Assembly: GCA_902567685.1 (NCBI GenBank)
Contig: CACFNH010000002.1
Span: forward strand, 1 to 64,000
Source of the DNA: an uncultured Pelagibacteraceae bacterium
GTDB taxonomy: Bacteria > Pseudomonadota > Alphaproteobacteria > Pelagibacterales > Pelagibacteraceae
Direction: 5' to 3'
DNA: 64,000 nucleotides
How positions within the stretch are numbered: position 1 is the first letter of the stretch; each line of letters opens with the position of its first letter. The translations under genes and the position numbers were made by a program. Under the pieces are notes generated by a model. It saw only the letters and a list, made by a program, of their open reading frames with translations, made no database searches and had not been told where the DNA came from. Below, piece after piece: positions 1-64,000 of this stretch.

Positions 1-507
1 GAAAAAGTTTCAATTAAAAGTTCTGATATGATTTGTGAAGATTCTGTAAATATAAAAAATTCATTTGGAGAAATCAAAGATATAAAGATCGAAGACTCCC
101 TTTTTGATGCACTAGATTTAGATTTTTCAAAGCTTATCATAAAAAATATAAACATAAATAATGCTAAAAATGACTGTCTTGATTTTTCATTTGGCGAATA
201 TCAGGTAGTAAAAGCATATTTAAATAATTGTGGTGATAAAGGGGTTTCAGTAGGAGAGAAATCAAAAGCAAACCTTAATGAGGTAGATATTTCTTTTAGT
301 AATACCGGTGTAGCTTCAAAAGATAGTTCTGAAACTAATATAAACGATCTTAAAATTGAAAACATAACCACTTGTTTAGCGGCATATAATAAGAAAAAAG
401 AATTTAAAGGGTCAGAAATCAAAGTTCAAAATTTAAGTTGTAAAAAATACAAATTTAAAAAAGAAATCGACAAATTGTCTAAGATTTATATCTCAAATGA
501 GTCTTAG
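1..507 (+). CDS. Partial right-handed beta-helix protein (5' end outside window)
   Basis: The frame is open from base 1, so this is the C-terminal part of a longer protein; the ATG at 28 is internal. The visible ~169 residues are short alternating beta-strand units rich in N, D, I and S, with recurring I-x-I/N-x-N turns, as in pectate-lyase-like solenoids that are often secreted or envelope-associated. No catalytic motif is recognisable in this fragment. It ends 19 bp before a VTC-domain gene on the same strand. In other bacteria VTC-domain proteins are often found with DUF4956 proteins and surface proteins, so a shared envelope role is possible. Function unknown. Confidence 0.6.
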   Translation, partial: EKVSIKSSDMICEDSVNIKNSFGEIKDIKIEDSLFDALDLDFSKLIIKNININNAKNDCLDFSFGEYQVVKAYLNNCGDKGVSVGEKSKANLNEVDISFSNTGVASKDSSETNINDLKIENITTCLAAYNKKKEFKGSEIKVQNLSCKKYKFKKEIDKLSKIYISNES

Positions 508-526
508 AGGAAATAAATTTTAAATT

Positions 527-1138
527 ATGAATATTATACGAGATAAACAGAAAAGACATGAGATCAAATTTGTAATTAATTCAAAAGAAAAATCAAAATT
601 TATTATCAAAAACAACTTGAGTATATTATTTCCAGACCGGATAGTTGAAAGTGTATATTTTGATACTAATGATTTAAAATTTTTTAACTTAAGCGAAGAA
701 GGCGTAACACCTAGAAAAAAAGTTAGAATAAGAGGTTATAACAATGGAGAATTGAAAAATCTTGAAATAAAAATGACAAACAACCATCACAGAGAAAAAA
801 TTGTCTTTAAAAACTTTAAATTTGATAATCATGATCTTCATAAAAATTTAAGAAAGATTGGTATAGGAGAGACTGTTAAAGAAAAAATAAGAGTAAAATA
901 TTTAAGAAGCTATTATTTCTTACAAGGAGTGGGGAGGATTACTATAGACAGAAATATAGAATTTTTATCTCCAAATAGGAATTATCATAATCCAAAAAAA
1001 ACCAATGAAATGATTATGGAAGTAAAAATTCAAAACAATAAATTTGATAAAAATAGCATTGAAAAAATTATTAACCTAAAAGAGTCTCGTTTCTCAAAAT
1101 ATTGTACAGGTATTAATTGTTTGTATAGACCAAATTGA
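527..1138 (+). CDS. VTC-domain (polyphosphate polymerase-like) protein
   Basis: The 203-residue protein matches the tunnel-shaped VTC/CYTH-like fold of polyphosphate polymerases. Visible motifs are a basic start with RHEIKF (10-15), YFDTND (44-49), RKKVRIRGY (63-71), LEIKM (79-83), ITIDRNIEF, MEVKI and a C-terminal RFSKYCTGI. These correspond to the alternating Lys/Arg and Glu residues that bind phosphate chains and metal in VTC4. Its length fits a stand-alone bacterial VTC domain. No membrane segment is seen. It follows the beta-helix fragment and precedes the apr operon. A DUF4956 membrane protein, its usual partner, lies 2.9 kb away on the other strand. Activity is inferred from the family only. 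Confidence 0.8.
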   Translation: MNIIRDKQKRHEIKFVINSKEKSKFIIKNNLSILFPDRIVESVYFDTNDLKFFNLSEEGVTPRKKVRIRGYNNGELKNLEIKMTNNHHREKIVFKNFKFDNHDLHKNLRKIGIGETVKEKIRVKYLRSYYFLQGVGRITIDRNIEFLSPNRNYHNPKKTNEMIMEVKIQNNKFDKNSIEKIINLKESRFSKYCTGINCLYRPN

Positions 1139-1163
1139 TCAAATAGATGCGAACCATTTTCAC

Positions 1164-1191
1164 TTGACTCTTGCTAAGCCAAATATATAAA
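1164..1191 (+). promoter_or_regulatory. Candidate sigma-70 promoter for aprMBA
   Basis: TTGACT at 1164-1169 and TATAAA at 1186-1191 are separated by 16 bp and lie about 30 bp before the aprM start. A purine-rich TAGGGGG ribosome site is at about 1203-1210. This suggests the apr genes are transcribed independently of the upstream VTC gene. Confidence 0.5.
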
Positions 1192-1221
1192 ATATCAATT
1201 TCTTAGGGGGAAACTACATTG

Positions 1222-2022
1222 ATGATTTATAACAACCCATTTTCTCAACTTGCAGAATCCGTATCACCTATGGCGATACAGTTTTTTGTTTTTGCTATGA
1301 TAGCTTTAGTAATAATAGGAACATTGCTTGACATAGTTCATAAAAAAAATGTTAAATATTTTTTTGAAAACGCAAAAAAAGCAAAAAAGTCAGCTAAAAA
1401 AATTCTTACAACCGGGGAAAAAACAAGCGTTATCCTCAAAACAATTGCAAGTGATATTGCTACTACATCAGAGTTAGGAGCTGGAAAAAGAAGAGCGGCC
1501 CATCTTCTTGGTATGTATGGAACTATTTTATTTTGGATTGGCTCTGTTGTAATGATTTTTTTTTATATTGAACCCTCTTTAAACACACCTTCAGTATGGC
1601 CAATCATTTGGCATGTTGGTGCTATAATGACTGTTTTAGGAGGATCGTGGTTTTGGTTTTTTTTAAGAGTTGATGTTTATTCAGAAGCTCAACCTTGGTA
1701 CAGAATTATCAAAGCAGATTTATTTGTACTTGCCCTTATAGCATCCTCATTATTTGGTTTAATTTGGTCATTTTTACAATCTTTAAATTTAAGTGAAAGA
1801 TGGGACGATAAAGTATTCTTAGTTTTTTATATTGTATCTAATCTTGTTTTATTCGGAGGTGTTTACTGGTCAAAATTTGCTCATATGTTTTATAAACCTG
1901 GAGCAGCAATACAAAAAAATTTAGCAGAAGCCGATGGTTCCAGAGATAATTTGCCACCCCCAGCTGACGCACCTGAACAATTTGGCTTGGGTATAAAAAG
2001 GGAAGAGCCAAAACATTATTAA
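1222..2022 (+). CDS. aprM: AprM-type membrane anchor of adenylylsulfate reductase
   Basis: Predicted integral membrane protein of 266 residues directly upstream of aprB and aprA. Five hydrophobic segments are visible, at about residues 19-40, 97-117, 127-150, 166-187 and 198-220. H95, H132 and H222 sit at membrane edges and could be cofactor ligands. In bacteria of the AprM lineage, including SAR11, this protein is thought to connect AprBA to the quinone pool in place of QmoABC. The TTG at 1219 is a possible alternative start, but the ATG at 1222 is preferred. The C-terminal tail after about residue 235 is proline-rich and cytosolic in appearance. Identification rests on position and topology. 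Confidence 0.8.
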   Translation: MIYNNPFSQLAESVSPMAIQFFVFAMIALVIIGTLLDIVHKKNVKYFFENAKKAKKSAKKILTTGEKTSVILKTIASDIATTSELGAGKRRAAHLLGMYGTILFWIGSVVMIFFYIEPSLNTPSVWPIIWHVGAIMTVLGGSWFWFFLRVDVYSEAQPWYRIIKADLFVLALIASSLFGLIWSFLQSLNLSERWDDKVFLVFYIVSNLVLFGGVYWSKFAHMFYKPGAAIQKNLAEADGSRDNLPPPADAPEQFGLGIKREEPKHY

Positions 2023-2043
2023 TATGATAGAGAAAAGATAAAA

Positions 2044-2514
2044 ATGTCAACTTTTGTATATATGACTCGTTGTGATGGATGTGGGCACTGTGTTGATATA
2101 TGTCCCTCAGACATTATGCACATCGATGAAACTATTAGACGTGCAAAAAATATAGAACCAAACTTTTGCTGGGAATGTTACTCATGCGTTAAAGCTTGTC
2201 CAAATCATGCGATAGATGTTCGAGGATATGCTGATTTTGCACCTATGGGGCATAGCGTAAGAGTGAGACGTGAAGAGGAAAAAGGAACTATTTCTTGGAA
2301 AATTAAATTTAGAAATGGAACAGAAAAAGATTTTGTTTCTCCTATCACAACAAAACCATGGGGTAAATTTATTCCAAAACTTGCTGACGGAGACAAACCA
2401 AACCAAGGGGAAATTAACTCTCAAAGACTTTATTTAGAGCCAGAGGGATTAAACACAAAAAAAGAATTGCCAACTTTAAACAAAAACTCTTTTAAAAAGG
2501 GAGTTTATTATTAA
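2044..2514 (+). CDS. aprB: Adenylylsulfate reductase beta subunit
   Basis: Iron-sulfur subunit of 156 residues. Two 4Fe-4S motifs are intact: C10-x2-C13-x2-C16-x3-C20-P and C42-x2-C45-x2-C48-x3-C52-P. The long C-terminal extension that normally wraps around AprA is present. AprB passes electrons between the FAD of AprA and the membrane partner AprM. It lies 21 bp after aprM, and its last base is the first base of the aprA start codon, so the two are translationally coupled. In SAR11 the enzyme is thought to oxidise sulfite, released from organosulfur compounds, to APS. Unlike AprA, this subunit looks complete. Confidence 0.9.
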   Translation: MSTFVYMTRCDGCGHCVDICPSDIMHIDETIRRAKNIEPNFCWECYSCVKACPNHAIDVRGYADFAPMGHSVRVRREEEKGTISWKIKFRNGTEKDFVSPITTKPWGKFIPKLADGDKPNQGEINSQRLYLEPEGLNTKKELPTLNKNSFKKGVYY

Positions 2515-4019
2515 TGGCAAAAGTTAAAACATTTGTAGAAGAAAGCGATGTTCTTGTCGTAGGTGGAGGAATGGCTGGTACTGGAGCAACTTTTGAAGCT
2601 AGACACTGGGGAAGAGATTTAAAAATCATTTGTGTTGAAAAAGCAAATATTGACAGAAGCGGTGCAGTAGCTCAAGGCTTGTATGCAATTAACTGCTATA
2701 TGGGTATGCAATGGGATGAAAATCAACCTGAGGACCATGTTCGATATGCACGTAATGACTTAATGGGAATGGTTCGCGAAGATCTTGGTTATGATATGGC
2801 TCGCCATGTAGACTCGACAGTTCATATGTTTGATGATTGGGGACTACCAATGATGAAGAATGAAAAAACAGGAAGATATCTAAGAGAAGGTAAATGGCAG
2901 ATAATGATTCATGGCGAAAGCTATAAACCAATAGTTGCTGAAGCAGCAAAAAAATCTGCAAACAAAATTTATAATAGAATTATGATTACTCATCTTTTAA
3001 TGGATGATGCAAAAGAAAATAGAATTGGAGGAGCGGTTGGTTTTAATATGAGAACTGGTGATTATTATGTTTTCAAAGCAAAAACTGTAATAGTAGCTGC
3101 TGGTGGTGCTTCACATATTTTTAAACCAAGAGCTGTAGGTGAAGGAATGGGTAGAACTTGGTATGCGCCTTGGAGCAACGGTTCTGCGTATGCTTTACCA
3201 ATTGCAGTCGGTGCCAAAATGACTCAAATGGAAAATCGTATTGTCCTATGTAGATTTAAAGATGGTTACGGCCCAGTTGGAGCTTATTTTTTACATTTGA
3301 AAACTTATACTCAAAATGGCAAGGGAGAAAATTATGAGAAAAAATGGTACGAACATACTAAAAAAATGGTTGGAGAATATATAGACCACCATCCTACACC
3401 AACATGCTTACGTAATCATGCTTTTATTCAAGAAGTTATGGCAGGAGGCGGACCAATTCATATGGTTACTAAAGAGGCATTTCAAGATCCACATTTGGAA
3501 ACAGTCGGGTGGGAAAATTTCCTCGGTATGACCGTTGGTCAAGCAGTTGTTTGGGCTTCACAAAATATTGATCCTAAATATACTAATCCTGAACTAACAA
3601 CATCCGAACCTTATGTTATGGGTTCACACGCTACTTGTTCAGGAGCTTGGGTAAGTGGTCCAGAAGATCTTTCTCCTCCAGAATATTTTTGGGGATATAA
3701 TAGAATGTTAACTATTGAAGGTCTTTTTGGAGCAGGGGATACCGTAGGAGGTAGTGCTCACAAATTTTCTTCTGGCTCTTTTACCGAAGGACGTCTTGCA
3801 GCAAAAGCTGCTGTCAAATATATAGAAGATAAAAAAGCTGAAGGCATTAAAGTTAGCGAAAAACAATATAAAGATCTTAAAGAGGTAATTTATAAGCCTC
3901 TTGAAAATTATACAGTAGGTCGCAATGAAATTACTGGAGGAACTGTTTCACCCAGTTATATTTCTCCTATCCAAGGTCTGCAACGTCTTCAAAAAATCCA
4001 TTTAGTTGCTTTCATCTAA
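2514..4019 (+). pseudogene. aprA: Adenylylsulfate reductase alpha subunit, 3'-truncated
   Basis: Flavoprotein subunit of AMP-dependent sulfite/APS interconversion. The FAD dinucleotide motif GGGMAGTGA (17-25), the FAD-histidine-type RSGAVAQG motif and the active-site segment GSHATCSGAW (370-379, H372 probably catalytic) are all present. Family members are about 620 residues; this one stops at 501. Normal AprA sequence runs to about LQRLQKI (~496), then five foreign residues and a stop follow. Those last codons are antisense to the 3' end of the convergent DUF4956 gene. About 120 C-terminal residues, a helical region contacting AprB, are missing and are not found downstream in any frame. Either the gene was broken by a deletion or rearrangement, or the joint is an assembly chimera. 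Function is doubtful. Confidence 0.85.
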
Positions 4020-4676
4020 ATCAATATTATAATTTGTTATTTTTGAGGACCATTCATCTAAGAATTTATCTTTTTCATTATTGTTTTCAAAGGTTGCAAA
4101 ACCAGAAACATTTAAATCATTTTTTTCAATTTTTACAGAATAGTTTTTTACGTGTTTAATATTAGCAATTTTTTTTAAATCTTCATCATTCATTATGCCT
4201 TGAAAACTCAAAGTTAATTTTCCTTCTTGTTGAGATTTATTAAAGTTAAAAATTGAAAACTTTTTAATAAAATAAGGTAAAACCGATAGAATAATAATCA
4301 AAACAATTGTTATGCTCAGGTCTACTTTAGCGCTTATTCCTATTGTCAAAAGACTAAAATAATGTACCAGTTCATAAGGAGTTCTTACAGGTGTTCTGAA
4401 CCTTACTATTGAAAGAGCTCCAATCATACCGATACTCAGTGCAATATTAGAACCAATTACAGTTGTGATAACCAAACCAATAATTGGTAAGGTCAATCCA
4501 ACATATATGTTAAAATTATTTCTGAGCCATTTGTAGCTAAATAATGAATGAGAATAAGTTACGATTAACCCTCCAAGAGAACAAAAAATAATTTTTATTA
4601 GCAATAAAAATAAAACAATATTTTCTGCAGAAAGTTTTTTGTATGCTATAGCAATTATTTCAAGCAAATCCTGCAT
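4002..4676 (-). CDS. DUF4956 family membrane protein
   Basis: A 224-residue protein with four hydrophobic segments in the first ~135 residues. The family signature GMIGALSIVRFRTPVRTP lies between segments, and a soluble C-terminal domain of about 80 residues follows. DUF4956 proteins commonly neighbour VTC-domain polyphosphate polymerase-like genes, so a membrane role in the same process is plausible but unproven. Here it faces the opposite way from the VTC gene and is separated from it by aprMBA. Its stop codon lies inside the truncated end of aprA, with an 18 bp overlap. Its own C-terminus seems natural. Confidence 0.8.
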   Translation of the reverse strand: MQDLLEIIAIAYKKLSAENIVLFLLLIKIIFCSLGGLIVTYSHSLFSYKWLRNNFNIYVGLTLPIIGLVITTVIGSNIALSIGMIGALSIVRFRTPVRTPYELVHYFSLLTIGISAKVDLSITIVLIIILSVLPYFIKKFSIFNFNKSQQEGKLTLSFQGIMNDEDLKKIANIKHVKNYSVKIEKNDLNVSGFATFENNNEKDKFLDEWSSKITNYNIDLDESN

Positions 4677-4701
4677 TAAAAATATTTATTTTATTAACTT
4701 A

Positions 4702-5367
4702 TTATGCTGCGGCTTGTAAATTATGTTTAGCGGCCATTCCACTTAAAAAATTCCAAAGATATCTAGCGGTAGATAAAGCTGCTTTTTCAGCCTTATCTTG
4801 TTCTTTTTTGGATAAACCATCTAACAATTTTTCACATGCCTCTCTATGATAAACATCAGCTTCTCTGTGAACCTCAAAAAATTCTAAACCTTCTTTTGAT
4901 TTCACTCCGTAATGATTTTTAAGACCTTTAATTTTAGTCTCGGCAATCTCTGGGACTTGTCTTTCATAAGTGTACAAAGATCCAAGGCCTTCGGCATAAC
5001 TTGATCTTCCGTTTTTAAAGAAGTTATCAATTAATTCTTTGGTAAAATCGTATTTTTTTACTTCTTCAATTTTTTTAACATCTGCTCCAACCGCAAAAGC
5101 AAAATTTTTCCAAAGTGTCGGGTGATCTGCACCTTTTTTTTCTTCATCTTGTAAATTTTCTAGAAGTATTCTTCTCTTTTCAAGATCATCACAAATTGAG
5201 TGAGTAGCACTAATATATCGCGGAAATGCCTTCACATGTTGATAATATTGTTCGGCATAGTCCTTTATAATTTCCCTTGTTAACTTTCCTTCATTCCATG
5301 ATTTGTAAAAAGGATGTTTAAGTAAGTGATATTCGTCTAATTTTTTATTTAGTTGTTTTGAAAACAT
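4702..5367 (-). CDS. CADD-like haem-oxygenase-fold protein (putative pABA/folate enzyme)
   Basis: A 221-residue all-helical protein of the TenA/PqqC/CADD superfamily. Candidate di-metal ligands are E75, H82, E135, H168, D171 and H174. The N-terminal HPFYKSW places Y21 where Chlamydia CADD has the tyrosine that is sacrificed to make p-aminobenzoate. CADD-family proteins replace the pabABC route in some bacteria by self-consuming chemistry with a dinuclear metal centre. Lysines at 146, 148 and 150 are candidates for the second reactive residue. PqqC is a less likely reading, because there are no pqq genes nearby. The function is inferred from motif resemblance and is not proven. Confidence 0.65.
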   Translation of the reverse strand: MFSKQLNKKLDEYHLLKHPFYKSWNEGKLTREIIKDYAEQYYQHVKAFPRYISATHSICDDLEKRRILLENLQDEEKKGADHPTLWKNFAFAVGADVKKIEEVKKYDFTKELIDNFFKNGRSSYAEGLGSLYTYERQVPEIAETKIKGLKNHYGVKSKEGLEFFEVHREADVYHREACEKLLDGLSKKEQDKAEKAALSTARYLWNFLSGMAAKHNLQAAA

Positions 5368-5459
5368 TTAATCTCCTTTGTTGTTAGGATATTATTGAAT
5401 ATTAAAATAAATGGGAAGAAAATAATGTAGTGTAATTTACAACTTTGAATTGAATAACT

Positions 5460-5675
5460 CTAGTCACTTTTTTTATTATCTCTTTCCTCAATATATGTAT
5501 GAAGATTTTTTATTTTATCGCTAGCAGCAGTAGTAAACAAACCTGGAACCAAAGCATGAACAACTCCTTTAAAGCCACCCCCGATCATTGCAAAAGAAAT
5601 CTTAAAAGCATTTTTCATGTGTTCGAAGTAGGTTTCTTTTGCTTCTTTTAAATGCTCATTTGATTTGTTTATCAA
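5460..5675 (-). CDS. Small DUF6356-like protein
   Basis: A 71-residue protein with the pattern HL-x(5)-TY-x2-HM-x2-A followed by a weakly hydrophobic segment and VHALVPGLF, which I associate with the DUF6356 family of short alphaproteobacterial proteins. One amphipathic or membrane-touching helix is seen at about 25-50. It lies 4 bp downstream of the MFS transporter gene on the same strand, so it is probably co-transcribed with it. No function is known to me. Confidence 0.6.
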   Translation of the reverse strand: MINKSNEHLKEAKETYFEHMKNAFKISFAMIGGGFKGVVHALVPGLFTTAASDKIKNLHTYIEERDNKKSD

Positions 5676-5679
5676 AAAA

Positions 5680-6906
5680 TTAAGCTAACCTTTCTGCTCT
5701 CTCTATCTTTTTTTCATCAATTGGTAAGTGAACAATTGTAGCAAAAATAGATAATGCTATAGAAATATACCATGCGTAATCGTAGGATCCATGTAAATCG
5801 TAAAAATATCCACCTAAATAAGCTCCAAAAAATGAACCTACTTGATGACTAAAAAAGACTATGCCGAAGAGCGTGCTTAAATATTTTGTTCCAAAGACTT
5901 GAGCTACTATTCCATTAGTTGGAGGAACTGTTGATAGCCATAAAAATCCAAAGGTTATACCAAAAAATACCGATGTATAAATTGATACTGGTAAAAGTAT
6001 AAAAATCAAAATAACCACACCTCTCAAAAAGTATAAAATGCTTAATAGAATTTTTTTCTTATACTTTGTTGATAAATAACCCATACCAAGTGTTCCAAAA
6101 ATATTAAATAAACCTATCAAAGCTAAAATAGTAGGAGCTGTCCAGCTGTCTAATCCTTTGTCTTGCATGTAGGCAGGAATATGAGTTGCAACAAGAGCAA
6201 TTTGAAATCCACAAACAAAAAACCCGCAAACTAATAAAACATATCCTCGATGTGAGAAAGCTTCTTTCATTGCAGATTTGAAAGACTGATTATTGGTAGA
6301 AATATTTATATTAGTTGTCTTTTTTTCAACCGGAAATAAAAACAACGACGCAATAAAGCCAAATAAAATAAAATAAAGAAAATTCTGTAATGTTCCCTGC
6401 CATCCAACTTCTCCCAAACTATATTGAGTAAATAATGGAGCTATAAAATAACCAATGGAAGCAGCTGCAGTGACAATGCCTGTAGCTAAAGTTCTTTTTT
6501 CATCATTAAAATGTTTTCCAGTTTCCGAAACAGGAACACTCATTGCTGTTGCTCCTAAAGCAATACCAATTAAAATACCAAGATCTATCTGAAAGAATAT
6601 TCCAGTGTTAGGTCCAGAATATAAAAGAAATATCCCTAACGCAAAAATTAAAAAGCCAACCATCAAAGCAAATCTTCCGCTGACTCTATCAGCTAATGCT
6701 CCAAATATTGGAGCAAACAAACCCCAAAATAACATTTGCAATCCTATTGCTAAACCAAATTCAGTTCTTGTACAATTTAAGTCTTCTTCGAAGAAACCAT
6801 AAAACAAACCGAAAACTTGTCTCAATCCCATTGAAACAAGAATGACACTACTTGCTGCAATGAGAGTAAACAATGCAGTTTTGTTTGGTATAAATTTGTT
6901 TTCCAT
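5680..6906 (-). CDS. MFS transporter
   Basis: A 408-residue protein with the twelve hydrophobic segments of the major facilitator superfamily. The loop-2/3 motif is recognisable as GALADRVSGRFALMVG at about 65-80. The N-terminal SMGLRQVFGLFYGFF resembles oxalate/formate-antiporter and monocarboxylate-type MFS proteins. The substrate cannot be read from sequence. The start ATG lies directly after the stop of the upstream PLP-enzyme gene, so the two are probably one transcript. The pairing might point to an amino-acid or sulfur-metabolite substrate, but that is conjecture. Confidence 0.8.
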   Translation of the reverse strand: MENKFIPNKTALFTLIAASSVILVSMGLRQVFGLFYGFFEEDLNCTRTEFGLAIGLQMLFWGLFAPIFGALADRVSGRFALMVGFLIFALGIFLLYSGPNTGIFFQIDLGILIGIALGATAMSVPVSETGKHFNDEKRTLATGIVTAAASIGYFIAPLFTQYSLGEVGWQGTLQNFLYFILFGFIASLFLFPVEKKTTNINISTNNQSFKSAMKEAFSHRGYVLLVCGFFVCGFQIALVATHIPAYMQDKGLDSWTAPTILALIGLFNIFGTLGMGYLSTKYKKKILLSILYFLRGVVILIFILLPVSIYTSVFFGITFGFLWLSTVPPTNGIVAQVFGTKYLSTLFGIVFFSHQVGSFFGAYLGGYFYDLHGSYDYAWYISIALSIFATIVHLPIDEKKIERAERLA

Positions 6907-8085
6907 CTATCGAATATATTTTAAAGACTTTTTTAAATCATTAATTAAATCTTTAGGATTTTCTAAACCAATATGAAGTCTTACTAAATGTTCATTTTTT
7001 TCTAATTTAAAATAAGGTCTTTTTCCTAATTCTACTGGGTCAGTATAAACTGCAAGACTTTCAAATCCACCCCAGCTATAACCAATGCCAAACAATTCCA
7101 ATTTGTTTACAAACTTGTAGACAGAACTTTTACTATTACTTTTTATTATTAAACTAAGCAGTCCTGATGCACCTGAATAGTATTTTTTCCATAATTTATA
7201 TTCTTTGGAAGAAGTTTTGTAAGGATAAAGTATTCTAGATATTTTTTTCTGTGATTTTAAAAAATTAATAACTTTTTTTGTATTTTCTTGATGTTTATCC
7301 ATTCTTAAGTCCAATGTTCTTATTCCTCTTATAATTAAATAAGCGTCATCAGGTGACAAACGATAGCCAGAAACATGGTTGTACCACCAAACTCTTTTGT
7401 AAACTTTTTTACTAACAGCAACAGTTCCTCCCATTACATCGCTGTGTCCTGAATAATATTTTGTTGCAGAAGTAATTGAAATATCAAATCCTAGCTTTAA
7501 TGGTTTAAAAAAATATGCTGTTGCCCATGTATTGTCTATAGCTGTATAAATTTTTTTCTTTTTAGCAAGTGATATTACTTTTCCTAAATCTTGCATTTCA
7601 AAAGTGTTGCTTCCAGGATTTTCTACGTAAATTAGTTTAGTCTTTTTTGTAATTTTATTTTTTAAATCATTAAAATTATTTGGATTGTACCAAATTGCTT
7701 TTATATTAAACTCTTTAAGCAACCCATCTGTAAGTTTTTGCGTTGGCCTATAAACACCATCAGAAATAACTATTTCATCACCGGGTCTGCAAAGACTCAT
7801 TATTGACAAAGCAACTGCACTAAATCCAGTTGGTGTTAAAAAAACCTGATAAGCGTCTTCCAGCTTTCTAAGTAATCTTTGTAATTGAACTGTTGTTTGT
7901 GTTCCTTGCCTACCATAATCCCAATGATCAACATCTTTATTTTTTGCTATATCCTTTTGATGTTTTCTTAGTTCTTGCATGGTTTTAAACAAAATAGTAG
8001 ATGCTCGAACTACAGGAGGATTAACAGATCGATTGTAATAATCTTTTCCAGTATATTTTAAAAAAGTTTTTAAAGATTTGTCCAT
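6907..8085 (-). CDS. metC: Cystathionine beta-lyase / Cys-Met metabolism PLP enzyme
   Basis: PLP-dependent fold-type I enzyme of the Cys/Met metabolism family, 392 residues from the chosen ATG. The PLP lysine is in SATKYYSGHSD, the phosphate-binding loop is near TPTGFSAVA, and DNTWAT matches the conserved aspartate region. The GHSD context favours cystathionine beta-lyase, which makes homocysteine, pyruvate and ammonia, over gamma-synthase; the family is hard to separate by sequence alone. An upstream in-frame ATG at 8112 would add nine residues that do not look like family sequence, so 8085 is preferred. Downstream are the MFS transporter and the DUF6356-like gene. Confidence 0.75.
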   Translation of the reverse strand: MDKSLKTFLKYTGKDYYNRSVNPPVVRASTILFKTMQELRKHQKDIAKNKDVDHWDYGRQGTQTTVQLQRLLRKLEDAYQVFLTPTGFSAVALSIMSLCRPGDEIVISDGVYRPTQKLTDGLLKEFNIKAIWYNPNNFNDLKNKITKKTKLIYVENPGSNTFEMQDLGKVISLAKKKKIYTAIDNTWATAYFFKPLKLGFDISITSATKYYSGHSDVMGGTVAVSKKVYKRVWWYNHVSGYRLSPDDAYLIIRGIRTLDLRMDKHQENTKKVINFLKSQKKISRILYPYKTSSKEYKLWKKYYSGASGLLSLIIKSNSKSSVYKFVNKLELFGIGYSWGGFESLAVYTDPVELGKRPYFKLEKNEHLVRLHIGLENPKDLINDLKKSLKYIR

Positions 8086-8170
8086 AAAAAATTTGATATG
8101 CTTAAAATACAATGCTATATGAGCTAAATAAGGTCAATATAAATATTTTTACAAAGGAGATAATTTTATC

Positions 8171-8254
8171 ATGGGTTACCCTAAGAAACACAGAGGCAGA
8201 AGAAAAGTGGGCTCTAAGAAAAGAAGAGCTAGAAAAAGAAACAAGAAAAAATAA
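8171..8254 (+). CDS. 27-residue highly basic peptide
   Basis: ATG at 8171 opens a 27-codon frame with a perfect AGGAG Shine-Dalgarno at about 8156-8160, one of the clearest ribosome sites in the window. The peptide starts MGYPKKHRGR. It contains 17 Lys/Arg and no acidic residue, with SKKRRARKRNKKK at the C-terminus. The composition resembles small ribosome-associated proteins such as bTHX or the AURKAIP1/COX24 type, or a nucleic-acid-binding peptide, but I cannot assign it to a family. It stands between a divergent PLP-enzyme gene and a membrane-protein gene that starts 15 bp downstream. Confidence 0.7.
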   Translation: MGYPKKHRGRRKVGSKKRRARKRNKKK

Positions 8255-8269
8255 TCAATCATTCAAAAA

Positions 8270-8974
8270 ATGGAAGAAATAACTCAAATCCGAAAGTTGA
8301 GTTTATGGATATTTTTTATCCCTTTAATAGCAATAAATTTATGTCTTTTTATCTCAATAAATTATGACTTATTTGAAAATACTATATTTAGAGTTGATCA
8401 GATAGGTAGAACTGATTTTACAATACCTTACATTGATGGAAGTTTATCCATAAGTAGAGCTTCAAGAACTTATCCAGCCTTTTTGATATTTAAACCAGGA
8501 ATGATAATAACAAGCATTCTCCTGTATTTTTATTGGAAAAAAAATAATGTTCTCGTCAATAAATTTAACGACATTTCAAATAAAAATTATAATTTTAAAA
8601 TTTTCGGAATTTTGTCAGCAATTTTTCTGGCTATTCATGCGTTATTACTAGGAGTAGAAGTTGATCTAAAAGCTTTTAAATTACTTAGACGAATAATACT
8701 TCTGAGTTTTATAATATTTGAAATAGTTGCCCAAGGTCTTTTGGTTTACAATTTTTATAAATTAAAAGAGAAAATAAAAAGTTTTTTTAATACAGCAATC
8801 TTAAGGTGTAAAATTGCTCTTGTTTTTGTTTTGGTCACTGTAGCTCTCGGTAGTCTTCCTATGCTAGTAACTAAAGGAAACGTTCATCTTAAACATGCGC
8901 TTGAGTGGAATTACTTTGTAGGAGTAATAATATTTTATTTATTAACTAGACTATTTTGGATTAAAAAAAGATAA
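8270..8974 (+). CDS. Conserved membrane protein, unknown function
   Basis: A 234-residue protein with about six hydrophobic segments, at roughly 12-33, 68-86, 108-130, 138-160, 178-200 and 212-229. A long extracytoplasmic loop lies after the first. The segment with H209, followed by ALEWN near the last helix, recalls Frag1/DRAM-like membrane proteins, but the match is too weak to name it. It starts 15 bp after the basic-peptide gene and is probably co-transcribed with it. A compact structured region follows immediately. Confidence 0.6.
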   Translation: MEEITQIRKLSLWIFFIPLIAINLCLFISINYDLFENTIFRVDQIGRTDFTIPYIDGSLSISRASRTYPAFLIFKPGMIITSILLYFYWKKNNVLVNKFNDISNKNYNFKIFGILSAIFLAIHALLLGVEVDLKAFKLLRRIILLSFIIFEIVAQGLLVYNFYKLKEKIKSFFNTAILRCKIALVFVLVTVALGSLPMLVTKGNVHLKHALEWNYFVGVIIFYLLTRLFWIKKR

Positions 8975-8982
8975 AACCCACT

Positions 8983-9165
8983 GCTTCTATCCCTTTCAGG
9001 ATAGAAACGTGAAGTTTTGGTTCGTCGTTGTAGGCGCTACCGCCGAACCTACCGATCAACCATTTTAGCGCTACTCAGTTGACCTTTCTGCCCTTTAAGC
9101 TTGGACCTCTCGGTTTTTCCCTAAATGGCCAGTTAAGAGTTGCCTCTTAATTAAAATCATTTGAC
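8983..9165 (-). ncRNA. Candidate structured RNA of unknown class
   Basis: This 248 bp spacer between two genes is visibly richer in G+C than its surroundings and carries at least four helices. They pair 9133-9139 with 9144-9150, 9054-9060 with 9078-9084 (one G-U), 9019-9024 with 9044-9049 (with nested pairing), and 8985-8992 with 8999-9006. On the minus strand the first has a GCAA (GNRA) tetraloop, and the last hairpin is followed by GTGGGTTTTATCTTTTTTT, which resembles termination; this favours the minus strand. I looked for RNase P, SRP, 6S, tmRNA and tRNA signatures and found none. It lies downstream of mnmA on the same strand and could be a 3'-UTR product or an independent gene. Confidence 0.5.
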
Positions 9166-9222
9166 CATATTTAATTAATTTAGTGTATCACTTTATGGTT
9201 GTTTTATTTTACCGTCTGTGGA

Positions 9223-10350
9223 TTAAGTGGATAAATTTTTATTCTCTGTTTTGTGAATCCAGCCTCCACCTAGAACTCGATCTCCATAACTATCTTTTGA
9301 ATAAAAGACGCAGGCTTGGCCTGGTGATATTCCTGTTTCTTTTTCTAGTATTTCAACAGAAGCAAAATTTCCTTTTAACTTAATCTTTGATTTTAATAAA
9401 TTTCCAGTAGATCTAACTTTTATATAAATTAAATCTTCAAAATCTTTTTCTTTTCCTAAAATATTTAAATCTCTTAAAAAAATTTTTTTAACAATTAGTG
9501 ACTCTTTCGGTCCTATTTTTATAGTGTTGGTTTTTGTATCAATATCCACTACGTATAACGGTTCAGAGCTTGAGACTTTGATTCCTCTTCTTTGGCCTAT
9601 TGTATAATTAATAATACCTTCATGTTTTCCAAGTTTATTTCCTTTAATATCAACTATGTTGCCTTCTTTAAAAGACTCTGGTCTAAATTTTTTAATTACA
9701 GAACTGTAATCTCCATTGGGAACAAAACAAATATCTTGGCTATCTGGTTTCTCCGCAACATTAAGTTTTAATTTAGAGGCTATTGTTCTTGTTTCTTGTT
9801 TGTCTATTTTTCCTAAAGGAAATCTCAAATAATCCAATTGTTCTTGGGAAGTACTAAATAAAAAATAACTTTGATCCCTATTTAAATCTTTAGCTCTATA
9901 CATCTTTGCTGTTCCATTATTCTGCATACGAACAACATAATGTCCTGTGATTAAAGCATCTGCTTTTAAATCCTTGGCATATTTAAATAAGTCTCTAAAT
10001 TTAACAGTTTGGTTGCATTGAACACATGGAATTGGAGTTTCGCCTGCTACATAACTATCTATAAATGAGTCTATAACTTCAGTTTTAAATTTTTTTTGAT
10101 AAAATAATATCTTATGTTTAATATCAAGTTGTTCTGAAACTCGTTTAGCATCCAAAATATCTTGTCCAGCGCAACACTGTCTTCCTCCTTCAGGTTTTTT
10201 TATATCGTCGTATAATTTAAGGGTAATTCCAGTAACATTATAACCTTCCTCTTTCATGAGTCCTGCCACAACTGAGGAGTCTACTCCCCCTGACATTGCT
10301 ACAACTACTCTTGTGCTTTCTGGAGATTTTTTTATTCCTAGTGAATTCAT
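9223..10350 (-). CDS. mnmA: tRNA-specific 2-thiouridylase MnmA
   Basis: Catalyses 2-thiolation of the wobble uridine (s2U34) in tRNAs for Glu, Gln and Lys. The 375-residue length is normal. The ATP-pyrophosphatase P-loop SGGVDSS is at about 20-26, the catalytic cysteines are in [12 protein letters not shown] and [10 protein letters not shown], and GHYVVR and IGQRRGI are family motifs. The C-terminal beta-barrel is present, including SPGQACVFY. It is the only gene on this strand between recX and the candidate structured RNA, which lies just beyond its 3' end. Confidence 0.93.
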
Positions 10351-10390
10351 TATGAAATGTATATATTATAAAAAAGTATAATTATCCATT

Positions 10391-10567
10391 ATGCAATACG
10401 ATCTAGAACCTGGTAATTTTGTAATAAATCCATTAGAAAAAAGTTGGGGAATTGGCCAAATACAATCTATTATAAAGAATAAAGCCACAGTTAACTTTCA
10501 AAACTGTGGTAAAAAGGTAATTAATCTTGAGAATATTATTCTCAAAAAAATTCAATATGAACAGTGA
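10391..10567 (+). CDS. DUF3553 family protein
   Basis: A 58-residue protein. It shows the DUF3553 pattern LEPGNFVINP...WGIGQIQSI...ATVNFQNCGKKVI, a compact beta-rich domain resembling the RNA-polymerase-interacting (CarD/Tudor-like) fold found at the end of some UvrD-type proteins. Its stop codon overlaps the cysQ start by 11 bp, implying translational coupling. The start lies 40 bp from the divergent mnmA start. The biochemical role is not known to me. Confidence 0.8.
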   Translation: MQYDLEPGNFVINPLEKSWGIGQIQSIIKNKATVNFQNCGKKVINLENIILKKIQYEQ

Positions 10568-11336
10568 AAATTTAAAGAATTTAGCAGAGAACCTTATTGA
10601 GACTTTTCAAAAAGCAGGAGATGAGTCTATTAAAATTCAGAAACAAAATTTAGAAATAAAGACAAAAGAAGATGGGTCGCCTGTTACTAATGGAGATTTA
10701 AAAGTTAATGAAATTCTTACAGAAAAAATAATTCAGTTAACTCCCAATATTCCTGTCATTTCAGAGGAAACAGTTAATTTAAAGAAAAAAAATACTTTAA
10801 ATACTTTTTGGTTAATTGATCCAATTGATGGAACCAAAGAATATATTTCAGGTAAAGATGAGTACACACTTAATGCTGGTTTGATCATAAATAATCTTCC
10901 AGTTTTTGGATTTATTGGTGTGCCCAAAAAAGATAGAATTTTTTATTCTTTTGGAAAAAATTTTTCATTTTTACTTGAAAATAAAAAAAAAATTAAATTA
11001 GACTGTAAGAAAAAAAATCCAAATGGAAAAATTATTGGATTAACAAACCATGAAAATCCACCAGAAATTATATTAGGTAAATTAAAAGAATTTGGGGTGA
11101 CATCCTTTAGAAAATTAAGTAGCTCATATAAATACTGTGTTATAGCTACAGGAGAATATGACCTGTATGCCGACAAAGTTAGAGCAAATGAATGGGATGA
11201 CGCAGCCGGACATGCAATAGCAGAAAATGCTGGTGCTATCGTGACTGACTTAAACAATGAGTCTTTTAAATACGGAAAAGAAGACTATAAAAATCCAACA
11301 ATTTTAATAAGACGTAGTAAAGATTTGAATGCTTAA
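10557..11336 (+). CDS. cysQ: 3'(2'),5'-bisphosphate nucleotidase CysQ
   Basis: Inositol-monophosphatase-fold phosphatase, 259 residues, that recycles PAP/PAPS during sulfur assimilation. Metal-binding motifs are EE near residue 70 in VISEETV, DPIDGTKEY (~90-98) and EWDDAAGHAI near the C-terminus. I chose the ATG at 10557, which overlaps the DUF3553 stop, over the TTG at 10527, whose extra residues would lie inside the upstream gene. The product could alternatively be a generic inositol monophosphatase, but DGTKEY is typical of CysQ. Confidence 0.88.
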   Translation: MNSENLKNLAENLIETFQKAGDESIKIQKQNLEIKTKEDGSPVTNGDLKVNEILTEKIIQLTPNIPVISEETVNLKKKNTLNTFWLIDPIDGTKEYISGKDEYTLNAGLIINNLPVFGFIGVPKKDRIFYSFGKNFSFLLENKKKIKLDCKKKNPNGKIIGLTNHENPPEIILGKLKEFGVTSFRKLSSSYKYCVIATGEYDLYADKVRANEWDDAAGHAIAENAGAIVTDLNNESFKYGKEDYKNPTILIRRSKDLNA

Positions 11337-11472
11337 AACAATATCTATTATAATTTTATCAGTAACTTTTTTTGGAGTTCTTTTTTTTATTATTGTGAGA
11401 AATTCATTAAAAAAAAAATTGGAAGAACTTGTTAAAAAAGAAGAAAATAAAAAATCAAATAATTTTGATTAA
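11329..11472 (+). CDS. Small single-pass membrane protein
   Basis: The ATG at 11329 overlaps the cysQ stop, and the 47-codon frame encodes one hydrophobic helix (residues 3-23) followed by a lysine/glutamate-rich cytosolic tail with coiled-coil character. The 3' end overlaps the convergent recX by 18 bp. The overlap with cysQ and the plausible topology support a real gene. The function is unknown, and low-complexity chance coding is not excluded. Confidence 0.5.
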   Translation: MLKTISIIILSVTFFGVLFFIIVRNSLKKKLEELVKKEENKKSNNFD

Positions 11473-12015
11473 TTTTTTAAATTCTTCATGATCTAAATCA
11501 AGTATACGTTTTGACATTTCAAAACTAAACCCCGCTCTAGCTAAAATTCCCATATCCTTTTTATAAAATAATTCGCGGTTACCAATAGGTCTTACAGCTC
11601 CAATTCTTCGTCTTTTGCAAAGTTTTAAAGCAGAAATAAAATCAGGTTCTATTTTATCCTCTTTAATTTTATCAATACTTTTTTTAATAAACTCACTTTT
11701 AATCCCTTTTTGTCTTAAAGATTGATTAATTTTATTTATAGAATATCCTCTTCGCAAAAGCATTCTTGACTTAGAGTCCGAATATAACTCATCACTAATT
11801 AATCTATTTTTTTCTAAGTTGATTAATACTGTATCAATTATATTAGATAATTCTCTTTTTGATTTTGAGTTACCGAATTTATTCAAATATTTTTTTAAAA
11901 GATAAATCTTTAACTGTTGTTTGGAAGGACTATATTTTTCAAGATAGGCATAAGCTAAATCCCTTAAATTGGTGGTTAGTTCCTCAAAATCTTTTTTATT
12001 TGAAGTGGGATTCAT
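11455..12015 (-). CDS. recX: RecX-family regulatory protein
   Basis: A 186-residue helical protein with the RecX architecture: three repeats of three-helix units, with conserved LRDLAYAYLEKY, RLISDELYSDSKSRMLLRRGYSINKI and a C-terminal LARAGFSFEMSKRIL. RecX inhibits RecA filament growth. The gene is not next to recA here. It is separated by 26 bp from a divergent ABA4-like gene, so the promoters of both must overlap or lie in coding sequence. The basic segment LCKRRRIGAVRP agrees with DNA or RecA binding. Confidence 0.82.
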   Translation of the reverse strand: MNPTSNKKDFEELTTNLRDLAYAYLEKYSPSKQQLKIYLLKKYLNKFGNSKSKRELSNIIDTVLINLEKNRLISDELYSDSKSRMLLRRGYSINKINQSLRQKGIKSEFIKKSIDKIKEDKIEPDFISALKLCKRRRIGAVRPIGNRELFYKKDMGILARAGFSFEMSKRILDLDHEEFKKLIKII

Positions 12016-12041
12016 TTGTCTAATATACTATATTATTTAAA

Positions 12042-12512
12042 ATGATAAATAATCTTGAGACATATTTGACTTTTGAAAATATTTACCTGTTTGCAAATTG
12101 GGGAGTTATTCCTTTTTGGTTAATGCTGATTTTAGCTCCTAATCATGGCTCTACAAAGTTTTTAGTAAATTCTATTGTTGTACCTTTATTGCTCTCTATC
12201 GCATATGTATTTGTTGCCTATAAAGTTTACATTGAGGGCAATTTTTTAGAAGGATTTAATTTGTATATTGGTTTAGAGGAACTTTACACAATCTACTCAA
12301 ATGAAACTTTTTTACTGATTTTTTGGTTACATTTTCTTTCTATCAGTTTATTTGTTGGTTCCTGGATATCAAGAGACTCTCAGAGATACATGATCCCAAG
12401 AATACTAATAATACCATCAATCTTGCTGACATACTTTACTGGACCTATTGGTTTAGTTTTTTATTGGATTGTAAGAATTTTCTTTGCCAAGAAAATCAGT
12501 TTTAATGACTAA
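12042..12512 (+). CDS. ABA4-like (DUF4281) membrane protein
   Basis: A 156-residue protein with four to five hydrophobic segments. The start FENIYLFANWGVIPFWLMLILAP, the central GSWISRDSQRYMIPR and the end LTYFTGPIGLVFYWIVR are typical of the ABA4-like family. The plant member is linked to neoxanthin synthesis, and bacterial members have no settled function. The last 8 bp overlap the start of the next gene, ATGACTAA giving both start and stop, so the two are translationally coupled. Confidence 0.8.
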   Translation: MINNLETYLTFENIYLFANWGVIPFWLMLILAPNHGSTKFLVNSIVVPLLLSIAYVFVAYKVYIEGNFLEGFNLYIGLEELYTIYSNETFLLIFWLHFLSISLFVGSWISRDSQRYMIPRILIIPSILLTYFTGPIGLVFYWIVRIFFAKKISFND

Positions 12513-13092
12513 TCAATTTGATTTTTATTTTGACTTTGTAAGTCCTTATTCATTTTTAGCTCATAAAGAAATAAAAAGGTTAGAAAAAAAAACTTTTTTT
12601 AAAGTTCAATATAAACCAATTCTTTTAGGAGGACTTCATAATCTTCATGGTATTAAAGCTCCCGCGTTTATACCTTCAAAAGCAAAGTTCATGATACGAG
12701 ATTGTAAATTAGTTGCAGAAAAAAAGAAAATAAAATTTAAATTTAATTCTTACTTTCCAATCAAAACTGTAGATCTAATGAGAGGAGTTTTTATTGCAAA
12801 GGAAGATGAGTTTGAAAACTATTATATTGATAAAATTTTTGATTCTATTTGGAAAGATGGTTTAAATATGAATGATCAAAATATTATTGATAAAGTTCTA
12901 AAAAATACAAATATAAATCCAAAAACTTTCTTTTTAAGAGCATCGGGACAAAGTGTAAAAAATTTATTAAGAAAGAAAACAGATGAGGCTTTTGAAAAAG
13001 GTGTGTTTGGTGCTCCAACATTTCTCGTAAACAATAAAATCTTTTGGGGTCAAGATAGACTTGATTATGCAATGGCTGAAGCAAAAAAATAG
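12505..13092 (+). CDS. 2-hydroxychromene-2-carboxylate isomerase / DsbA-family oxidoreductase
   Basis: A 195-residue thioredoxin-fold (kappa GST/HCCA isomerase) protein. FYFDFVSPYSFLA at the N-terminus has the Ser of the glutathione-activating site in place of CxxC, and GVFGAPTFLVNNKIFWGQDRLDYA near the C-terminus is the family signature. Members isomerise 2-hydroxychromene-2-carboxylate in naphthalene breakdown, but in streamlined marine bacteria they more probably act on another glutathione-linked substrate. The ATG at 12505 is preferred to the TTG at 12484. Confidence 0.8.
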   Translation: MTNQFDFYFDFVSPYSFLAHKEIKRLEKKTFFKVQYKPILLGGLHNLHGIKAPAFIPSKAKFMIRDCKLVAEKKKIKFKFNSYFPIKTVDLMRGVFIAKEDEFENYYIDKIFDSIWKDGLNMNDQNIIDKVLKNTNINPKTFFLRASGQSVKNLLRKKTDEAFEKGVFGAPTFLVNNKIFWGQDRLDYAMAEAKK

Positions 13093-13093
13093 A

Positions 13094-13492
13094 TTATTTT
13101 CTCTCTTTTTCTACTATCTCTAAACCTGCATTTTTCAAAGCGTCAAATCCCCCGTTTACATGGGCAACATTTGTAAAACCCATATCAATAAGACTTTTGG
13201 TAGCCAAAGCAGATCTAAATCCTAAAGCACAGAAGAGTACCATCTTTTTTTGTTCTTCAAATTTACCTTGCTTGTAATAACTGCTCTTAGGATCAAGCCA
13301 AAATTCCAACATTCCTCTTGGAATATGTTTTGAGTTTTTTACAGTTCCCTCTTTCCAAAGTTCCCTGATGTCTCTTATGTCTACTAAAACACATTTTCCT
13401 TCCTCTTGAAGGAATTTCACTTTTTCAGCTTCTAAGGTTTCAATGTTTTTTAATGCCTCTTTAACCAAATCTTGTGAGGATTTTATTTTCAT
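13094..13492 (-). CDS. Rhodanese-like domain protein
   Basis: A 132-residue single-domain rhodanese from the preferred ATG at 13492. VDIRDIRE (37-44), HIPRGMLEFW and the active-site loop FCALGFRSA with C88 as the sulfur acceptor are visible. The size fits single-domain sulfurtransferases. A longer frame from 13558 would add 22 residues that overlap the divergent glycosyltransferase gene and do not fit the family. A TATACAAT box lies about 10 bp before the chosen start, suggesting a very short leader. Confidence 0.85.
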   Translation of the reverse strand: MKIKSSQDLVKEALKNIETLEAEKVKFLQEEGKCVLVDIRDIRELWKEGTVKNSKHIPRGMLEFWLDPKSSYYKQGKFEEQKKMVLFCALGFRSALATKSLIDMGFTNVAHVNGGFDALKNAGLEIVEKERK

Positions 13493-13535
13493 AATAAGAG
13501 GCAATTGTATACTATGATTTAGTTTTTTAGAAGTT

Positions 13536-14564
13536 ATGAAAGAAATAAAAAGTAACAAAAAAAGCGTAATAAAAAAAATTTTTATTAAAATTTGTCGACT
13601 GTTTGGTTACGAAATAATAGATCAAAGTGATTTTTTTATACCAACTTTAAATAAATCTATTAATGATCAAATTAGTATAAAAGGAGTAAAATCTATCAAC
13701 TTACCTTTGGGAGAGGTTAAAATTACAAGAAAGGTAAAATCTTTAGACATTATAATAAGAACTTGTTCGAGTGTTAATATGCTTACTCAAAACAAAAATA
13801 GAATCTTTGAAAAGGAAAAAATTGAATATACTTTAAGATCAATAAATTCAATATTAAAGAGTATAAAATATGCAAAAAGATCTATGGATGAATTATTATT
13901 TAAAGTTTTTATTGTTGACCATAACTCTGGACAAGAAAACCTGGGTAAAATCAAAAATTTAATAGAAAAATATTCAGTACAATTTAAAATATACAATCTC
14001 AATATAAAAGATTTTGAAGAAAAAATTAAAAAAACTAATCAAAAAAATGAAAAAGTTACTCCTAATCAAATTTCTAATATGTCTAATATTTATAAATCTT
14101 TACAAATATCAAAGGAAAATAGTTCAGATTTAATTTATTTTGTGGAAGATGATTATATACATGAAGAAATTAGTATTTCTGAAATGATACTTGCATATGA
14201 AAGAATAGCTTCATTAATTAAAAAAGACTTAATTCTTTGTCCTACAGATTATCCTTATTTATATAATAAAGCAGAAAATACTCAGATTTATCTAGGAGAA
14301 AAGTACCATTGGAGAAAGGTTAATGAAACTTTATGTACATTTTTAACTAGTAAAAAAATTGTTGAAAACCATTGGAAAAAATTTACTAGCATGTGTGAAT
14401 TTGAACATTATCCTTTCGAGTCTCCTTTACACAAAATTTATGAGGAAGAATTATGTATTTCCCCTGTACCTTCTCTTGCTATTCATTGTACAAATGTAAA
14501 TTCTATTTTTGGTTTATCCCCTAATATTAATTGGAAAAGACTTTGGGAGGAAAATAAAGTTTAA
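13536..14564 (+). CDS. Glycosyltransferase-like protein (GT-A fold)
   Basis: A 342-residue protein, probably a cytosolic sugar transferase acting on envelope glycans. SLDIIIRTCSS (~69-79) is the first Rossmann-like strand, LLFKVFIVDHNSG follows, and DLIYFVEDDYIHEE provides an EDDY acidic motif in the position of the DxD metal/nucleotide-sugar site. The C-terminal half has conserved-looking FEHYPFESP. The first ~30 residues are very basic. No membrane segment is seen. It is a single gene between rhodanese and amt. The donor and acceptor cannot be told from sequence. Confidence 0.6.
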   Translation: MKEIKSNKKSVIKKIFIKICRLFGYEIIDQSDFFIPTLNKSINDQISIKGVKSINLPLGEVKITRKVKSLDIIIRTCSSVNMLTQNKNRIFEKEKIEYTLRSINSILKSIKYAKRSMDELLFKVFIVDHNSGQENLGKIKNLIEKYSVQFKIYNLNIKDFEEKIKKTNQKNEKVTPNQISNMSNIYKSLQISKENSSDLIYFVEDDYIHEEISISEMILAYERIASLIKKDLILCPTDYPYLYNKAENTQIYLGEKYHWRKVNETLCTFLTSKKIVENHWKKFTSMCEFEHYPFESPLHKIYEEELCISPVPSLAIHCTNVNSIFGLSPNINWKRLWEENKV

Positions 14565-14572
14565 AAACAAAA

Positions 14573-14600
14573 GAGCCTGATAATTTTAATTATCAGGCTC
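14573..14600 (-). terminator. Hairpin terminator downstream of amt
   Basis: A perfect 13 bp stem (GAGCCTGATAATT and its complement) with a two-base loop lies 33 bp beyond the amt stop. On the minus strand it is followed by TTTTGTTTTT, as expected of an intrinsic terminator. On the plus strand it comes 8 bp after the glycosyltransferase stop and may also protect that 3' end. Confidence 0.75.
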
Positions 14601-14633
14601 AAATGTTTCCATACGAGATATGTAGAGAAAATT

Positions 14634-15926
14634 TTAATCTCTAATAGAGTATGCAACCACTCCTATTTCAGCTTTATCAGTTCCTAACTTTTCAGCCTCT
14701 TTACTAATTCTAAGACCAATAGTTGATTTTAAAGCACTAAATACAACATAAGAAAGTATAAAACTGAAAGCTACAACCGATACCGTTCCTATTACTTGAG
14801 TACCAAAAGATGTATCTCCATTGCTTAGCGGAACAACTAATGTCCCGAAGATTCCAGCAAACATATGTACTGGTATTGCTCCTACAACATCGTCCAGTCC
14901 TAAATTTTCTAACATTTTTGTTCCGAAGTACATAATTATAGATCCTATTGCTCCAATAAATATTGCAAGCATTGGACTAGGTGTTAACGGTTCTGCTGTA
15001 ATAGCTACTAAACCAGCTAGAGCTCCATTTAACATCATAATGACATCAGTTTTTCCTCCAATTAGTCGAGATACAGCTGCACCAACTACAGTTCCAGCTG
15101 CCCCAGCCAAGTGAGTGTTTACAGCAATTTTACTAATTGCATTCACGTCATCAAATGTTCCCATAGCAAGCTGACTGAAACCATTAAAACCAAACCATCC
15201 AAACCATAGTAAAAATGTTCCTAGTGTCGTTAAAGGAATACTCGAGGCTGCAAATGGTACCATAACTCTTTTACCGCCTTTTGAGGTAAATCTACCTGCT
15301 CTTGCACCTAAAACGATAACCCCTGCCAATGCGGCTGCTCCTCCACAGGCATGAACTATAGTTGATCCAGCAAAATCAGAAAACCCAGCAGTACTTAACC
15401 AACCGCCTCCCCATTGCCAGCCCATAGATATAGGATAAATAATACCTGCCATAGCTACAGCAAATACAAAAAATGGCCAGATTTTTATTCTTTCAGCTAC
15501 AGCTCCAGAAACAATTGAGACTGTTGCACAAACAAACATTGTTTGAAAAAACCAGTCAGAGCTATCAGAATATCCAACCCCTACTGTTGACTTGTCGCTC
15601 CAGATTGAAAAAGATCCCATAAAACCACCTTCTGGAATGCCATAAGCTAAATTATATCCAAATAAGAAAAATATTAGAGATGCTATTGCAAACTTTCCAA
15701 TATTTTTTGCTGCGATTGTTGAAACGCTTTTTGTAGTAACTAAACCACTTTCTAACATACAAAACCCAGCAGCCATAAAAGCAACCAGGACCCCACCTAT
15801 ATAAAAGGCTAAAGAATTGAAAATATATTGACCTTCCTCTGACATAGTCGTTTCAGCAAAACTAGAACTTGTCAAAGAGATAAATGCAATAATTCCAATT
15901 AATAAATTTAATAATTGTTTTTTCAT
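14634..15926 (-). CDS. amt: Ammonium transporter
   Basis: A 430-residue Amt/MEP/Rh channel. A signal-peptide-like N-terminus (cleavage probably after SFAET) is followed by eleven hydrophobic segments. Motifs include AAGFCMLESG, DFAGSTIVHACGG and TLGTFLLWFGWFGFNG; the pore histidines are expected in IVHACGG and in AVNTHLAGAAG, both present. It takes up ammonium at low concentration. No glnK (PII) gene is adjacent, which is usual in SAR11. It is followed by a strong hairpin, and the ~138 bp upstream to hup contains no other gene. Confidence 0.93.
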   Translation of the reverse strand: MKKQLLNLLIGIIAFISLTSSSFAETTMSEEGQYIFNSLAFYIGGVLVAFMAAGFCMLESGLVTTKSVSTIAAKNIGKFAIASLIFFLFGYNLAYGIPEGGFMGSFSIWSDKSTVGVGYSDSSDWFFQTMFVCATVSIVSGAVAERIKIWPFFVFAVAMAGIIYPISMGWQWGGGWLSTAGFSDFAGSTIVHACGGAAALAGVIVLGARAGRFTSKGGKRVMVPFAASSIPLTTLGTFLLWFGWFGFNGFSQLAMGTFDDVNAISKIAVNTHLAGAAGTVVGAAVSRLIGGKTDVIMMLNGALAGLVAITAEPLTPSPMLAIFIGAIGSIIMYFGTKMLENLGLDDVVGAIPVHMFAGIFGTLVVPLSNGDTSFGTQVIGTVSVVAFSFILSYVVFSALKSTIGLRISKEAEKLGTDKAEIGVVAYSIRD

Positions 15927-16022
15927 AAAACTCCTTTGTTATGAATCTTTTTAATGATTTGGATTTTTAAAAGAACTGTTATGTCTGAAATTTAGTTATG
16001 CAGATTCTGCAACTCAAGTCTT

Positions 16023-16056
16023 AACAGCCCTTATTTTAAAGAAAATAAGAGCTGTT
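16023..16056 (-). terminator. Stem-loop at the 3' end of hup
   Basis: A 15 bp stem with one mismatch (AACAGCCCTTATTTT paired with AAAATAAGAGCTGTT) and a four-base loop sits 9 bp beyond the hup stop codon. It lacks a good T-run on either strand, so it may be a 3'-end stabiliser or weak terminator. It also marks the upstream boundary of the amt promoter region. Confidence 0.55.
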
Positions 16057-16064
16057 AAATAATG

Positions 16065-16340
16065 CTATTTATTAAACATTTCTTTTAAGCTTTTAGCGGG
16101 TAAAAACTTAACTTTTTGTGAAGCTGCTATTTGGATAGACTCACCTGTTCTAGGGTTTCTGCCAACTCTAGCTTTTCTTTTGGCTACTTTATATGTACCA
16201 AAACCAGCTATTTTCACAGTTTCATCATTCTTTAATTCATTAAGAATGATTGTCGTAATTGAATCGAAAGTTCTTTCTGCATCAGCCTTGCTTTGACCCA
16301 ATGTGGACGATATCTTTGCTACTAGTTGTTTTTTGTTCAT
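16065..16340 (-). CDS. hup: HU-family nucleoid DNA-binding protein
   Basis: A 91-residue HU/IHF-family protein. MNKKQLVAKIS opens the first helix, VKIAGFGTYKVAKRKARVGRNPRTGESI is the DNA-binding beta-arm with the Pro that intercalates between bases, and KFLPAKSLKEMFNK closes the fold. It compacts and bends DNA as a dimer. The length and arm sequence favour HU over IHF. It is monocistronic in appearance, with a stem-loop just after the stop and a GGGGC ribosome site in the 10 bp upstream. Confidence 0.93.
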   Translation of the reverse strand: MNKKQLVAKISSTLGQSKADAERTFDSITTIILNELKNDETVKIAGFGTYKVAKRKARVGRNPRTGESIQIAASQKVKFLPAKSLKEMFNK

Positions 16341-16486
16341 TTATGCCCCTTTTTATTATGTTTTTAATCTCAACAAATAATAAGGAAAATCAACACTTTT
16401 ATTGGTATCTAAAATAAATATTAACACAATATATAGTAAGTGAAAAAATGTTGTATTTATTGATCTTTTTGAAGATTCAAAAAACG

Positions 16487-17602
16487 TTAAAATATGCCAA
16501 TATCTTTTAAATCATTAAAGGTGGTAAAGAACATAAGAGAAAACAACAAAAAAAGACCGATTCGAAAGAATCCTTCTTGAGTTTTTTGTTTTAGTGGACG
16601 TCCTAATATCTTTTCAAAAGCATAAAACATTAGATGTCCGCCATCCAATAAAGGAATAGGAAAAAGATTAATAAGACCTAAGCTTATAGAAATATACGCT
16701 GTGATACTAAGAAAAGCTATAAAGCCATATTCAGCAACTTGGCCAGTTATTTTAGCTATTCTAATTGGTCCGCCTAATTGAGAGGAGTCCCCTTTTCCTC
16801 TAAAAATTGAAAAAATATAATTTAATGATGTTTTAGTTACAAACCATGTTTCTTTAACCGAATAAAATAATGCTTTACTTGGACCCAATCTTTCTCTTTT
16901 AAGTTCATTATTAAGAGGTGCAATTTTTATACCAATAATTTTTCTTTTTGCTTTATTTCCCAATGAATCTTCTGAATCGATTGTTTTAGGCTTAATTAAA
17001 AAGCTAATTTCACTGTTATTTCTTAAAACTACAAGGTCAATTTTTTCAGAAGTAGATGCATTTATATAAGTAGAAACTTCGAGTACACTTTTTACTTTAT
17101 TATTGTTTATAGATAAAATTACATCATCTTTTTTTAAACCAGATGTAAAGGCAGGACTATTTTCTTGAACTTCTTGAATCTTTGCAGGTGTAAAATCTTT
17201 TCCAGAAAACATATAAATAAAAGAAAAAATGATTATAGCTAACAAAAAATTAGCAAGAGGTCCTCCAGCTACAACTAATGATCTTTGGTATAAAGGTTTT
17301 GTAGTAAATAACTTCTCTCTATCTACTGGACCATATTTTTTTAGCAATTCAGCTTGTTCAGACTCGCTAAATACATTCCTGTCTCCAAAGAATTTTACAT
17401 AGCCACCTAGTGGTATAAGGCAAAACTTCCAGCGAGTCCCAGACTTATCACTAAATCCAAAAATTTCTTTGCCAAAACCAATAGAAAAATCTGTAACACC
17501 TACACCATAACGTTTTGCAAAATAATAGTGTCCATATTCATGAATGAACACAACTACTGTTATAAGAACAACAAAAGGTACTATAAAATTTAAAATTTCC
17601 AT
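16487..17602 (-). CDS. rseP: RIP site-2 zinc metalloprotease RseP
   Basis: Intramembrane protease of 371 residues. The zinc motif HEYGH is in the first membrane segment (~21-25), a PDZ domain spans about 115-200, and the second catalytic motif NLFPIPLLDGGHL is in a late segment. RseP cleaves anti-sigma factors and leftover signal peptides in the inner membrane. In many alphaproteobacteria rseP lies with dxr and bamA; here it follows a LysR gene with a 13 bp overlap, an unusual neighbour. The C-terminal membrane segment is present. Confidence 0.9.
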   Translation of the reverse strand: MEILNFIVPFVVLITVVVFIHEYGHYYFAKRYGVGVTDFSIGFGKEIFGFSDKSGTRWKFCLIPLGGYVKFFGDRNVFSESEQAELLKKYGPVDREKLFTTKPLYQRSLVVAGGPLANFLLAIIIFSFIYMFSGKDFTPAKIQEVQENSPAFTSGLKKDDVILSINNNKVKSVLEVSTYINASTSEKIDLVVLRNNSEISFLIKPKTIDSEDSLGNKAKRKIIGIKIAPLNNELKRERLGPSKALFYSVKETWFVTKTSLNYIFSIFRGKGDSSQLGGPIRIAKITGQVAEYGFIAFLSITAYISISLGLINLFPIPLLDGGHLMFYAFEKILGRPLKQKTQEGFFRIGLFLLFSLMFFTTFNDLKDIGIF

Positions 17603-18480
17603 TCGTTTACTTTACTAAAGATAAAATTTCTGAAAGCTTTAACTCGTGCTACTTTTTTAAGTGACTCAGGATAAACAAAATGAGTTTCTGTTTTTGGACC
17701 TTCTTCATTTGGCAAAACTTTAGTCAGATTCGGAACATTGAATGTAATATAATCTGGTAGGGCTGCCAAACCAACACCGCTCTGAACTGCAAGTAGTAAC
17801 CCATATACACTATTTACTTTCATAACAGATTTTCTTTTTTTTTTGTCTTTTGCTCCAAGTTTAAGGGCCCAATCTGGATTAAAAACAGGAGAAGGTGCTC
17901 CTCTACCGTAGGTAATAAACTGATGTTTATTTAAATCATTAGTATTTTTTGGATAGCCATTTTTTTCTAAATAATTGTTTGATCCATAAATATGATAATG
18001 AAAATCAACAAATTTTTTTTGAATATAGTTTAGTTGTTTTGGTCTTCTCATCCAAATACCAATATCAGCTTGCCTAGTACTAAGATCCAATTCTTTGTCA
18101 TCAAAAATTAACTCTACCTCTATATTGGGGTGAAGAGACATAAATTCTTTAATACGAGGAGTAAGCCATGTTGTTCCAAAACTCACAACAGTAGTAACGG
18201 TAATCTTGCCATCTAACTTGTCTTTTTCCTCACTCAATGTCGATTCAACATCTTTTAACTTTGAAATTACTTCGTGTGCTGTTTTAAATAAATATTTTCC
18301 ATTATCAGTTAAAACTAGTCCTCTAGCATGCCTCTCAAAAAGCTTTATTTTTAATTCATTTTCTAGTGATTGAATTTGTCTACTTATAGCTGATTGACTT
18401 AAGTTTAAAATAGTCGAAGCTTTGGTAAAACTACTAGCTTCCGCTACCGTATGAAAAATTTTTAACTTATCCCAATCCAT
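17590..18480 (-). CDS. LysR-family transcriptional regulator
   Basis: A 296-residue LTTR. The N-terminal winged helix-turn-helix is clear (WDKLKIFHTVAEASSFTKAS, LSQSAISRQIQSLE), followed by the linker helix and a type-2 periplasmic-binding-like effector domain from about residue 90. It starts 3 bp after the acuI stop and is probably co-transcribed with it, so it may control acuI or respond to a related carboxylate. LTTRs usually face their target divergently, which is not the case here, so the target is uncertain. Confidence 0.88.
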   Translation of the reverse strand: MDWDKLKIFHTVAEASSFTKASTILNLSQSAISRQIQSLENELKIKLFERHARGLVLTDNGKYLFKTAHEVISKLKDVESTLSEEKDKLDGKITVTTVVSFGTTWLTPRIKEFMSLHPNIEVELIFDDKELDLSTRQADIGIWMRRPKQLNYIQKKFVDFHYHIYGSNNYLEKNGYPKNTNDLNKHQFITYGRGAPSPVFNPDWALKLGAKDKKKRKSVMKVNSVYGLLLAVQSGVGLAALPDYITFNVPNLTKVLPNEEGPKTETHFVYPESLKKVARVKAFRNFIFSKVNEWKF

Positions 18481-18483
18481 GAT

Positions 18484-19485
18484 CTACTTATTTGGATTTA
18501 CTAATATTCTTCCGAAAGTTTCTCCCTTAAGCATTTTTGGAAATGTTTCTAAAAGTTCTTTAAGATTTACTTCTTTTGTTAGTTTTTCTAATTTTTTAAA
18601 ATCAATTAAATTGCTACCTTCATTCCATACAAACTCTCTTCTTTTCATTGACGCTGCAGATGAGTCTATTCCCCATAATTTAACTCCTCTTATAATAAAA
18701 GGCATAACATTAGTGTTGATTTTAATTCCTCCTGCATTTCCGCATGCTGCTACAACTCCACCTGGATTAGTTTGAGCTAATATCTTAGTTAAAGACTCAC
18801 CTCCAACTGTATCTACAACTCCATCCCACATTCCTTTTTCTAAAAGTTTACTTTCGCCACTAAACTCATTTCTGTCTATAATATTTTTTGCTCCCAGCTC
18901 TTTTAAATATTCATTTTTATCTTTCTTGCCTGTTGCAGCGTGAACATTGTATCCCATCTTAGACAAAATCATAATAGCTATACTACCTACTCCTCCTGTA
19001 GCACCAGTAACTAAAACTTCTTTTATTTTAGATCCCATTAATAATTTTTCTTTTGACTCAACTGCAAATGCACATAGTAAAGCTGTTAAGCCAGCAGTGC
19101 CCATCATCATAGATTGTAAATTGCTAATATTATTTGGTGATTTTACTAAAAAACTTGAATCTACCTTTGCATATCCTGAAAATCCACCAAAATAAATTTC
19201 CCCTACTCTAAATCCTGTTAAAATAACTCTATCACCTTCTTTAAATTTTTTATCTTCACTATTAACTACAGTTCCTGAAAAGTCTATTCCTGGAACAAAA
19301 GGATATTTTTTCACAATTTTAGCACCATTGTTTAGAATCAGTGCATCTTTATAATTAAGATCTGAGTAGTCTACTTTTACTAAAACATTTCCATCTTTAA
19401 GTGAGCTTGTGTCTAATTCTTCAATTTTTCTTGAAAATTTTTCGTTTTGATTGTCTATAACAATAGCTTTAAATTTCTCTGGCAT
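18484..19485 (-). CDS. acuI: Acrylyl-CoA reductase AcuI / YhdH-family MDR oxidoreductase
   Basis: A 333-residue zinc-free medium-chain dehydrogenase/reductase. SDLNYKDALILN, FVPGIDFSGTV and the NADPH motif VTGATGGVGSIA (~150-161) are typical of the YhdH/AcuI subgroup. AcuI reduces acryloyl-CoA to propanoyl-CoA and detoxifies acrylate from DMSP breakdown, a central process in SAR11. The sequence alone does not separate AcuI from other YhdH members. It is first in an acuI-lysR-rseP run, 12 bp downstream of folE. Confidence 0.82.
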   Translation of the reverse strand: MPEKFKAIVIDNQNEKFSRKIEELDTSSLKDGNVLVKVDYSDLNYKDALILNNGAKIVKKYPFVPGIDFSGTVVNSEDKKFKEGDRVILTGFRVGEIYFGGFSGYAKVDSSFLVKSPNNISNLQSMMMGTAGLTALLCAFAVESKEKLLMGSKIKEVLVTGATGGVGSIAIMILSKMGYNVHAATGKKDKNEYLKELGAKNIIDRNEFSGESKLLEKGMWDGVVDTVGGESLTKILAQTNPGGVVAACGNAGGIKINTNVMPFIIRGVKLWGIDSSAASMKRREFVWNEGSNLIDFKKLEKLTKEVNLKELLETFPKMLKGETFGRILVNPNK

Positions 19486-19497
19486 TTAGTTTAATAT

Positions 19498-20103
19498 TTA
19501 TTTTGTAATATAGCTTAAATATCTATTTTGATAACTAAGATCATCTTTGAATTTACCTAGAAAATAATTTGTAACTGTAGTAGTTCTCTCCTTTTTAACA
19601 CCTCGCATTGTCATGCATTGATGAGCGGCATCAATCGTTACAGCAACTCCTTTTGCATTCAAAGCTTTCATTAAAGTTTTAGCTATCTGCATAGTCAAAC
19701 GTTCCTGTGTTTGTAATCTTTTAGAAAAAACTTCAACTGTCCTAGCTAGTTTGCTTAGACCAACAACTTTTTCGTTAGGTAAATAAGCAATGTGAACAAC
19801 TCCTATCATTGGAGCCATATGATGTTCGCAATGGCTTTGCAATGTAATATTTTTTTCAACCACCATGTCATCATATCCGTCTACTTCCCCAAATGTTTTT
19901 TTTAATTCCTGCTCAGCATCTTGAGAATAGCCTTTAAAATATTCTTTAAACGCCTTTATGACTCTCTTAGGAGTGTCTATCAAACCTTCTCTATCAGGAT
20001 TTTCTCCAATCCAGCTAAGGATTGTCCTAAAGGCTTCCTCTGCTTGTTTGTCTGTAACCTCTTTTTGGGAAGGTCTTTTTTCTGTATCTTTAACTAATTT
20101 CAT
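19498..20103 (-). CDS. folE: GTP cyclohydrolase I
   Basis: A 201-residue enzyme converting GTP to 7,8-dihydroneopterin triphosphate, the first step of folate synthesis. HCEHHMAPMIG has the zinc cysteine/histidine and the catalytic histidine, QERLTMQIA is the binding segment, and AHQCMTMRGV carries the second zinc cysteine. With the CADD-like gene at 4.7-5.4 kb it may indicate how the cell obtains both halves of folate. Its start is 76 bp from the divergent hisI start. Confidence 0.94.
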   Translation of the reverse strand: MKLVKDTEKRPSQKEVTDKQAEEAFRTILSWIGENPDREGLIDTPKRVIKAFKEYFKGYSQDAEQELKKTFGEVDGYDDMVVEKNITLQSHCEHHMAPMIGVVHIAYLPNEKVVGLSKLARTVEVFSKRLQTQERLTMQIAKTLMKALNAKGVAVTIDAAHQCMTMRGVKKERTTTVTNYFLGKFKDDLSYQNRYLSYITK

Positions 20104-20179
20104 AAAACTGGTACTTTTTATAGGACATAAATGGCTATTGCAAATTGCTATTTTGTCTTTTTTTCATTATTTTACGCCC

Positions 20180-20647
20180 ATGTTCAAAAAAAGAGAAAGT
20201 GTATTTGAGGTAGAAGAAGGAAAATTTCTTTCGCCCAAATTTGATGCAAATGGACTTATACCAGTTGTTACAACAGACAACGGGTCAGGTGAAGTTCTTA
20301 TGCATGGATATATGAATGAAGACTCGCTTAGAAAAACAATTGAAACTAAAGAGGCTCATTACTGGAGTAGATCTAGAAAATCCATATGGCACAAAGGAAA
20401 ATCTAGCGGTTTTATTCAAAAAGTAATTGAACTTAGAATTGATGATGATCAAGATTCGATTTGGATGAAAGTTGATATAGGTGACGGAGCTAGTTGCCAT
20501 GTTGGATATAAATCATGTTTTTATAGATCTGTTCCTCTTGGAAAAATAGAAAATGATCAAGAAGTAAAAATGGAATTTAAAGAAAAGAAAAAAAAGTTTG
20601 ATCCAAAAAAAGTCTATAAGGATCAGTCTAATCCTACAAAACTATAA
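20180..20647 (+). CDS. hisI: Phosphoribosyl-AMP cyclohydrolase
   Basis: A 155-residue enzyme opening the adenine ring of PR-AMP in histidine synthesis. MHGYMNEDSLRKTIET, HYWSRSRKSIWHKG and DGASCHVGYKSCFYR hold the conserved histidine, aspartate and cysteine metal ligands. The single-domain length (no HisE part) is normal for alphaproteobacteria. The ATG at 20180 is chosen; an earlier in-frame start at 19958 would lie inside folE. The stop codon overlaps the start of a 52-codon gene (TAATG). Confidence 0.92.
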   Translation: MFKKRESVFEVEEGKFLSPKFDANGLIPVVTTDNGSGEVLMHGYMNEDSLRKTIETKEAHYWSRSRKSIWHKGKSSGFIQKVIELRIDDDQDSIWMKVDIGDGASCHVGYKSCFYRSVPLGKIENDQEVKMEFKEKKKKFDPKKVYKDQSNPTKL

Positions 20648-20805
20648 TGAATGAAAACAAAAATATAAATTTAATAAATGAAGATACTGATAATATCTGC
20701 GAAGAGTGTAAAGAATTTAGTAAAAGCGTAAAATCAAATTTGATTATGGGTGGTTATAAAATTTGTGACAGTTGTAAAATTTCAAAAACTTTATTTCCTC
20801 TTTAA
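20647..20805 (+). CDS. Small zinc-ribbon-like protein
   Basis: A 52-residue frame starts on the last base of the hisI stop (TAATG). It contains CEEC at 18-21 and CDSC at 40-43, a spacing that fits a four-cysteine zinc ribbon or knuckle. The rest is polar. Coupling with hisI and paired CxxC motifs support a real gene. No family is recognised. Its stop lies 3 bp before the end of the convergent Yip1-like gene. Confidence 0.6.
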   Translation: MNENKNINLINEDTDNICEECKEFSKSVKSNLIMGGYKICDSCKISKTLFPL

Positions 20806-20807
20806 GA

Positions 20808-21323
20808 TTATCTAAATAATATTAAAATCAAAAATAAACCAAAAGCTTGTATTAACCAAGCAAACACTACTACTCCAAAAGCTTTCCACATACTTTTATA
20901 ATCAAGAGCAGATTTTACAGCTACAACCATGCATGCCAGCATCCAAAATGCAGAACCGATAAAAGTTACAGTCATAAGAGTGGGTGTAATTCCAAAAATT
21001 CTTATGATTCCTGGGGCGCTTGAAAAACCTATTGTTCTTAATAATTCTCCATGGCTACTCTTTGTTTGAGGATCAGGAAACATTTTTACACCTACAAAAT
21101 AAATTATATAAGCCCAGATATACCAACTTAGAAGTGAAAGTAGAGGTGCTAATAATAAATTTGAAACTCCTAAATGAATAGCGCCAACTCCTGCAGCTAA
21201 ACTAGACAAAACTACGACCAGCCCTGCTTGAACAGTTGCAGATTTATCTGCTTCAACCTCTTCATATAAATCAATATCTATCTTTATTGCTCTTATTATT
21301 CTGTTTAAAAATATAGAAATCAT
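20808..21323 (-). CDS. Yip1-family membrane protein
   Basis: A 171-residue protein with five hydrophobic segments, beginning NRIIRAIKID and with the early acidic helix YEEVEADKSATVQA before the first segment. The GELLRTIGFSSAPGIIRIFG segment between helices is typical of bacterial YIP1-domain proteins. Their role is unknown. The start is 50 bp from the divergent HPP gene. Confidence 0.7.
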   Translation of the reverse strand: MISIFLNRIIRAIKIDIDLYEEVEADKSATVQAGLVVVLSSLAAGVGAIHLGVSNLLLAPLLSLLSWYIWAYIIYFVGVKMFPDPQTKSSHGELLRTIGFSSAPGIIRIFGITPTLMTVTFIGSAFWMLACMVVAVKSALDYKSMWKAFGVVVFAWLIQAFGLFLILILFR

Positions 21324-21373
21324 ATTCTTTTATCCTTTAAAAGGTATATAACTTAATTTTAGGAAAAATATAT

Positions 21374-21844
21374 ATGAAAATATCAAAAAATTTTGAGCCA
21401 ATTGTATCAGGAATATCTGCTGCAGTAGTTATAGGCGTTCTTGCTTTTTTAACTTTAAGAACATCCGCTGGTGTTTGGCTAATGTTTTCTTTTGGGGCAA
21501 CTGTTTTCATTATATTTGTTCTATATAATTTAGAAACAGCTCAACCAAAAAATGTATTCTTTGGTCATTTAGTTTCAATTCTTGTTGGAGTTATTTTTAA
21601 TGAAACTATTGGATTCTCTTTTTATTCTTTAGGTTTGTCAGTTGGGGTTGCGGTAGCTTTAATGTCTTACTTAAAAGTAATGCATCCTCCTGCTGCCTCT
21701 AATCCTTTGGTGGCTCTCTCTATGGATTTGTCTTTTGATTTTGTATTGTTTCCAGTAATAACAGGAACAATTGCTATAATTTTTATGTCAGTCGTAATTA
21801 ATAAAATTATCCTAAAAAGAAACTATCCTAAAAAATGGTTTTAA
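21374..21844 (+). CDS. HPP-family membrane protein
   Basis: A 156-residue protein with four hydrophobic segments. The family tag HPPAASNPLVAL is in the third quarter of the protein, and SFGATVFIIF and AQPKN follow the usual order. Some HPP proteins transport nitrite in chloroplasts and cyanobacteria, but no nitrate or nitrite genes are nearby, so the substrate is open. Its stop lies directly against the stop of the convergent methyltransferase gene. Confidence 0.85.
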   Translation: MKISKNFEPIVSGISAAVVIGVLAFLTLRTSAGVWLMFSFGATVFIIFVLYNLETAQPKNVFFGHLVSILVGVIFNETIGFSFYSLGLSVGVAVALMSYLKVMHPPAASNPLVALSMDLSFDFVLFPVITGTIAIIFMSVVINKIILKRNYPKKWF

Positions 21845-22489
21845 CTATTTTTTTACAATCGACAAAAAAACTCTTATTTTTTTACTAAAATATTTTTTTA
21901 CTAAAGAAAGGAAAGTAATTTTTTTTTCCACTTTAAATGCTTCTCTTTCACTTAAATTAATTTTATCCTTCCAGTAAAACTGTAAGATAAAACTATCCTC
22001 ATAATACTTTTGAAATTTCCAGACTTGACCTACTGATAAGAATTTCTCAATTGCATCAACTTTTCTAGTATATAAAAGTACTTGTTCCTCATCATCAAAT
22101 TCAAACCACCATTTATGACCAAAAACTTCTTCGTCACAACCAAATACAATGTTGTCGTTAAGTTTAGTTGGCAATTCTATATATCCAGCTTTAGCAATCC
22201 TCTCTACCTCATTTTTAAATTCTATCAAATTTGGGACATGTTCCATAACATGGCTCAAAATTACATAATCAAATTCTTTATCTTTAAAGGGCAACTTTTT
22301 GTTTGGCTCTATTTTTGTAAAAGTTAAATTTTTTTTTTTAAAATCTTCAGTAAAATCATCAATATCAGAAAAATGATTTGCTTCTTGCCAATAATTTGCA
22401 GATGAACAGCCTAGATCTAATATTTTTAAATGGCTGTTTTCTTTAAGCCACCTTTTTTGACTTTTTTTGTTAGTTCTTCTTATAGACAT
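21845..22489 (-). CDS. Class I SAM-dependent methyltransferase
   Basis: A 214-residue protein with a methyltransferase type-11 core: motif I LKILDLGCSSANY (~22-34) and motif IV FDYVILSHVMEHVPN (~73-87). The C-terminal third is basic and poorly conserved. It is downstream of the DAO-family oxidase with 5 bp between them, so it is probably in the same operon. The substrate is unknown, and a role in glycan or lipid tailoring is as likely as small-molecule methylation. Confidence 0.75.
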   Translation of the reverse strand: MSIRRTNKKSQKRWLKENSHLKILDLGCSSANYWQEANHFSDIDDFTEDFKKKNLTFTKIEPNKKLPFKDKEFDYVILSHVMEHVPNLIEFKNEVERIAKAGYIELPTKLNDNIVFGCDEEVFGHKWWFEFDDEEQVLLYTRKVDAIEKFLSVGQVWKFQKYYEDSFILQFYWKDKINLSEREAFKVEKKITFLSLVKKYFSKKIRVFLSIVKK

Positions 22490-22494
22490 TTATT

Positions 22495-23598
22495 TTACAA
22501 TACATAAGGTTCGGGTCTTTCTTTATTTTCTAATACACGTTCAATAGCGAAAGCCTTTAAATCTATTGATTGATATGATCCTGTAGTAATCAACTCGGTT
22601 AAAGCTCTTCCTATTCCCGGAGCCTGCATAAGACCTCTGCCAGTAAATCCTGATGCCATATAAACATTCTCGTATTTAGGATGTTTTCCTACTACTGCAT
22701 TGTTATCAAGTTTGTTACAGTCGTAGTATCCGGCCCATCCACCTGTTAGTTTTAATTCTTCAAAAGCAGGAATTCTTTGTGCTAGCGCAGGCCAAACCAA
22801 CTCTTCAAAATCATTCCAGGCTGGTTCTAAATCTTTTGCATCAAATACTGAATTTGGTGATCCAGCTAAATATTCTTTTCCTTCTGGTCTCCAATAAACA
22901 CCAGTTGTCAAATCTCCTATCAATGGCATTTCGGGGATGTGTTTTGGACACTTAACTCTAAAGACGGTATGTTTTTGAGGAACTACAGGAATATCATTTA
23001 ATAATTCATTGGTCCAACAACCTGCTGCTGAAATAATAGTCTTAGCTTTAATTTCTGAAATACTTTTTACTTCACCTTTAATAAACTCAGCTCCAAGTTC
23101 AATGGCTTTGCTTTTTAGTGCCCCGTGAAACATAAATGGATCTATCCATCCTTCACTTTTATTGTCTGTATAAGTAGCAGTTTCAATACCTTTATTACTT
23201 ACGTAGGGAAATATTTTTGATAATTCATAACCCTTAATATTTTTTGTTCCTGCTTCACATGCTTTATGGTTTTTTAGTGCTTCGTATTGTTCTTTTGCAT
23301 GCTCTGGCCCAAACATTAACAAGTAGCCGTTTGGAACCATGCTCGCAGTAGGATTTGGATTTTTTTCTGTTTTCAATAATTCAGGAATTTGGAAAATAAA
23401 TTCCCTTGCAAATTTACCTAATAAAATATTTTCTTTTTGAAAAAATTGCCTTCTAAATCCACCAAGAGATAAAGGGAATGATGCTGTTTTATAAGTTGGA
23501 TCTTTTTCTATAACTTTAACTTTTCTTCCTTCTTTAGACAAAAAATAAGCTGTAGCTGCTCCTATTATTCCGCCACCAATTATAACAACATCGTCCAT
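22495..23598 (-). CDS. FAD-dependent oxidoreductase (DAO / sarcosine oxidase-like)
   Basis: A 367-residue flavoprotein. The N-terminal dinucleotide motif VIIGGGIIGAATAYFL and the C-terminal YMASGFTGRGLMQAPGIG define the D-amino-acid-oxidase-like fold that includes glycine, sarcosine and dimethylglycine oxidases. It probably oxidises a secondary or D-amine, giving H2O2 or feeding a tetrahydrofolate partner. No folate-binding domain is attached. Its start is 2 bp from the tspO stop, so the order tspO, oxidase, methyltransferase forms a likely operon. The substrate is not assignable. Confidence 0.8.
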   Translation of the reverse strand: MDDVVIIGGGIIGAATAYFLSKEGRKVKVIEKDPTYKTASFPLSLGGFRRQFFQKENILLGKFAREFIFQIPELLKTEKNPNPTASMVPNGYLLMFGPEHAKEQYEALKNHKACEAGTKNIKGYELSKIFPYVSNKGIETATYTDNKSEGWIDPFMFHGALKSKAIELGAEFIKGEVKSISEIKAKTIISAAGCWTNELLNDIPVVPQKHTVFRVKCPKHIPEMPLIGDLTTGVYWRPEGKEYLAGSPNSVFDAKDLEPAWNDFEELVWPALAQRIPAFEELKLTGGWAGYYDCNKLDNNAVVGKHPKYENVYMASGFTGRGLMQAPGIGRALTELITTGSYQSIDLKAFAIERVLENKERPEPYVL

Positions 23599-23600
23599 AT

Positions 23601-24062
23601 TTAATTCAAGTAATAAATATTTGCATTAAGTACTAAAGCATAGAAAGACCATAACAAATAAGGTGTCATTAGTAAAAAACTTATTTTATCAAGTTGGTAA
23701 TAAATTTTCATTAGCCAAATTATAAAAATTAATATTATAGCTAGGTCAATTAGGGCTATAAAGATTTGATGAAAACCAAAAAATAAAACACTCCAAATAC
23801 TATTAAAAAATAAATGAATAAAATAAATCTGTAATATTTTTTTTTCTGGCGCTTTTTTCCAAGCAGACCATGCTGCCACTGACATAAATATATACAAAAT
23901 TGTCCAGACTGGACCAAAAACCCAACTTGGAGGGTTAAAACTCGGTAAAAGAATTTCTGAATACCAAGGTTCTTTAAAAGAAGAAGTAACAAAACTTCCA
24001 ATTCCAGATGCGACAAATGTTATTATAATTATTAATCCTAAAGATAAATATTTGTTATTCAT
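23601..24062 (-). CDS. tspO: TspO/MBR-family protein
   Basis: A 153-residue protein with five hydrophobic helices. PWYSEILLPSFNPPSWVFGPVWTILY is the loop 1 and helix 2 signature, WSAWKK follows and FFNSIWSVLFFG is helix 3. TspO proteins bind tetrapyrroles and in Rhodobacter modulate pigment genes. The length is typical. The start is 24 bp from the divergent SDR gene. Confidence 0.9.
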   Translation of the reverse strand: MNNKYLSLGLIIIITFVASGIGSFVTSSFKEPWYSEILLPSFNPPSWVFGPVWTILYIFMSVAAWSAWKKAPEKKILQIYFIHLFFNSIWSVLFFGFHQIFIALIDLAIILIFIIWLMKIYYQLDKISFLLMTPYLLWSFYALVLNANIYYLN

Positions 24063-24086
24063 ATTAAGTATGAGATATAATCTATC

Positions 24087-24848
24087 ATGGATGAAAACCA
24101 GAAAAAAATTTGGATTACTGGAGCTAGCAGCGGAATAGGTAGAGCAGTTGCCGAAAAATTTGCCAAGGAAAATTGGACAGTTGCAATTTCTGCTAGAAGA
24201 GTCGAATTGTTAGATGAGCTAGCTAAGAATAAAAATATTTTTTCTTATCCTATGGACGTTACAGATCCTGCTAAAACCCAAGAAGTTTTTAATAAAATTA
24301 TAAATGATTTTGGCAATATAGATTTATGTGTTTTTTGTTCAGGAACTTATGAGAGAAATTTAGAAAAAGATATCAATATTGAAAATATAAAACTTACAAT
24401 GAATGTTAATTTTCTTGGCACTGTTAATTGCATAAAAGCTATTGAAAAATATTTTAAAAATAAAAAAAATGGTCATATCTCAATCGTTTCATCTATAGCT
24501 GGATATCGAGGCCTTCCAAAATCAAGTGGATATGGTCCTTCAAAAGCAGCTCTATCTAACTTAGCTGAAAGTTTATATTTTGATTTTAAAAAGTATAACG
24601 TTAGGATCTCTTTGATTTCTCCAGGATTTATTAAAACACCCATGACAGATAAAAATGAATTCCATATGCCTTTCATTAAATCGCCTGAGTTTGCAGCAAA
24701 TAAAATATATGATGGATTAATTAAAACTAATGATTTTGAAATTACTTTTCCTAAACAATTAACTATAATATTTAAATTTTTAAAAATTTTACCTAATAGA
24801 ATATACTTGTTTTTAGTAACTAAAATTTTAGGTAAATTAATGAACTAA
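24087..24848 (+). CDS. Short-chain dehydrogenase/reductase
   Basis: A 253-residue Rossmann enzyme. TGASSGIGRAVAEKF is the NAD(P) motif, the catalytic Ser is in SIVSSIAGYRG, and the YGPSKAAL motif gives Tyr and Lys. The 3' end overlaps by 4 bp the convergent DUF3833 gene of the lipid-modification operon. Related operons elsewhere also include an SDR, so it may reduce or oxidise a fatty-acid intermediate. This is an inference from position. Confidence 0.85.
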   Translation: MDENQKKIWITGASSGIGRAVAEKFAKENWTVAISARRVELLDELAKNKNIFSYPMDVTDPAKTQEVFNKIINDFGNIDLCVFCSGTYERNLEKDINIENIKLTMNVNFLGTVNCIKAIEKYFKNKKNGHISIVSSIAGYRGLPKSSGYGPSKAALSNLAESLYFDFKKYNVRISLISPGFIKTPMTDKNEFHMPFIKSPEFAANKIYDGLIKTNDFEITFPKQLTIIFKFLKILPNRIYLFLVTKILGKLMN

Positions 24849-25369
24849 TCTTTAATAAACATAACTGTAAGCTCTGCAACTTTAAAACCAAATTTAGTCA
24901 TTGTTGCCCTATTAATTGCAACTCGTTCGTCTTGTTTAAAAATCCAGTCATCAAAGGTTATCTTAATATTTTTTCCTTTAACAGGAACTAATAAAACATA
25001 TTCAAATTTAAAAGCTGGACCGTAAGAAAAACCTTTAGCAATTCCAACAACATCTGATGCTTTTCCCTCATAATGATTTTCATCAATTTTTTTTATAGTC
25101 CATTGTCTAGTTTGTTTTTCTCCATCACTCCAATCAAACACTTCATCTAAAATTAGGGTTGAACCATCCCACTTTCCATTTAGATCAGCCTTAAACTGTC
25201 TTGTAATATTTCCAGATCTGTTTTGTAAAACTCCCCAGGCTTTAACGTTTCCTGATAGATAATCTTCAATTATCAATCTTGGCTTTTGACCTTTAAAGTC
25301 TGAAGGTTTCATATTATTTACACATCCTGTTAAAAAAATAATTAAAAGTAAACCAAATATCTTATTCAT
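24845..25369 (-). CDS. DUF3833 lipoprotein
   Basis: A 174-residue protein with a lipoprotein signal: hydrophobic start and LTGC lipobox (~C16). The mature part shows KAWGVLQNRSGNITRQF, WDGSTLILDEVFDWSDGEKQTRQW and a late FDDWIF, all typical of DUF3833. The proteins are envelope-attached and may bind a lipid. It is last in the operon with the FAD oxidase, DUF1365 and Cfa-like genes, which are its usual neighbours. Confidence 0.85.
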   Translation of the reverse strand: MNKIFGLLLIIFLTGCVNNMKPSDFKGQKPRLIIEDYLSGNVKAWGVLQNRSGNITRQFKADLNGKWDGSTLILDEVFDWSDGEKQTRQWTIKKIDENHYEGKASDVVGIAKGFSYGPAFKFEYVLLVPVKGKNIKITFDDWIFKQDERVAINRATMTKFGFKVAELTVMFIKD

Positions 25370-25374
25370 GATGT

Positions 25375-26556
25375 TTATTTATTAGACACAGAAAATTGAA
25401 TCAAGTCTATATTCTTAGCCTTAAAACCTGCTTCACAATAAGATAAATAAAATTCCCACATTCTTTTAAAAGACTCATCAAAACCTAGAGGCGTAATATT
25501 GTCCCAGGTACTAAAGAAATTATTTTTCCATGTTAATAGTGTTTTCGCATAATCTTCTGAATAAGAATTAATTTTTTCTAATTTTAATTTATTTTTTTTT
25601 GTTAATTTTCTAATATAACCAAGTGAAGGTAAAAAACCACCTGGAAAAATATATTTTTGAATAAAGTCTTCATTAACTCTGTACCTTTCAAATAAATCAT
25701 CTTGTATAGTAATTCCTTGTATAGCTGCATGTCCGCCAGGATTAAGTGAGTTTTTAATTGTTCTAAAATATTCATCTAAGTACTTTTCACCAACTGCCTC
25801 AATCATTTCGATGGAAGCTATTTTGTCATATTTTTTCTTTAAATCCCTGTAATCTAAAAACATAACATTCACTTTATTATTCAATCCATTTTTAAATATT
25901 CTTTTTTTTGAAAATTCATATTGCTTTTTAGAAATAGTAATACAATCAATAAAAACATTCTTGCTTTTAGCTAAATATTCTGAAAATCCACCCCATCCAC
26001 ATCCGATTTCTAAAACTCTATTTCCATCTTTGAGTTTTAATAAATCAATAAGCTTTTGGTATTTATTCTTTTGAGCTGTTTCTAAACTATCATTTTTATT
26101 TTTGTATATTGCACTTGAATAAGTTAATGTTTCATCCAACCAATTGGAAAAAAAATCATTTCCAAGATCATAATGTTTTGAAATATATTCTAAACTTTTT
26201 GATTTAGTGTTAGATCCAAAAACTCTTTTTAAAATATTTTTAATTATTTGTAGCTTTAAACTTCCAGAAAATGAATAAATAAGCTTGATGTTTCTTGCAG
26301 TAAGCTCGATAAGATTTGTTAAATTTGAAGAATAAAAATCTTTATTTATGTGTGACTCTCCCAAAGCAGAACTGCCTCCTAATATTATATTTAAATAAAA
26401 TTTAGGATTGTTTACTTTGATGTCAGCATTAAGAGAGCTTTCTAAGTCTCCAAAATGGTAAACTTTACCATCATAGTTGACTAGCTTTAAGTTGCCATTT
26501 TTAACGGATTTTAATTTATTTATAACAAATTTTTCTGAAACTTTAGATAAGCTCAT
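25375..26556 (-). CDS. cfa: Cyclopropane-fatty-acyl-phospholipid synthase-like methyltransferase
   Basis: A 393-residue enzyme with a lipid-binding N-terminal domain (~1-110) and a SAM methyltransferase domain with VLEIGCGWGGFSEYLA (~177-192). YDLGNDFFSNWLDETLTYSSA and IASIEMIEAVGEKYLDEYF are CFAS signatures; the latter has the conserved glutamate. It transfers a methylene or methyl group from SAM to membrane unsaturated fatty acids. Members near FAD oxidases and DUF1365 may instead make methylated precursors of furan fatty acids. Its start overlaps the DUF1365 stop. Confidence 0.88.
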   Translation of the reverse strand: MSLSKVSEKFVINKLKSVKNGNLKLVNYDGKVYHFGDLESSLNADIKVNNPKFYLNIILGGSSALGESHINKDFYSSNLTNLIELTARNIKLIYSFSGSLKLQIIKNILKRVFGSNTKSKSLEYISKHYDLGNDFFSNWLDETLTYSSAIYKNKNDSLETAQKNKYQKLIDLLKLKDGNRVLEIGCGWGGFSEYLAKSKNVFIDCITISKKQYEFSKKRIFKNGLNNKVNVMFLDYRDLKKKYDKIASIEMIEAVGEKYLDEYFRTIKNSLNPGGHAAIQGITIQDDLFERYRVNEDFIQKYIFPGGFLPSLGYIRKLTKKNKLKLEKINSYSEDYAKTLLTWKNNFFSTWDNITPLGFDESFKRMWEFYLSYCEAGFKAKNIDLIQFSVSNK

Positions 26557-27314
26557 TAATTTTCCTCATAACTTAGTTTATTTTTAATTTTTTTATCTCT
26601 TGGTCTGTATATTGCTCCCTTTTTCCACAATATAAATGCTTCAAAATGTATCGCGCTTATTATTTTTACGGTCATTAAAGGGTATTTAAAAAAATTAGTA
26701 ATTAATTGTGATAAATTGAATTCTTTTCTTTTACCAGTTTGTACTGCGGTTAAGATAGTGCCTTCTTTATCAGTTTGTTTGATAGAAACAAATAATTTTT
26801 CATTTGGATGTAATAATTTGAAATCATATTTAGTTTCCATATCCATAAAAGGAGAGACATAAAATTTTTTTTTACAAGTTTGTTTTATTTTGCTTTTCCC
26901 TTTGGTCTTAAAAATATATGTATGCTGTTCATTGAAAGTATTTTTAACTTCATAAAAAACAGCTTTTAGTTCATTATTTTGATAGCAATAAAAAATACTT
27001 AAAGGATTAAATACATAGCCAAAAACTCTGGGATAACAAAGTAATTTAACCTTATTAATATTTTGCTGTATGTTAAATTTTTCTAAATTTTTTAATACCC
27101 ATTTTTTTAATGATTTACCATCTCTGTCTCCGTGATCTTTATTGTAAAAACTAAAAATATTAAATTTATTATAAGAAAAAATAGGATTTGATTTGTCTAA
27201 TTTTTCAATCTCGTCTAAATCTAAAAAAAGAGAAAAAGTTTTATATTTTAAGTGATGTTTTACTGGTTTAAATCTCGTATGTGTCACTAAACCATTGTAG
27301 ATACATGAATTCAT
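26556..27314 (-). CDS. DUF1365 family protein
   Basis: A 252-residue protein with YNGLVTHTRFKPVKHHLKYKTF at the N-terminus and LLCYPRVFGYVFNPLSIFYCY, the DUF1365 core. VSPFMDMETKYDFKL is also conserved in the family. No catalytic chemistry is known. It is almost always beside a FAD amine oxidase and a Cfa-like methyltransferase, as here, with one-base overlaps at both ends. This points to a shared lipid substrate. Confidence 0.88.
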   Translation of the reverse strand: MNSCIYNGLVTHTRFKPVKHHLKYKTFSLFLDLDEIEKLDKSNPIFSYNKFNIFSFYNKDHGDRDGKSLKKWVLKNLEKFNIQQNINKVKLLCYPRVFGYVFNPLSIFYCYQNNELKAVFYEVKNTFNEQHTYIFKTKGKSKIKQTCKKKFYVSPFMDMETKYDFKLLHPNEKLFVSIKQTDKEGTILTAVQTGKRKEFNLSQLITNFFKYPLMTVKIISAIHFEAFILWKKGAIYRPRDKKIKNKLSYEEN

Positions 27315-28540
27315 TAGATTTTAAAATTTTCAATTAAATTAATTGCTGATTTTAATCCATCCTCATGAAATCCATAACCAAAATAACTGCCACAATACCA
27401 GGTTCTTTTTTTTCCTTGCAGCAAATGTAATTCTTTTTGAAGTTTTGACGTTTCTGAATTAAAATAAGGGTGAGTAAAATTTATCCTTTTAATGATATTT
27501 TTTTGATCTATTTTATAAATTGGATTTAAGGTTAAAAAAAAATCAACATCACAATTTAAATTTTGCAAATTGTTTAACCAATAAGTTATGCAAGTCTGAT
27601 TTTTTTTAGATATAGAATTCCAACTAGACCAAGCTAATTTTCTTTTTGGCATAAGTCGTTTATCAGTGTGTAAAATTGCAGTATTAGGAATATATCTAAA
27701 TTTACTTAAAATTCTTTGCTCATCATCAGTTGCTTTCTCTAACATTCTTAAACTTTGATCAGCATGAGAAGCTAATATTACCTGATCATAATCCAAATAC
27801 TCACTTCCAATAGTTATTCTAACATTTTCTTCATTTCGATTAATTTTGTTTACCTTATAATTTTTAAAAACTTCTCCACTAATTTTTCCTAATACTTTTT
27901 TTACATAAACTCTACTTCGATTAGTAACAGTGTACCATTGAGGTCTGTTTTTTATTTTAAAAAGGCCATGATTGATAAAAAAATTTAAAAAAGTCTTTAA
28001 AGGAATATCTCTAGCTTTTATGAAAGGCATAGACCATATTGCGGCAACCATAGGAATTATATGATATTCAATAAAATATTTGGACAAATTTGATTTATCT
28101 AAATAGCTGCCAAGTGTTTCTCCTTCTAAGTTATTATCAAGTAAAGAAGGAGCATTTTTATAAAAAGAAAAAATTTCCTTTATCATTTTTAGAAAATTTA
28201 AATCGAATATATTTAATTTGTTAGCAAATATAGCTTGTAAACCACGACCGCCATATTCAACATTGTTATCTTGTATTGAAACTGAAAAAGACATATCGCT
28301 TTTTTCAAAAGGTACATCTAATTCTTTAAAAAACTTAATTAAATTAGGATAAGTTAACTCATTAAAAACTATAAAACCTAAATCTACTGGAATAGTTCTT
28401 TTTTCACTTTTAATATCATAAGTATAGGAGTGGCCACCAAAATAATCCTGTTGTTCGAATAGATCTACTTTAAACTTTTTTGAGAGATAAAAAGCTGCAG
28501 ACAAACCAGAAATTCCTGAACCAATTACTGCAATTTTCAT
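27314..28540 (-). CDS. FAD-dependent amine-oxidase-like protein
   Basis: A 408-residue flavoprotein. IAVIGSGISGLSAAFYLS (3-20) is the dinucleotide site, and GGHSYTYDI with VDLGFIVFN are typical of the NAD(P)-binding amine oxidase or desaturase group next to DUF1365. It is the first gene of the lipid operon and lies 7 bp after gcvP on the same strand, so read-through from the gcv transcript is possible. It may introduce or oxidise a double bond in a fatty-acyl chain. The activity is inferred. Confidence 0.83.
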   Translation of the reverse strand: MKIAVIGSGISGLSAAFYLSKKFKVDLFEQQDYFGGHSYTYDIKSEKRTIPVDLGFIVFNELTYPNLIKFFKELDVPFEKSDMSFSVSIQDNNVEYGGRGLQAIFANKLNIFDLNFLKMIKEIFSFYKNAPSLLDNNLEGETLGSYLDKSNLSKYFIEYHIIPMVAAIWSMPFIKARDIPLKTFLNFFINHGLFKIKNRPQWYTVTNRSRVYVKKVLGKISGEVFKNYKVNKINRNEENVRITIGSEYLDYDQVILASHADQSLRMLEKATDDEQRILSKFRYIPNTAILHTDKRLMPKRKLAWSSWNSISKKNQTCITYWLNNLQNLNCDVDFFLTLNPIYKIDQKNIIKRINFTHPYFNSETSKLQKELHLLQGKKRTWYCGSYFGYGFHEDGLKSAINLIENFKI

Positions 28541-28547
28541 TTATTAT

Positions 28548-31415
28548 CTAGGCTGCCTCATCCTTGTATTCATCAATACTAGGACAAGAACAAACTAGAT
28601 TTCTATCTCCATAAACATTGTCTACCCTTCCAACAGGAGGCCAATATTTATTATCTTTCAAGTAGGGATTAGGGAATGCGGCTTGTTCTCTTGTGTAAGA
28701 ATGTTTCCATTCGTTAGAACTTAGTTCAACATAAGTATGGGGGGCATTTTTAAGAGGATTGTCTTTAATGTCAAAATCTCCTTTGATTACTTGGTCTATT
28801 TCTTCTTTTATCTTTATAAGAGCATTGCAGAAACGATCTATTTCTACCTTGCTTTCACTTTCCGTTGGTTCAATCATAATAGTTCCTGCTACTGGCCAGG
28901 ACATGGTTGGAGCATGATAACCAAAATCAATCAATCTTTTTGCAATATCCTCTTCTGTAATTCCTGATTTTGTTTTAATAGGCCTAATATCAATAATGCA
29001 CTCGTGAGCAACATTGCTATTTTTTCCAGTGTACAAAATTTTATAATGTTTTGACAATTTTTTTGAAATATAGTTTGCGTTTAATATAGCAACCTGAGAA
29101 GCTTTTTTTAAACCTTCAGAACCCATCATTTTAATATACATCCAAGAAATAGATAAAATACTTGAGCTTCCCCATGGAGCCGCTGAAACAGCGCCCATTC
29201 CCTTAGATGGTCCCAACTCTTTGAATAAAGTGTGATTGGGTAAAAAATCTTTTAGATGCTTTGCACAAGCTATTGGGCCCATACCTGGTCCTCCTCCACC
29301 ATGAGGAATACAAAAAGTTTTATGTAAATTAATATGGCAAACATCTGGTCCAAACTCTCCAGGTTTTGCAATTCCAACTAGAGCATTTAAATTAGCTCCA
29401 TCCATATAAACCTGGCCTCCCTCATTATGTACAATTTCACAGATTTCAGTTATTTTTTCTTCAAAGACTCCATGAGTAGATGGATAAGTTATCATTAAAG
29501 CCGCAAGGTCTTTAGAATATTTTTTAGATTTGTCTTTTAAATCATTTAAATCAACATTGCCGTCATCATCACAGTTAATAACGACGACTTTCATGCCACA
29601 CATTTGTGCGCTCGCTGGATTTGTTCCGTGAGCAGAACTAGGTATCAAACAAACATTTCTATTTCTTTGATTGTTATTCATGTGATATTTTCTTATTGTC
29701 ATTAAACCTGCATATTCACCTTGTGCTCCAGAATTGGGTTGAAGCGATACAGCGTCAAATCCTGTAATTTCTTTTAAATCATCAATTATATCTTTAAATA
29801 AAATCTGATAGCCCTTCATTTGTTCTGGAGGAACAAATGGGTGTGGTAATGAAAATTCTTTCCAAGTTACAGGAATAAGTTCTGCTGTAGCATTTAATTT
29901 CATAGTACATGATCCTAATGCAATCATTGATCTGTTAAGGGCTATATCACAATCTTCTAATTTTTTTAGATAACGAAGCATTTCTGTTTCTGAATGATAT
30001 TTATTAAAAACAGGATGAGTTAAATATTTAGAAGTTCTTAATAGTTTTTTAGGTAGATTGCTTAAAGTTACATTTTCAGAAATATCATATCTTTTGTCTA
30101 TCCCAAATATTTTTAAAAGGGTATTTACGTGAATGACTTTTTTTCCTTCATCAAAAGCTACTGATAATACTTCTTTATTTACTTTTCTTATATTTATTTT
30201 TTCAGACAAAGCTTTTAAATATATGCTTTCCGTTTTATCTTTAGTTTTAATAGTTACAGTGTCAAAAAATTCTTCTGAATAAAGCTCATAACCTCCTTTT
30301 TTCAAACCATCAGCAAAAATTTTTGCTAATTTTGAAGTTCTATTTGCAATTTTTAAAATACCTTCTGGTCCATGATAAATTGCATAAGCTGCTGAGATAA
30401 TTGCTAACAAAGCTTGTGCTGTACAAATATTGCTTGTTGCTTTGTCTCTTCTAATATGTTGCTCCCTAGTTTGTAAAGATAGTCTGTAAGCTTTTTTTCC
30501 GTGACGATCCACAGAAACTCCAATAATTCTTCCAGGCATTGATCTTTTAAATGACTCTTTTGTAGCAAAAAAAGCTGCATGAGGACCTCCATATCCCATT
30601 GGGATTCCAAATCTTTGCGCACTTCCTACTGCAATATCTGCTCCAAGTTCAGAGGGAGTTTTAAGTCTGGCTAAAGATAATAAATCGCATACTAAAATCA
30701 CTTTTCCATCTTTTTTATGAATGTTGCTAATAGATTCACTTGGATCTCTTATGTCACCAAGTGTTCCAGGATACGCAATAACTCCGCAAACAAGTTTATC
30801 CTTAATTTTAGATAAAACATCTTTTTCGTCTCCTATAATTACTTCTAAACCGAAAGGTTCTGCCCTTGTTTTTATAATATCTATTGTTTGAGGATTACAA
30901 GAAGTAGAAACAAATATCTTTTTTGAGTTATTTTTATCAATTCTATGGCAAAGACCAATTGCTTCTGCTGCTGCAGTTCCCTCGTCTAATAAAGAAGCAT
31001 TGGCAATGTCCATTCCTGTTAAATCCATAATTAATTGCTGAAAATTTAATAACATTTCTAATCTACCTTGAGCAACTTCAGGCTGATAAGGAGTATAAGA
31101 AGTATACCATCCAGGATTTTCCAGAATATTTCTTAAAATAACATTAGGGGTAATGGTATTATAGTAGCCCATTCCTATAAAATTTCTGAAATACTCATTT
31201 TTTTTAGATATAGCTTTGAGTTTTTTTAAAGCATCATTTTCCGATAGAGGGTTATCAATTTTAAGATTATCTTTTAAAAGTATATTCTCTGGGACTGTTT
31301 TGTTTATTAGTTCGACTAAAGATTTTGCTCCAACCATCTCTAACATTTTTTTTTCTTCATTGTCAGAGGGGCCTATATGACGACTAATAAATTCTTTTGA
31401 ATTATCTTCTATCAT
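28548..31415 (-). CDS. gcvP: Glycine dehydrogenase (P protein)
   Basis: A 955-residue homodimer-type P protein that decarboxylates glycine using PLP and passes the aminomethyl group to lipoyl-GcvH. The PLP lysine lies in HINLHKTFCIPHGGGGPG, and the glycine-rich loop follows. Both halves, the catalytic and inactive domains fused in this type, are present. It is last in gcvT-gcvH-gcvP, starting 1 bp after gcvH. The operon should respond to glycine through the riboswitch at its head. Confidence 0.97.
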   Translation of the reverse strand: MIEDNSKEFISRHIGPSDNEEKKMLEMVGAKSLVELINKTVPENILLKDNLKIDNPLSENDALKKLKAISKKNEYFRNFIGMGYYNTITPNVILRNILENPGWYTSYTPYQPEVAQGRLEMLLNFQQLIMDLTGMDIANASLLDEGTAAAEAIGLCHRIDKNNSKKIFVSTSCNPQTIDIIKTRAEPFGLEVIIGDEKDVLSKIKDKLVCGVIAYPGTLGDIRDPSESISNIHKKDGKVILVCDLLSLARLKTPSELGADIAVGSAQRFGIPMGYGGPHAAFFATKESFKRSMPGRIIGVSVDRHGKKAYRLSLQTREQHIRRDKATSNICTAQALLAIISAAYAIYHGPEGILKIANRTSKLAKIFADGLKKGGYELYSEEFFDTVTIKTKDKTESIYLKALSEKINIRKVNKEVLSVAFDEGKKVIHVNTLLKIFGIDKRYDISENVTLSNLPKKLLRTSKYLTHPVFNKYHSETEMLRYLKKLEDCDIALNRSMIALGSCTMKLNATAELIPVTWKEFSLPHPFVPPEQMKGYQILFKDIIDDLKEITGFDAVSLQPNSGAQGEYAGLMTIRKYHMNNNQRNRNVCLIPSSAHGTNPASAQMCGMKVVVINCDDDGNVDLNDLKDKSKKYSKDLAALMITYPSTHGVFEEKITEICEIVHNEGGQVYMDGANLNALVGIAKPGEFGPDVCHINLHKTFCIPHGGGGPGMGPIACAKHLKDFLPNHTLFKELGPSKGMGAVSAAPWGSSSILSISWMYIKMMGSEGLKKASQVAILNANYISKKLSKHYKILYTGKNSNVAHECIIDIRPIKTKSGITEEDIAKRLIDFGYHAPTMSWPVAGTIMIEPTESESKVEIDRFCNALIKIKEEIDQVIKGDFDIKDNPLKNAPHTYVELSSNEWKHSYTREQAAFPNPYLKDNKYWPPVGRVDNVYGDRNLVCSCPSIDEYKDEAA

Positions 31416-31416
31416 T

Positions 31417-31797
31417 TTAATTTGGATTTTCCTTTACAAACTTTTCATAATCTGACTGATTCATTAATGAGTCTAATTCTGATTTATTTTTTATTTTTAT
31501 TTTAAAAAACCAACCATTATTTTCTGGATCTTTGTTTACACCTGAAGGGTCATCTACTATAGGTTGATTGCTTTCTAATATTTCTCCTGAAACAGGCGTA
31601 TAAACATCGCTAGCTGCTTTAGTTGACTCAACAACAGCAGCTTTATCATCTTTGTTTAAACTTTTTCCTTTCTCAGGAAGCTCTACAAAAACAATATCTC
31701 CGAGCATTTCTGTTGCATGTCTACTAATACCTACAGTTGCGGAGTCTCCATTTAACGATACCCATTCGTGTTTTTTAGAATATTTTTTTTCACTCAT
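31417..31797 (-). CDS. gcvH: Glycine cleavage H protein
   Basis: A 126-residue lipoyl carrier. The lipoylated lysine is K60 in [26 protein letters not shown] and [12 protein letters not shown] are the flanking strands, and NGWFFKIKI closes the fold. It moves the aminomethyl group between GcvP and GcvT. It is nested between gcvT (9 bp upstream) and gcvP (1 bp downstream). Confidence 0.96.
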
Positions 31798-31806
31798 TTT
31801 CCCTCC

Positions 31807-32901
31807 TTATTTAACATAGCTTTTTTTATAAAATGGCAGCTTTGAAACTACTGCTTCATGTTTTTTTCCTCTTACTTCTAAGAGAATTTTGTTATTAATT
31901 TCAGAAAATTTACTTTTGATATATCCCATCGCAACTGGACTGTTGACGCTAGGACCAAATGTTCCGCTAGTAATAACACCTATCTCTTCACCTGATGATG
32001 AAAATATTTTTGTGCCTTCTCTGGCTATGATTCTGCCAGTAGGTTTGATTCCAACTCTAATTTTGGAAACTCCATTTTGTAAATCGTTTTTTATCTTTTC
32101 CCAACCCTTAAAACCACCCTCTTCTCTTCTTCTTTTAGAAATGGCCCATTTTAAATTTGCCTGTATAGGGTTAATGTCTTGGTTTAACTCATGACCATAT
32201 AAACACAGACCAGCTTCTAGTCTCAACGTATCCCTTGCTCCTAAGCCTACTGGTTTAGCCCCCTCATTTGAAAGAAGTTTAGTAAAATTTTCTACATTTT
32301 TATTTGGTACTGAAATTTCAAAACCATCTTCTCCCGTATAACCAGATCTAGTTATATAAATTTTCCTCCCTTGAAATTCAAAGGAACCACCATTCATGAA
32401 TTTAAGCTGACTCACTCCTTCAAAAATAGACTCTAGAATAGTTTCAGATTTTGGTCCCTGTAGAGCTATAAGAGAGAGATCATTTCTTAATTCATATTTA
32501 TTTTCTGAATTTAAGCATTTTGCTATTTCTTTGATATCATTTTCCTTACAAGCTGCATTCAATATTATATTGAAACCTCCTTCTACCCGAGTGATAATTA
32601 AATCATCTATTACTCCACCTTTATCATTTATTAAAAAAGAATATTTAGACTGATTGATTTTAATTTCTTTAAAATCTAAAGGGATAATTTTTTCTAAGCA
32701 TTCTTCCAGAGATTTGTTTTTAGATAGAAAAAGTTGACCCATATGAGAAACATCAAAAAAACCTGATGATTGTCTGGTATTTATATGTTCTTTTACTATG
32801 CCGTCCCTATACTGAATAGGCATTTCATAACCAGCGAAAGGAACAAATTTTGCCCCTAAGTTTTTGTGAAAATCGTATAAAGTTGTTTTTTGTACTCCCA
32901 T
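31807..32901 (-). CDS. gcvT: Glycine cleavage T protein (aminomethyltransferase)
   Basis: A 364-residue tetrahydrofolate-dependent aminomethyltransferase. FAGYEMPIQYRDGIVKEH, SGFFDVSHMGQ and RSGYTGEDGFEI are family motifs. The true start is the ATG at 32901 (MGVQKTTLYDFH). A longer in-frame reading from 32967 runs back through the second riboswitch aptamer and is not protein coding. Only three bases separate the start codon from the closing stem of that aptamer, so glycine binding can directly affect initiation. Confidence 0.95.
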   Translation of the reverse strand: MGVQKTTLYDFHKNLGAKFVPFAGYEMPIQYRDGIVKEHINTRQSSGFFDVSHMGQLFLSKNKSLEECLEKIIPLDFKEIKINQSKYSFLINDKGGVIDDLIITRVEGGFNIILNAACKENDIKEIAKCLNSENKYELRNDLSLIALQGPKSETILESIFEGVSQLKFMNGGSFEFQGRKIYITRSGYTGEDGFEISVPNKNVENFTKLLSNEGAKPVGLGARDTLRLEAGLCLYGHELNQDINPIQANLKWAISKRRREEGGFKGWEKIKNDLQNGVSKIRVGIKPTGRIIAREGTKIFSSSGEEIGVITSGTFGPSVNSPVAMGYIKSKFSEINNKILLEVRGKKHEAVVSKLPFYKKSYVK

Positions 32902-32904
32902 AAA

Positions 32905-33075
32905 TAATAACTCTGCCCATCCCCATCTGTCTAAGTACCTGAGAGATTTACTCCTTCGGTGAGGCAAAGCCTGCTTTCCAGAGTTATTACGGTAACGGTC
33001 CTTTTGCCTGAGAGTTTCCGGGGTTAACGTTGCTCCTTCGGCGCTACTTTAAAGTAGTCTCTCCCGTTACATTGT
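32905..33075 (-). promoter_or_regulatory. Tandem glycine riboswitch upstream of gcvT
   Basis: Read on the minus strand the region has two glycine aptamers. The first has CGGGAGAGAC, GCGCCGAAGGAGCAA and ACTCTCAGGCAAAAGGACCG; its P1 pairs 33064-33070 with 32992-32998. The second has CTCTGGAAAGC, CACCGAAGGAGTAAAT and CTCTCAGGTAC; its P1 is an 11 bp stem pairing 32979-32989 with 32905-32915. The two are joined by a short linker. This arrangement is well known for glycine-catabolism operons, where glycine turns the genes on. A stand-alone terminator is not seen; control of translation is more likely. Confidence 0.93.
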
Positions 33076-33112
33076 AGAGTTTCTTCTAAATATAATTAAA
33101 AGTCAAACTCAA

Positions 33113-33979
33113 TTAGTTTTGCTCAGCTTTAATTTTATCAAAGCTTTTTAAAATTAGAGCTAAAATTATGACTAAACCACCAATAAACACACTCAAAGGT
33201 GGAATTTCATTTAGAAAAATCCATACCCAAAGAGGGCCAAATGTTGTTTCTGTCAACATCAATAAACCGATAGTCACTGATCGAGTTGTTCTAGAACCAA
33301 TAGTTATGCAAATAAAACCAAAGGCTAGTTGAGGAACTCCTAAAAAAAAACCCATTAAAATATCATTGTTAGAAAAATGAAAAGATTGAGACATTATTGC
33401 TCCATAAATTATTGAAAAAATAGAAGCATACCAAATAGCTGGAACCATATCCAAATTAGGATTTTTTCTAATTATCATTATTAGTGTTGAAAAACTAATT
33501 GGTATAATTAAAGCTACTAGATTACCAAACAAAGTGCCTGAGGATATAGAATCTCCAATCATTACACCGATTCCAGACATGGCCAAAACAATTGAAAAAA
33601 AACCTATTAATGAAACTTTTTCTTTAAGATAAAAAAAACCAAAGAGTGCTAAAAAAATTGTTTGTGTGCTTATTATAAAAAGAACGTTAGCTACTGTTGT
33701 ATTCAACATAGCAAATACAAAAGCAGCATAGCTAAAAGACATAACAAAACCGCCTAGCAATCCAATAAGTCCAGCATCTTTTACTGTTTTAACAGAGTCT
33801 TTTTTGTAAATTATAAATAAAAAAATAGAAACTCCTATGAAAAAGAAAATAGATCTTAACAATAAAATATCCCAAGCATTTGAAGTTTCAAATAATCTTA
33901 CAATAAAACCTCCCCAACTTAAGCAGAAGCCTCCAAATAGTATAAGTATATAACCAGGTATTTTATAGATAGATTGCAT
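33113..33979 (-). CDS. EamA-family (DMT) transporter
   Basis: A 288-residue protein with ten hydrophobic helices in two EamA repeats. FGGFCLSWGGFIVRLFE is helix 1, and NTTVANVLFIISTQTIFLALFGFFYLKEK is the repeat-end signature. It is probably a drug/metabolite exporter or an amino-acid permease. The start lies directly next to the pxpC stop, so it is the last gene of pxpB-pxpC-EamA, and its substrate may be linked to 5-oxoproline or a similar amino-acid product. This is an inference from position. Confidence 0.82.
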   Translation of the reverse strand: MQSIYKIPGYILILFGGFCLSWGGFIVRLFETSNAWDILLLRSIFFFIGVSIFLFIIYKKDSVKTVKDAGLIGLLGGFVMSFSYAAFVFAMLNTTVANVLFIISTQTIFLALFGFFYLKEKVSLIGFFSIVLAMSGIGVMIGDSISSGTLFGNLVALIIPISFSTLIMIIRKNPNLDMVPAIWYASIFSIIYGAIMSQSFHFSNNDILMGFFLGVPQLAFGFICITIGSRTTRSVTIGLLMLTETTFGPLWVWIFLNEIPPLSVFIGGLVIILALILKSFDKIKAEQN

Positions 33980-34912
33980 TTAAAAAGAATTAATTTTTTT
34001 AGTATAAAGTTGAAATGCGCTTTCTGCTACAGATAGATCGACCAATTTGAATTTTAATTTAGATTCTGGAGTTTTTTGAACTAATTTATCATAATCAGCT
34101 GTAATAACATTAGCTATTTTTGGATAACCTCCAATTGTTGGGTGGTCTGACAAAAGAACTATGGGTTGACCATCTCCAGGAACTTGGATTGAACCTTTTG
34201 TAATACCTTCTGATTTTATATTCTTACTTTTTATATTTTCAATTTTTTCACCCTCCAGTCTCATTCCCATTCGATCAGTTAACCTAGTAACTTTATATTC
34301 TTTTGAAAAAAAATCTCCTTGGCTTTTTTTTGAAAAATAATCAAATTGTAGTCCTTGCATAACTCTAATTGTATTGTTGTCTTCAAAATTAAATTCAAAC
34401 TTATTTTTTTTTGACTCTCTTTTAGATGTATTAAAAAATATTTTTTCATTAGTTTTTAATTTTTCTCCATTATTTGACCCAATTTTTGCTCTTACAAGAG
34501 TAGAGATACTTTCTTTTGTTTCTTCTAATCGAAAACCTCCAAAAATTGAAAAATAGCCATAAACAGAATTTATTGTTGAAATAATATCGATCTTATCTCC
34601 ACTAAACAAAATAAAACTTTCATTTGAAGCTCCTTTTTTTATTTCTCCATTTTTATTAATGATATTAAAATTAACTTTTCCTGAGACTGCTGCTAAGACA
34701 GACTCACCTGTAAGTTCTAGTAGTGGACCTTGGTAAGCAAACTCTAAAGCGCCTTGAGAGATTTTGTTTCCTACTAATTTATTTGAAAGATAAAATAGAG
34801 ATTTATCCATGCACCCGCTTGGTACTATACCAAGATGCTGCAAACCAAATCTGCCTAAATCTTGAAAGGTAGAATTAATACCAGGTCTTAATATTTTGAA
34901 GTAATTAGGCAT
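33980..34912 (-). CDS. pxpC: 5-oxoprolinase subunit C (biotin-dependent carboxyltransferase-like)
   Basis: A 310-residue KipA/PxpC protein. STFQDLGRFGLQHLGIVPSGCMDK at the N-terminus, ELTGESVLAAVSG and VPGDGQPIVLLSDHPTIGGYPKIA near the C-terminus are family signatures. With PxpA and PxpB it hydrolyses 5-oxoproline to glutamate at the cost of ATP. It overlaps pxpB by 8 bp. A urea-carboxylase-type reading is possible for the family, but the presence of pxpA favours 5-oxoprolinase. Confidence 0.9.
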   Translation of the reverse strand: MPNYFKILRPGINSTFQDLGRFGLQHLGIVPSGCMDKSLFYLSNKLVGNKISQGALEFAYQGPLLELTGESVLAAVSGKVNFNIINKNGEIKKGASNESFILFSGDKIDIISTINSVYGYFSIFGGFRLEETKESISTLVRAKIGSNNGEKLKTNEKIFFNTSKRESKKNKFEFNFEDNNTIRVMQGLQFDYFSKKSQGDFFSKEYKVTRLTDRMGMRLEGEKIENIKSKNIKSEGITKGSIQVPGDGQPIVLLSDHPTIGGYPKIANVITADYDKLVQKTPESKLKFKLVDLSVAESAFQLYTKKINSF

Positions 34913-35594
34913 TTTTGAAAGTTAATAACTCTTTCTTGGTTATAGATTTAAATTTCACTGAATCACCAGGTGAAAGTATGCTTGGTTGGTTTTTTTTTAT
35001 ATCAAATAAATTTAATGGAGTTTTTCCAATAATATTCCAACCACCTGGACTTTCAAAAGTATAAATAGTACAAAATTTTTCTACTATACCAACAGATCCT
35101 CTATTAATCTTAACTCGAGGCGTGTCTAATCGATCATGATATAAATTTTTCTTTAAATCACCAAGAAAGGGTTGGCCAGGAACAAAACCTATCATATAGA
35201 CAAAAAAATCTGTATTAAGATGCTCCTTAACTATTTCATCAAAATTTAATTTGGTTTTTTCTTCTAATCTTTTTATATCTAGAGCAAATTCTTCATCGTA
35301 ACAAATTGGAATTTCTACAAGTTTGTTTTTCTCAGAAAAAATTGTTTTGGAATAATCGTTATTTTTAATAAATTCTATTACTTCTTTAGATTTTACTTCT
35401 CCTAAATCAAAATTGATAATTAATTTATTATAAGAGGGTGTGTAATTTAATATCCCTTTAATCTTTTTATCTTTTACAGATAATTTTATAAAATTAAAAA
35501 GCTTAATTACTTCTTTATTGGTTTTTTTATCAACCTCATCACCAAAATCACACGTGATGCCGCAGTCTCCGATATTGCTTATTTTTTTTAACAT
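34905..35594 (-). CDS. pxpB: 5-oxoprolinase subunit B (KipI-like)
   Basis: A 229-residue cyclophilin-like protein. GDCGITCDFGD at the start and GFVPGQPFLGDLKK, LDTPRVKINRGSVGIV and TFESPGGWNIIGKTPL in the C-terminal half are typical. It forms the carboxyltransferase-like heteromer with PxpC. The start is 37 bp from the divergent pxpA, so the three subunits are made from two opposing transcripts that share one small promoter region. Confidence 0.9.
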   Translation of the reverse strand: MLKKISNIGDCGITCDFGDEVDKKTNKEVIKLFNFIKLSVKDKKIKGILNYTPSYNKLIINFDLGEVKSKEVIEFIKNNDYSKTIFSEKNKLVEIPICYDEEFALDIKRLEEKTKLNFDEIVKEHLNTDFFVYMIGFVPGQPFLGDLKKNLYHDRLDTPRVKINRGSVGIVEKFCTIYTFESPGGWNIIGKTPLNLFDIKKNQPSILSPGDSVKFKSITKKELLTFKNA

Positions 35595-35631
35595 AAGTTG
35601 TTATAATTGATATTATATAATCGTATAAAAT

Positions 35632-36405
35632 ATGGAAATTAATATTAATTGTGATCTGGGAGAAACTTCAAAATTCTGTTCTACAGAAAACGACCCTTTG
35701 TTGTTAGGTGTAGTTAATTCTGCAAATATCGCGTGTGGTTATCACGCAGGTGATGAACTCACTATGAATAAAACAGTGGAAATTTCTAAAAAAAATGGAG
35801 TAAGTATTGGAGCCCATCCTTCTTTTAATGACCCTGAAAATTTTGGAAGAAAAAGATTAAATTTGCCTACTAAAGAGATTACTAAATTAATTATTGATCA
35901 AATTAATATTTTATCTGAGATAGCAGAAAAAAAATCTTCAAAAGTTACTCATGTTAAGCCACATGGTGCATTAAATAATATGGCATGTGAAAATTTTGAA
36001 TTAGCGAGCGTTATTGCTAAATCTATTATTCAAGCAAACAAGGATTTAATTTTTTTAGTTCCTACAGGCTCTCAAATGGAAAAAGCTGGAAAAAAACTCA
36101 AAATGAAAGTTGCAGCTGAAATATTTGCTGATAGAAATTATGAAGATGATGGCAATTTAGTTTCTAGATCAAAATCTAATGCATTAATTACAGACCCAGA
36201 AGTGGCAAAAGAACATGTGATTAAGATGGTTAAGAATCAAGCTATAAACTGTTTTTCTGGAAAAAAAATTCCCTGCGACATTGACTCAGTATGTGTTCAT
36301 GGAGATGGAAAAAGCGCAGTATTAACTGCAAAAGAAATAAGAGAAGGTCTTTTAAAAAATGGTGTGACTCTTCGACCATTGGATCAGTTAAAAAAATTTG
36401 CTTAG
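35632..36405 (+). CDS. pxpA: 5-oxoprolinase subunit A (LamB/YcsF family)
   Basis: A 257-residue protein with INCDLGE at the start, ANIACGYHAGDELTM (~30-44), IGAHPSFNDPENFGRK and a late VCVHGDGKSA. These are the metal- and substrate-binding motifs of PxpA/YcsF. Length is standard (about 250). It is divergent from pxpB-pxpC. Glutathione or peptide turnover makes 5-oxoproline, and this enzyme returns it to glutamate. Confidence 0.93.
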   Translation: MEININCDLGETSKFCSTENDPLLLGVVNSANIACGYHAGDELTMNKTVEISKKNGVSIGAHPSFNDPENFGRKRLNLPTKEITKLIIDQINILSEIAEKKSSKVTHVKPHGALNNMACENFELASVIAKSIIQANKDLIFLVPTGSQMEKAGKKLKMKVAAEIFADRNYEDDGNLVSRSKSNALITDPEVAKEHVIKMVKNQAINCFSGKKIPCDIDSVCVHGDGKSAVLTAKEIREGLLKNGVTLRPLDQLKKFA

Positions 36406-36414
36406 AAAAGCAAG

Positions 36415-36900
36415 ATGTTTAAAAAAATTTTTATAATTTTAATAGCAGTATTTATATTCGTGCAGTATTTAGATGCCTCTTATGGCGCAGCTACTGATAG
36501 TGGAAGTTCAGATAGTTATATAAAAGAATATAAAGATGCAGAAAAATTTGTTTTGAGAGCAAAGAAATTAGAAGAAAAAAATAAAATAGAAAGAGCAACA
36601 AAATTATACTCTAAAGCTTTAGAAAAATTAAAAAATGCATATAAGTCAGATAAAAAAAATCCAGACATATTAAATTATCTAGGTTTTACTCTAAGAAAAA
36701 CTGGAAAATTAAAAGAAGCTGAGAAGTATTATTTAGCAGGTTTAAAAATTGATCCTAAACATAATGGAATAAATGAATATTTGGGAGAACTATATGTTAA
36801 AACGGGTCGAATGGAGTTGGCTAAGGAAAGATTGGCAGTTTTAAAAAATTGTAATTGTGAAGAATACGAAGAATTAAAAGAGGTTATTGAAAAAAATTAA
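36415..36900 (+). CDS. TPR-repeat protein with signal peptide
   Basis: A 161-residue protein. The first ~25 residues form a signal peptide (FIILIAVFIFVQYLDASYGA), followed by three tetratricopeptide helices pairs from about residue 43: AKKLEEKNKIERATKLYSKAL, NPDILNYLGFTLRKTGKLKEAEKYY and NGINEYLGELYVKTGRMELA. A CNC near the end is a possible metal or disulfide site. It is probably a periplasmic scaffold. The downstream DoxX gene starts on the next base after its stop. Confidence 0.75.
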   Translation: MFKKIFIILIAVFIFVQYLDASYGAATDSGSSDSYIKEYKDAEKFVLRAKKLEEKNKIERATKLYSKALEKLKNAYKSDKKNPDILNYLGFTLRKTGKLKEAEKYYLAGLKIDPKHNGINEYLGELYVKTGRMELAKERLAVLKNCNCEEYEELKEVIEKN

Positions 36901-37290
36901 ATGCATATTGTAGATGTTTTTGGAAGGGTTTTTATATCAGCGCTTTTTCTGGTTGAGGCAGTAAGAAAAATTTTAAATCCAGATTTAAGCATGATATACA
37001 TGTCAGACCACCATGTTCCTGAGTTCCTTTTTTATCCCTCTGTTGCTTTTGAGTTAATATTTCCTTTATTATTAATTGTGGGTTATAAAACTAGAATAGT
37101 AGCTTTAATTTTAGCATTTTTCGTACTTGTAGTTACTTTAATTTTTCACACTCATCATATAATGGCTGATGGTTCGCAGCTAACGACTGTACTAAAAAAT
37201 ATTGCAATAATGGGTGGGTTAATGGTAGTTGTTGCTAATAAACCGCAAGTTTGTAGTATAGATTATTATTTGGAGTCAAAAAAAAGGTAA
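36901..37290 (+). CDS. DoxX-family membrane protein
   Basis: A 129-residue protein with four hydrophobic helices. GRVFISALFLVEAVRKI is the family N-terminal signature, and LILAFFVLVVTLIFHTHH and MGGLMVVVANK close the fold. DoxX proteins are linked to redox or sulfur metabolism in a few cases, but most are uncharacterised. The ATG directly follows the stop of the TPR gene, and the next gene starts right after its own stop, so all three are one operon. Confidence 0.8.
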   Translation: MHIVDVFGRVFISALFLVEAVRKILNPDLSMIYMSDHHVPEFLFYPSVAFELIFPLLLIVGYKTRIVALILAFFVLVVTLIFHTHHIMADGSQLTTVLKNIAIMGGLMVVVANKPQVCSIDYYLESKKR

Positions 37291-37743
37291 TTGATTTTGC
37301 CAAAAAGTAAAAGTCAACTTTATAAGTTATTCAAACCTCAGGTTACACCAAAAAAAATGCTTGAGTTAGGAGTGTTTGGGGGTTCTTATTTTAATAAAGA
37401 GCAGATGAAAGAATTTCCTAAATCTTGGTTTGAAAAAGCAAAATTGAGTAAAAGATTTGATGTAAAATTAAATCGATTTAAAATTAAATCTGGTTTATCT
37501 AGACAAGAATGGATTAAAAAAGGATGGATTTTTAGAGAAGATCCCCTTGGATGGTTTCAATGGTACTGCAGATACACAAATGGAAGACGAATTGCAAATA
37601 TTGATGAAATTCAAATACAAAGATGGATAAATTTCACACGACATGTAAAAGCTATAAAAAAAAATTGTGAAGAAGGTGATTTGTTTTGTAGAAGAAGACA
37701 GAGACAAGCAATACTTCAATGGGCTTACGATCCTTTTATTTAA
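37291..37743 (+). CDS. Conserved protein of unknown function (W/R-rich)
   Basis: A 150-residue protein starting with TTG directly after the DoxX stop; AAAAGG just upstream is its ribosome site. It has no membrane segment and a distinctive Trp-rich stretch, WIKKGWIFREDPLGWFQWYCRYTNGRR (about residues 69-95), followed by QRWINFTRHVKAI and a C-terminal CRRRQRQAILQWAYDP. Such conservation-like patterning suggests a structured protein, but I do not recognise the family. The 3' end overlaps the convergent dctM by 8 bp. Confidence 0.7.
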   Translation: MILPKSKSQLYKLFKPQVTPKKMLELGVFGGSYFNKEQMKEFPKSWFEKAKLSKRFDVKLNRFKIKSGLSRQEWIKKGWIFREDPLGWFQWYCRYTNGRRIANIDEIQIQRWINFTRHVKAIKKNCEEGDLFCRRRQRQAILQWAYDPFI

Positions 37744-39046
37744 GAGGCTGAATCATTTGCTCAGGCAACCAAAGAGCTAATTGAGGGAAAGCTATAATAA
37801 TAATCACGGCCAAGATCATTAAAAGAAAAAGTGGAAAAGCACTTCTAGCGATAAAACCCATATCTTTTTTTGCCATCCCCTGTAAAACAAACAAATTAAA
37901 TCCAACTGGTGGGGTAATCTGGGCCATTTCCACAACTATGACCAAATAAATACCAAACCAAATCATGTCAAAACCTGCTTGACGTATCATAGGCTCGATA
38001 ATTGCCATAGTTAAAACCACTGCAGATATACCGTCTAAAAACATACCTAGAATTATATAAAACAATGTTAGAACTAAAAGAAGCATGTAAGGTGACAGAT
38101 GCAAAGTATCAATAAAAACTGCTAAATTTTTTGGGAGACCAGTAAAAGCCATAGCTAAAGTCAAAAAAGAAGATCCAGCTAGTATAAAAGCAATCATACA
38201 AGAAGTTTTTGTTGCTCCTAATAAAGATTTGCTAAAAGACTCTTTTGTTAAGCTATTTTGAAAATAAGATAATACTAACGCTCCTAAAACTCCAAGTGAG
38301 GCAGCTTCTGTAGCTGTAGCAATACCAGCGTAAATAGATCCAATTACTGCTAATATTAAAAGAATAACAGGTAACAACTGTCCTGATTGTTTTATCTTTT
38401 CTAAAAATGAAAAGTCCTGGCTTATAACGGGCATAATCTTTTTGTTTTTTAAAGACCAAATAACTACATAAGTCATAAACAATATAGCCAATCCAATACC
38501 AGGAATAATGCCAGCAATAAAAAGTTTTGCTATAGACTCTTCAACGGTAACACCGTAAATAATCAAAATAATTGATGGTGGAATTAAAAGACCCAAAGTT
38601 CCTGATCCTGCTAAAGTTCCTAAAAGAAACCTTTCAGGATAATTTCTTTTTCTAAGTTCTGGTATTGACATTTTCCCAACAGTAGCAACTGTAGCTGCTG
38701 AAGAACCAGAAATTGCTGCAAAGATCGCGCATCCCAAAACGTTAACGTGAATTAAACCTCCAGGTAATTTTGCAAGCCACGGTGACAATCCTTTGAATAA
38801 ATTCTCTGATAATTTTGTCCTAAATAAAATTTCCCCCATCCAAACAAAAAGAGGTAAGGCTGTTAAAGACCATGATGAGCCCATACTCCACATAGTTGTT
38901 GCCATTGCATCTCCAACTGGCCGCGTTGTAAACATCAGCATTCCTATAGTAGAAACTCCAATCATGCTTATGCCAACCCAAACTCCTGATCCAAGTAAAA
39001 TTAATAAGACACTGATAAAAAATATTGTTAAATAAACTTCAATCAT
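37736..39046 (-). CDS. dctM: TRAP transporter large permease (DctM)
   Basis: A 436-residue membrane protein with about twelve hydrophobic helices. LPLFVWMGEILFRTKLSENLF, CAIFAAISGSSAATVATVGKMSIPE and GTLAGSGTLGLLIPPSIILIIYG are the DctM signature. It is the transport channel of a sodium-driven TRAP system. It overlaps dctQ by 8 bp and forms dctP-dctQ-dctM. The organic-acid or other substrate is set by DctP and is not known. Confidence 0.92.
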   Translation of the reverse strand: MIEVYLTIFFISVLLILLGSGVWVGISMIGVSTIGMLMFTTRPVGDAMATTMWSMGSSWSLTALPLFVWMGEILFRTKLSENLFKGLSPWLAKLPGGLIHVNVLGCAIFAAISGSSAATVATVGKMSIPELRKRNYPERFLLGTLAGSGTLGLLIPPSIILIIYGVTVEESIAKLFIAGIIPGIGLAILFMTYVVIWSLKNKKIMPVISQDFSFLEKIKQSGQLLPVILLILAVIGSIYAGIATATEAASLGVLGALVLSYFQNSLTKESFSKSLLGATKTSCMIAFILAGSSFLTLAMAFTGLPKNLAVFIDTLHLSPYMLLLVLTLFYIILGMFLDGISAVVLTMAIIEPMIRQAGFDMIWFGIYLVIVVEMAQITPPVGFNLFVLQGMAKKDMGFIARSAFPLFLLMILAVIIIIAFPQLALWLPEQMIQPLK

Positions 39047-39527
39047 TTTGTTTAAAAAATAGTTTTAAAAAGTTATGCAAAATACAAATAAAAAATATTA
39101 TAGAACCTAAGGCAACTCCAGTTTGAGGTATCCAAAGTAGAATCTCATCTGCTCCTTGGCTTCTCTCAGCAAGTTGAATAGATACAATCCACATTTTAAT
39201 AAAATAAAAAGCTAAAAAAGCTGAAAAGAAAGTAGAGACTGCTAAAGACCAAATAGTTAAAAATCTTAATAGTTTTCCTTTAGCTTTCTCAAGAAATAAA
39301 GTGATTCTGATATGGCCATTCTCATTGAATGTATAGGCTAATGCCAAAAAAGAAGCAGTTGCCAGGCTATAACCAGAATATTCAGTTAAACCACGAATAT
39401 AAAATCCAAAAATTCTAGATGTTATCCCTATAACTATAGAAACTAATATAAGAATTAAAAAAAAGGACGCAACATATCCAGAATATTTATAAAGAGAATT
39501 TAAAAATTTTTCTATCTTAGAAAACAT
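39039..39527 (-). CDS. dctQ: TRAP transporter small permease (DctQ)
   Basis: A 162-residue protein with four hydrophobic helices. RGLTEYSGYSLATASFLALAYTFNENGHIRITLF is the DctQ signature. It holds DctM at the membrane. No clear ribosome site is visible: the ATG is directly preceded by the T-rich side of a strong hairpin, which separates it from dctP. Its expression may therefore depend on read-through. Confidence 0.88.
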   Translation of the reverse strand: MFSKIEKFLNSLYKYSGYVASFFLILILVSIVIGITSRIFGFYIRGLTEYSGYSLATASFLALAYTFNENGHIRITLFLEKAKGKLLRFLTIWSLAVSTFFSAFLAFYFIKMWIVSIQLAERSQGADEILLWIPQTGVALGSIIFFICILHNFLKLFFKQND

Positions 39528-39558
39528 AAAAGGCCGTATCCCATTATACGGCCTTTTT
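39528..39558 (-). terminator. Hairpin between dctP and dctQ
   Basis: A 12 bp stem (AAAAGGCCGTAT paired with ATACGGCCTTTT) with a six-base loop lies 13 bp beyond the dctP stop. On the minus strand its stem end runs straight into the dctQ start codon. It is a terminator/attenuator that would give more DctP than DctQM, and it may occlude the dctQ start. Confidence 0.8.
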
Positions 39559-39571
39559 GCCTAAATAAAAT

Positions 39572-40543
39572 TTATTTATATGCTGATAAAACAGCTTGTC
39601 CTCTTGAACCCGCTCTATCTGCCCATTCTTTAGCCATAGTAGCACCAGTTTTCTCAAAATGACTTTGTAAAGCTGAATTAACTTTACCAACTACCATTCC
39701 GGCATCGGCTAAAGCTTTTTTGTCTGCAACATTACCCATTTTAGATAATTGCCAACCTTTTCTTTCAGCCAAAGCTGCCTGTTTCATAACTAATTTTTGA
39801 GTAGAACTATCAAGTTTATTCCAAGCTTTTTTGTTTACAACAACCATATTTTTTGGAAACCAAGCTGCAATATCATAAAAATATTTAACACCATTTTCCC
39901 AAATTTTACTGTTTTTTCCTGTTGTAGGAGAGGTAATCATACTCTCAACCATTCCAGTTGAAAATGCTTGGCTGATTGCAACTGCTTCTAATTTAGTTGG
40001 TTTCATACCTGTCAATTCCGCAATTCTAATTGTTGCTGAATTGTAAGCTCTGAACTTCAGTCCTTTTAGATCATTTACAGAATTAATAGCTTTTTTGCTA
40101 TATAAACCTTGTGCTGGCCAAGGAACTGCGTAAAGGAATACTAATCCTTTTTCATCAAGTCCTTTTACTAGTTCAGCTTTTGAAGCATTGTAAAGTTTTT
40201 GTGCATCAGAATAACTCTGAGCAACAAAAGGAATTGAATCTATTTCTAACAATGGATCAAACTTTCCGTGAGCAGACATAAATCTCTCACCTATTTGTGT
40301 TTGTCCAGTTTGCACAGCTCTTAAAATAGCTCCGCCTTTAAACAAAGATCCACCTGGGTGAGTTTTAATTGTAAGCTTTCCACCTGACTTTTCAGTAACA
40401 GCTTTTGCAAATTCAGCAGCATTTGCTGAATGAAAATTACCAGCTCCATAAGCTAAAGCCATATTCCATGTCTCGGCATTAGAAGCTCCTGCGCTAATAA
40501 GTAAGGATGTTATTATTATACCAATCTTTTTTAATATTCTCAT
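39572..40543 (-). CDS. dctP: TRAP transporter substrate-binding protein (DctP)
   Basis: A 323-residue periplasmic protein. A signal peptide (IGIIITSLLISAGASNA) is followed by TWNMALAYGAGNFHSANAAEFAKAV and LKGLKFRAYNSATIRIAELTGMKPT, the DctP fold with its conserved arginine. The chosen ATG at 40543 has an AGGAGG ribosome site just upstream; a longer frame from 40603 would place 20 residues before the signal peptide. It delivers a small organic substrate to DctQM. The ligand is not predictable. Confidence 0.92.
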   Translation of the reverse strand: MRILKKIGIIITSLLISAGASNAETWNMALAYGAGNFHSANAAEFAKAVTEKSGGKLTIKTHPGGSLFKGGAILRAVQTGQTQIGERFMSAHGKFDPLLEIDSIPFVAQSYSDAQKLYNASKAELVKGLDEKGLVFLYAVPWPAQGLYSKKAINSVNDLKGLKFRAYNSATIRIAELTGMKPTKLEAVAISQAFSTGMVESMITSPTTGKNSKIWENGVKYFYDIAAWFPKNMVVVNKKAWNKLDSSTQKLVMKQAALAERKGWQLSKMGNVADKKALADAGMVVGKVNSALQSHFEKTGATMAKEWADRAGSRGQAVLSAYK

Positions 40544-40611
40544 TTTTCCTCCTATGAAATGTATTAATTTTGTTATTTGACTAGTTGCTTTAGTAAAAAT
40601 CAAGGAAAATT

Positions 40612-41928
40612 TTAAAATTTTCTCAAGATTTTAGGGAAATAAAAATTAAGAGTTAGCGCTCTGATAGCCATAAAAAACAGTAATGAAAGCCACAAACCGT
40701 GGTTTCCTAAATTATCAATCAAATAAATAGAAAATAAAATGAATAAAGTAACTGAAATGATCATGCTATTACGAAGTTCGGCTGTTTGAGAGGCTCCAAT
40801 AAAAATTCCATCAAATTGATAACAAAAAGAAGATATTGGGGGAATTAAAATAATCCAAAATACAAAGCCAAAAGATAAAAATCTTAAATATTCGATATTA
40901 GTCAATGTACTGATAATATCTTTAAAGAAAAATAAATAAACAACTGAGATAATTAATCCTGTAAAAAAACTTAACTTGAATGAATTAGAAACAGCTAGAA
41001 AAAAAGATTTTCTGGTCTTTCTTCCAATTGTATAACCGATGACCCCTTCTGTGCTAAAAGCATAAGCATCTAAAAAAAATGAGGCAAGCATAACGAACTG
41101 TATCAAAATACTATTGGCTGCTAAATAATCTTCTCCTAGTTTTGCTCCTTGATAAGGAATCCAAAGAAACGCAAAAGTTAAAAGAAGGGTTCTTATGAAA
41201 ATATCAAAATTAATACTGAATAATTTAGTAATTTTTTTTGTTACAATTATTCTACTAACTCTAGGTATAATCTTAAATTGTTTTTTTATAAAAAAATAAG
41301 TACTAGTTAAAAAAATAAAAACAGTTAGATATGCTGATAAAACAGTACCCCAAGCTACTCCATCGACTTCTAAATTCAAACTTATTACAAAAAAAGTACT
41401 AAAAATTATATTAGTAATAGAAAAAAATGTAACTATTAGACTAGATGTAAATGTTTTTTGCAAACCAAGATATAATCCAATTAAAACATACATAACTAGT
41501 TCCGCTGGGGCTGATAGTATTCTTATAAATATATATTTTCTTATTAAGTTTTGAGTATCTTCTGATGTTTCAAAAAAAGTTTTTATAAGTGAAACAATAA
41601 AATCTCTTAATGAAATTATTATCAAAGCAAAGAATAGTGCCAATATTATATTTCTTAAAGTAGTTCCAACTATATCTCTATAATCTCCTCTTCCTTGGGC
41701 TTGAGCGACCAGCCCTACGGTTCCCATTCTCAAAAAACCAAAACTCCAAAAAACCATACTAATTACTGAACTTGAGATACTTACAGCTACTAAATATTTT
41801 GTACTAGATAAATGACCCATTAACCCTGTATCAACTAAACCGACCAATGGAATTGCTAAATTTGCAAAAAAAATGGGTATAGACAGTTTTAACAAGTATT
41901 TTTTAGAAATTTTTGAAGGGTGTTTCAT
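40612..41928 (-). CDS. MATE-family efflux transporter
   Basis: A 438-residue protein with twelve hydrophobic helices of the DinF-like MATE group. LSIPIFFANLAIPLVGLVDTGLMGHL (first helices) and GTVGLVAQAQGRGD are typical, and a matching second half is present. It exports drugs or metabolites with H+ or Na+. The ATG at 41928 (MKHPSKISKKYLLK) fits the family better than the one five codons upstream. It is a single gene, divergent from terC by 66 bp. Confidence 0.85.
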   Translation of the reverse strand: MKHPSKISKKYLLKLSIPIFFANLAIPLVGLVDTGLMGHLSSTKYLVAVSISSSVISMVFWSFGFLRMGTVGLVAQAQGRGDYRDIVGTTLRNIILALFFALIIISLRDFIVSLIKTFFETSEDTQNLIRKYIFIRILSAPAELVMYVLIGLYLGLQKTFTSSLIVTFFSITNIIFSTFFVISLNLEVDGVAWGTVLSAYLTVFIFLTSTYFFIKKQFKIIPRVSRIIVTKKITKLFSINFDIFIRTLLLTFAFLWIPYQGAKLGEDYLAANSILIQFVMLASFFLDAYAFSTEGVIGYTIGRKTRKSFFLAVSNSFKLSFFTGLIISVVYLFFFKDIISTLTNIEYLRFLSFGFVFWIILIPPISSFCYQFDGIFIGASQTAELRNSMIISVTLFILFSIYLIDNLGNHGLWLSLLFFMAIRALTLNFYFPKILRKF

Positions 41929-41994
41929 TTTCAAATATTGCAATAATTTATCATTTATCTTATTAAAGTGTAATTATATAAAATAAAGACAACA

Positions 41995-42615
41995 ATGTTA
42001 GAACAATTCGTAATTTCAATTCAAATTATTATTATTGATATAGTTATGGCTGCAGATAATGCGATCATTATAGGTTTGATCGCGTCCGGTTTTGCTAAAC
42101 AAAACCGCAAAAGAATTATTGCCTGGGGTGTAGCTGCAGCTTTTATTTTTAGAGTTATTTTTGCTTTTGGAGCAACTTATATCTTAGAGTTTGCTTGGCT
42201 AAAAATTCTTGGGGGTTTATTATTATTATGGATTGTAAATAATTTAAGAACAGATTTTCTTGAAAATAAAAAGATTAGATCTCCAGATTTAAAGTCTAAA
42301 GAAAATTTATCATTTTCTCAAGGTGTTTACAGAGTTTTAGTTGCTGATATGACTTTAAGTTTAGACAATGTTTTAGGAGTAGTTGGAGCTGCTAAAGATT
42401 ACTATTATTTAATGATAGGTGGACTTCTGCTTTCTGTACTTTTGGTTGCAACATTAGCTTCTTACTTCGCAAACTACATTAAAGATCATAAGTGGCTTGC
42501 TTATGTTGGTTTATTTGTAATTATGATAGTTGCACTACAATTAATAATTGGAGGTCTAATTAATCTTGAAATCCTTTCAATTAATGAAAAATTTGAATTT
42601 CTTTTTAATATATAA
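41995..42615 (+). CDS. TerC-family membrane protein
   Basis: A 206-residue protein with seven hydrophobic helices. DIVMAADNAIIIGLIASG and VADMTLSLDNVLGVVGAA are the two acidic repeats of the TerC/Alx family, which is linked to manganese export and metalation of secreted proteins. The length is typical of YjbE-like members. It is a single gene between two minus-strand loci and ends 6 bp before the tctA stop. Confidence 0.9.
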   Translation: MLEQFVISIQIIIIDIVMAADNAIIIGLIASGFAKQNRKRIIAWGVAAAFIFRVIFAFGATYILEFAWLKILGGLLLLWIVNNLRTDFLENKKIRSPDLKSKENLSFSQGVYRVLVADMTLSLDNVLGVVGAAKDYYYLMIGGLLLSVLLVATLASYFANYIKDHKWLAYVGLFVIMIVALQLIIGGLINLEILSINEKFEFLFNI

Positions 42616-42621
42616 ATAATT

Positions 42622-44121
42622 TTATTTTTTCTTTTTAAAACTTGAATAGATTTGCCAACTAATTATTGAAATAGTAAAAACAAGTATTACAGCAGTAAGT
42701 GGTCTATCCCACAAAAAATTAAAAGATCCGTTGCTTATTAATAAAGATCTTCTTAGATTCTCTTCCATTAATCCTCCCAGTACGAAAGCCAGTATAAGAG
42801 GTGGCATAGGAAAATTATAAAGTCTTAAAAAGGTAGCTAAAACTGCAATCCCTATCATTAAAAAAATATCAAAATTATTAAATGACATTAGATAAATTCC
42901 TGTGACTGAAAAAAATAAAATTAATGGAATTAAAAAATTTTTAGGTGTTGCAAGAACCCTAGCAATATAAGGAATAAGAGGAAGATTAAGAATAAGTAAT
43001 ATAACCATTCCTATATACATTGACATTATAACAGACCAAAATATTTCTGGATTAGTCATATAAAGTCTTGGTCCTGGCTGGATACCAAAACCTAAGAGAG
43101 CACCTAACATAACTGCAGTAGTTCCGCTTCCTGGTATTCCTAAAGTTAATAGAGGAACAAATGATCCAGAGCATGCTGCATTATTTGCTGTTTCTGGCGC
43201 TGCTAAACCGTGAACACTTCCTTTTCCAAAAAGTTTTTTTTCATCTTCTTTTACATAATTTCTTTCCATTCCATATGCTAAAAATGATGCAATAGTTGCA
43301 CCAGCACCAGGTAAAACACCTATTAAAAAACCTAATACAGAAGATCTGGGAATAGATTTTAACATTTTATTTCTTTCATCTTTGTCTAATTTAATTGAAC
43401 CTAGTTTAGAAAGAGAAATTTGTTCAGTAGCACGGCTTGGATCTTTTCCTTTCAAAATAATTGTTAGGGCTTCGCTCATTGCAAATGTTGCCATAACTAC
43501 CAATACGAAGCTAATTCCATCTGTTAAATTCATATTGTTAAAAGTAAATCTTGTTATATCTGACAAAGAATCTTGTCCTACAGTTGCTAGCATTAATCCT
43601 AAAATAACCATCATCATAGCTTTTAAAAATTGACCTTTTGAAGAAAATGCTGATACAGCAGTCAAACCTAAAACCATTAATGCAAAATAGTCTGGTGATC
43701 TAAAAGCTAAACTGACTTTTGATAGACTCGGTGCAGCAAACAGTAAAAATATTGCAGAAATTGTTCCTCCGGCAAAAGAACTGTAAGCAGCTATTGCTAA
43801 AGCCTTTCCTGCTTTACCTTGTTGTGCCATTGGGTACCCATCGAAGGACGTAGCAACAGTTCCCGGAACACCTGGTGCATTAATTAAAATTGATGAAGTC
43901 GATCCTCCAAATACTGCACCGTAATACACTCCAGCCATTAAAATTAAACCTGTGGCAGGTTCAAAGCCATAAGTAATTGTAATCATCAAAGCTATAGCTG
44001 TCATTGGGCCAAGTCCAGGAAGCATTCCAATAATGGTTCCAAAAAAACAACCCATCATTACCATTAAAATATTTTTGAAGCTTAGGGCAGTTTGTAAGCC
44101 TATTAATATTCCTTCAATCAT
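42622..44121 (-). CDS. tctA: Tripartite tricarboxylate transporter permease (TctA)
   Basis: A 499-residue integral membrane protein. GLQTALSFKNILMVMMGCFFGTIIGMLPGLGPMTAIALM at the N-terminus and GVLPGAGATIASFLAYGMERN are family signatures; the repeat GTIIGMLPGLGP and GFLIGVLPGAG is clear. The ATG at 44121 overlaps tctB by 4 bp and is preferred to a start at 44238. The TTT systems take up citrate and other carboxylates with TctC as binder and TctB as small subunit. The substrate is unknown. Confidence 0.92.
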   Translation of the reverse strand: MIEGILIGLQTALSFKNILMVMMGCFFGTIIGMLPGLGPMTAIALMITITYGFEPATGLILMAGVYYGAVFGGSTSSILINAPGVPGTVATSFDGYPMAQQGKAGKALAIAAYSSFAGGTISAIFLLFAAPSLSKVSLAFRSPDYFALMVLGLTAVSAFSSKGQFLKAMMMVILGLMLATVGQDSLSDITRFTFNNMNLTDGISFVLVVMATFAMSEALTIILKGKDPSRATEQISLSKLGSIKLDKDERNKMLKSIPRSSVLGFLIGVLPGAGATIASFLAYGMERNYVKEDEKKLFGKGSVHGLAAPETANNAACSGSFVPLLTLGIPGSGTTAVMLGALLGFGIQPGPRLYMTNPEIFWSVIMSMYIGMVILLILNLPLIPYIARVLATPKNFLIPLILFFSVTGIYLMSFNNFDIFLMIGIAVLATFLRLYNFPMPPLILAFVLGGLMEENLRRSLLISNGSFNFLWDRPLTAVILVFTISIISWQIYSSFKKKK

Positions 44122-44588
44122 CCTATAATCCCAATCATTTTTAAAATTGGATCTCTTAAATAGATATCCAACAGTCCATGTAATAAAAACATAAATGTAG
44201 CTACAAATGGAAATGATAAAACAAACATCCAAATCCATCTTCTTTCTCCTAAAAAATAGTATGAAAGCAATAAGAATAATGAAGTCGAAAAAAAGAAACC
44301 CACTTTTAAAATTACAAAACCATAAATAATTGTAATGATAACTAATGATAATGTACTTTTGTAATCTAACACTTTGTGGTCAACTTTAGAGGGAGCTCTC
44401 TCTGGCAACGCCAAATATAATATCGAAAGAAACATTCCGATATATGCTATAAAAGTTGGAAAAGTCTTTGCATTAAATGGTGCATTTTCATCAAATGAAA
44501 ACACCTCAATTTGATGTGTTTGGTAAAGATAAAAAGCTGATAAAATAAAAAAGAGCAGCGAGATAATTTTATCTATACTTATCCTCAC
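44118..44588 (-). CDS. tctB: Tripartite tricarboxylate transporter small subunit (TctB)
   Basis: A 156-residue protein with four hydrophobic helices: IISLLFFILSAFYLYQT, FIAYIGMFLSILYLAL, LVIITIIYGFVILKVGF and WMFVLSFPFVATFMFLLHG. The GTG start at 44588 has a GGAAG ribosome site 4-5 bases upstream. It overlaps tctA by 4 bp and is separated from tctC by 30 bp holding a small hairpin. Confidence 0.85.
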   Translation of the reverse strand: MRISIDKIISLLFFILSAFYLYQTHQIEVFSFDENAPFNAKTFPTFIAYIGMFLSILYLALPERAPSKVDHKVLDYKSTLSLVIITIIYGFVILKVGFFFSTSLFLLLSYYFLGERRWIWMFVLSFPFVATFMFLLHGLLDIYLRDPILKMIGIIG

Positions 44589-44604
44589 TGCTCTTCCTTT
44601 CTAA

Positions 44605-44620
44605 ATAATCCTTTAGGATT
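44605..44620 (-). other. Small hairpin between tctC and tctB
   Basis: A 6 bp stem (TAATCC paired with GGATTA, loop TAAA on the minus strand) overlaps the tctC stop codon. It lacks a T-run and is too weak to be a terminator. It may protect the tctC message end and so bias expression toward the binding protein. Confidence 0.4.
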
Positions 44621-45599
44621 AAATTACTCCTAATTTTTTCATAAGAGCTGTCATTTCTTTAGTTTGTTGTTTTAAGAACTTAACAAACTTTTTATCTGGA
44701 TTATAAATATTAACCCAAGCATTTCTTTTTCTAACAGCTTCCCATTCTGGAGTTTTTTGAACGTCACCTAACATTTTTGCAATTTTCTTTTTAGTTGCAC
44801 TATCCATATTAGGAGGTCCAAAGAATCCTCTCCAGTTTACGAACTGAACATCAAAACCTTGTTCTTTCAATGTTGGAACATCAGGAGCATCTGAAACTCT
44901 TTTCGGCGCAGTTATTCCAATAATTCTAACTTGGTCTCTTGCTCCCATTACTTCTCCCAAACCAGTTGAAAGAATTTGAGTTTCTCCAGATAGTAATCCT
45001 GCTAAAGCTTTTCCGCCAGCATCGTAAGGAACATAAACTACTTTATTTGGGTCAGCTCCTGCTTCTTGAAAAGCCAAAGCCCCAATTAAATGATCCATAC
45101 TTCCTCTTACTGATCCGCCAGCCATTTTTACAGATGATGGATTAGCTTTGTAAGCCGCAACAACATCTTTAAAGCTTTTGAAAGGTGAGTTTTTTGCAAC
45201 AGCAATTGCACCGTAGTCACCAATTACTCCAGCTATAGGCACAACATCTTTATATGAAAGAACGCCGCTACCTTTAACATAACCTTTGTGTCTAGTGATT
45301 GATCTTAAAACCAAAGGTGTTGATTGAACTAAAACTGTACCTTCTGGTTTTGTATTAATCATAAATGCAAGAGCTTTTCCTCCTCCTCCACCTGACATAT
45401 TTTCGTAAGATGCACTTTTTAACATCCCTGACTTAGTTAATGCTTCTCCAGTTCCTCTAGCAGTTCCATCCCAACCACCGCCAGCACCGCCACCAATTAC
45501 AAAATGTAATTTGTCGATAGCAAATGATGTGCTTGAAATTGAAGAGAAAAGAACAGCAGCAAACACTAAACTAATTATTTTTCTAAGTTTACTAAACAT
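44619..45599 (-). CDS. tctC: Tripartite tricarboxylate transporter substrate-binding protein (TctC)
   Basis: A 326-residue periplasmic binding protein with a signal peptide (AAVLFSSISSTSFA). LHFVIGGGAGGGWDGTARGTGEALTKSG is a Bug-family-like ligand-loop region, and MAGGSVRGSMDHLIGALAFQEAG and VPYDAGGKALAGLLSGETQI follow in the usual order. It gives the TctAB permease its ligand, probably a di- or tricarboxylate, not predictable by sequence. It is first of tctC-tctB-tctA, with GAGGTAT as a ribosome site. Confidence 0.9.
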   Translation of the reverse strand: MFSKLRKIISLVFAAVLFSSISSTSFAIDKLHFVIGGGAGGGWDGTARGTGEALTKSGMLKSASYENMSGGGGGKALAFMINTKPEGTVLVQSTPLVLRSITRHKGYVKGSGVLSYKDVVPIAGVIGDYGAIAVAKNSPFKSFKDVVAAYKANPSSVKMAGGSVRGSMDHLIGALAFQEAGADPNKVVYVPYDAGGKALAGLLSGETQILSTGLGEVMGARDQVRIIGITAPKRVSDAPDVPTLKEQGFDVQFVNWRGFFGPPNMDSATKKKIAKMLGDVQKTPEWEAVRKRNAWVNIYNPDKKFVKFLKQQTKEMTALMKKLGVI

Positions 45600-45699
45600 T
45601 ATACCTCCCCTATATTATTTTTGTATTAAGATTAAAGTTCAAATATTGCCGATAGTCAACGAAAGACTTTTGTTTTATTATTTTTTCTAACGAATAAAA

Positions 45700-45731
45700 A
45701 AAACCCGTTCAAAATAAATCAAACGGGTTTT
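45700..45731 (-). terminator. Hairpin terminator for the outer-membrane protein gene
   Basis: A 10 bp stem (AAAACCCGTT paired with AACGGGTTTT) with a twelve-base loop lies 26 bp beyond the stop of the barrel gene. On the minus strand it is followed by TTTTTTTATT, making a strong intrinsic terminator. Confidence 0.85.
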
Positions 45732-45757
45732 AAATTTTTAAATATTATTGGATCGAA

Positions 45758-46411
45758 TTAAAATTTATATCCAACAGCTATCTTACCTGTAGTTGCGTCG
45801 ATGTCACCTTCAACCGAGTTGGTAGTGTTGGTAGATGATAACTCTATAGTTTCGTATTCATTAAAAGTTACTTCAGCTTTAATGAACATAGAACCCATAT
45901 CGTATTTATATCCTAATCCAGCTGTCCAACCGAATATAGTATCGTTACCGTATTCTGATCCAGTTCCAATACTTTCATTTGAAGTTACGTCAACAGATAT
46001 CACTCCACCTTTTAGGTAAACGTTTGAGACAACTTCTTTCTCAACATAAAAAGTTAAGTGATTATCTAAATCACCTTCAACTTTTTGAGTTTTCGACTCA
46101 GTAGCTCCAGCTCCACTAGTAACGTTAGTTTGAGTTTTGCTTGAGGAAATAAACTCAGCTCCAACCGGTATGAAGTCCAATCCAAAAACCCAACCATTGT
46201 TAGGTTCTGATTCTACGAAAATAGACGGAACTCCAGTTATAGTCTCGCTATGAGTTCCTGTGTTGTCATTTACACCTTGAACATTCTCCGTACCTGAACC
46301 ATCAACGTCCCATTGAGCAATACCAATACCAACGCTAAAAGCATTTGCATTAGATGTCACAAAAAACGCAAACAGTAAGGAACTTAATATTCCAAACAAT
46401 TTTTTATTCAT
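45758..46411 (-). CDS. Outer-membrane beta-barrel protein
   Basis: A 217-residue protein with a signal peptide (LFGILSSLLFAFFVTSNANA) and a barrel of alternating strands: GWVFGLDFIPVG, NHLTFYVEKEVV, NVYLKGGVISV, TIFGWTAGLGYKYDM, MFIKAEVTFNEYET and a terminal KIAVGYKF. The final aromatic residue is the BAM-recognition mark. The Ser/Thr/Asn-rich loops suggest a surface-exposed small porin-like protein of the OmpA/OmpW type. The exact role is not known. It is monocistronic with a strong terminator; the ~185 bp upstream has no further gene. Confidence 0.75.
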   Translation of the reverse strand: MNKKLFGILSSLLFAFFVTSNANAFSVGIGIAQWDVDGSGTENVQGVNDNTGTHSETITGVPSIFVESEPNNGWVFGLDFIPVGAEFISSSKTQTNVTSGAGATESKTQKVEGDLDNHLTFYVEKEVVSNVYLKGGVISVDVTSNESIGTGSEYGNDTIFGWTAGLGYKYDMGSMFIKAEVTFNEYETIELSSTNTTNSVEGDIDATTGKIAVGYKF

Positions 46412-46596
46412 AAATCTCCTTAAGTATCTTAACTTATTATTATTAATTGCAATTAATAGTGACAGGAATCTACATAATTTAAGCCTCTGAGTCTTTAAAA
46501 AAATAGTGGACTAATAAATTCTAATAATCAAAAATCCTTTTAAAATAAGGTTTTTATAGTTGTATTTTTGCAACAATTTATAAAAATTAAGGTTTT

Positions 46597-48102
46597 TTAA
46601 AAAATGGCTATTTTTCTCGATTCTTGCTTTTTCTTTTTAGGAAGAATTTGAATATTAAGATTCTTAAGATCTTTTGGCTTTAGAGCCTTTAAGTTTTGAA
46701 CAAGTTTTAAAAATTTTTTTGACTCTTTTTCGTTAATCATTCCGTCAGTAAGAGATTTAAATTTTTCGATATAATGGGATCTAGAAAAAGGTCTTTTCCC
46801 GTTTGGATGGGCATCTGCTATAGCCAGCTCTTCTTCTATTTTAGATCCATCTTTCATTAAAATAACAGCCTTGCCTCCAAAACATTTTTTTTGTGGATCT
46901 GGATCATGGTATTTTTTTGTCCATTCGTTATCTTCAAACGTTTCAATTTTATTCCATAACTCCACAGTGCTTTTTCTGCTAGCTCTCTCAGGTGTATAAG
47001 ATTTTATGTGATGCCAATTTCCGTCCTCTAGCGCTACAGCGAATATGTACATTATAGAATGATCCAAAGTTTCTCTGCTTGCCTTTGGGTCCATTTTTTG
47101 AGGATCATTTGCTCCAGTTCCTATAACATAGTGCGTGTGATGGCTTGTGTATATATTAATTTTTTTGATGTCTGCTACATTTTTAATTTTTTTGTTTAAG
47201 CCTCTTGCTAAATCGATCAAAGCTTGGGCTTGATATTCCGCTGAATGTTCTTTTGTGTAAGTTTCTAAAATCGCTTTTTTTTCATCATTAAGGTTAGGAA
47301 GTGGAACAGTATATTCTTTACCAGGCCCTGACAAAACATACGCAATTATACTGTCTTCGCCCTCATAAATTGGGCTAGGGGCACCTTCTCCTCTCATGCA
47401 ACGATCAACCCCTTCTATCGCTAATTTTCCTGCATGAGATGGGGCAAAAGCTTTCCAACTTGAAATTTCTCCTTTTCTAGATTGTCGTGTAGAAACAGTC
47501 GTGTGAAGTGCCTGTTGAATAGATTGATATATGGTTTCTGTTTTTAATTTTAACAACGTGCCAATGCCAGCGGCAACACTTGGTCCCAAATGTGCAATAT
47601 GATCTATTTTATGTTCATGAAGACATATTCCTTTTACTAAATTCACTTGTACTTCGTAACCAGTAAGAATCCCTTTTATTAAATCCATTCCGTTACACCC
47701 TTTTTGTTGAGCTACAGCAAAAATTGGAGGAATGTTATCGCCTGGATGGCTATAATCTGCTGCTAAAAAGGTATCATGAAAATCTAATTCTCTAACCGCA
47801 GTTCCGTTTGCCCAGGCTGCCCATTCACAATGAACTTTTATTTTTGGACTTAAACCAAAAATAGTTGAACCATTTTTCCTAGGATGTGCAAGAGCCATCT
47901 GTCTAGCTGAAACTACAGGTTTTCTGTTAAAAGAAGCAATGGCTACAGATGCATTATCAATAATTCTATTTATAACCATTTCAATAGAATCTCCTCCGGG
48001 TCTTGATTTGTCAGAAGCAATTTCAGCTATTTTCCAAGCCAACTGATCTTCTTTTTTTAAATTAGATTTTGATGGATGAACTTTAACTAAAATGCTTCTC
48101 AT
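46597..48102 (-). CDS. MmgE/PrpD-family protein (2-methylcitrate dehydratase-like)
   Basis: A 501-residue protein. [25 protein letters not shown] (~110-134) contains the active-site aspartate/histidine segment of PrpD, and [28 protein letters not shown] and YTPERASR are family motifs. PrpD dehydrates 2-methylcitrate in propionate breakdown. In the 2-methylcitrate cycle an aconitase finishes this step, so its location directly behind acnA is functionally meaningful. No prpB or prpC gene is in view. Its start overlaps the acnA stop by one base. Confidence 0.85.
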
Positions 48103-50774
48103 TAATTTATCATATTTCGAAGTACGTATTGGAGAATTCCGCCGTTTTTATAATATTCAACTTCATTTTCAGTATCAATTCTACAAAGTACTTTAATTGT
48201 TTTGCTTGTGCCATCTTTATATTTAATTTCACAAGATACTTCTTGTCTAGGTTTAACACCTTTATTGATATCAACTACAGTAATTAATTCTGCTCCAGTT
48301 ATATTTAATTTTTTTCTATCAAACCCTTCTTTGAATTGTAAAGGCAGAATGCCCATTCCTACTAAATTAGATCTATGAATTCTCTCAAAACTTTCAGCTA
48401 TTACAGCTTTTATTCCTAATAATTTGGTTCCTTTTGCTGCCCAATCTCTTGAGGATCCTGTTCCATATTCTTTACCTGCAATAACGATTAAATCATTTTT
48501 TCTTTTTTTGTATTCAATTGCTGCATCATAAACACTCATTACTTTTCCATCTGGTTGCAATGTAGTAAAACCCCCTTCTGTACCAGGAGCCATTTCATTT
48601 CTTATCTTAATATTTCCAAATGTTCCTCTCATCATTACCTCGTGATTGCCCCTTCGAGCTCCATATGAGTTAAAATCTTTTTGTTGAATTTGATGTTTCA
48701 TGAAATAATCGCCAGTAGGACTATCTTTTTTAATACTTCCTGCTGGAGAAATATGATCTGTTGTTACAGTGTCTGCCAACAATAATAAAATTCTTGCATC
48801 ATTAATTGGTTTAAATCCCTCCGGTTCATCCGTAAGATTATCAAAAAAAGGAGGTTTTTTTACATAAGTAGAGTTTGATTCCCAATTATAAATACTACTA
48901 TCAACAGTATCAATTGAACTCCATTCTTTAGGTCCTTTAGAAATATTTGAATAACGTTTAGTAAACATGTCAGAATTTACTGAGCTTAAAATTAAATCTT
49001 CAATTTCCTTATTACTAGGCCAAATATCTTTCAAAAAAACATCTTTTCCTTCGTTATCTTTACCTAAAGGAGTTTTATATAAATCAAAATTCATATTTCC
49101 AGCCAATGCATAAGCAACTACTAACGGAGGTGAAGCTAAATAATTTGCTTTCACATCTGGATTAATCCTTCCTTCAAAATTTCTATTACCAGATAGGACT
49201 GATACTGCGTATAAATCCTCTTTGTTTATCGCATCTGAAATATTTTTGTTTAGTGGCCCAGAATTACCAATACAAGTAGTGCATCCATATCCTACTAAAT
49301 TAAATCCTAATTCATCTAAGTATTTATTTAAACCTGCCTTCTCCAAATAATCGGTGACGACTTGAGATCCAGGAGCCAAGGAAGTTTTAACCCAAGGTTT
49401 TACTCTCAAACCTTTTTTATGAGCCTTTTTTGCTAGTAGACCAGCTCCAATTAATACACTTGGATTAGATGTATTTGTACAAGATGTAATTGCTGCAATA
49501 ACAATATCTCCATCCTTTAATTTAAAGTTTGTTCCTTCTACTTTTGCCTCTGCTATTTTATCTCTTTTAGTATTTTCTTTATAAACTTTTGCAAATGATA
49601 GTGAGGCCTTTGTCAATAAAACTTTATCTTGGGGTCTTTTAGGACCAGATATACTTGGCACAACAGTATTTAGATCTAGAGATAATTTATCAGTGAATTC
49701 TACGTCTTGACTAGCCCATAAACCTTGTTCTTTAGAGTATTTTTCCACGAGAGATATTGTCTCATTATCTCGTCCTGATAGTTTTAGATATTTTAAAGTT
49801 TCATTATCAACTGGAAAAAAACCACAAGTTGCCCCATACTCTGGAGCCATATTAGCAATTGTTGCTCGATCAGCCAAAGTTAGATTTTTTAAACCTTCGC
49901 CATAAAACTCTACAAATTTTCCAACAACTCCTTTTTTTCTTAACATTTCAACAATTGTTAAAACTAAATCTGTTGCCGTTGTTCCCTCAATTAATTTGCC
50001 TTTAATTTCAACTCCAATTACTTCTGGAATTAACATTGAAATTGGTTGACCCAACATTGCGGCTTCCGCTTCGATTCCACCTACCCCCCATCCTAAAACT
50101 GATAGACCATTTACCATTGTGGTATGACTGTCAGTTCCAACCAATGTATCTGGGTAAGCATAAAGGTCTTCTTCACTTTTAGATGACCAAACTACTTTCG
50201 CTAAATATTCTAAATTGACTTGGTGACATATTCCTGTTCCTGGTGGAACAACTCTAAAATTATCAAAAGCTTTTTGTCCCCATTTTAGAAAAGAATATCT
50301 TTCTCCATTTCTTGAAAATTCTCTTTCAACATTTTTTTCAAAAGATTTGCCAGATGCATAGTCATCTACCATTACTGAATGGTCAATAACTAAATCTACG
50401 GTGGAAAGAGGATTAATTTTTTTTGGATCTTTGTTCTTTAGTTTAACAGCATCTCTCATAGCAGCTAAATCCGCTATGGCAGGAATACCAGTATAATCTT
50501 GCAATAAAGTTCGAGCAGGCCTATATGCAATTTCAGTATCAGATCTTTTATTCTTTAACCATTCTTTAACAGCTAAAATTTGTGTTTTATTAACAGTAAG
50601 CTCATCTTCATATCTCAGTAAATTTTCTAAAAGAACTTTAAGAGATTTTGGTAATTTAGAAATACCATCTAATCCATTTTTTTCAGCAATTTTTAAATTA
50701 AAAATCTTATATTCTTTTCCTGATGAAGAAATGGTGTCTAAAGATTTAAAAGAATTTTTACTATTAAATTTCAT
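48102..50774 (-). CDS. acnA: Aconitate hydratase AcnA
   Basis: An 890-residue TCA-cycle enzyme. The iron-sulfur cysteines are in [19 protein letters not shown] (one) and [14 protein letters not shown] (two). The active-site [11 protein letters not shown] and the swivelling fourth domain [32 protein letters not shown] are present. The length matches AcnA/IRP-type aconitases rather than AcnB. It isomerises citrate and isocitrate and may also hydrate 2-methylaconitate made by the adjacent PrpD-like protein. Confidence 0.96.
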
Positions 50775-50777
50775 TCA

Positions 50778-51368
50778 CTATACATAGAACAAAATTACAC
50801 AAACTATAAGCAAAAAAGACATGGTATAGTTAAAATTCTTTATAAATTTTTCACTTGTGGCAAATTTTCTTAAATATTTTCCAATTAAACACCAGGTAGT
50901 GATGCTGCCCGTCGCCATGAAGAAATAAACTGTTGTGACAACAATTGAGTCTCTTAAATAATTTGATTGAGCATCTACAAAAGTTGAAACCGTAATCATA
51001 GCAACAACTACACCTTTTGGATTTATGAATTGAAAGAAAAAAGTTTCAAAAAATCCTATCGGCTGTTTAATAGCTCCACCACCACTATTTTTTGAAAAAG
51101 CTATTTTATAAGCTAAGTAAACCAGAAAAAAACTTCCTAATATCTTAATTATTGATTGCAATATTTCAAATTTTAGAAAAATAAATATTAACCCTGCCTC
51201 CATTGAAATTAAAAGTGATGTCCAACCAAAAATCACACCTAACATTAAAGGTGCTGTTTTTCTAAAACCAAAATTAAACCCTGAATGTGAAGCCATTATA
51301 TTGTTTGGTCCAGGAGTAAAGGCTGTGGCTATTCCAAATAATATTAAAGTAAGAAGTTGAGGATACAT
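50778..51368 (-). CDS. LysE-family amino-acid exporter
   Basis: A 196-residue protein with six hydrophobic helices. GIATAFTPGPNNIMASHSGFNFGFRKTAPLMLGVIFGW is the LysE/RhtB signature, and FQFINPKGVVVAM is the second conserved loop. It exports amino acids or related metabolites. It lies 3 bp from the CsaA-like gene and from acnA on both sides, so the four genes form one run. The substrate is open. Confidence 0.88.
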   Translation of the reverse strand: MYPQLLTLILFGIATAFTPGPNNIMASHSGFNFGFRKTAPLMLGVIFGWTSLLISMEAGLIFIFLKFEILQSIIKILGSFFLVYLAYKIAFSKNSGGGAIKQPIGFFETFFFQFINPKGVVVAMITVSTFVDAQSNYLRDSIVVTTVYFFMATGSITTWCLIGKYLRKFATSEKFIKNFNYTMSFLLIVCVILFYV

Positions 51369-51371
51369 CTA

Positions 51372-51719
51372 CTAGGCGATATCCAAACCATTTTCAGTTT
51401 TTTGTGATGGATGAACCAAAACTACTTTTCCATCTTTTTCAATAGCACCCAAAATTAAAACTTCAGATACAATTCCCGCAATATTTTTTTTTGGAAAGTT
51501 ACAAACACCTATTACCTGTTTGCCAACTAAATTGTCAGAATTATAATAATGGGTAATTTGTGCTGATGATTTTTTAACACCGATTTCTGGTCCAAAATCA
51601 ACTTCTACTACCAGTGATGGTTTTCGTGCTTTTTCATTTTTAGATACTTTTAAAACTGTTCCAACTAAGATCTGAATTTTGTTGTAGTCTTCATATGTAA
51701 TTTCTTTTTTCATGGTCAA
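51372..51719 (-). CDS. CsaA-like tRNA-binding-domain protein
   Basis: A 115-residue protein with an OB-fold tRNA-binding domain. ILVGTVLKVSKNEKARKPSLVVEVDFG, SAQITHYY and GKQVIGVCNFPKKNIAGIVSEVLILGA are the EMAP-II/CsaA signature. Such single-domain proteins dimerise and bind tRNA, and CsaA has been described as an export-related chaperone. It is first in a run with the LysE gene, acnA and the PrpD-like gene. Confidence 0.88.
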   Translation of the reverse strand: MTMKKEITYEDYNKIQILVGTVLKVSKNEKARKPSLVVEVDFGPEIGVKKSSAQITHYYNSDNLVGKQVIGVCNFPKKNIAGIVSEVLILGAIEKDGKVVLVHPSQKTENGLDIA

Positions 51720-51892
51720 ATTGATTATCTTTATTTTTAAACATTCGTATATATGATTTTTCTTTTTTTTATCAGTATATAATGAGTTAAAGCTTAAATC
51801 TGCAAGGTAAATAAAAGAAATTTTGCCATTGAAAATTAGTTTTTAAAAGTCAATACTATTACAAATTAACAATACTAAATAAGAGGAGTAAT

Positions 51893-53074
51893 ATGAAAAA
51901 AGTATTTATTGCTGCAATTATGTCTTTGTCTATCCTGACAACTAGCACATATGCAGAAATTAAAATGGGTATAATTTTAGGATTTACTGGTCCTATTGAA
52001 TCTCTAACTCCAGCTATGGCGGCTTCAGCAGAATTAGCTTTTAAAGAAGCTTCTGACTCAGGTTCATTGCTTGGTGGAGAAAAAATTAAACCTATAAGAG
52101 CAGATTCAACTTGTGTTGACTCAGCTGCAGCAACAACAGCTGCTGAAGGTTTAGTTGCTCAAGGTATAGTTGCTATTATGGGGGCAGATTGTTCTGGAGT
52201 TACTGGAGCAGTTGCGTCTAACGTAGCAGTTCCTAATGGGATTACTATAATATCCCCTTCAGCAACGTCTCCTGGTTTAACAACTTTGAAAGACAAAGGT
52301 TTGTTTTTCCGTACGGCTCCATCGGATGCTCGTGGTGGACAAATCCTTGCTGACATTACAAAAGATAGAGGCGTTAAAAGTGTTGCTGTTACATACACTA
52401 ATAACGACTATGGTAAAGGTTTAGCTGATGTTTATTCAGCTGCAGTTAAAGCTCATGGTATAAAAGTTACAACTGTAACTGCTCATGAAGATGGTAAAGC
52501 TGACTACAGTTCAGAAGTTTCTACACTAGCATCAGCTGGTGGAGATGCGGTTGCTGTAATTGGATACCTTGACCAAGGTGGTAAAGGAATTATTCAAGGA
52601 TCTTTGGATTCTGGTGCCTTTGATACATTTATATTATCAGATGGTATGATAGGTGATTCACTTACTGATACTTTTGGTAAAAGCTTAAACAAATCTTTTG
52701 GTTCTTTACCAGGTTCTTTAGGTAAAGGCGCAGGAGTATTTGCAAAAGTAGCTAAAGGAGCTGGAATTGATCCATCTGGTCCATATACTGGTGAGTCTTA
52801 TGACGCAGCAGCTTTAATCGTTCTTGCAATGCAAGCTGGTGGTTCTGCTGATCGTGGTTCAATTGCAAAAAATGTTATGTCCGTAGCTAATGCACCTGGA
52901 AAGAAAATTTATCCAGGTCAACTTAAAAAAGGTTTAGACCTTTTAGCTAAAGGAAAAGCAATTGATTACGAGGGAGCAACTGCAGTTAAATTTACAGATG
53001 TTGGAGAACACGTTGGTAATTTCATTGAAAAAGAAATTAAGGGCGGTAAATTTAAAAACAAAAAACAAAGATAA
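51893..53074 (+). CDS. livK: Branched-chain amino-acid ABC transporter substrate-binding protein
   Basis: A 393-residue periplasmic binding protein. A signal peptide (FIAAIMSLSILTTSTYA) precedes KMGIILGFTGPIESLTPAMAASAELAFKEA, the LivJ/K ligand-binding domain. It carries the amino acid or amide-type ligand to the LivHMGF membrane complex, whose genes face it. The gene has a strong AGAGGAG ribosome site and an intrinsic terminator. Ligand specificity is not predictable from this sequence. Confidence 0.9.
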   Translation: MKKVFIAAIMSLSILTTSTYAEIKMGIILGFTGPIESLTPAMAASAELAFKEASDSGSLLGGEKIKPIRADSTCVDSAAATTAAEGLVAQGIVAIMGADCSGVTGAVASNVAVPNGITIISPSATSPGLTTLKDKGLFFRTAPSDARGGQILADITKDRGVKSVAVTYTNNDYGKGLADVYSAAVKAHGIKVTTVTAHEDGKADYSSEVSTLASAGGDAVAVIGYLDQGGKGIIQGSLDSGAFDTFILSDGMIGDSLTDTFGKSLNKSFGSLPGSLGKGAGVFAKVAKGAGIDPSGPYTGESYDAAALIVLAMQAGGSADRGSIAKNVMSVANAPGKKIYPGQLKKGLDLLAKGKAIDYEGATAVKFTDVGEHVGNFIEKEIKGGKFKNKKQR

Positions 53075-53088
53075 AATTTAATCTTACA

Positions 53089-53122
53089 AACCTCAGCGGT
53101 GAAAACTGCTGAGGTTTTTTTA
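53089..53122 (+). terminator. Bidirectional terminator between livK and livM
   Basis: A 12 bp stem with one G-U (AACCTCAGCGGT paired with ACTGCTGAGGTT) carries a GAAA tetraloop and is followed by TTTTTTTATAT. It ends livK; its T-run abuts the stop codon of livM on the opposite strand. Confidence 0.88.
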
Positions 53123-54490
53123 TATATGTTTTATTTTCTCAGGTAAAATTCCTCGTGGTCTATATCGCATAATTAATAATAAACCAACTCCCATCATTAA
53201 AAATCTAAAATAAGGAATGCTATTTATTAAATGTACCCTAAGAGCGTTGGTTTCTTCCAAACCACTAGTAAAAAAATTAATTAAGAATAACGCGATAGGA
53301 GCGGCCTCAATCCATAAAAACCAAACTGCAAAACCTCCTAAGATTGCTCCAAAATTATTTCCGCTTCCTCCAACAATAACCATAACCCAAATTAAAAATG
53401 TATACCGCATTGGTCTATAGCTTCCCGGTGTAAATAGGCCATCATATGTAACTAGCATTGCACCTGCTATGCCAACAATTGCTGAACCAAGAACAAATAT
53501 TAAAAGATGTTGTTTAACAACATTCTTTCCCATTGCGTTAGCAGCTTCTTCGTTGTCCCTGATTGCTCTCATCATTCTTCCCCAAGGAGAATAAAGGGCT
53601 TTTTGAGTTACAATTAAAAGAACTATTACTACAAAAGTAAAAAGTCCTGCAAAACAAAGTTTCACAAATACTGTTGAGGATTCAATAACCAGCTGATTTA
53701 ATAATTGTTGTTTCTCAGCTGCATTTGTAATTAAATTCAGAGTACCTTGATTAAATTTCTCAACTAAATTAATAAACCATTCTTTCTTTTGTAAATCAAT
53801 TTCGTAGGGGACTGGTCTTTTTAAACCTATCACATTTTTAACTCCACGAGATAACCAATCCTCATGTTTTATTACTGCAATTACAATTTCAGATATTAAT
53901 AGTGTTGCTATCGCTAAATAATCTGCTCTAAGACCTAAAGCAATTTTTCCTATAACGTATGCTAAACCACCAGCAAAAAAAGCTCCTACTATCCAAGAAA
54001 ATAATATTGGAAGACCCATTCCGCCCAAAAAACCTGTAGTTGCTGGATTGACAGCCTCAATTGACTCTATCGCCGGTCCAGATATTAGTCTTAAAAGTAT
54101 TAATCCAACTATTATTACTGCGGCAATTCCATAATTTGCTTTGGGTGATTTCTTATATTTTTTTATGATAAAGCGAATACCAAATACCATGAAAGCAATT
54201 AAAAATGCACTCAATATCATACTAAAACCACCAACTTGCCATGCTTCTCTTACGGGGGGAACCGAAACCAAAACAGCAGCTAATCCTCCAAGAGCTGTGT
54301 AGCCCATTATTCCAAAGTTTATTAGCCCAGCATAACCCCACTGAATATTAGCTCCCATTGTCATTACCGCAGAAATTAAACAAAGACACAAAATTGATAA
54401 TGCCATGCTCCAAGATTGTAAAAATCCCACCAAAATTATAAGTGCCAACATTATTGTATAAGCACTTATTACATCTAAATTTTTTCTCAT
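53120..54490 (-). CDS. livM: Branched-chain amino-acid ABC permease LivM
   Basis: A 456-residue membrane protein with about ten hydrophobic helices. MGANIQWGYAGLINFGIMGYTALGG and GRMMRAIRDNEEAANAMGKNV are LivM signatures. The length exceeds the common 320-420 residues because of an extra region (about 210-255, including the NLVEKFNQGTLNL segment) in a periplasmic loop. With LivH it forms the transmembrane pore. It overlaps livH by 4 bp and is last in the operon. Confidence 0.9.
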   Translation of the reverse strand: MRKNLDVISAYTIMLALIILVGFLQSWSMALSILCLCLISAVMTMGANIQWGYAGLINFGIMGYTALGGLAAVLVSVPPVREAWQVGGFSMILSAFLIAFMVFGIRFIIKKYKKSPKANYGIAAVIIVGLILLRLISGPAIESIEAVNPATTGFLGGMGLPILFSWIVGAFFAGGLAYVIGKIALGLRADYLAIATLLISEIVIAVIKHEDWLSRGVKNVIGLKRPVPYEIDLQKKEWFINLVEKFNQGTLNLITNAAEKQQLLNQLVIESSTVFVKLCFAGLFTFVVIVLLIVTQKALYSPWGRMMRAIRDNEEAANAMGKNVVKQHLLIFVLGSAIVGIAGAMLVTYDGLFTPGSYRPMRYTFLIWVMVIVGGSGNNFGAILGGFAVWFLWIEAAPIALFLINFFTSGLEETNALRVHLINSIPYFRFLMMGVGLLLIMRYRPRGILPEKIKHI

Positions 54491-55497
54491 AAAATTTTTC
54501 CTTTAAAAATTCCAGAAGGTCTAAAGAGCAAAACTATTACTAAAATAGAAAATGAAACTGCAAATTTATAATCTGTTGAGAGTAATTGTAAAAGGCCATC
54601 AGGCTCTAAACTTTCTGGAAGAATGTAAACAAAAAATTTCCTGTAGGCATATGTTATAAGTATTTCTGAAAATGCAATAACATATCCTCCCAAAAAAGCC
54701 CCAAAAGGATTTCCAATACCCCCTACTATTGCTGCTGCAAATATTGGAAGCATGTTGTTAAAGTAAGTAAATGGTTTAAAACTTTTATCTAAACCATAAA
54801 GTGCTCCGCCAATTGTTGCTAGGATTGCTGCTATTACCCAAGTGATCATAACTACTTTTTTAGGATCTATTCCAGACAAAAGTGCTAAATCTTCATTGTC
54901 CGAATATGCTCGCATACTTTTTCCAGTTTTTGTTTTATTTAAAAACCAAAATAAGATGGAAACAACAATAATTGTAACTAACAAAGTAATTACTTGTGTT
55001 GATTTTACTGTTAGTCCCTCATTTAAACCCGTTATTTCCTTAAACTCATTTGCTTTTAAAATAAATTTTTCTCCATCAAAAAACCTTCTATCAGATGGTC
55101 CAATAATTATTCTTACGATTGCTTGCGTAACAAACATTGTTCCTATGCTTACCATTGCGAGCATAACTGGAGGACTTTTTTTCGTTCGGTAATAACTGAA
55201 TACTAACTTATCCTTGATGAGAACATATAATACAGTAACAATAATTCCAAAAGGTATAGCAAGCAATGCTGTAGGAAGAAAACCTAGATTAATTCCAAGA
55301 GATTGAAAGTACCATGTAAATAAAATTGTAAACATCGTACCGAACGACATGAGGTCTCCGGCTGTAAAATAAGCAAATCGTAATATCCCATAAATTAAGG
55401 AAACAAAAATAGCGCCTAATGCTAGCTGAGAGCCATAAGATAAAGCAGGTACAAATAAATAATTTAAAAGTAAAACTATTGCATTTATAAAATCCAT
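54487..55497 (-). CDS. livH: Branched-chain amino-acid ABC permease LivH
   Basis: A 336-residue protein with eight or nine hydrophobic helices. LGAIFVSLIYGILRFAYFTAGDLMSFG is the LivH N-terminal signature, and SMRAYSDNEDLALLSGIDPKKVV is the ATPase-docking loop (EAA-like). It forms the pore with LivM. It is 1 bp from livF and overlaps livM. Confidence 0.92.
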   Translation of the reverse strand: MDFINAIVLLLNYLFVPALSYGSQLALGAIFVSLIYGILRFAYFTAGDLMSFGTMFTILFTWYFQSLGINLGFLPTALLAIPFGIIVTVLYVLIKDKLVFSYYRTKKSPPVMLAMVSIGTMFVTQAIVRIIIGPSDRRFFDGEKFILKANEFKEITGLNEGLTVKSTQVITLLVTIIVVSILFWFLNKTKTGKSMRAYSDNEDLALLSGIDPKKVVMITWVIAAILATIGGALYGLDKSFKPFTYFNNMLPIFAAAIVGGIGNPFGAFLGGYVIAFSEILITYAYRKFFVYILPESLEPDGLLQLLSTDYKFAVSFSILVIVLLFRPSGIFKGKIL

Positions 55498-55498
55498 A

Positions 55499-56206
55499 TC
55501 AACCTCCCAAAAAAGAACTTCTTACTCTTGGATCGTTCAATAATTCTTTCCCTGTTCCAGAATATCTGTTTTCCCCAGTAACTAAAACGTATCCTCTGTC
55601 TGATATGCTTAGAGCTTGTTTTGCATTCTGCTCAACCATTAAAATAGCTACGTTTGTTTTTTTTACTTTTATAATATGATCAAAAAGTTCGTCCATGACA
55701 ATTGGTGAAACTCCAGCCGTAGGTTCATCAAGCATTAAAACAGATGGTTTTATCATTAATGCTCTTCCCAGTGCCACTTGTTGTCTTTGTCCGCCAGATA
55801 ACTCACCAACTAGCTGAGATTTTTTTTCTTTTAAAATAGGAAATAGCTCATAAATTTCCTCAATAATTTTCTGAAGACTTTCATCTCTTAAAAAAGCACC
55901 CATCTCTAAATTTTCCTCAACACTTAATCCAGCGAACACGTTTCGATTTTGTGGAACAAACGCTATGCCTTGCTTAACTCTATCTTGTGGAGTCAAATGT
56001 GAAATATCTTTGCCATCTATAATAACTTTACCTGATTTAAGATTTAGTAGTCCAAGCATGGCTTTCATAGCTGTGGATTTTCCAGCTCCATTTGGACCAA
56101 GTATTGAAACTATTTCACCCTGATTAACATTTACTGAACAAGAAGAAATTATATCAGGACCCCCGCCATAACCTCCTGTCATCTTTATACCTTCAAAAAA
56201 AGCCAT
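55499..56206 (-). CDS. livF: Branched-chain amino-acid ABC ATP-binding protein LivF
   Basis: A 235-residue ABC ATPase. Walker A is GPNGAGKST (~37-45), the Q-loop PQNRNVFAGLSVEENL follows, then the signature LSGGQRQQVALGRAL and Walker B VLMLDEPTAGVSP. It is the shorter of the two Liv ATPases. It overlaps livG by one base. Confidence 0.94.
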   Translation of the reverse strand: MAFFEGIKMTGGYGGGPDIISSCSVNVNQGEIVSILGPNGAGKSTAMKAMLGLLNLKSGKVIIDGKDISHLTPQDRVKQGIAFVPQNRNVFAGLSVEENLEMGAFLRDESLQKIIEEIYELFPILKEKKSQLVGELSGGQRQQVALGRALMIKPSVLMLDEPTAGVSPIVMDELFDHIIKVKKTNVAILMVEQNAKQALSISDRGYVLVTGENRYSGTGKELLNDPRVRSSFLGG

Positions 56207-57000
56207 TAACTTCTGTCCTCTGATTTTGATCCTCTTCCTAAATAACTTTCAATAACTTGTTCGTTCTTTTTAACTTCATCAGAAGTTCCTTCAAATAAAA
56301 CAGAGCCTTCTGCCATTACAATTACCGGATTACACAATCGACTAATAAATTCCATATCGTGCTCAATCATACAAAATGTATACCCTTGCTCTTTATTTAA
56401 TCTTAAAATTGCGCTTCCAATATCTTTTAAGAGAGTTCTATTAACCCCTGCGCCAACTTCATCTAACAAAACCAACTTAGCATCAACCATCATGGTTCTA
56501 CCAAGTTCTAACAATTTTTTTTGTCCTCCAGATAAATTTCCAGCAAGTTCATTTGAAAGATTTTTTAAATTTAAAAAGTCAATTACTTCTAAAGCTTTTT
56601 CTTTAACCTTAATTTCTTCCTTTTTAACAAGTGTTGGATTAAATAAAGCATTAACTAAATTTTCACCTGACTGTTTTCCTGGAACCATCATTAAATTTTC
56701 TAACACTGTAAGATTTGTAAATTCGTGTGCAATTTGAAAGGTTCTTAAAACACCTCTTGAAAATAGTTCGTAAGAAGGAATATTAGTGATGTCTTCATTA
56801 TTAAATAAAACTGAGCCTTGAGATGATTTTAAATTTCCTGAGATTAAATTAAATAATGTTGTTTTGCCCGATCCATTAGGCCCGATAATTCCTGTTATAG
56901 AGCCTCTTTTGATTTTTAAAGAGCAATTTGAAACCGCGGCTAATCCTCCAAAAAATTTAGAAAGATTATTAACCTGCAGAATATTTGTATCTGGCTGCAT
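56206..57000 (-). CDS. livG: Branched-chain amino-acid ABC ATP-binding protein LivG
   Basis: A 264-residue ABC ATPase. Walker A GPNGSGKTT, signature LSGGQKKLLELGRTMM and Walker B LVLLDEVGAGV, with the LivG-type C-terminal extension MEGF-like VMAEGSVLFEGTSDEV. It is 6 bp downstream of proC and starts the livGFHM run. Walker B ends DEVGAGV instead of the more usual DEPxAGL, a feature seen in LivG-like proteins. Confidence 0.94.
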   Translation of the reverse strand: MQPDTNILQVNNLSKFFGGLAAVSNCSLKIKRGSITGIIGPNGSGKTTLFNLISGNLKSSQGSVLFNNEDITNIPSYELFSRGVLRTFQIAHEFTNLTVLENLMMVPGKQSGENLVNALFNPTLVKKEEIKVKEKALEVIDFLNLKNLSNELAGNLSGGQKKLLELGRTMMVDAKLVLLDEVGAGVNRTLLKDIGSAILRLNKEQGYTFCMIEHDMEFISRLCNPVIVMAEGSVLFEGTSDEVKKNEQVIESYLGRGSKSEDRS

Positions 57001-57006
57001 AGAAAA

Positions 57007-57777
57007 TTATACTTTGTTTAGTCTTTTAAGGATACTATTCAAAGATTTTTCTAAATGTCTATAGAAACCAGCTTTTCTTAATTGTTTTAATGCTTGTTCG
57101 TTCAATCCTTTTGGCGTTTGAGAGTCTTTGACCAGATGTTTTAAATCTTTTTTTGAATTAATTGCCGAATCCTCTGATAATGCCACAAAAAGAGAAGTAA
57201 TATATTTTTGGGACTCACTTCTTTTGACGCCTCTTTTAATTAACCAGTCGGATAGTACTTTTAGCAATTCATAAAAAGGGGCCATCATTCCTGATGTTGC
57301 CCAAAAATTTTTTGATAATTTTTCATTTTTTATTTCAACAGTTGTTCCTATTTTATCAAAAAAACTTTTTACCTGTTTGTCTGGAGGACAAATTGGTACT
57401 GGTCCTTTTCTAATCGAAATAGGAGGAAGTGGAATAGCTCTTACAATTTTAACTTTTTTACCTATAAAATTTCTTAACTGTGCTAAATTAATTGTAGAAA
57501 TAAAGCTCACAACTTTTTGATTTTTTTTAAAATTAAGTTTTTTTAAAATTTTACCTCCAACTTTTGGAGTAACGGCTAAAAATACCCAATTTGATTTATC
57601 TATTAATTGTTGATTGTTCTTTGAGATAGTTATTTTTTTAAATCTTTTGCTTAGTTTTTTTGCTATTGTTCTATTACGAGGGGAGATATAAATTTTTTTG
57701 ATTTTTAATTTAGATTTAAAAATACCTTCAATAACTGAAGAAGCAATGTGCCCTGTTCCTATAAAACCTAGATTCAT
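57007..57777 (-). CDS. proC: Pyrroline-5-carboxylate reductase family protein
   Basis: A 256-residue NAD(P)-dependent enzyme. LGFIGTGHIASSVIEGI is the dinucleotide motif, and the C-terminal KDLKHLVKDSQTPKGLNEQALKQLRK resembles the ProC TPGG region. ProC makes proline from P5C. The protein differs from canonical ProC by a low-complexity middle and TPKG in place of TPGG, so another imine reductase is possible. Its start is only 5 bp from the divergent AbrB-like start, and it heads the livGFHM genes. Confidence 0.75.
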   Translation of the reverse strand: MNLGFIGTGHIASSVIEGIFKSKLKIKKIYISPRNRTIAKKLSKRFKKITISKNNQQLIDKSNWVFLAVTPKVGGKILKKLNFKKNQKVVSFISTINLAQLRNFIGKKVKIVRAIPLPPISIRKGPVPICPPDKQVKSFFDKIGTTVEIKNEKLSKNFWATSGMMAPFYELLKVLSDWLIKRGVKRSESQKYITSLFVALSEDSAINSKKDLKHLVKDSQTPKGLNEQALKQLRKAGFYRHLEKSLNSILKRLNKV

Positions 57778-57782
57778 TAATC

Positions 57783-58874
57783 ATGCACAATAACCAAGCC
57801 ATCCCATTTAATAAAGAGAATTTTAAGCAGGTCTTGTCTAAAGAATTTGCATTAGTAATAATCGTTTCAATACCGGCTGCTATTGTTGCTAGTTATTTTA
57901 ATATTCCATTAGCCTGGTTTTTAGGGCCTATGTTAATTACGTCTATTATATCTCTGGCAGGAATTAAAACAAAAATGCCAAAACTAATTTTAAGCACAGT
58001 TTTAATTCTTCTGGGTCTCTATATAGGTAACTATGTAGATAAAAATTTATTTTCTCAAATGCATCAATGGGCTTGGACTTCTTTAATTATGCTGGCTTAC
58101 ATTATCATTAGCGTTTTATTGGTTTCAAAATATTTACAAAAATTTTCAGGGTACGGGGAAAAAACTTCAATATTTTCAGCCGCACCCGGTGCGTTAGGGC
58201 CTTTATTAATTTTGGCAGAAGATGAAAAATCTGATCTAAGTCAGGTTGCTACCTCACACCTTATAAGACTCATAATTATTATTACTGTTTTTCCTTTTAT
58301 TGTTAATAGCTTCCATGATACTGAAAATATTAAACTAGCTGATGTAATAGTTGAAAATCAAAATATTTCTCATTTGTTAATACTTATTGCGTTATCAATA
58401 GTTTTAATTATTCTTTTTGATAAATTAAAAATTCCTGCAGCTCTATTGTCTGGAACTCTAATTGCTAGTGGTTTTTTACAAATAACCGAAATTGCATCTT
58501 ATAAACTTCCCCCAAATATAATTGATTACTGTCTACTAATTCTTGGTTCCTCAGTTGGATGTAGATTTGCTGATAAAACTTTTAATGAAGTGGCAAAAAA
58601 TGCATTACATAGTTTTGTTGCCACTTTTTTTTTAGTTATCCTTGGTTTGGTGGCAGCCTTTGTTGCAGGACTTGTTATTGAAAAAAATTTTTTTACTTTA
58701 TTGCTCTCTTATTGTCCTGGGGGTATTTATGAAGTTGCTGTGATAGCCATTTTTTTTGATTTAGATCCAGAATTTGTATCCTTTCACCACATAATAAGAT
58801 TGCTAATGATTTTATTTTTTGTACCAATAATTTTAAGATTTGTTACTAAAAAAAGTTCCTCGAATTCTCAATAA
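57783..58874 (+). CDS. AbrB-family membrane protein (DUF of COG3180)
   Basis: A 363-residue protein with about ten hydrophobic helices in two repeats, with AWFLGPMLITSIISLAG and SVGCRFADKTF in the family pattern. AbrB-family membrane proteins are proposed regulators or transporters with unproven roles. The 3' end overlaps the convergent glaH gene by 42 bp. The start lies 5 bp from the divergent proC start. Confidence 0.8.
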   Translation: MHNNQAIPFNKENFKQVLSKEFALVIIVSIPAAIVASYFNIPLAWFLGPMLITSIISLAGIKTKMPKLILSTVLILLGLYIGNYVDKNLFSQMHQWAWTSLIMLAYIIISVLLVSKYLQKFSGYGEKTSIFSAAPGALGPLLILAEDEKSDLSQVATSHLIRLIIIITVFPFIVNSFHDTENIKLADVIVENQNISHLLILIALSIVLIILFDKLKIPAALLSGTLIASGFLQITEIASYKLPPNIIDYCLLILGSSVGCRFADKTFNEVAKNALHSFVATFFLVILGLVAAFVAGLVIEKNFFTLLLSYCPGGIYEVAVIAIFFDLDPEFVSFHHIIRLLMILFFVPIILRFVTKKSSSNSQ

Positions 58875-59747
58875 CTCTCTACTAAGACCAGTATGTTCTT
58901 TAAATGATTTTCTTCCATGTAACCAAAAATAATTGTTTGAAAATATTGTTGAGCCAACTGGTAAAGGGAATGTAATTTTATTCTTACTTTCTTCTAGTGA
59001 GTCAGAAAGTTTTTGTAAAAATAAACCTTGTTTCATATTTTTAGGTTCTGGAAATTGGTCAATATAAGAAATAGTAGGTTTTTTATTTTTGTCCTCTGAA
59101 AACACAGGATGTTCAACTTTGTAATCAACTTTCTTACTTTTTGGAGATCCCCAGACAAAATTTTCTTTTCCAATTGGATCTTTGTATAAATCATCTAGAT
59201 GTTCCCAGTCATCTAAATGCAACAAAACGCTCTCTCCTCCAGAAACATTTTTTTCTTCTAATTTAGTCATTACAAGCCAATCTGTTTTTTCTTTTACGTA
59301 GGTTCCATCGGTATGAAGATCTAGATTTGTATAAGCTTTTCTTAAATAAGAGTCGCTGCTGTCTTGGTGTTTGACATAAAATCTTGCGTAGTATTTTTCT
59401 GACATTGAGTCAAAATTAGGAATCCCAATTAGATATGCTAATCCAGTAGAAAGTTTAACAAGAAAATCTTTATCAATTTTTTTATTTCTCATTTCAGGTT
59501 GAATTATAGCTGTTCCAGTTTTTCTGCTGTTTAATATATCTAATAAAATTGTGCTTAGTTTATTCTCAAAAACCTCATCTAAGCTTTTGGCTAATGAAAA
59601 TCTGGTAAAAGGTTTGTATTCCAAGGAAGTTATATTAAATTTGTTAAAAGGAAAAATTAATTTATCTAAAGCTTCTTCTCCGATATGAATTACCTGAATT
59701 CGATTTGACTCTTTGTGGTCTTCGATCTTTAAGAAGTTGTTATACAT
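58833..59747 (-). CDS. glaH: Glutarate 2-hydroxylase (CsiD/GlaH)
   Basis: A 304-residue Fe(II)/2-oxoglutarate dioxygenase closely resembling E. coli CsiD/GlaH. LEYKPFTRFSLAKSLDEVF, IGIPNFDSMSEKYYARFYVK, DSSDSYLRKAY and LLHLDDWEHLDDLY match along the length. Iron ligands H145, D147 (LHTDGTYV) and H277 (FWLHGR) and the 2-oxoglutarate arginine near R290 are present. It turns glutarate into L-2-hydroxyglutarate. Its partner LhgO is not in this window. The gene lies 24 bp from the divergent puuE. Confidence 0.9.
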   Translation of the reverse strand: MYNNFLKIEDHKESNRIQVIHIGEEALDKLIFPFNKFNITSLEYKPFTRFSLAKSLDEVFENKLSTILLDILNSRKTGTAIIQPEMRNKKIDKDFLVKLSTGLAYLIGIPNFDSMSEKYYARFYVKHQDSSDSYLRKAYTNLDLHTDGTYVKEKTDWLVMTKLEEKNVSGGESVLLHLDDWEHLDDLYKDPIGKENFVWGSPKSKKVDYKVEHPVFSEDKNKKPTISYIDQFPEPKNMKQGLFLQKLSDSLEESKNKITFPLPVGSTIFSNNYFWLHGRKSFKEHTGLSRELLRIRGTFFSNKS

Positions 59748-59771
59748 AATATTTTAAAATATAATAATACC

Positions 59772-60677
59772 ATGGTTAAAAAATATCCAAGAGATATGAT
59801 TGGTTATGGGTCAAAAAAACTAAAAATAAATTGGCCAAATAATGCACGTTTAGCTCTTCAAATAGTTTTGAATTATGAAGAAGGTGCTGAAAACTCAGTT
59901 TTGCATGGAGATAAATATTCTGAAACTTTTCTATCTGAAATAATAGGCGCAAAACCAATTAAAGGAAGAAATATTAATATGGAAACAATTTATGAATATG
60001 GCTCTAAAAGAGGTTTTTGGAGACTTCATGAATTGTTCCAAGAAAAAAAAATACCAATTACTATTTTTGGAGTTGCTATGGCTCTAGAAAGAAATCCTGA
60101 AATCTGTAAAGCGATTATCGAGGGAGATTATGAAGTTGCAAGTCATGGTTGGCGATGGATCGATTATCAAAATATAAGTAAGTCTGTTGAAAAAAAACAT
60201 ATGGATCTTGCAATTAAATCAATTAAAAAAATATTTGGTAAAAGGCCTTTAGGTTGGTACACGGGTAGATGTAGTCCAAATACTAGAGATCTAGTTATTA
60301 GCGAAGGTGGTTTTCTATATGATAGTGACTCTTATAGTGATGATCTTCCATATTGGGAGATTAGAAATAAAAAAAAACAATTAATTATACCTTATACTCT
60401 AGATAATAATGATATGAGATTTGCAACTAACCAAGGTTTCAATAGTGGAGACCAATTTTATAGTTATCTCAAGGATAGTTTTGATTCTCTTTATGCTGAA
60501 GGAAAACAGTCTCCTAAAATGATGTCTGTGGGATTGCACTGCAGACTAATTGGCAGGCCTGGAAGAATTCAATCATTAAAAAGATTTTTAGATTATGTTT
60601 TAAAGCATGATGATATCTGGATTTGTAAAAGACTAGATATTGCTAAACATTGGATAAAAAATTATTCAAATATATAA
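59772..60677 (+). CDS. puuE: Allantoinase PuuE
   Basis: A 301-residue polysaccharide-deacetylase-fold allantoinase. YPRDMIGYG near the start is the family mark, FGVAMALERNP and EVASHGWRWIDYQ hold the active-site aspartate/histidine region, and GLHCRLIGRPGR closes the fold. PuuE hydrolyses allantoin to allantoate. It is first in puuE-alc-allA with 6 bp to alc, and divergent from glaH. Confidence 0.93.
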   Translation: MVKKYPRDMIGYGSKKLKINWPNNARLALQIVLNYEEGAENSVLHGDKYSETFLSEIIGAKPIKGRNINMETIYEYGSKRGFWRLHELFQEKKIPITIFGVAMALERNPEICKAIIEGDYEVASHGWRWIDYQNISKSVEKKHMDLAIKSIKKIFGKRPLGWYTGRCSPNTRDLVISEGGFLYDSDSYSDDLPYWEIRNKKKQLIIPYTLDNNDMRFATNQGFNSGDQFYSYLKDSFDSLYAEGKQSPKMMSVGLHCRLIGRPGRIQSLKRFLDYVLKHDDIWICKRLDIAKHWIKNYSNI

Positions 60678-60683
60678 TTTCTT

Positions 60684-61676
60684 ATGAACAAAAATAAATA
60701 CATTTTTTTAAATGGTTTGGTTGATTTAGCTCAATCACGCTTAGGCTCAAAAATTATTTATAAGACCGATGAATTTTTTGCTCCAGCAAAAAGAATTATC
60801 AATCCTTGGCCTCCAGTATTTAAAGAAGGGGTTTTTGACAAACATGGCAAGTGGATGGATGGATGGGAAACAAGAAGAAAGAGAACTAAGGGTCATGACT
60901 ATTTAGTTTTAAAATTAGGAAAGCCTGGAAAAATACATAAAGTAGATATTGATACATCTTACTTTAATGGTAATCAGCCTAGTAAAGTTTCTCTTGATGC
61001 CTGTTTTAGTAGAACAAAATCTCCTAATAAAAATTCAAAATGGATAAACATTTTGAAAAAAAAATCTACCAAGCCTAATAGTCATCATTTTTTTACTATT
61101 AAAAACAGATCTGTTTTCACTCATGTCAGACTAAACATTTTTCCTGATGGAGGTGTTGCAAGGTTAAGAATTTATGGAGAAATGATTGTAAATAAAAAGT
61201 TTGGTAAAAAAACTATAAATCTTACTTCTGTTTTAAATGGATCAACGCCTATAGCTTGTAATAATGAACATTTTGGAAGAGCGGAAAATATTTTAGCCCC
61301 AGGATCTGGAAAAAATATGGGAGATGGTTGGGAAACAAGGAGAAGTAGAGGAAAAAATTATGATTGGCTAATTTTAAAGTGTGCTACTTCAGGTAAAATT
61401 GGAAAGATTCAAATTGATACTCATCATTTTAAAGGTAACTATCCAAATAAATGTTCGCTTCAAGCAGCAAATTTAAATGGTAAAATTTCTACAAAAAACA
61501 TAATTAATAAATCAAAAAATTGGAAGCTTTTGTTAAATAAAGTAAAATTAAATCCACATAAAAAGCACAACTTTAGCAATAGGCTTATGAAAAATAAAAA
61601 AATTAATTACATAAGAATAAATATTTATCCAGATGGAGGTATTTCAAGAATAAGAGTTTTTGGAAAGGCAGATTAA
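60684..61676 (+). CDS. alc: Allantoicase
   Basis: A 330-residue protein made of two similar halves, a jelly-roll repeat typical of allantoicase. GLVDLAQSRLGSKIIYKTDEFFAPAKRI is the first half and ACNNEHFGRAENILAPGSGKNMGDGWETRR the second; DGWETRRxR occurs twice. It splits allantoate into ureidoglycolate and urea. It overlaps allA by one base (TAATG). Confidence 0.94.
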   Translation: MNKNKYIFLNGLVDLAQSRLGSKIIYKTDEFFAPAKRIINPWPPVFKEGVFDKHGKWMDGWETRRKRTKGHDYLVLKLGKPGKIHKVDIDTSYFNGNQPSKVSLDACFSRTKSPNKNSKWINILKKKSTKPNSHHFFTIKNRSVFTHVRLNIFPDGGVARLRIYGEMIVNKKFGKKTINLTSVLNGSTPIACNNEHFGRAENILAPGSGKNMGDGWETRRSRGKNYDWLILKCATSGKIGKIQIDTHHFKGNYPNKCSLQAANLNGKISTKNIINKSKNWKLLLNKVKLNPHKKHNFSNRLMKNKKINYIRINIYPDGGISRIRVFGKAD

Positions 61677-62170
61677 TGGAAATTACAATTGAACCTAAAC
61701 CTATAAATAAAGAAAATTTCTCTAAGTATGGAGAATTGGTTTCCACAGAAGGCTTAAAATCTATTAATATTAACAACGGTTATGCAAAAAGATTTGATGA
61801 AGCGGTAAAGTTAGACACTCGTCAAGATAGAGGTGAAACAACTATTAGTATTTTTTCGGCTGTAAAAAGAACTTTTCCAATGAAAATTGACATGATGGAA
61901 CAACACCCTTTGGGAAGCCAGGCTTTTATACCAATGAAAGAAACTACCTTTTTAGTTTTAGTTGCTCCTAAGAGTGATAAGCCAGATTTAAATAAAATTG
62001 AGTCATTTATAATTCCACCTGGTATAGGTATCAACTACAAAACTGGAACATGGCATTTTCCGCTTATATCTACCGAAGATATGAATTTTTTAGTTATAGA
62101 TAGAAAAGGATCAGGAAATAATCTTAAAATTGAAAATTTTGATAAAGATCAAATTGTCCTAAAATACTAA
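61676..62170 (+). CDS. allA: Ureidoglycolate lyase
   Basis: A 164-residue cupin. FSKYGELVSTEG at the start, MMEQHPLGSQAFIPM in the centre and YKTGTWHFPL in the C-terminal third are AllA signatures. It releases glyoxylate and urea from ureidoglycolate, completing the pathway from allantoin. It is followed directly by a terminator. The glyoxylate can feed glycine or malate synthesis. Confidence 0.93.
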   Translation: MEITIEPKPINKENFSKYGELVSTEGLKSININNGYAKRFDEAVKLDTRQDRGETTISIFSAVKRTFPMKIDMMEQHPLGSQAFIPMKETTFLVLVAPKSDKPDLNKIESFIIPPGIGINYKTGTWHFPLISTEDMNFLVIDRKGSGNNLKIENFDKDQIVLKY

Positions 62171-62200
62171 AGCCCGCCGTATTTCTACGGCGAGCTTTTT
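62170..62200 (+). terminator. Terminator after allA, shared with the NCS1 gene
   Basis: A 12 bp stem with one mismatch (AAGCCCGCCGTA paired with TACGGCGAGCTT) and TTTC loop is followed by TTTTTATAA. It ends puuE-alc-allA, and on the other strand it lies 17 bp beyond the NCS1 stop, so it may serve both. Confidence 0.85.
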
Positions 62201-62216
62201 ATAAATTAATTTTTAA

Positions 62217-63671
62217 TTATCTTTTGCTTCCTGATGAAATTGCTAAATGTACTATAGCACCAAGAGCTGCTCCAATCATCCAAGCATAGCCTCCGCCGCC
62301 ACCTAAGTTAGCAAAGAAATCACCTAATGCACCAGGTAAAATATTTGGCCAAACAGAACCAATAGCAATGTAACCTGAAAGTATCCAAGCTATCATTCCT
62401 TTCATGTTGAAACCACCATTGTAGTGGTATTTTCCACGAGGATCTTCGCTGAATAAAGCATTTACATCTATTTTCTGCTGTTTGATTATATAGTAGTCTG
62501 TAATCATTATACCAAATACAGGTGCAAGTATTGCTCCAAGCGTATTAACAAATGGAAATATTCCCATTTTGGTAATAACTGCAACCCACATACCGCCAAT
62601 GATGAATCCACAAATAGCAGTAATTAAACCGCCCATTCTGAAATCAATTTTACTCGGTATCAAGTTAGCCAAGTCATAAGCTGGAGGGATAAAGTTTGCA
62701 ACCATGTTTATACCCACTGTTGCAGCAAAGAATGCAAATGCAGCAACAATTGTTAGTACCATGTTATCAACTTTTGCAACCATATCTGTTGGCTGAGCAA
62801 CATACTCACCAAAAAGCGCGATCGTTCCACCTGTAATCATAAGTGTAATGAAAGAGAAGAAAATTACGTTACCTACTAAACCCCATAGGTTTCCTTTTTT
62901 CATTTCTTCTTCATTTTTTACGAATCTCGCAAAGTCACCGAAGTTAATTACAACAGCAGCAAAATATCCTACCATAATTGAAAATACAGCTAGGAAAGCT
63001 CCAAATGATCCCAGTCCTTCAAAACCACCTGAACGTTGTCCGCTAGAAAATATATTTCCAACTTCAGACAAAAGTCCGCCACCAGCTTTAGCCCAAATAG
63101 CTATCATTAAAAGAATCATAACTACATAAACTGCCGGTCCAGCAAAGTTCAAGAATTTTCTAACTAGATCAATACCTTGCCAGAATAAGTAAACTTGGAA
63201 TACTGAAACAAATATGAAAGAAATCCACATTACTCCAGTCATGCCAAGAAACATTTCTGTGCCTGGATTGCCTGTTATTGCTGAAATAAGAAGCGCTACC
63301 GCTGTAGATGCTGCGTAAGTTTGTGCACCATACCAGAACATTGCAACAAGACCTCTGGCCATTGCTGGAAAGTTCGCACCGAAAACTCCCATACTAACTC
63401 TTGCAAATACTGGGTATGGAATTCCGTGTATAACACTTGGTTTACCTGAAAGGTTGACAAGCCACATGATAAAGAATCCAGCTAAAATTAAAGCTAGAAA
63501 CACAGCCCAACCATTAAGCCCTGAGGCCAAAAACAAAGATGCAGCTAAAGTGTATCCAAACAAACTTTGCACATCATTGGCCCAAACGTTAAAGATTTCA
63601 AACCATCCCCATTTCTTTTGAGAACTTGGAGTTGGAGCTAAATCTTTATTATAGAGTTTTTTTGAGTTCAT
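62217..63671 (-). CDS. NCS1-family nucleobase/allantoin:cation symporter
   Basis: A 484-residue protein with twelve hydrophobic helices. GWFEIFNVWANDVQSLFGYTL, SGKPSVIHGIPYPVFARVSMG and WYGAQTYAASTAVALL are NCS1 signatures. NCS1 members carry uracil, hydantoin, allantoin, cytosine or thiamine with Na+ or H+. Its position facing the allantoin-breakdown genes suggests allantoin, but this is an inference. An AGGAG ribosome site precedes the start. Confidence 0.88.
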   Translation of the reverse strand: MNSKKLYNKDLAPTPSSQKKWGWFEIFNVWANDVQSLFGYTLAASLFLASGLNGWAVFLALILAGFFIMWLVNLSGKPSVIHGIPYPVFARVSMGVFGANFPAMARGLVAMFWYGAQTYAASTAVALLISAITGNPGTEMFLGMTGVMWISFIFVSVFQVYLFWQGIDLVRKFLNFAGPAVYVVMILLMIAIWAKAGGGLLSEVGNIFSSGQRSGGFEGLGSFGAFLAVFSIMVGYFAAVVINFGDFARFVKNEEEMKKGNLWGLVGNVIFFSFITLMITGGTIALFGEYVAQPTDMVAKVDNMVLTIVAAFAFFAATVGINMVANFIPPAYDLANLIPSKIDFRMGGLITAICGFIIGGMWVAVITKMGIFPFVNTLGAILAPVFGIMITDYYIIKQQKIDVNALFSEDPRGKYHYNGGFNMKGMIAWILSGYIAIGSVWPNILPGALGDFFANLGGGGGYAWMIGAALGAIVHLAISSGSKR

Positions 63672-63788
63672 ACATATCTCCTATGTTGATTAAAACTTTA
63701 AGTTTTTTTTTGACAATTAAAAGGTTAAAGAAGGTCCTGTTTATCTAAGTTTTTTTAAAAAAAACCTATATTGGACAAATTTTCTTCT

Positions 63789-63998
63789 TTAATTGATTCC
63801 GCTTAAAAAGCTTAAAATTACAGCTGAAAGGATTGTAGGGATAACCAAATTTTTTTTACTAAATAAAAAAATTGTTAAACAAATCACCAAAACTAAGAAT
63901 CTAATAAATATATCGGATTCAGACAAAATTCCTGCTGGAAATATTATTAATCTGCTTAAAAGCGCCGCTAGTACAGAATAAGCAATGCAGTTAAACCA
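63789..63998 (-). CDS. Partial AzlD-like branched-chain amino-acid export subunit (5' end outside window)
   Basis: The minus-strand frame open to the right edge encodes at least 69 residues with the pattern YSVLAALLSRLIIFPAGILSESDIFIRFL and a hydrophobic helix at each end. This fits AzlD-domain small membrane proteins, which pair with AzlC in amino-acid export. The stop is at 63789-63791. A 62-codon frame on the plus strand over the same bases lacks a ribosome site and is judged a shadow. Confidence 0.7.
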   Translation of the reverse strand, partial: WFNCIAYSVLAALLSRLIIFPAGILSESDIFIRFLVLVICLTIFLFSKKNLVIPTILSAVILSFLSGIN

Positions 63999-64000
63999 AT

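Follow-up and report, generated by a model that had tools for sequence, protein, structure and literature searches.

The structured region at 8983–9165 of this stretch of DNA is, with practical certainty, a copy of the IMES-2 RNA (RF02035), and we consider it likely that it forms a small RNA gene of Pelagibacteraceae (SAR11) with its own regulated promoter and an intrinsic terminator. By computation we showed the family identity, hairpins P1–P4, the kissing helix and the terminator hairpin, and also that the promoter elements are conserved, that the gene has moved between contexts and that it is confined to SAR11.

We scanned the window, by which we mean the whole 64-kb stretch analysed, against Rfam 15. 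Two matches only were returned, IMES-2 and a glycine riboswitch. The IMES-2 match lies on the minus strand at 9157–9017 and scores 157.1 bits (E 3.1e-41), about three times the gathering score of 54.7. It runs over model positions 1–141 of 141, is not truncated and has 2 non-standard pair positions marked. Our own, wider covariance model (R1) scores the same copy at 158.5 bits. The preliminary description had matched the region to no class and had suggested a new SAR11 small RNA, naming a clear Rfam match to a known class as evidence against this. The covariance-model search (Infernal/Rfam) gave just such a match. The RNA class was therefore already known, and the window copy is a full-length member of that family; a structured, selected RNA in a SAR11 organism stands, its novelty does not. 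Models of tmRNA, SRP RNA, RNase P, tRNA and 6S did not match at the locus, either in the Rfam scan of the window or in a tRNA/tmRNA search, in agreement with the earlier failure to find signatures of these classes. The glycine riboswitch (RF00504, 79.8 bits; 32986–33076, minus strand) immediately precedes a glycine cleavage operon, whose genes gcvT, gcvH and gcvP were read from frames, an arrangement as in other SAR11. The features of the IMES-2 locus are as follows.

8270–8974, plus strand: converging gene for a 234-aa protein that matches nothing in Pfam or NCBIfam
8983–9008, minus strand: intrinsic terminator hairpin P5, GAAA loop, with a T-rich tail to about 8963
9017–9157, minus strand: IMES-2 RNA core, hairpins P1–P4, predicted 5' end at about 9157
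9019–9049, minus strand: P4 hairpin, loop GUAGCGCCUACAA; 5 of 9 pairs with both-side changes
9034–9038, minus strand: kissing segment of the P4 loop, AGCGC, partner 9067–9071; covariation in the alignment
9054–9083, minus strand: P3 hairpin, loop GAGUAGCGCUAAAAU; 8 of 8 pairs with both-side changes
9067–9071, minus strand: kissing segment of the P3 loop, GCGCU, partner 9034–9038
9087–9132, minus strand: P2 long hairpin, interrupted by internal loops and capped by a GNRA loop (CC-GAGA-GG); fold, and 9 of 11 outer pairs changed on both sides
9133–9151, minus strand: P1 hairpin, UUAAGAG GCAA CUCUUAA; fold and compensatory changes
9164–9169, minus strand: predicted -10 element TATGGT, 7 nt upstream of the predicted 5' end
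9186–9203, minus strand: dedicated promoter element AACAACCATAAAGTGATA (consensus AACAACYANAAGTGATA), its sole zero-mismatch copy in the window
9216–9234, minus strand: tandem DnaA-box-like repeats TTATCCACT-TAATCCACA-G, 19 nt, overlapping the mnmA stop codon
9223–10350, minus strand: mnmA (tRNA 2-thiouridylase; Pfam tRNA_Me_trans, 5.7e-74), upstream neighbour, outside the RNA gene

G+C is 0.42–0.48 across 8950–9149 and 0.19–0.31 in most flanking 100-bp windows, confirming the raised G+C first described. The minus strand of 8978–9180 has a folding energy of -63.4 kcal/mol, whereas its shuffles average -43.4 (z -4.7) and none of 200 is as low. Over the narrower interval 8983–9165 the minus-strand z is -4.1, lower than in all 70 sampled 180-nt plus-strand windows across the 64 kb (minimum -3.97); the plus strand of the region is weaker (z -2.5). 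Five helices follow in series on the minus strand, P1–P4 and the terminator hairpin, with apical loops GAGA (GNRA) in P2 and GAAA in the terminator hairpin, and beyond the last helix comes a T-rich stretch (GUUUUAUCUUUUUUU). Four or more helices in order, a GNRA loop on one of them and a minus-strand T-rich stretch had all been described before and all are present. That the region encodes a structured RNA under selection is borne out by the z of -4.7 together with strong compensatory change.

Compensatory change was assessed in an alignment of 33 diverse IMES-2 members, the structure tested being that of Rfam with an added kissing helix. De novo folding of the alignment with RNAalifold gives P1–P4, 24 of 30 pairs being backed by changes on both sides. 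On the tested structure, 92.6% of cells pair and 30 of 44 pairs show both-side changes. Cells with such changes number 216, compared with 62 in shuffles, and none of 500 shuffles was as high. The alignment test that the preliminary description had proposed is therefore strongly positive. Sliding the partners by one column reduces pairing to 35–42%, a control that is partly favourable by construction because the structure came from Rfam and the kissing helix was picked after the sequences had been viewed; this bias does not extend to both-side changes in separate lineages.

The kissing helix (helix 6) joins the hairpin loops of P3 and P4, in the window through GCGCU and AGCGC. Across the 33 sequences 98.2% of its cells are paired and three of its five pairs have both-side changes, making a loop–loop helix between P3 and P4 very likely on comparative grounds. 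Because most members carry one and the same palindrome (GCGC) in both segments, two molecules could also pair with each other. The shared letters might instead suggest that the repeated GUAGCGC loops form no helix and are a protein-binding motif present twice. We think this improbable, since in four lineages the loops are unlike each other yet complementary: GUGCU with AGCAC in L185, UCGCU with AGCGA in L194, and AGCACU with AGUGCU both in L195 and in L196, L197 and L199. A shared protein motif would not predict loops that differ and still match, and these non-palindromic versions show that what is preserved is complementarity and not the repetition of a motif. L026 and L191 carry AGUACU in both loops; pairing is weakened in three members (L187, L188 and L192).

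The regions upstream of IMES-2 share three elements: a -10-like TATGNT, from whose alignment the predicted -10 of the window copy was inferred, the AACAACYANAAGTGATA element, and the 19-nt tandem DnaA-box-like repeat. A consensus sigma-70 scan of the region found no promoter. In the complete genome G068 the AACAACYANAAGTGATA element is unique, its best match scoring 28.1 against about 18 for the highest in simulated genomes. Of 39 divergent upstream regions, 38 have the tandem repeat, and the mean score is 22.4, compared with 6–9 in shuffled or random genomic DNA controls, although these regions are not independent draws, coming as they do from related genomes if from unrelated gene contexts. 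It takes two preferred positions about 10 bp, or one helical turn, apart. The textbook DnaA box is TTATCCACA, and it is resemblance to this that lends the repeat its name. At the other end of the gene, a terminator scan picked out P5 (9008–8983, minus strand), one of two sites in the region where 0.3 were expected. The P5 hairpin folds with z -6.2, and hairpin and T tail recur in the other genera examined.

IMES-2 does not keep the same neighbours. The window's genus, g9 and g12 have it downstream of mnmA. In g6 it is flanked by tyrosine recombinase and O6-methylguanine methyltransferase (ogt-type) genes, except at a few loci, g6 or unnamed, where it is beside mnmA. In g5 its flanks are SNase and SRAP genes, and in g11 its neighbour is selO. 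Across these unrelated contexts the upstream promoter elements are conserved. Unrelated neighbours in other SAR11 genera, a promoter region of its own and a terminator thus identify a free-standing gene, and because promoter, RNA and terminator are kept while neighbours change, action in trans is expected. We hold with high confidence that IMES-2 is a separate trans-acting gene. The converging 234-aa protein of the window looks membrane-like by eye and occupies the same place in related genomes.

The family is confined to SAR11, within Pelagibacteraceae. Across the order, 200 of 397 genomes match IMES-2, all of them in this one family. In a class-wide sample, model R1 matches 3 of 385 Alphaproteobacteria genomes, again all Pelagibacteraceae, and found IMES-2 in no sampled genome outside SAR11. 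An exact-pattern scan of GTDB contigs returned at least 118 stretches; among the matches listed, 80 of 80 titles are Pelagibacteraceae or Pelagibacterales, which supports a marine bacterial origin. A search of 50,697 phage records gave no match, and phage carriage was rejected. In the single contig labelled viral (L152, 2,149 bp), a DNA methylase frame is fused to IMES-2 at a palindrome, probably through chimeric assembly.

Within the window's genus 26 of 37 genomes carry IMES-2. All 11 that lack it also lack an MnmA match, and of four further negatives three have no MnmA and one a partial match only, so these absences look like missing assembly. Seven near-complete Pelagibacter-like genomes (G062, G063, G066, G067, G070, G072 and G073) yielded no IMES-2 even at permissive thresholds, and loci L241–L243 keep the recombinase and methyltransferase neighbours with no IMES-2 in the interval. 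A divergent copy in the negative Pelagibacter genomes was considered and rejected: the wider model finds none, and the integrase–MGMT interval is without IMES-2. Near-complete genomes of a neighbouring genus that lack the RNA mean that it is dispensable, which in itself gives no pointer to function. Lineages with IMES-2 and near-complete genomes without it provide natural presence/absence pairs.

Two readings deny IMES-2 the status of an RNA gene in its own right. On the earlier suggestion, the RNA would derive from the 3' UTR of mnmA, by processing of that transcript. In favour of this, IMES-2 comes straight after a co-oriented mnmA in 86 of 188 upstream regions, as it does in the window, and the DnaA-box-like repeat overlaps the mnmA stop codon. 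The suggestion is very unlikely, because conserved promoter elements separate the RNA from the mnmA stop codon, a terminator belonging to the RNA itself is present, and elsewhere the same RNA and promoter elements stand beside recombinase and O6-methylguanine methyltransferase, SNase and SRAP, or selO genes. Still less probable is a DNA-level element tied to replication, be it an origin, a DnaA titration site or a terminus/dif site. The tandem DnaA-box-like repeats would fit such an element, as would the gene's place in G068, at the cumulative GC-skew maximum beside an Xer-like recombinase and a dif-like inverted repeat; against it, the covariation is of RNA-structure type and in G032, of the window's own genus, IMES-2 is mid-arm and at neither skew extreme. 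A location at the replication origin, which the repeats had prompted us to consider, was rejected, the gene being on the terminus side in G068 (skew maximum) and mid-arm in G032. The G068 repeat itself, TATTACTATTGATAA-7-TTATCACTAGTAATA, is at about 1,338,540 (L354:18523–18559), about 300 bp from IMES-2 at the skew maximum and directly upstream of the Xer-like recombinase gene. It is probably the chromosome-dimer resolution site, which IMES-2 adjoins in that genus.

The other two readings concern how a free-standing IMES-2 RNA would act. An antisense small RNA that regulates mRNAs through single-stranded loops with the help of Hfq would suit the size, the separate promoter and the U-rich terminator, all reminiscent of enterobacterial Hfq-dependent RNAs. 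Hfq (PF17209), however, was found in none of 27 genomes of the order, several of them single-contig, while controls were positive in 5 of 14 genomes, among them E. coli, B. subtilis and Caulobacter. SAR11 thus seems to be without Hfq, which makes this common route unlikely; the kissing helix, moreover, occupies the most conserved loops. We consider an Hfq-dependent role to have only a small probability. A 6S-like RNA that binds RNA polymerase appears marginally less unlikely. Searched with the 6S model (RF00013), 61 genomes of the order were negative and Caulobacter was positive, so that the role may be vacant, and IMES-2 has the promoter of its own and the reported abundance in the sea that such a role would suit. 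Yet its shape, separate hairpins in series plus a kissing helix, is not that of one long rod with a central bubble, and the sister family has matches to neither 6S nor IMES-2. We therefore rejected replacement of 6S by IMES-2: with both missing from the sister family there is no anticorrelation.

We favour a free-standing minus-strand transcription unit of about 185 nt that would start at about 9157, run from a regulated promoter and end at the intrinsic terminator; strand, ends and abundance of the transcript are predictions. The kissing helix would lock P3 and P4 together in a fold that is compact and rigid. The RNA may act in trans through a bound protein, as an RNP or a decoy, in cells that seem to lack Hfq. 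A factor at the 19-nt DnaA-box-like element upstream would govern how much RNA is made. That the RNA works chiefly by binding protein, for which the absence of Hfq and the structure are our grounds, we rate at somewhat less than even, with the remaining probability divided among 6S-like action, antisense pairing independent of Hfq and other routes. A bolder version is that IMES-2 is a SAR11-specific, Hfq-independent global regulator, locked by its kissing loops, and that DnaA reads its promoter through the tandem repeats and so ties output to replication or growth state. This is a long shot. If true, it would place a growth- or replication-linked RNA in some of the sea's most numerous cells. 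With Hfq apparently missing from SAR11, an abundant structured RNA would need another route, and the kissing helix and promoter elements supply exact mutations for testing.

IMES-2 had not been known outside environmental sequences or linked to a function, and was reportedly described as abundant in the sea. Among the papers searched, the name 'IMES-2' occurs in one, on an unrelated subject, and RF02035 in none. IMES-2 is absent from the motifs listed in a survey of P. ubique (PMC2704228), and a section of a study of HIMB5 (PMC6429828) makes no mention of it.

6S RNA (RF00013) is likewise a free-standing regulatory RNA of similar length, but its fold differs and its covariance model gave no match. 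IMES-1 (RF02034) is also a structured RNA from marine environmental sequences; it had no match among the 397 genomes of the order, but control genomes were silent too, which makes this result uninformative on its absence. The idea that IMES-1 and IMES-2 exclude each other was considered and set aside on the same ground. Between RF02035 and the window RNA there is no family-level difference: hairpin order and conserved loops are identical and the covariance match is full length. What the present comparison adds to IMES-2 is its placement in Pelagibacteraceae, a kissing helix on the Rfam structure, promoter elements, a terminator and a mobile gene context.
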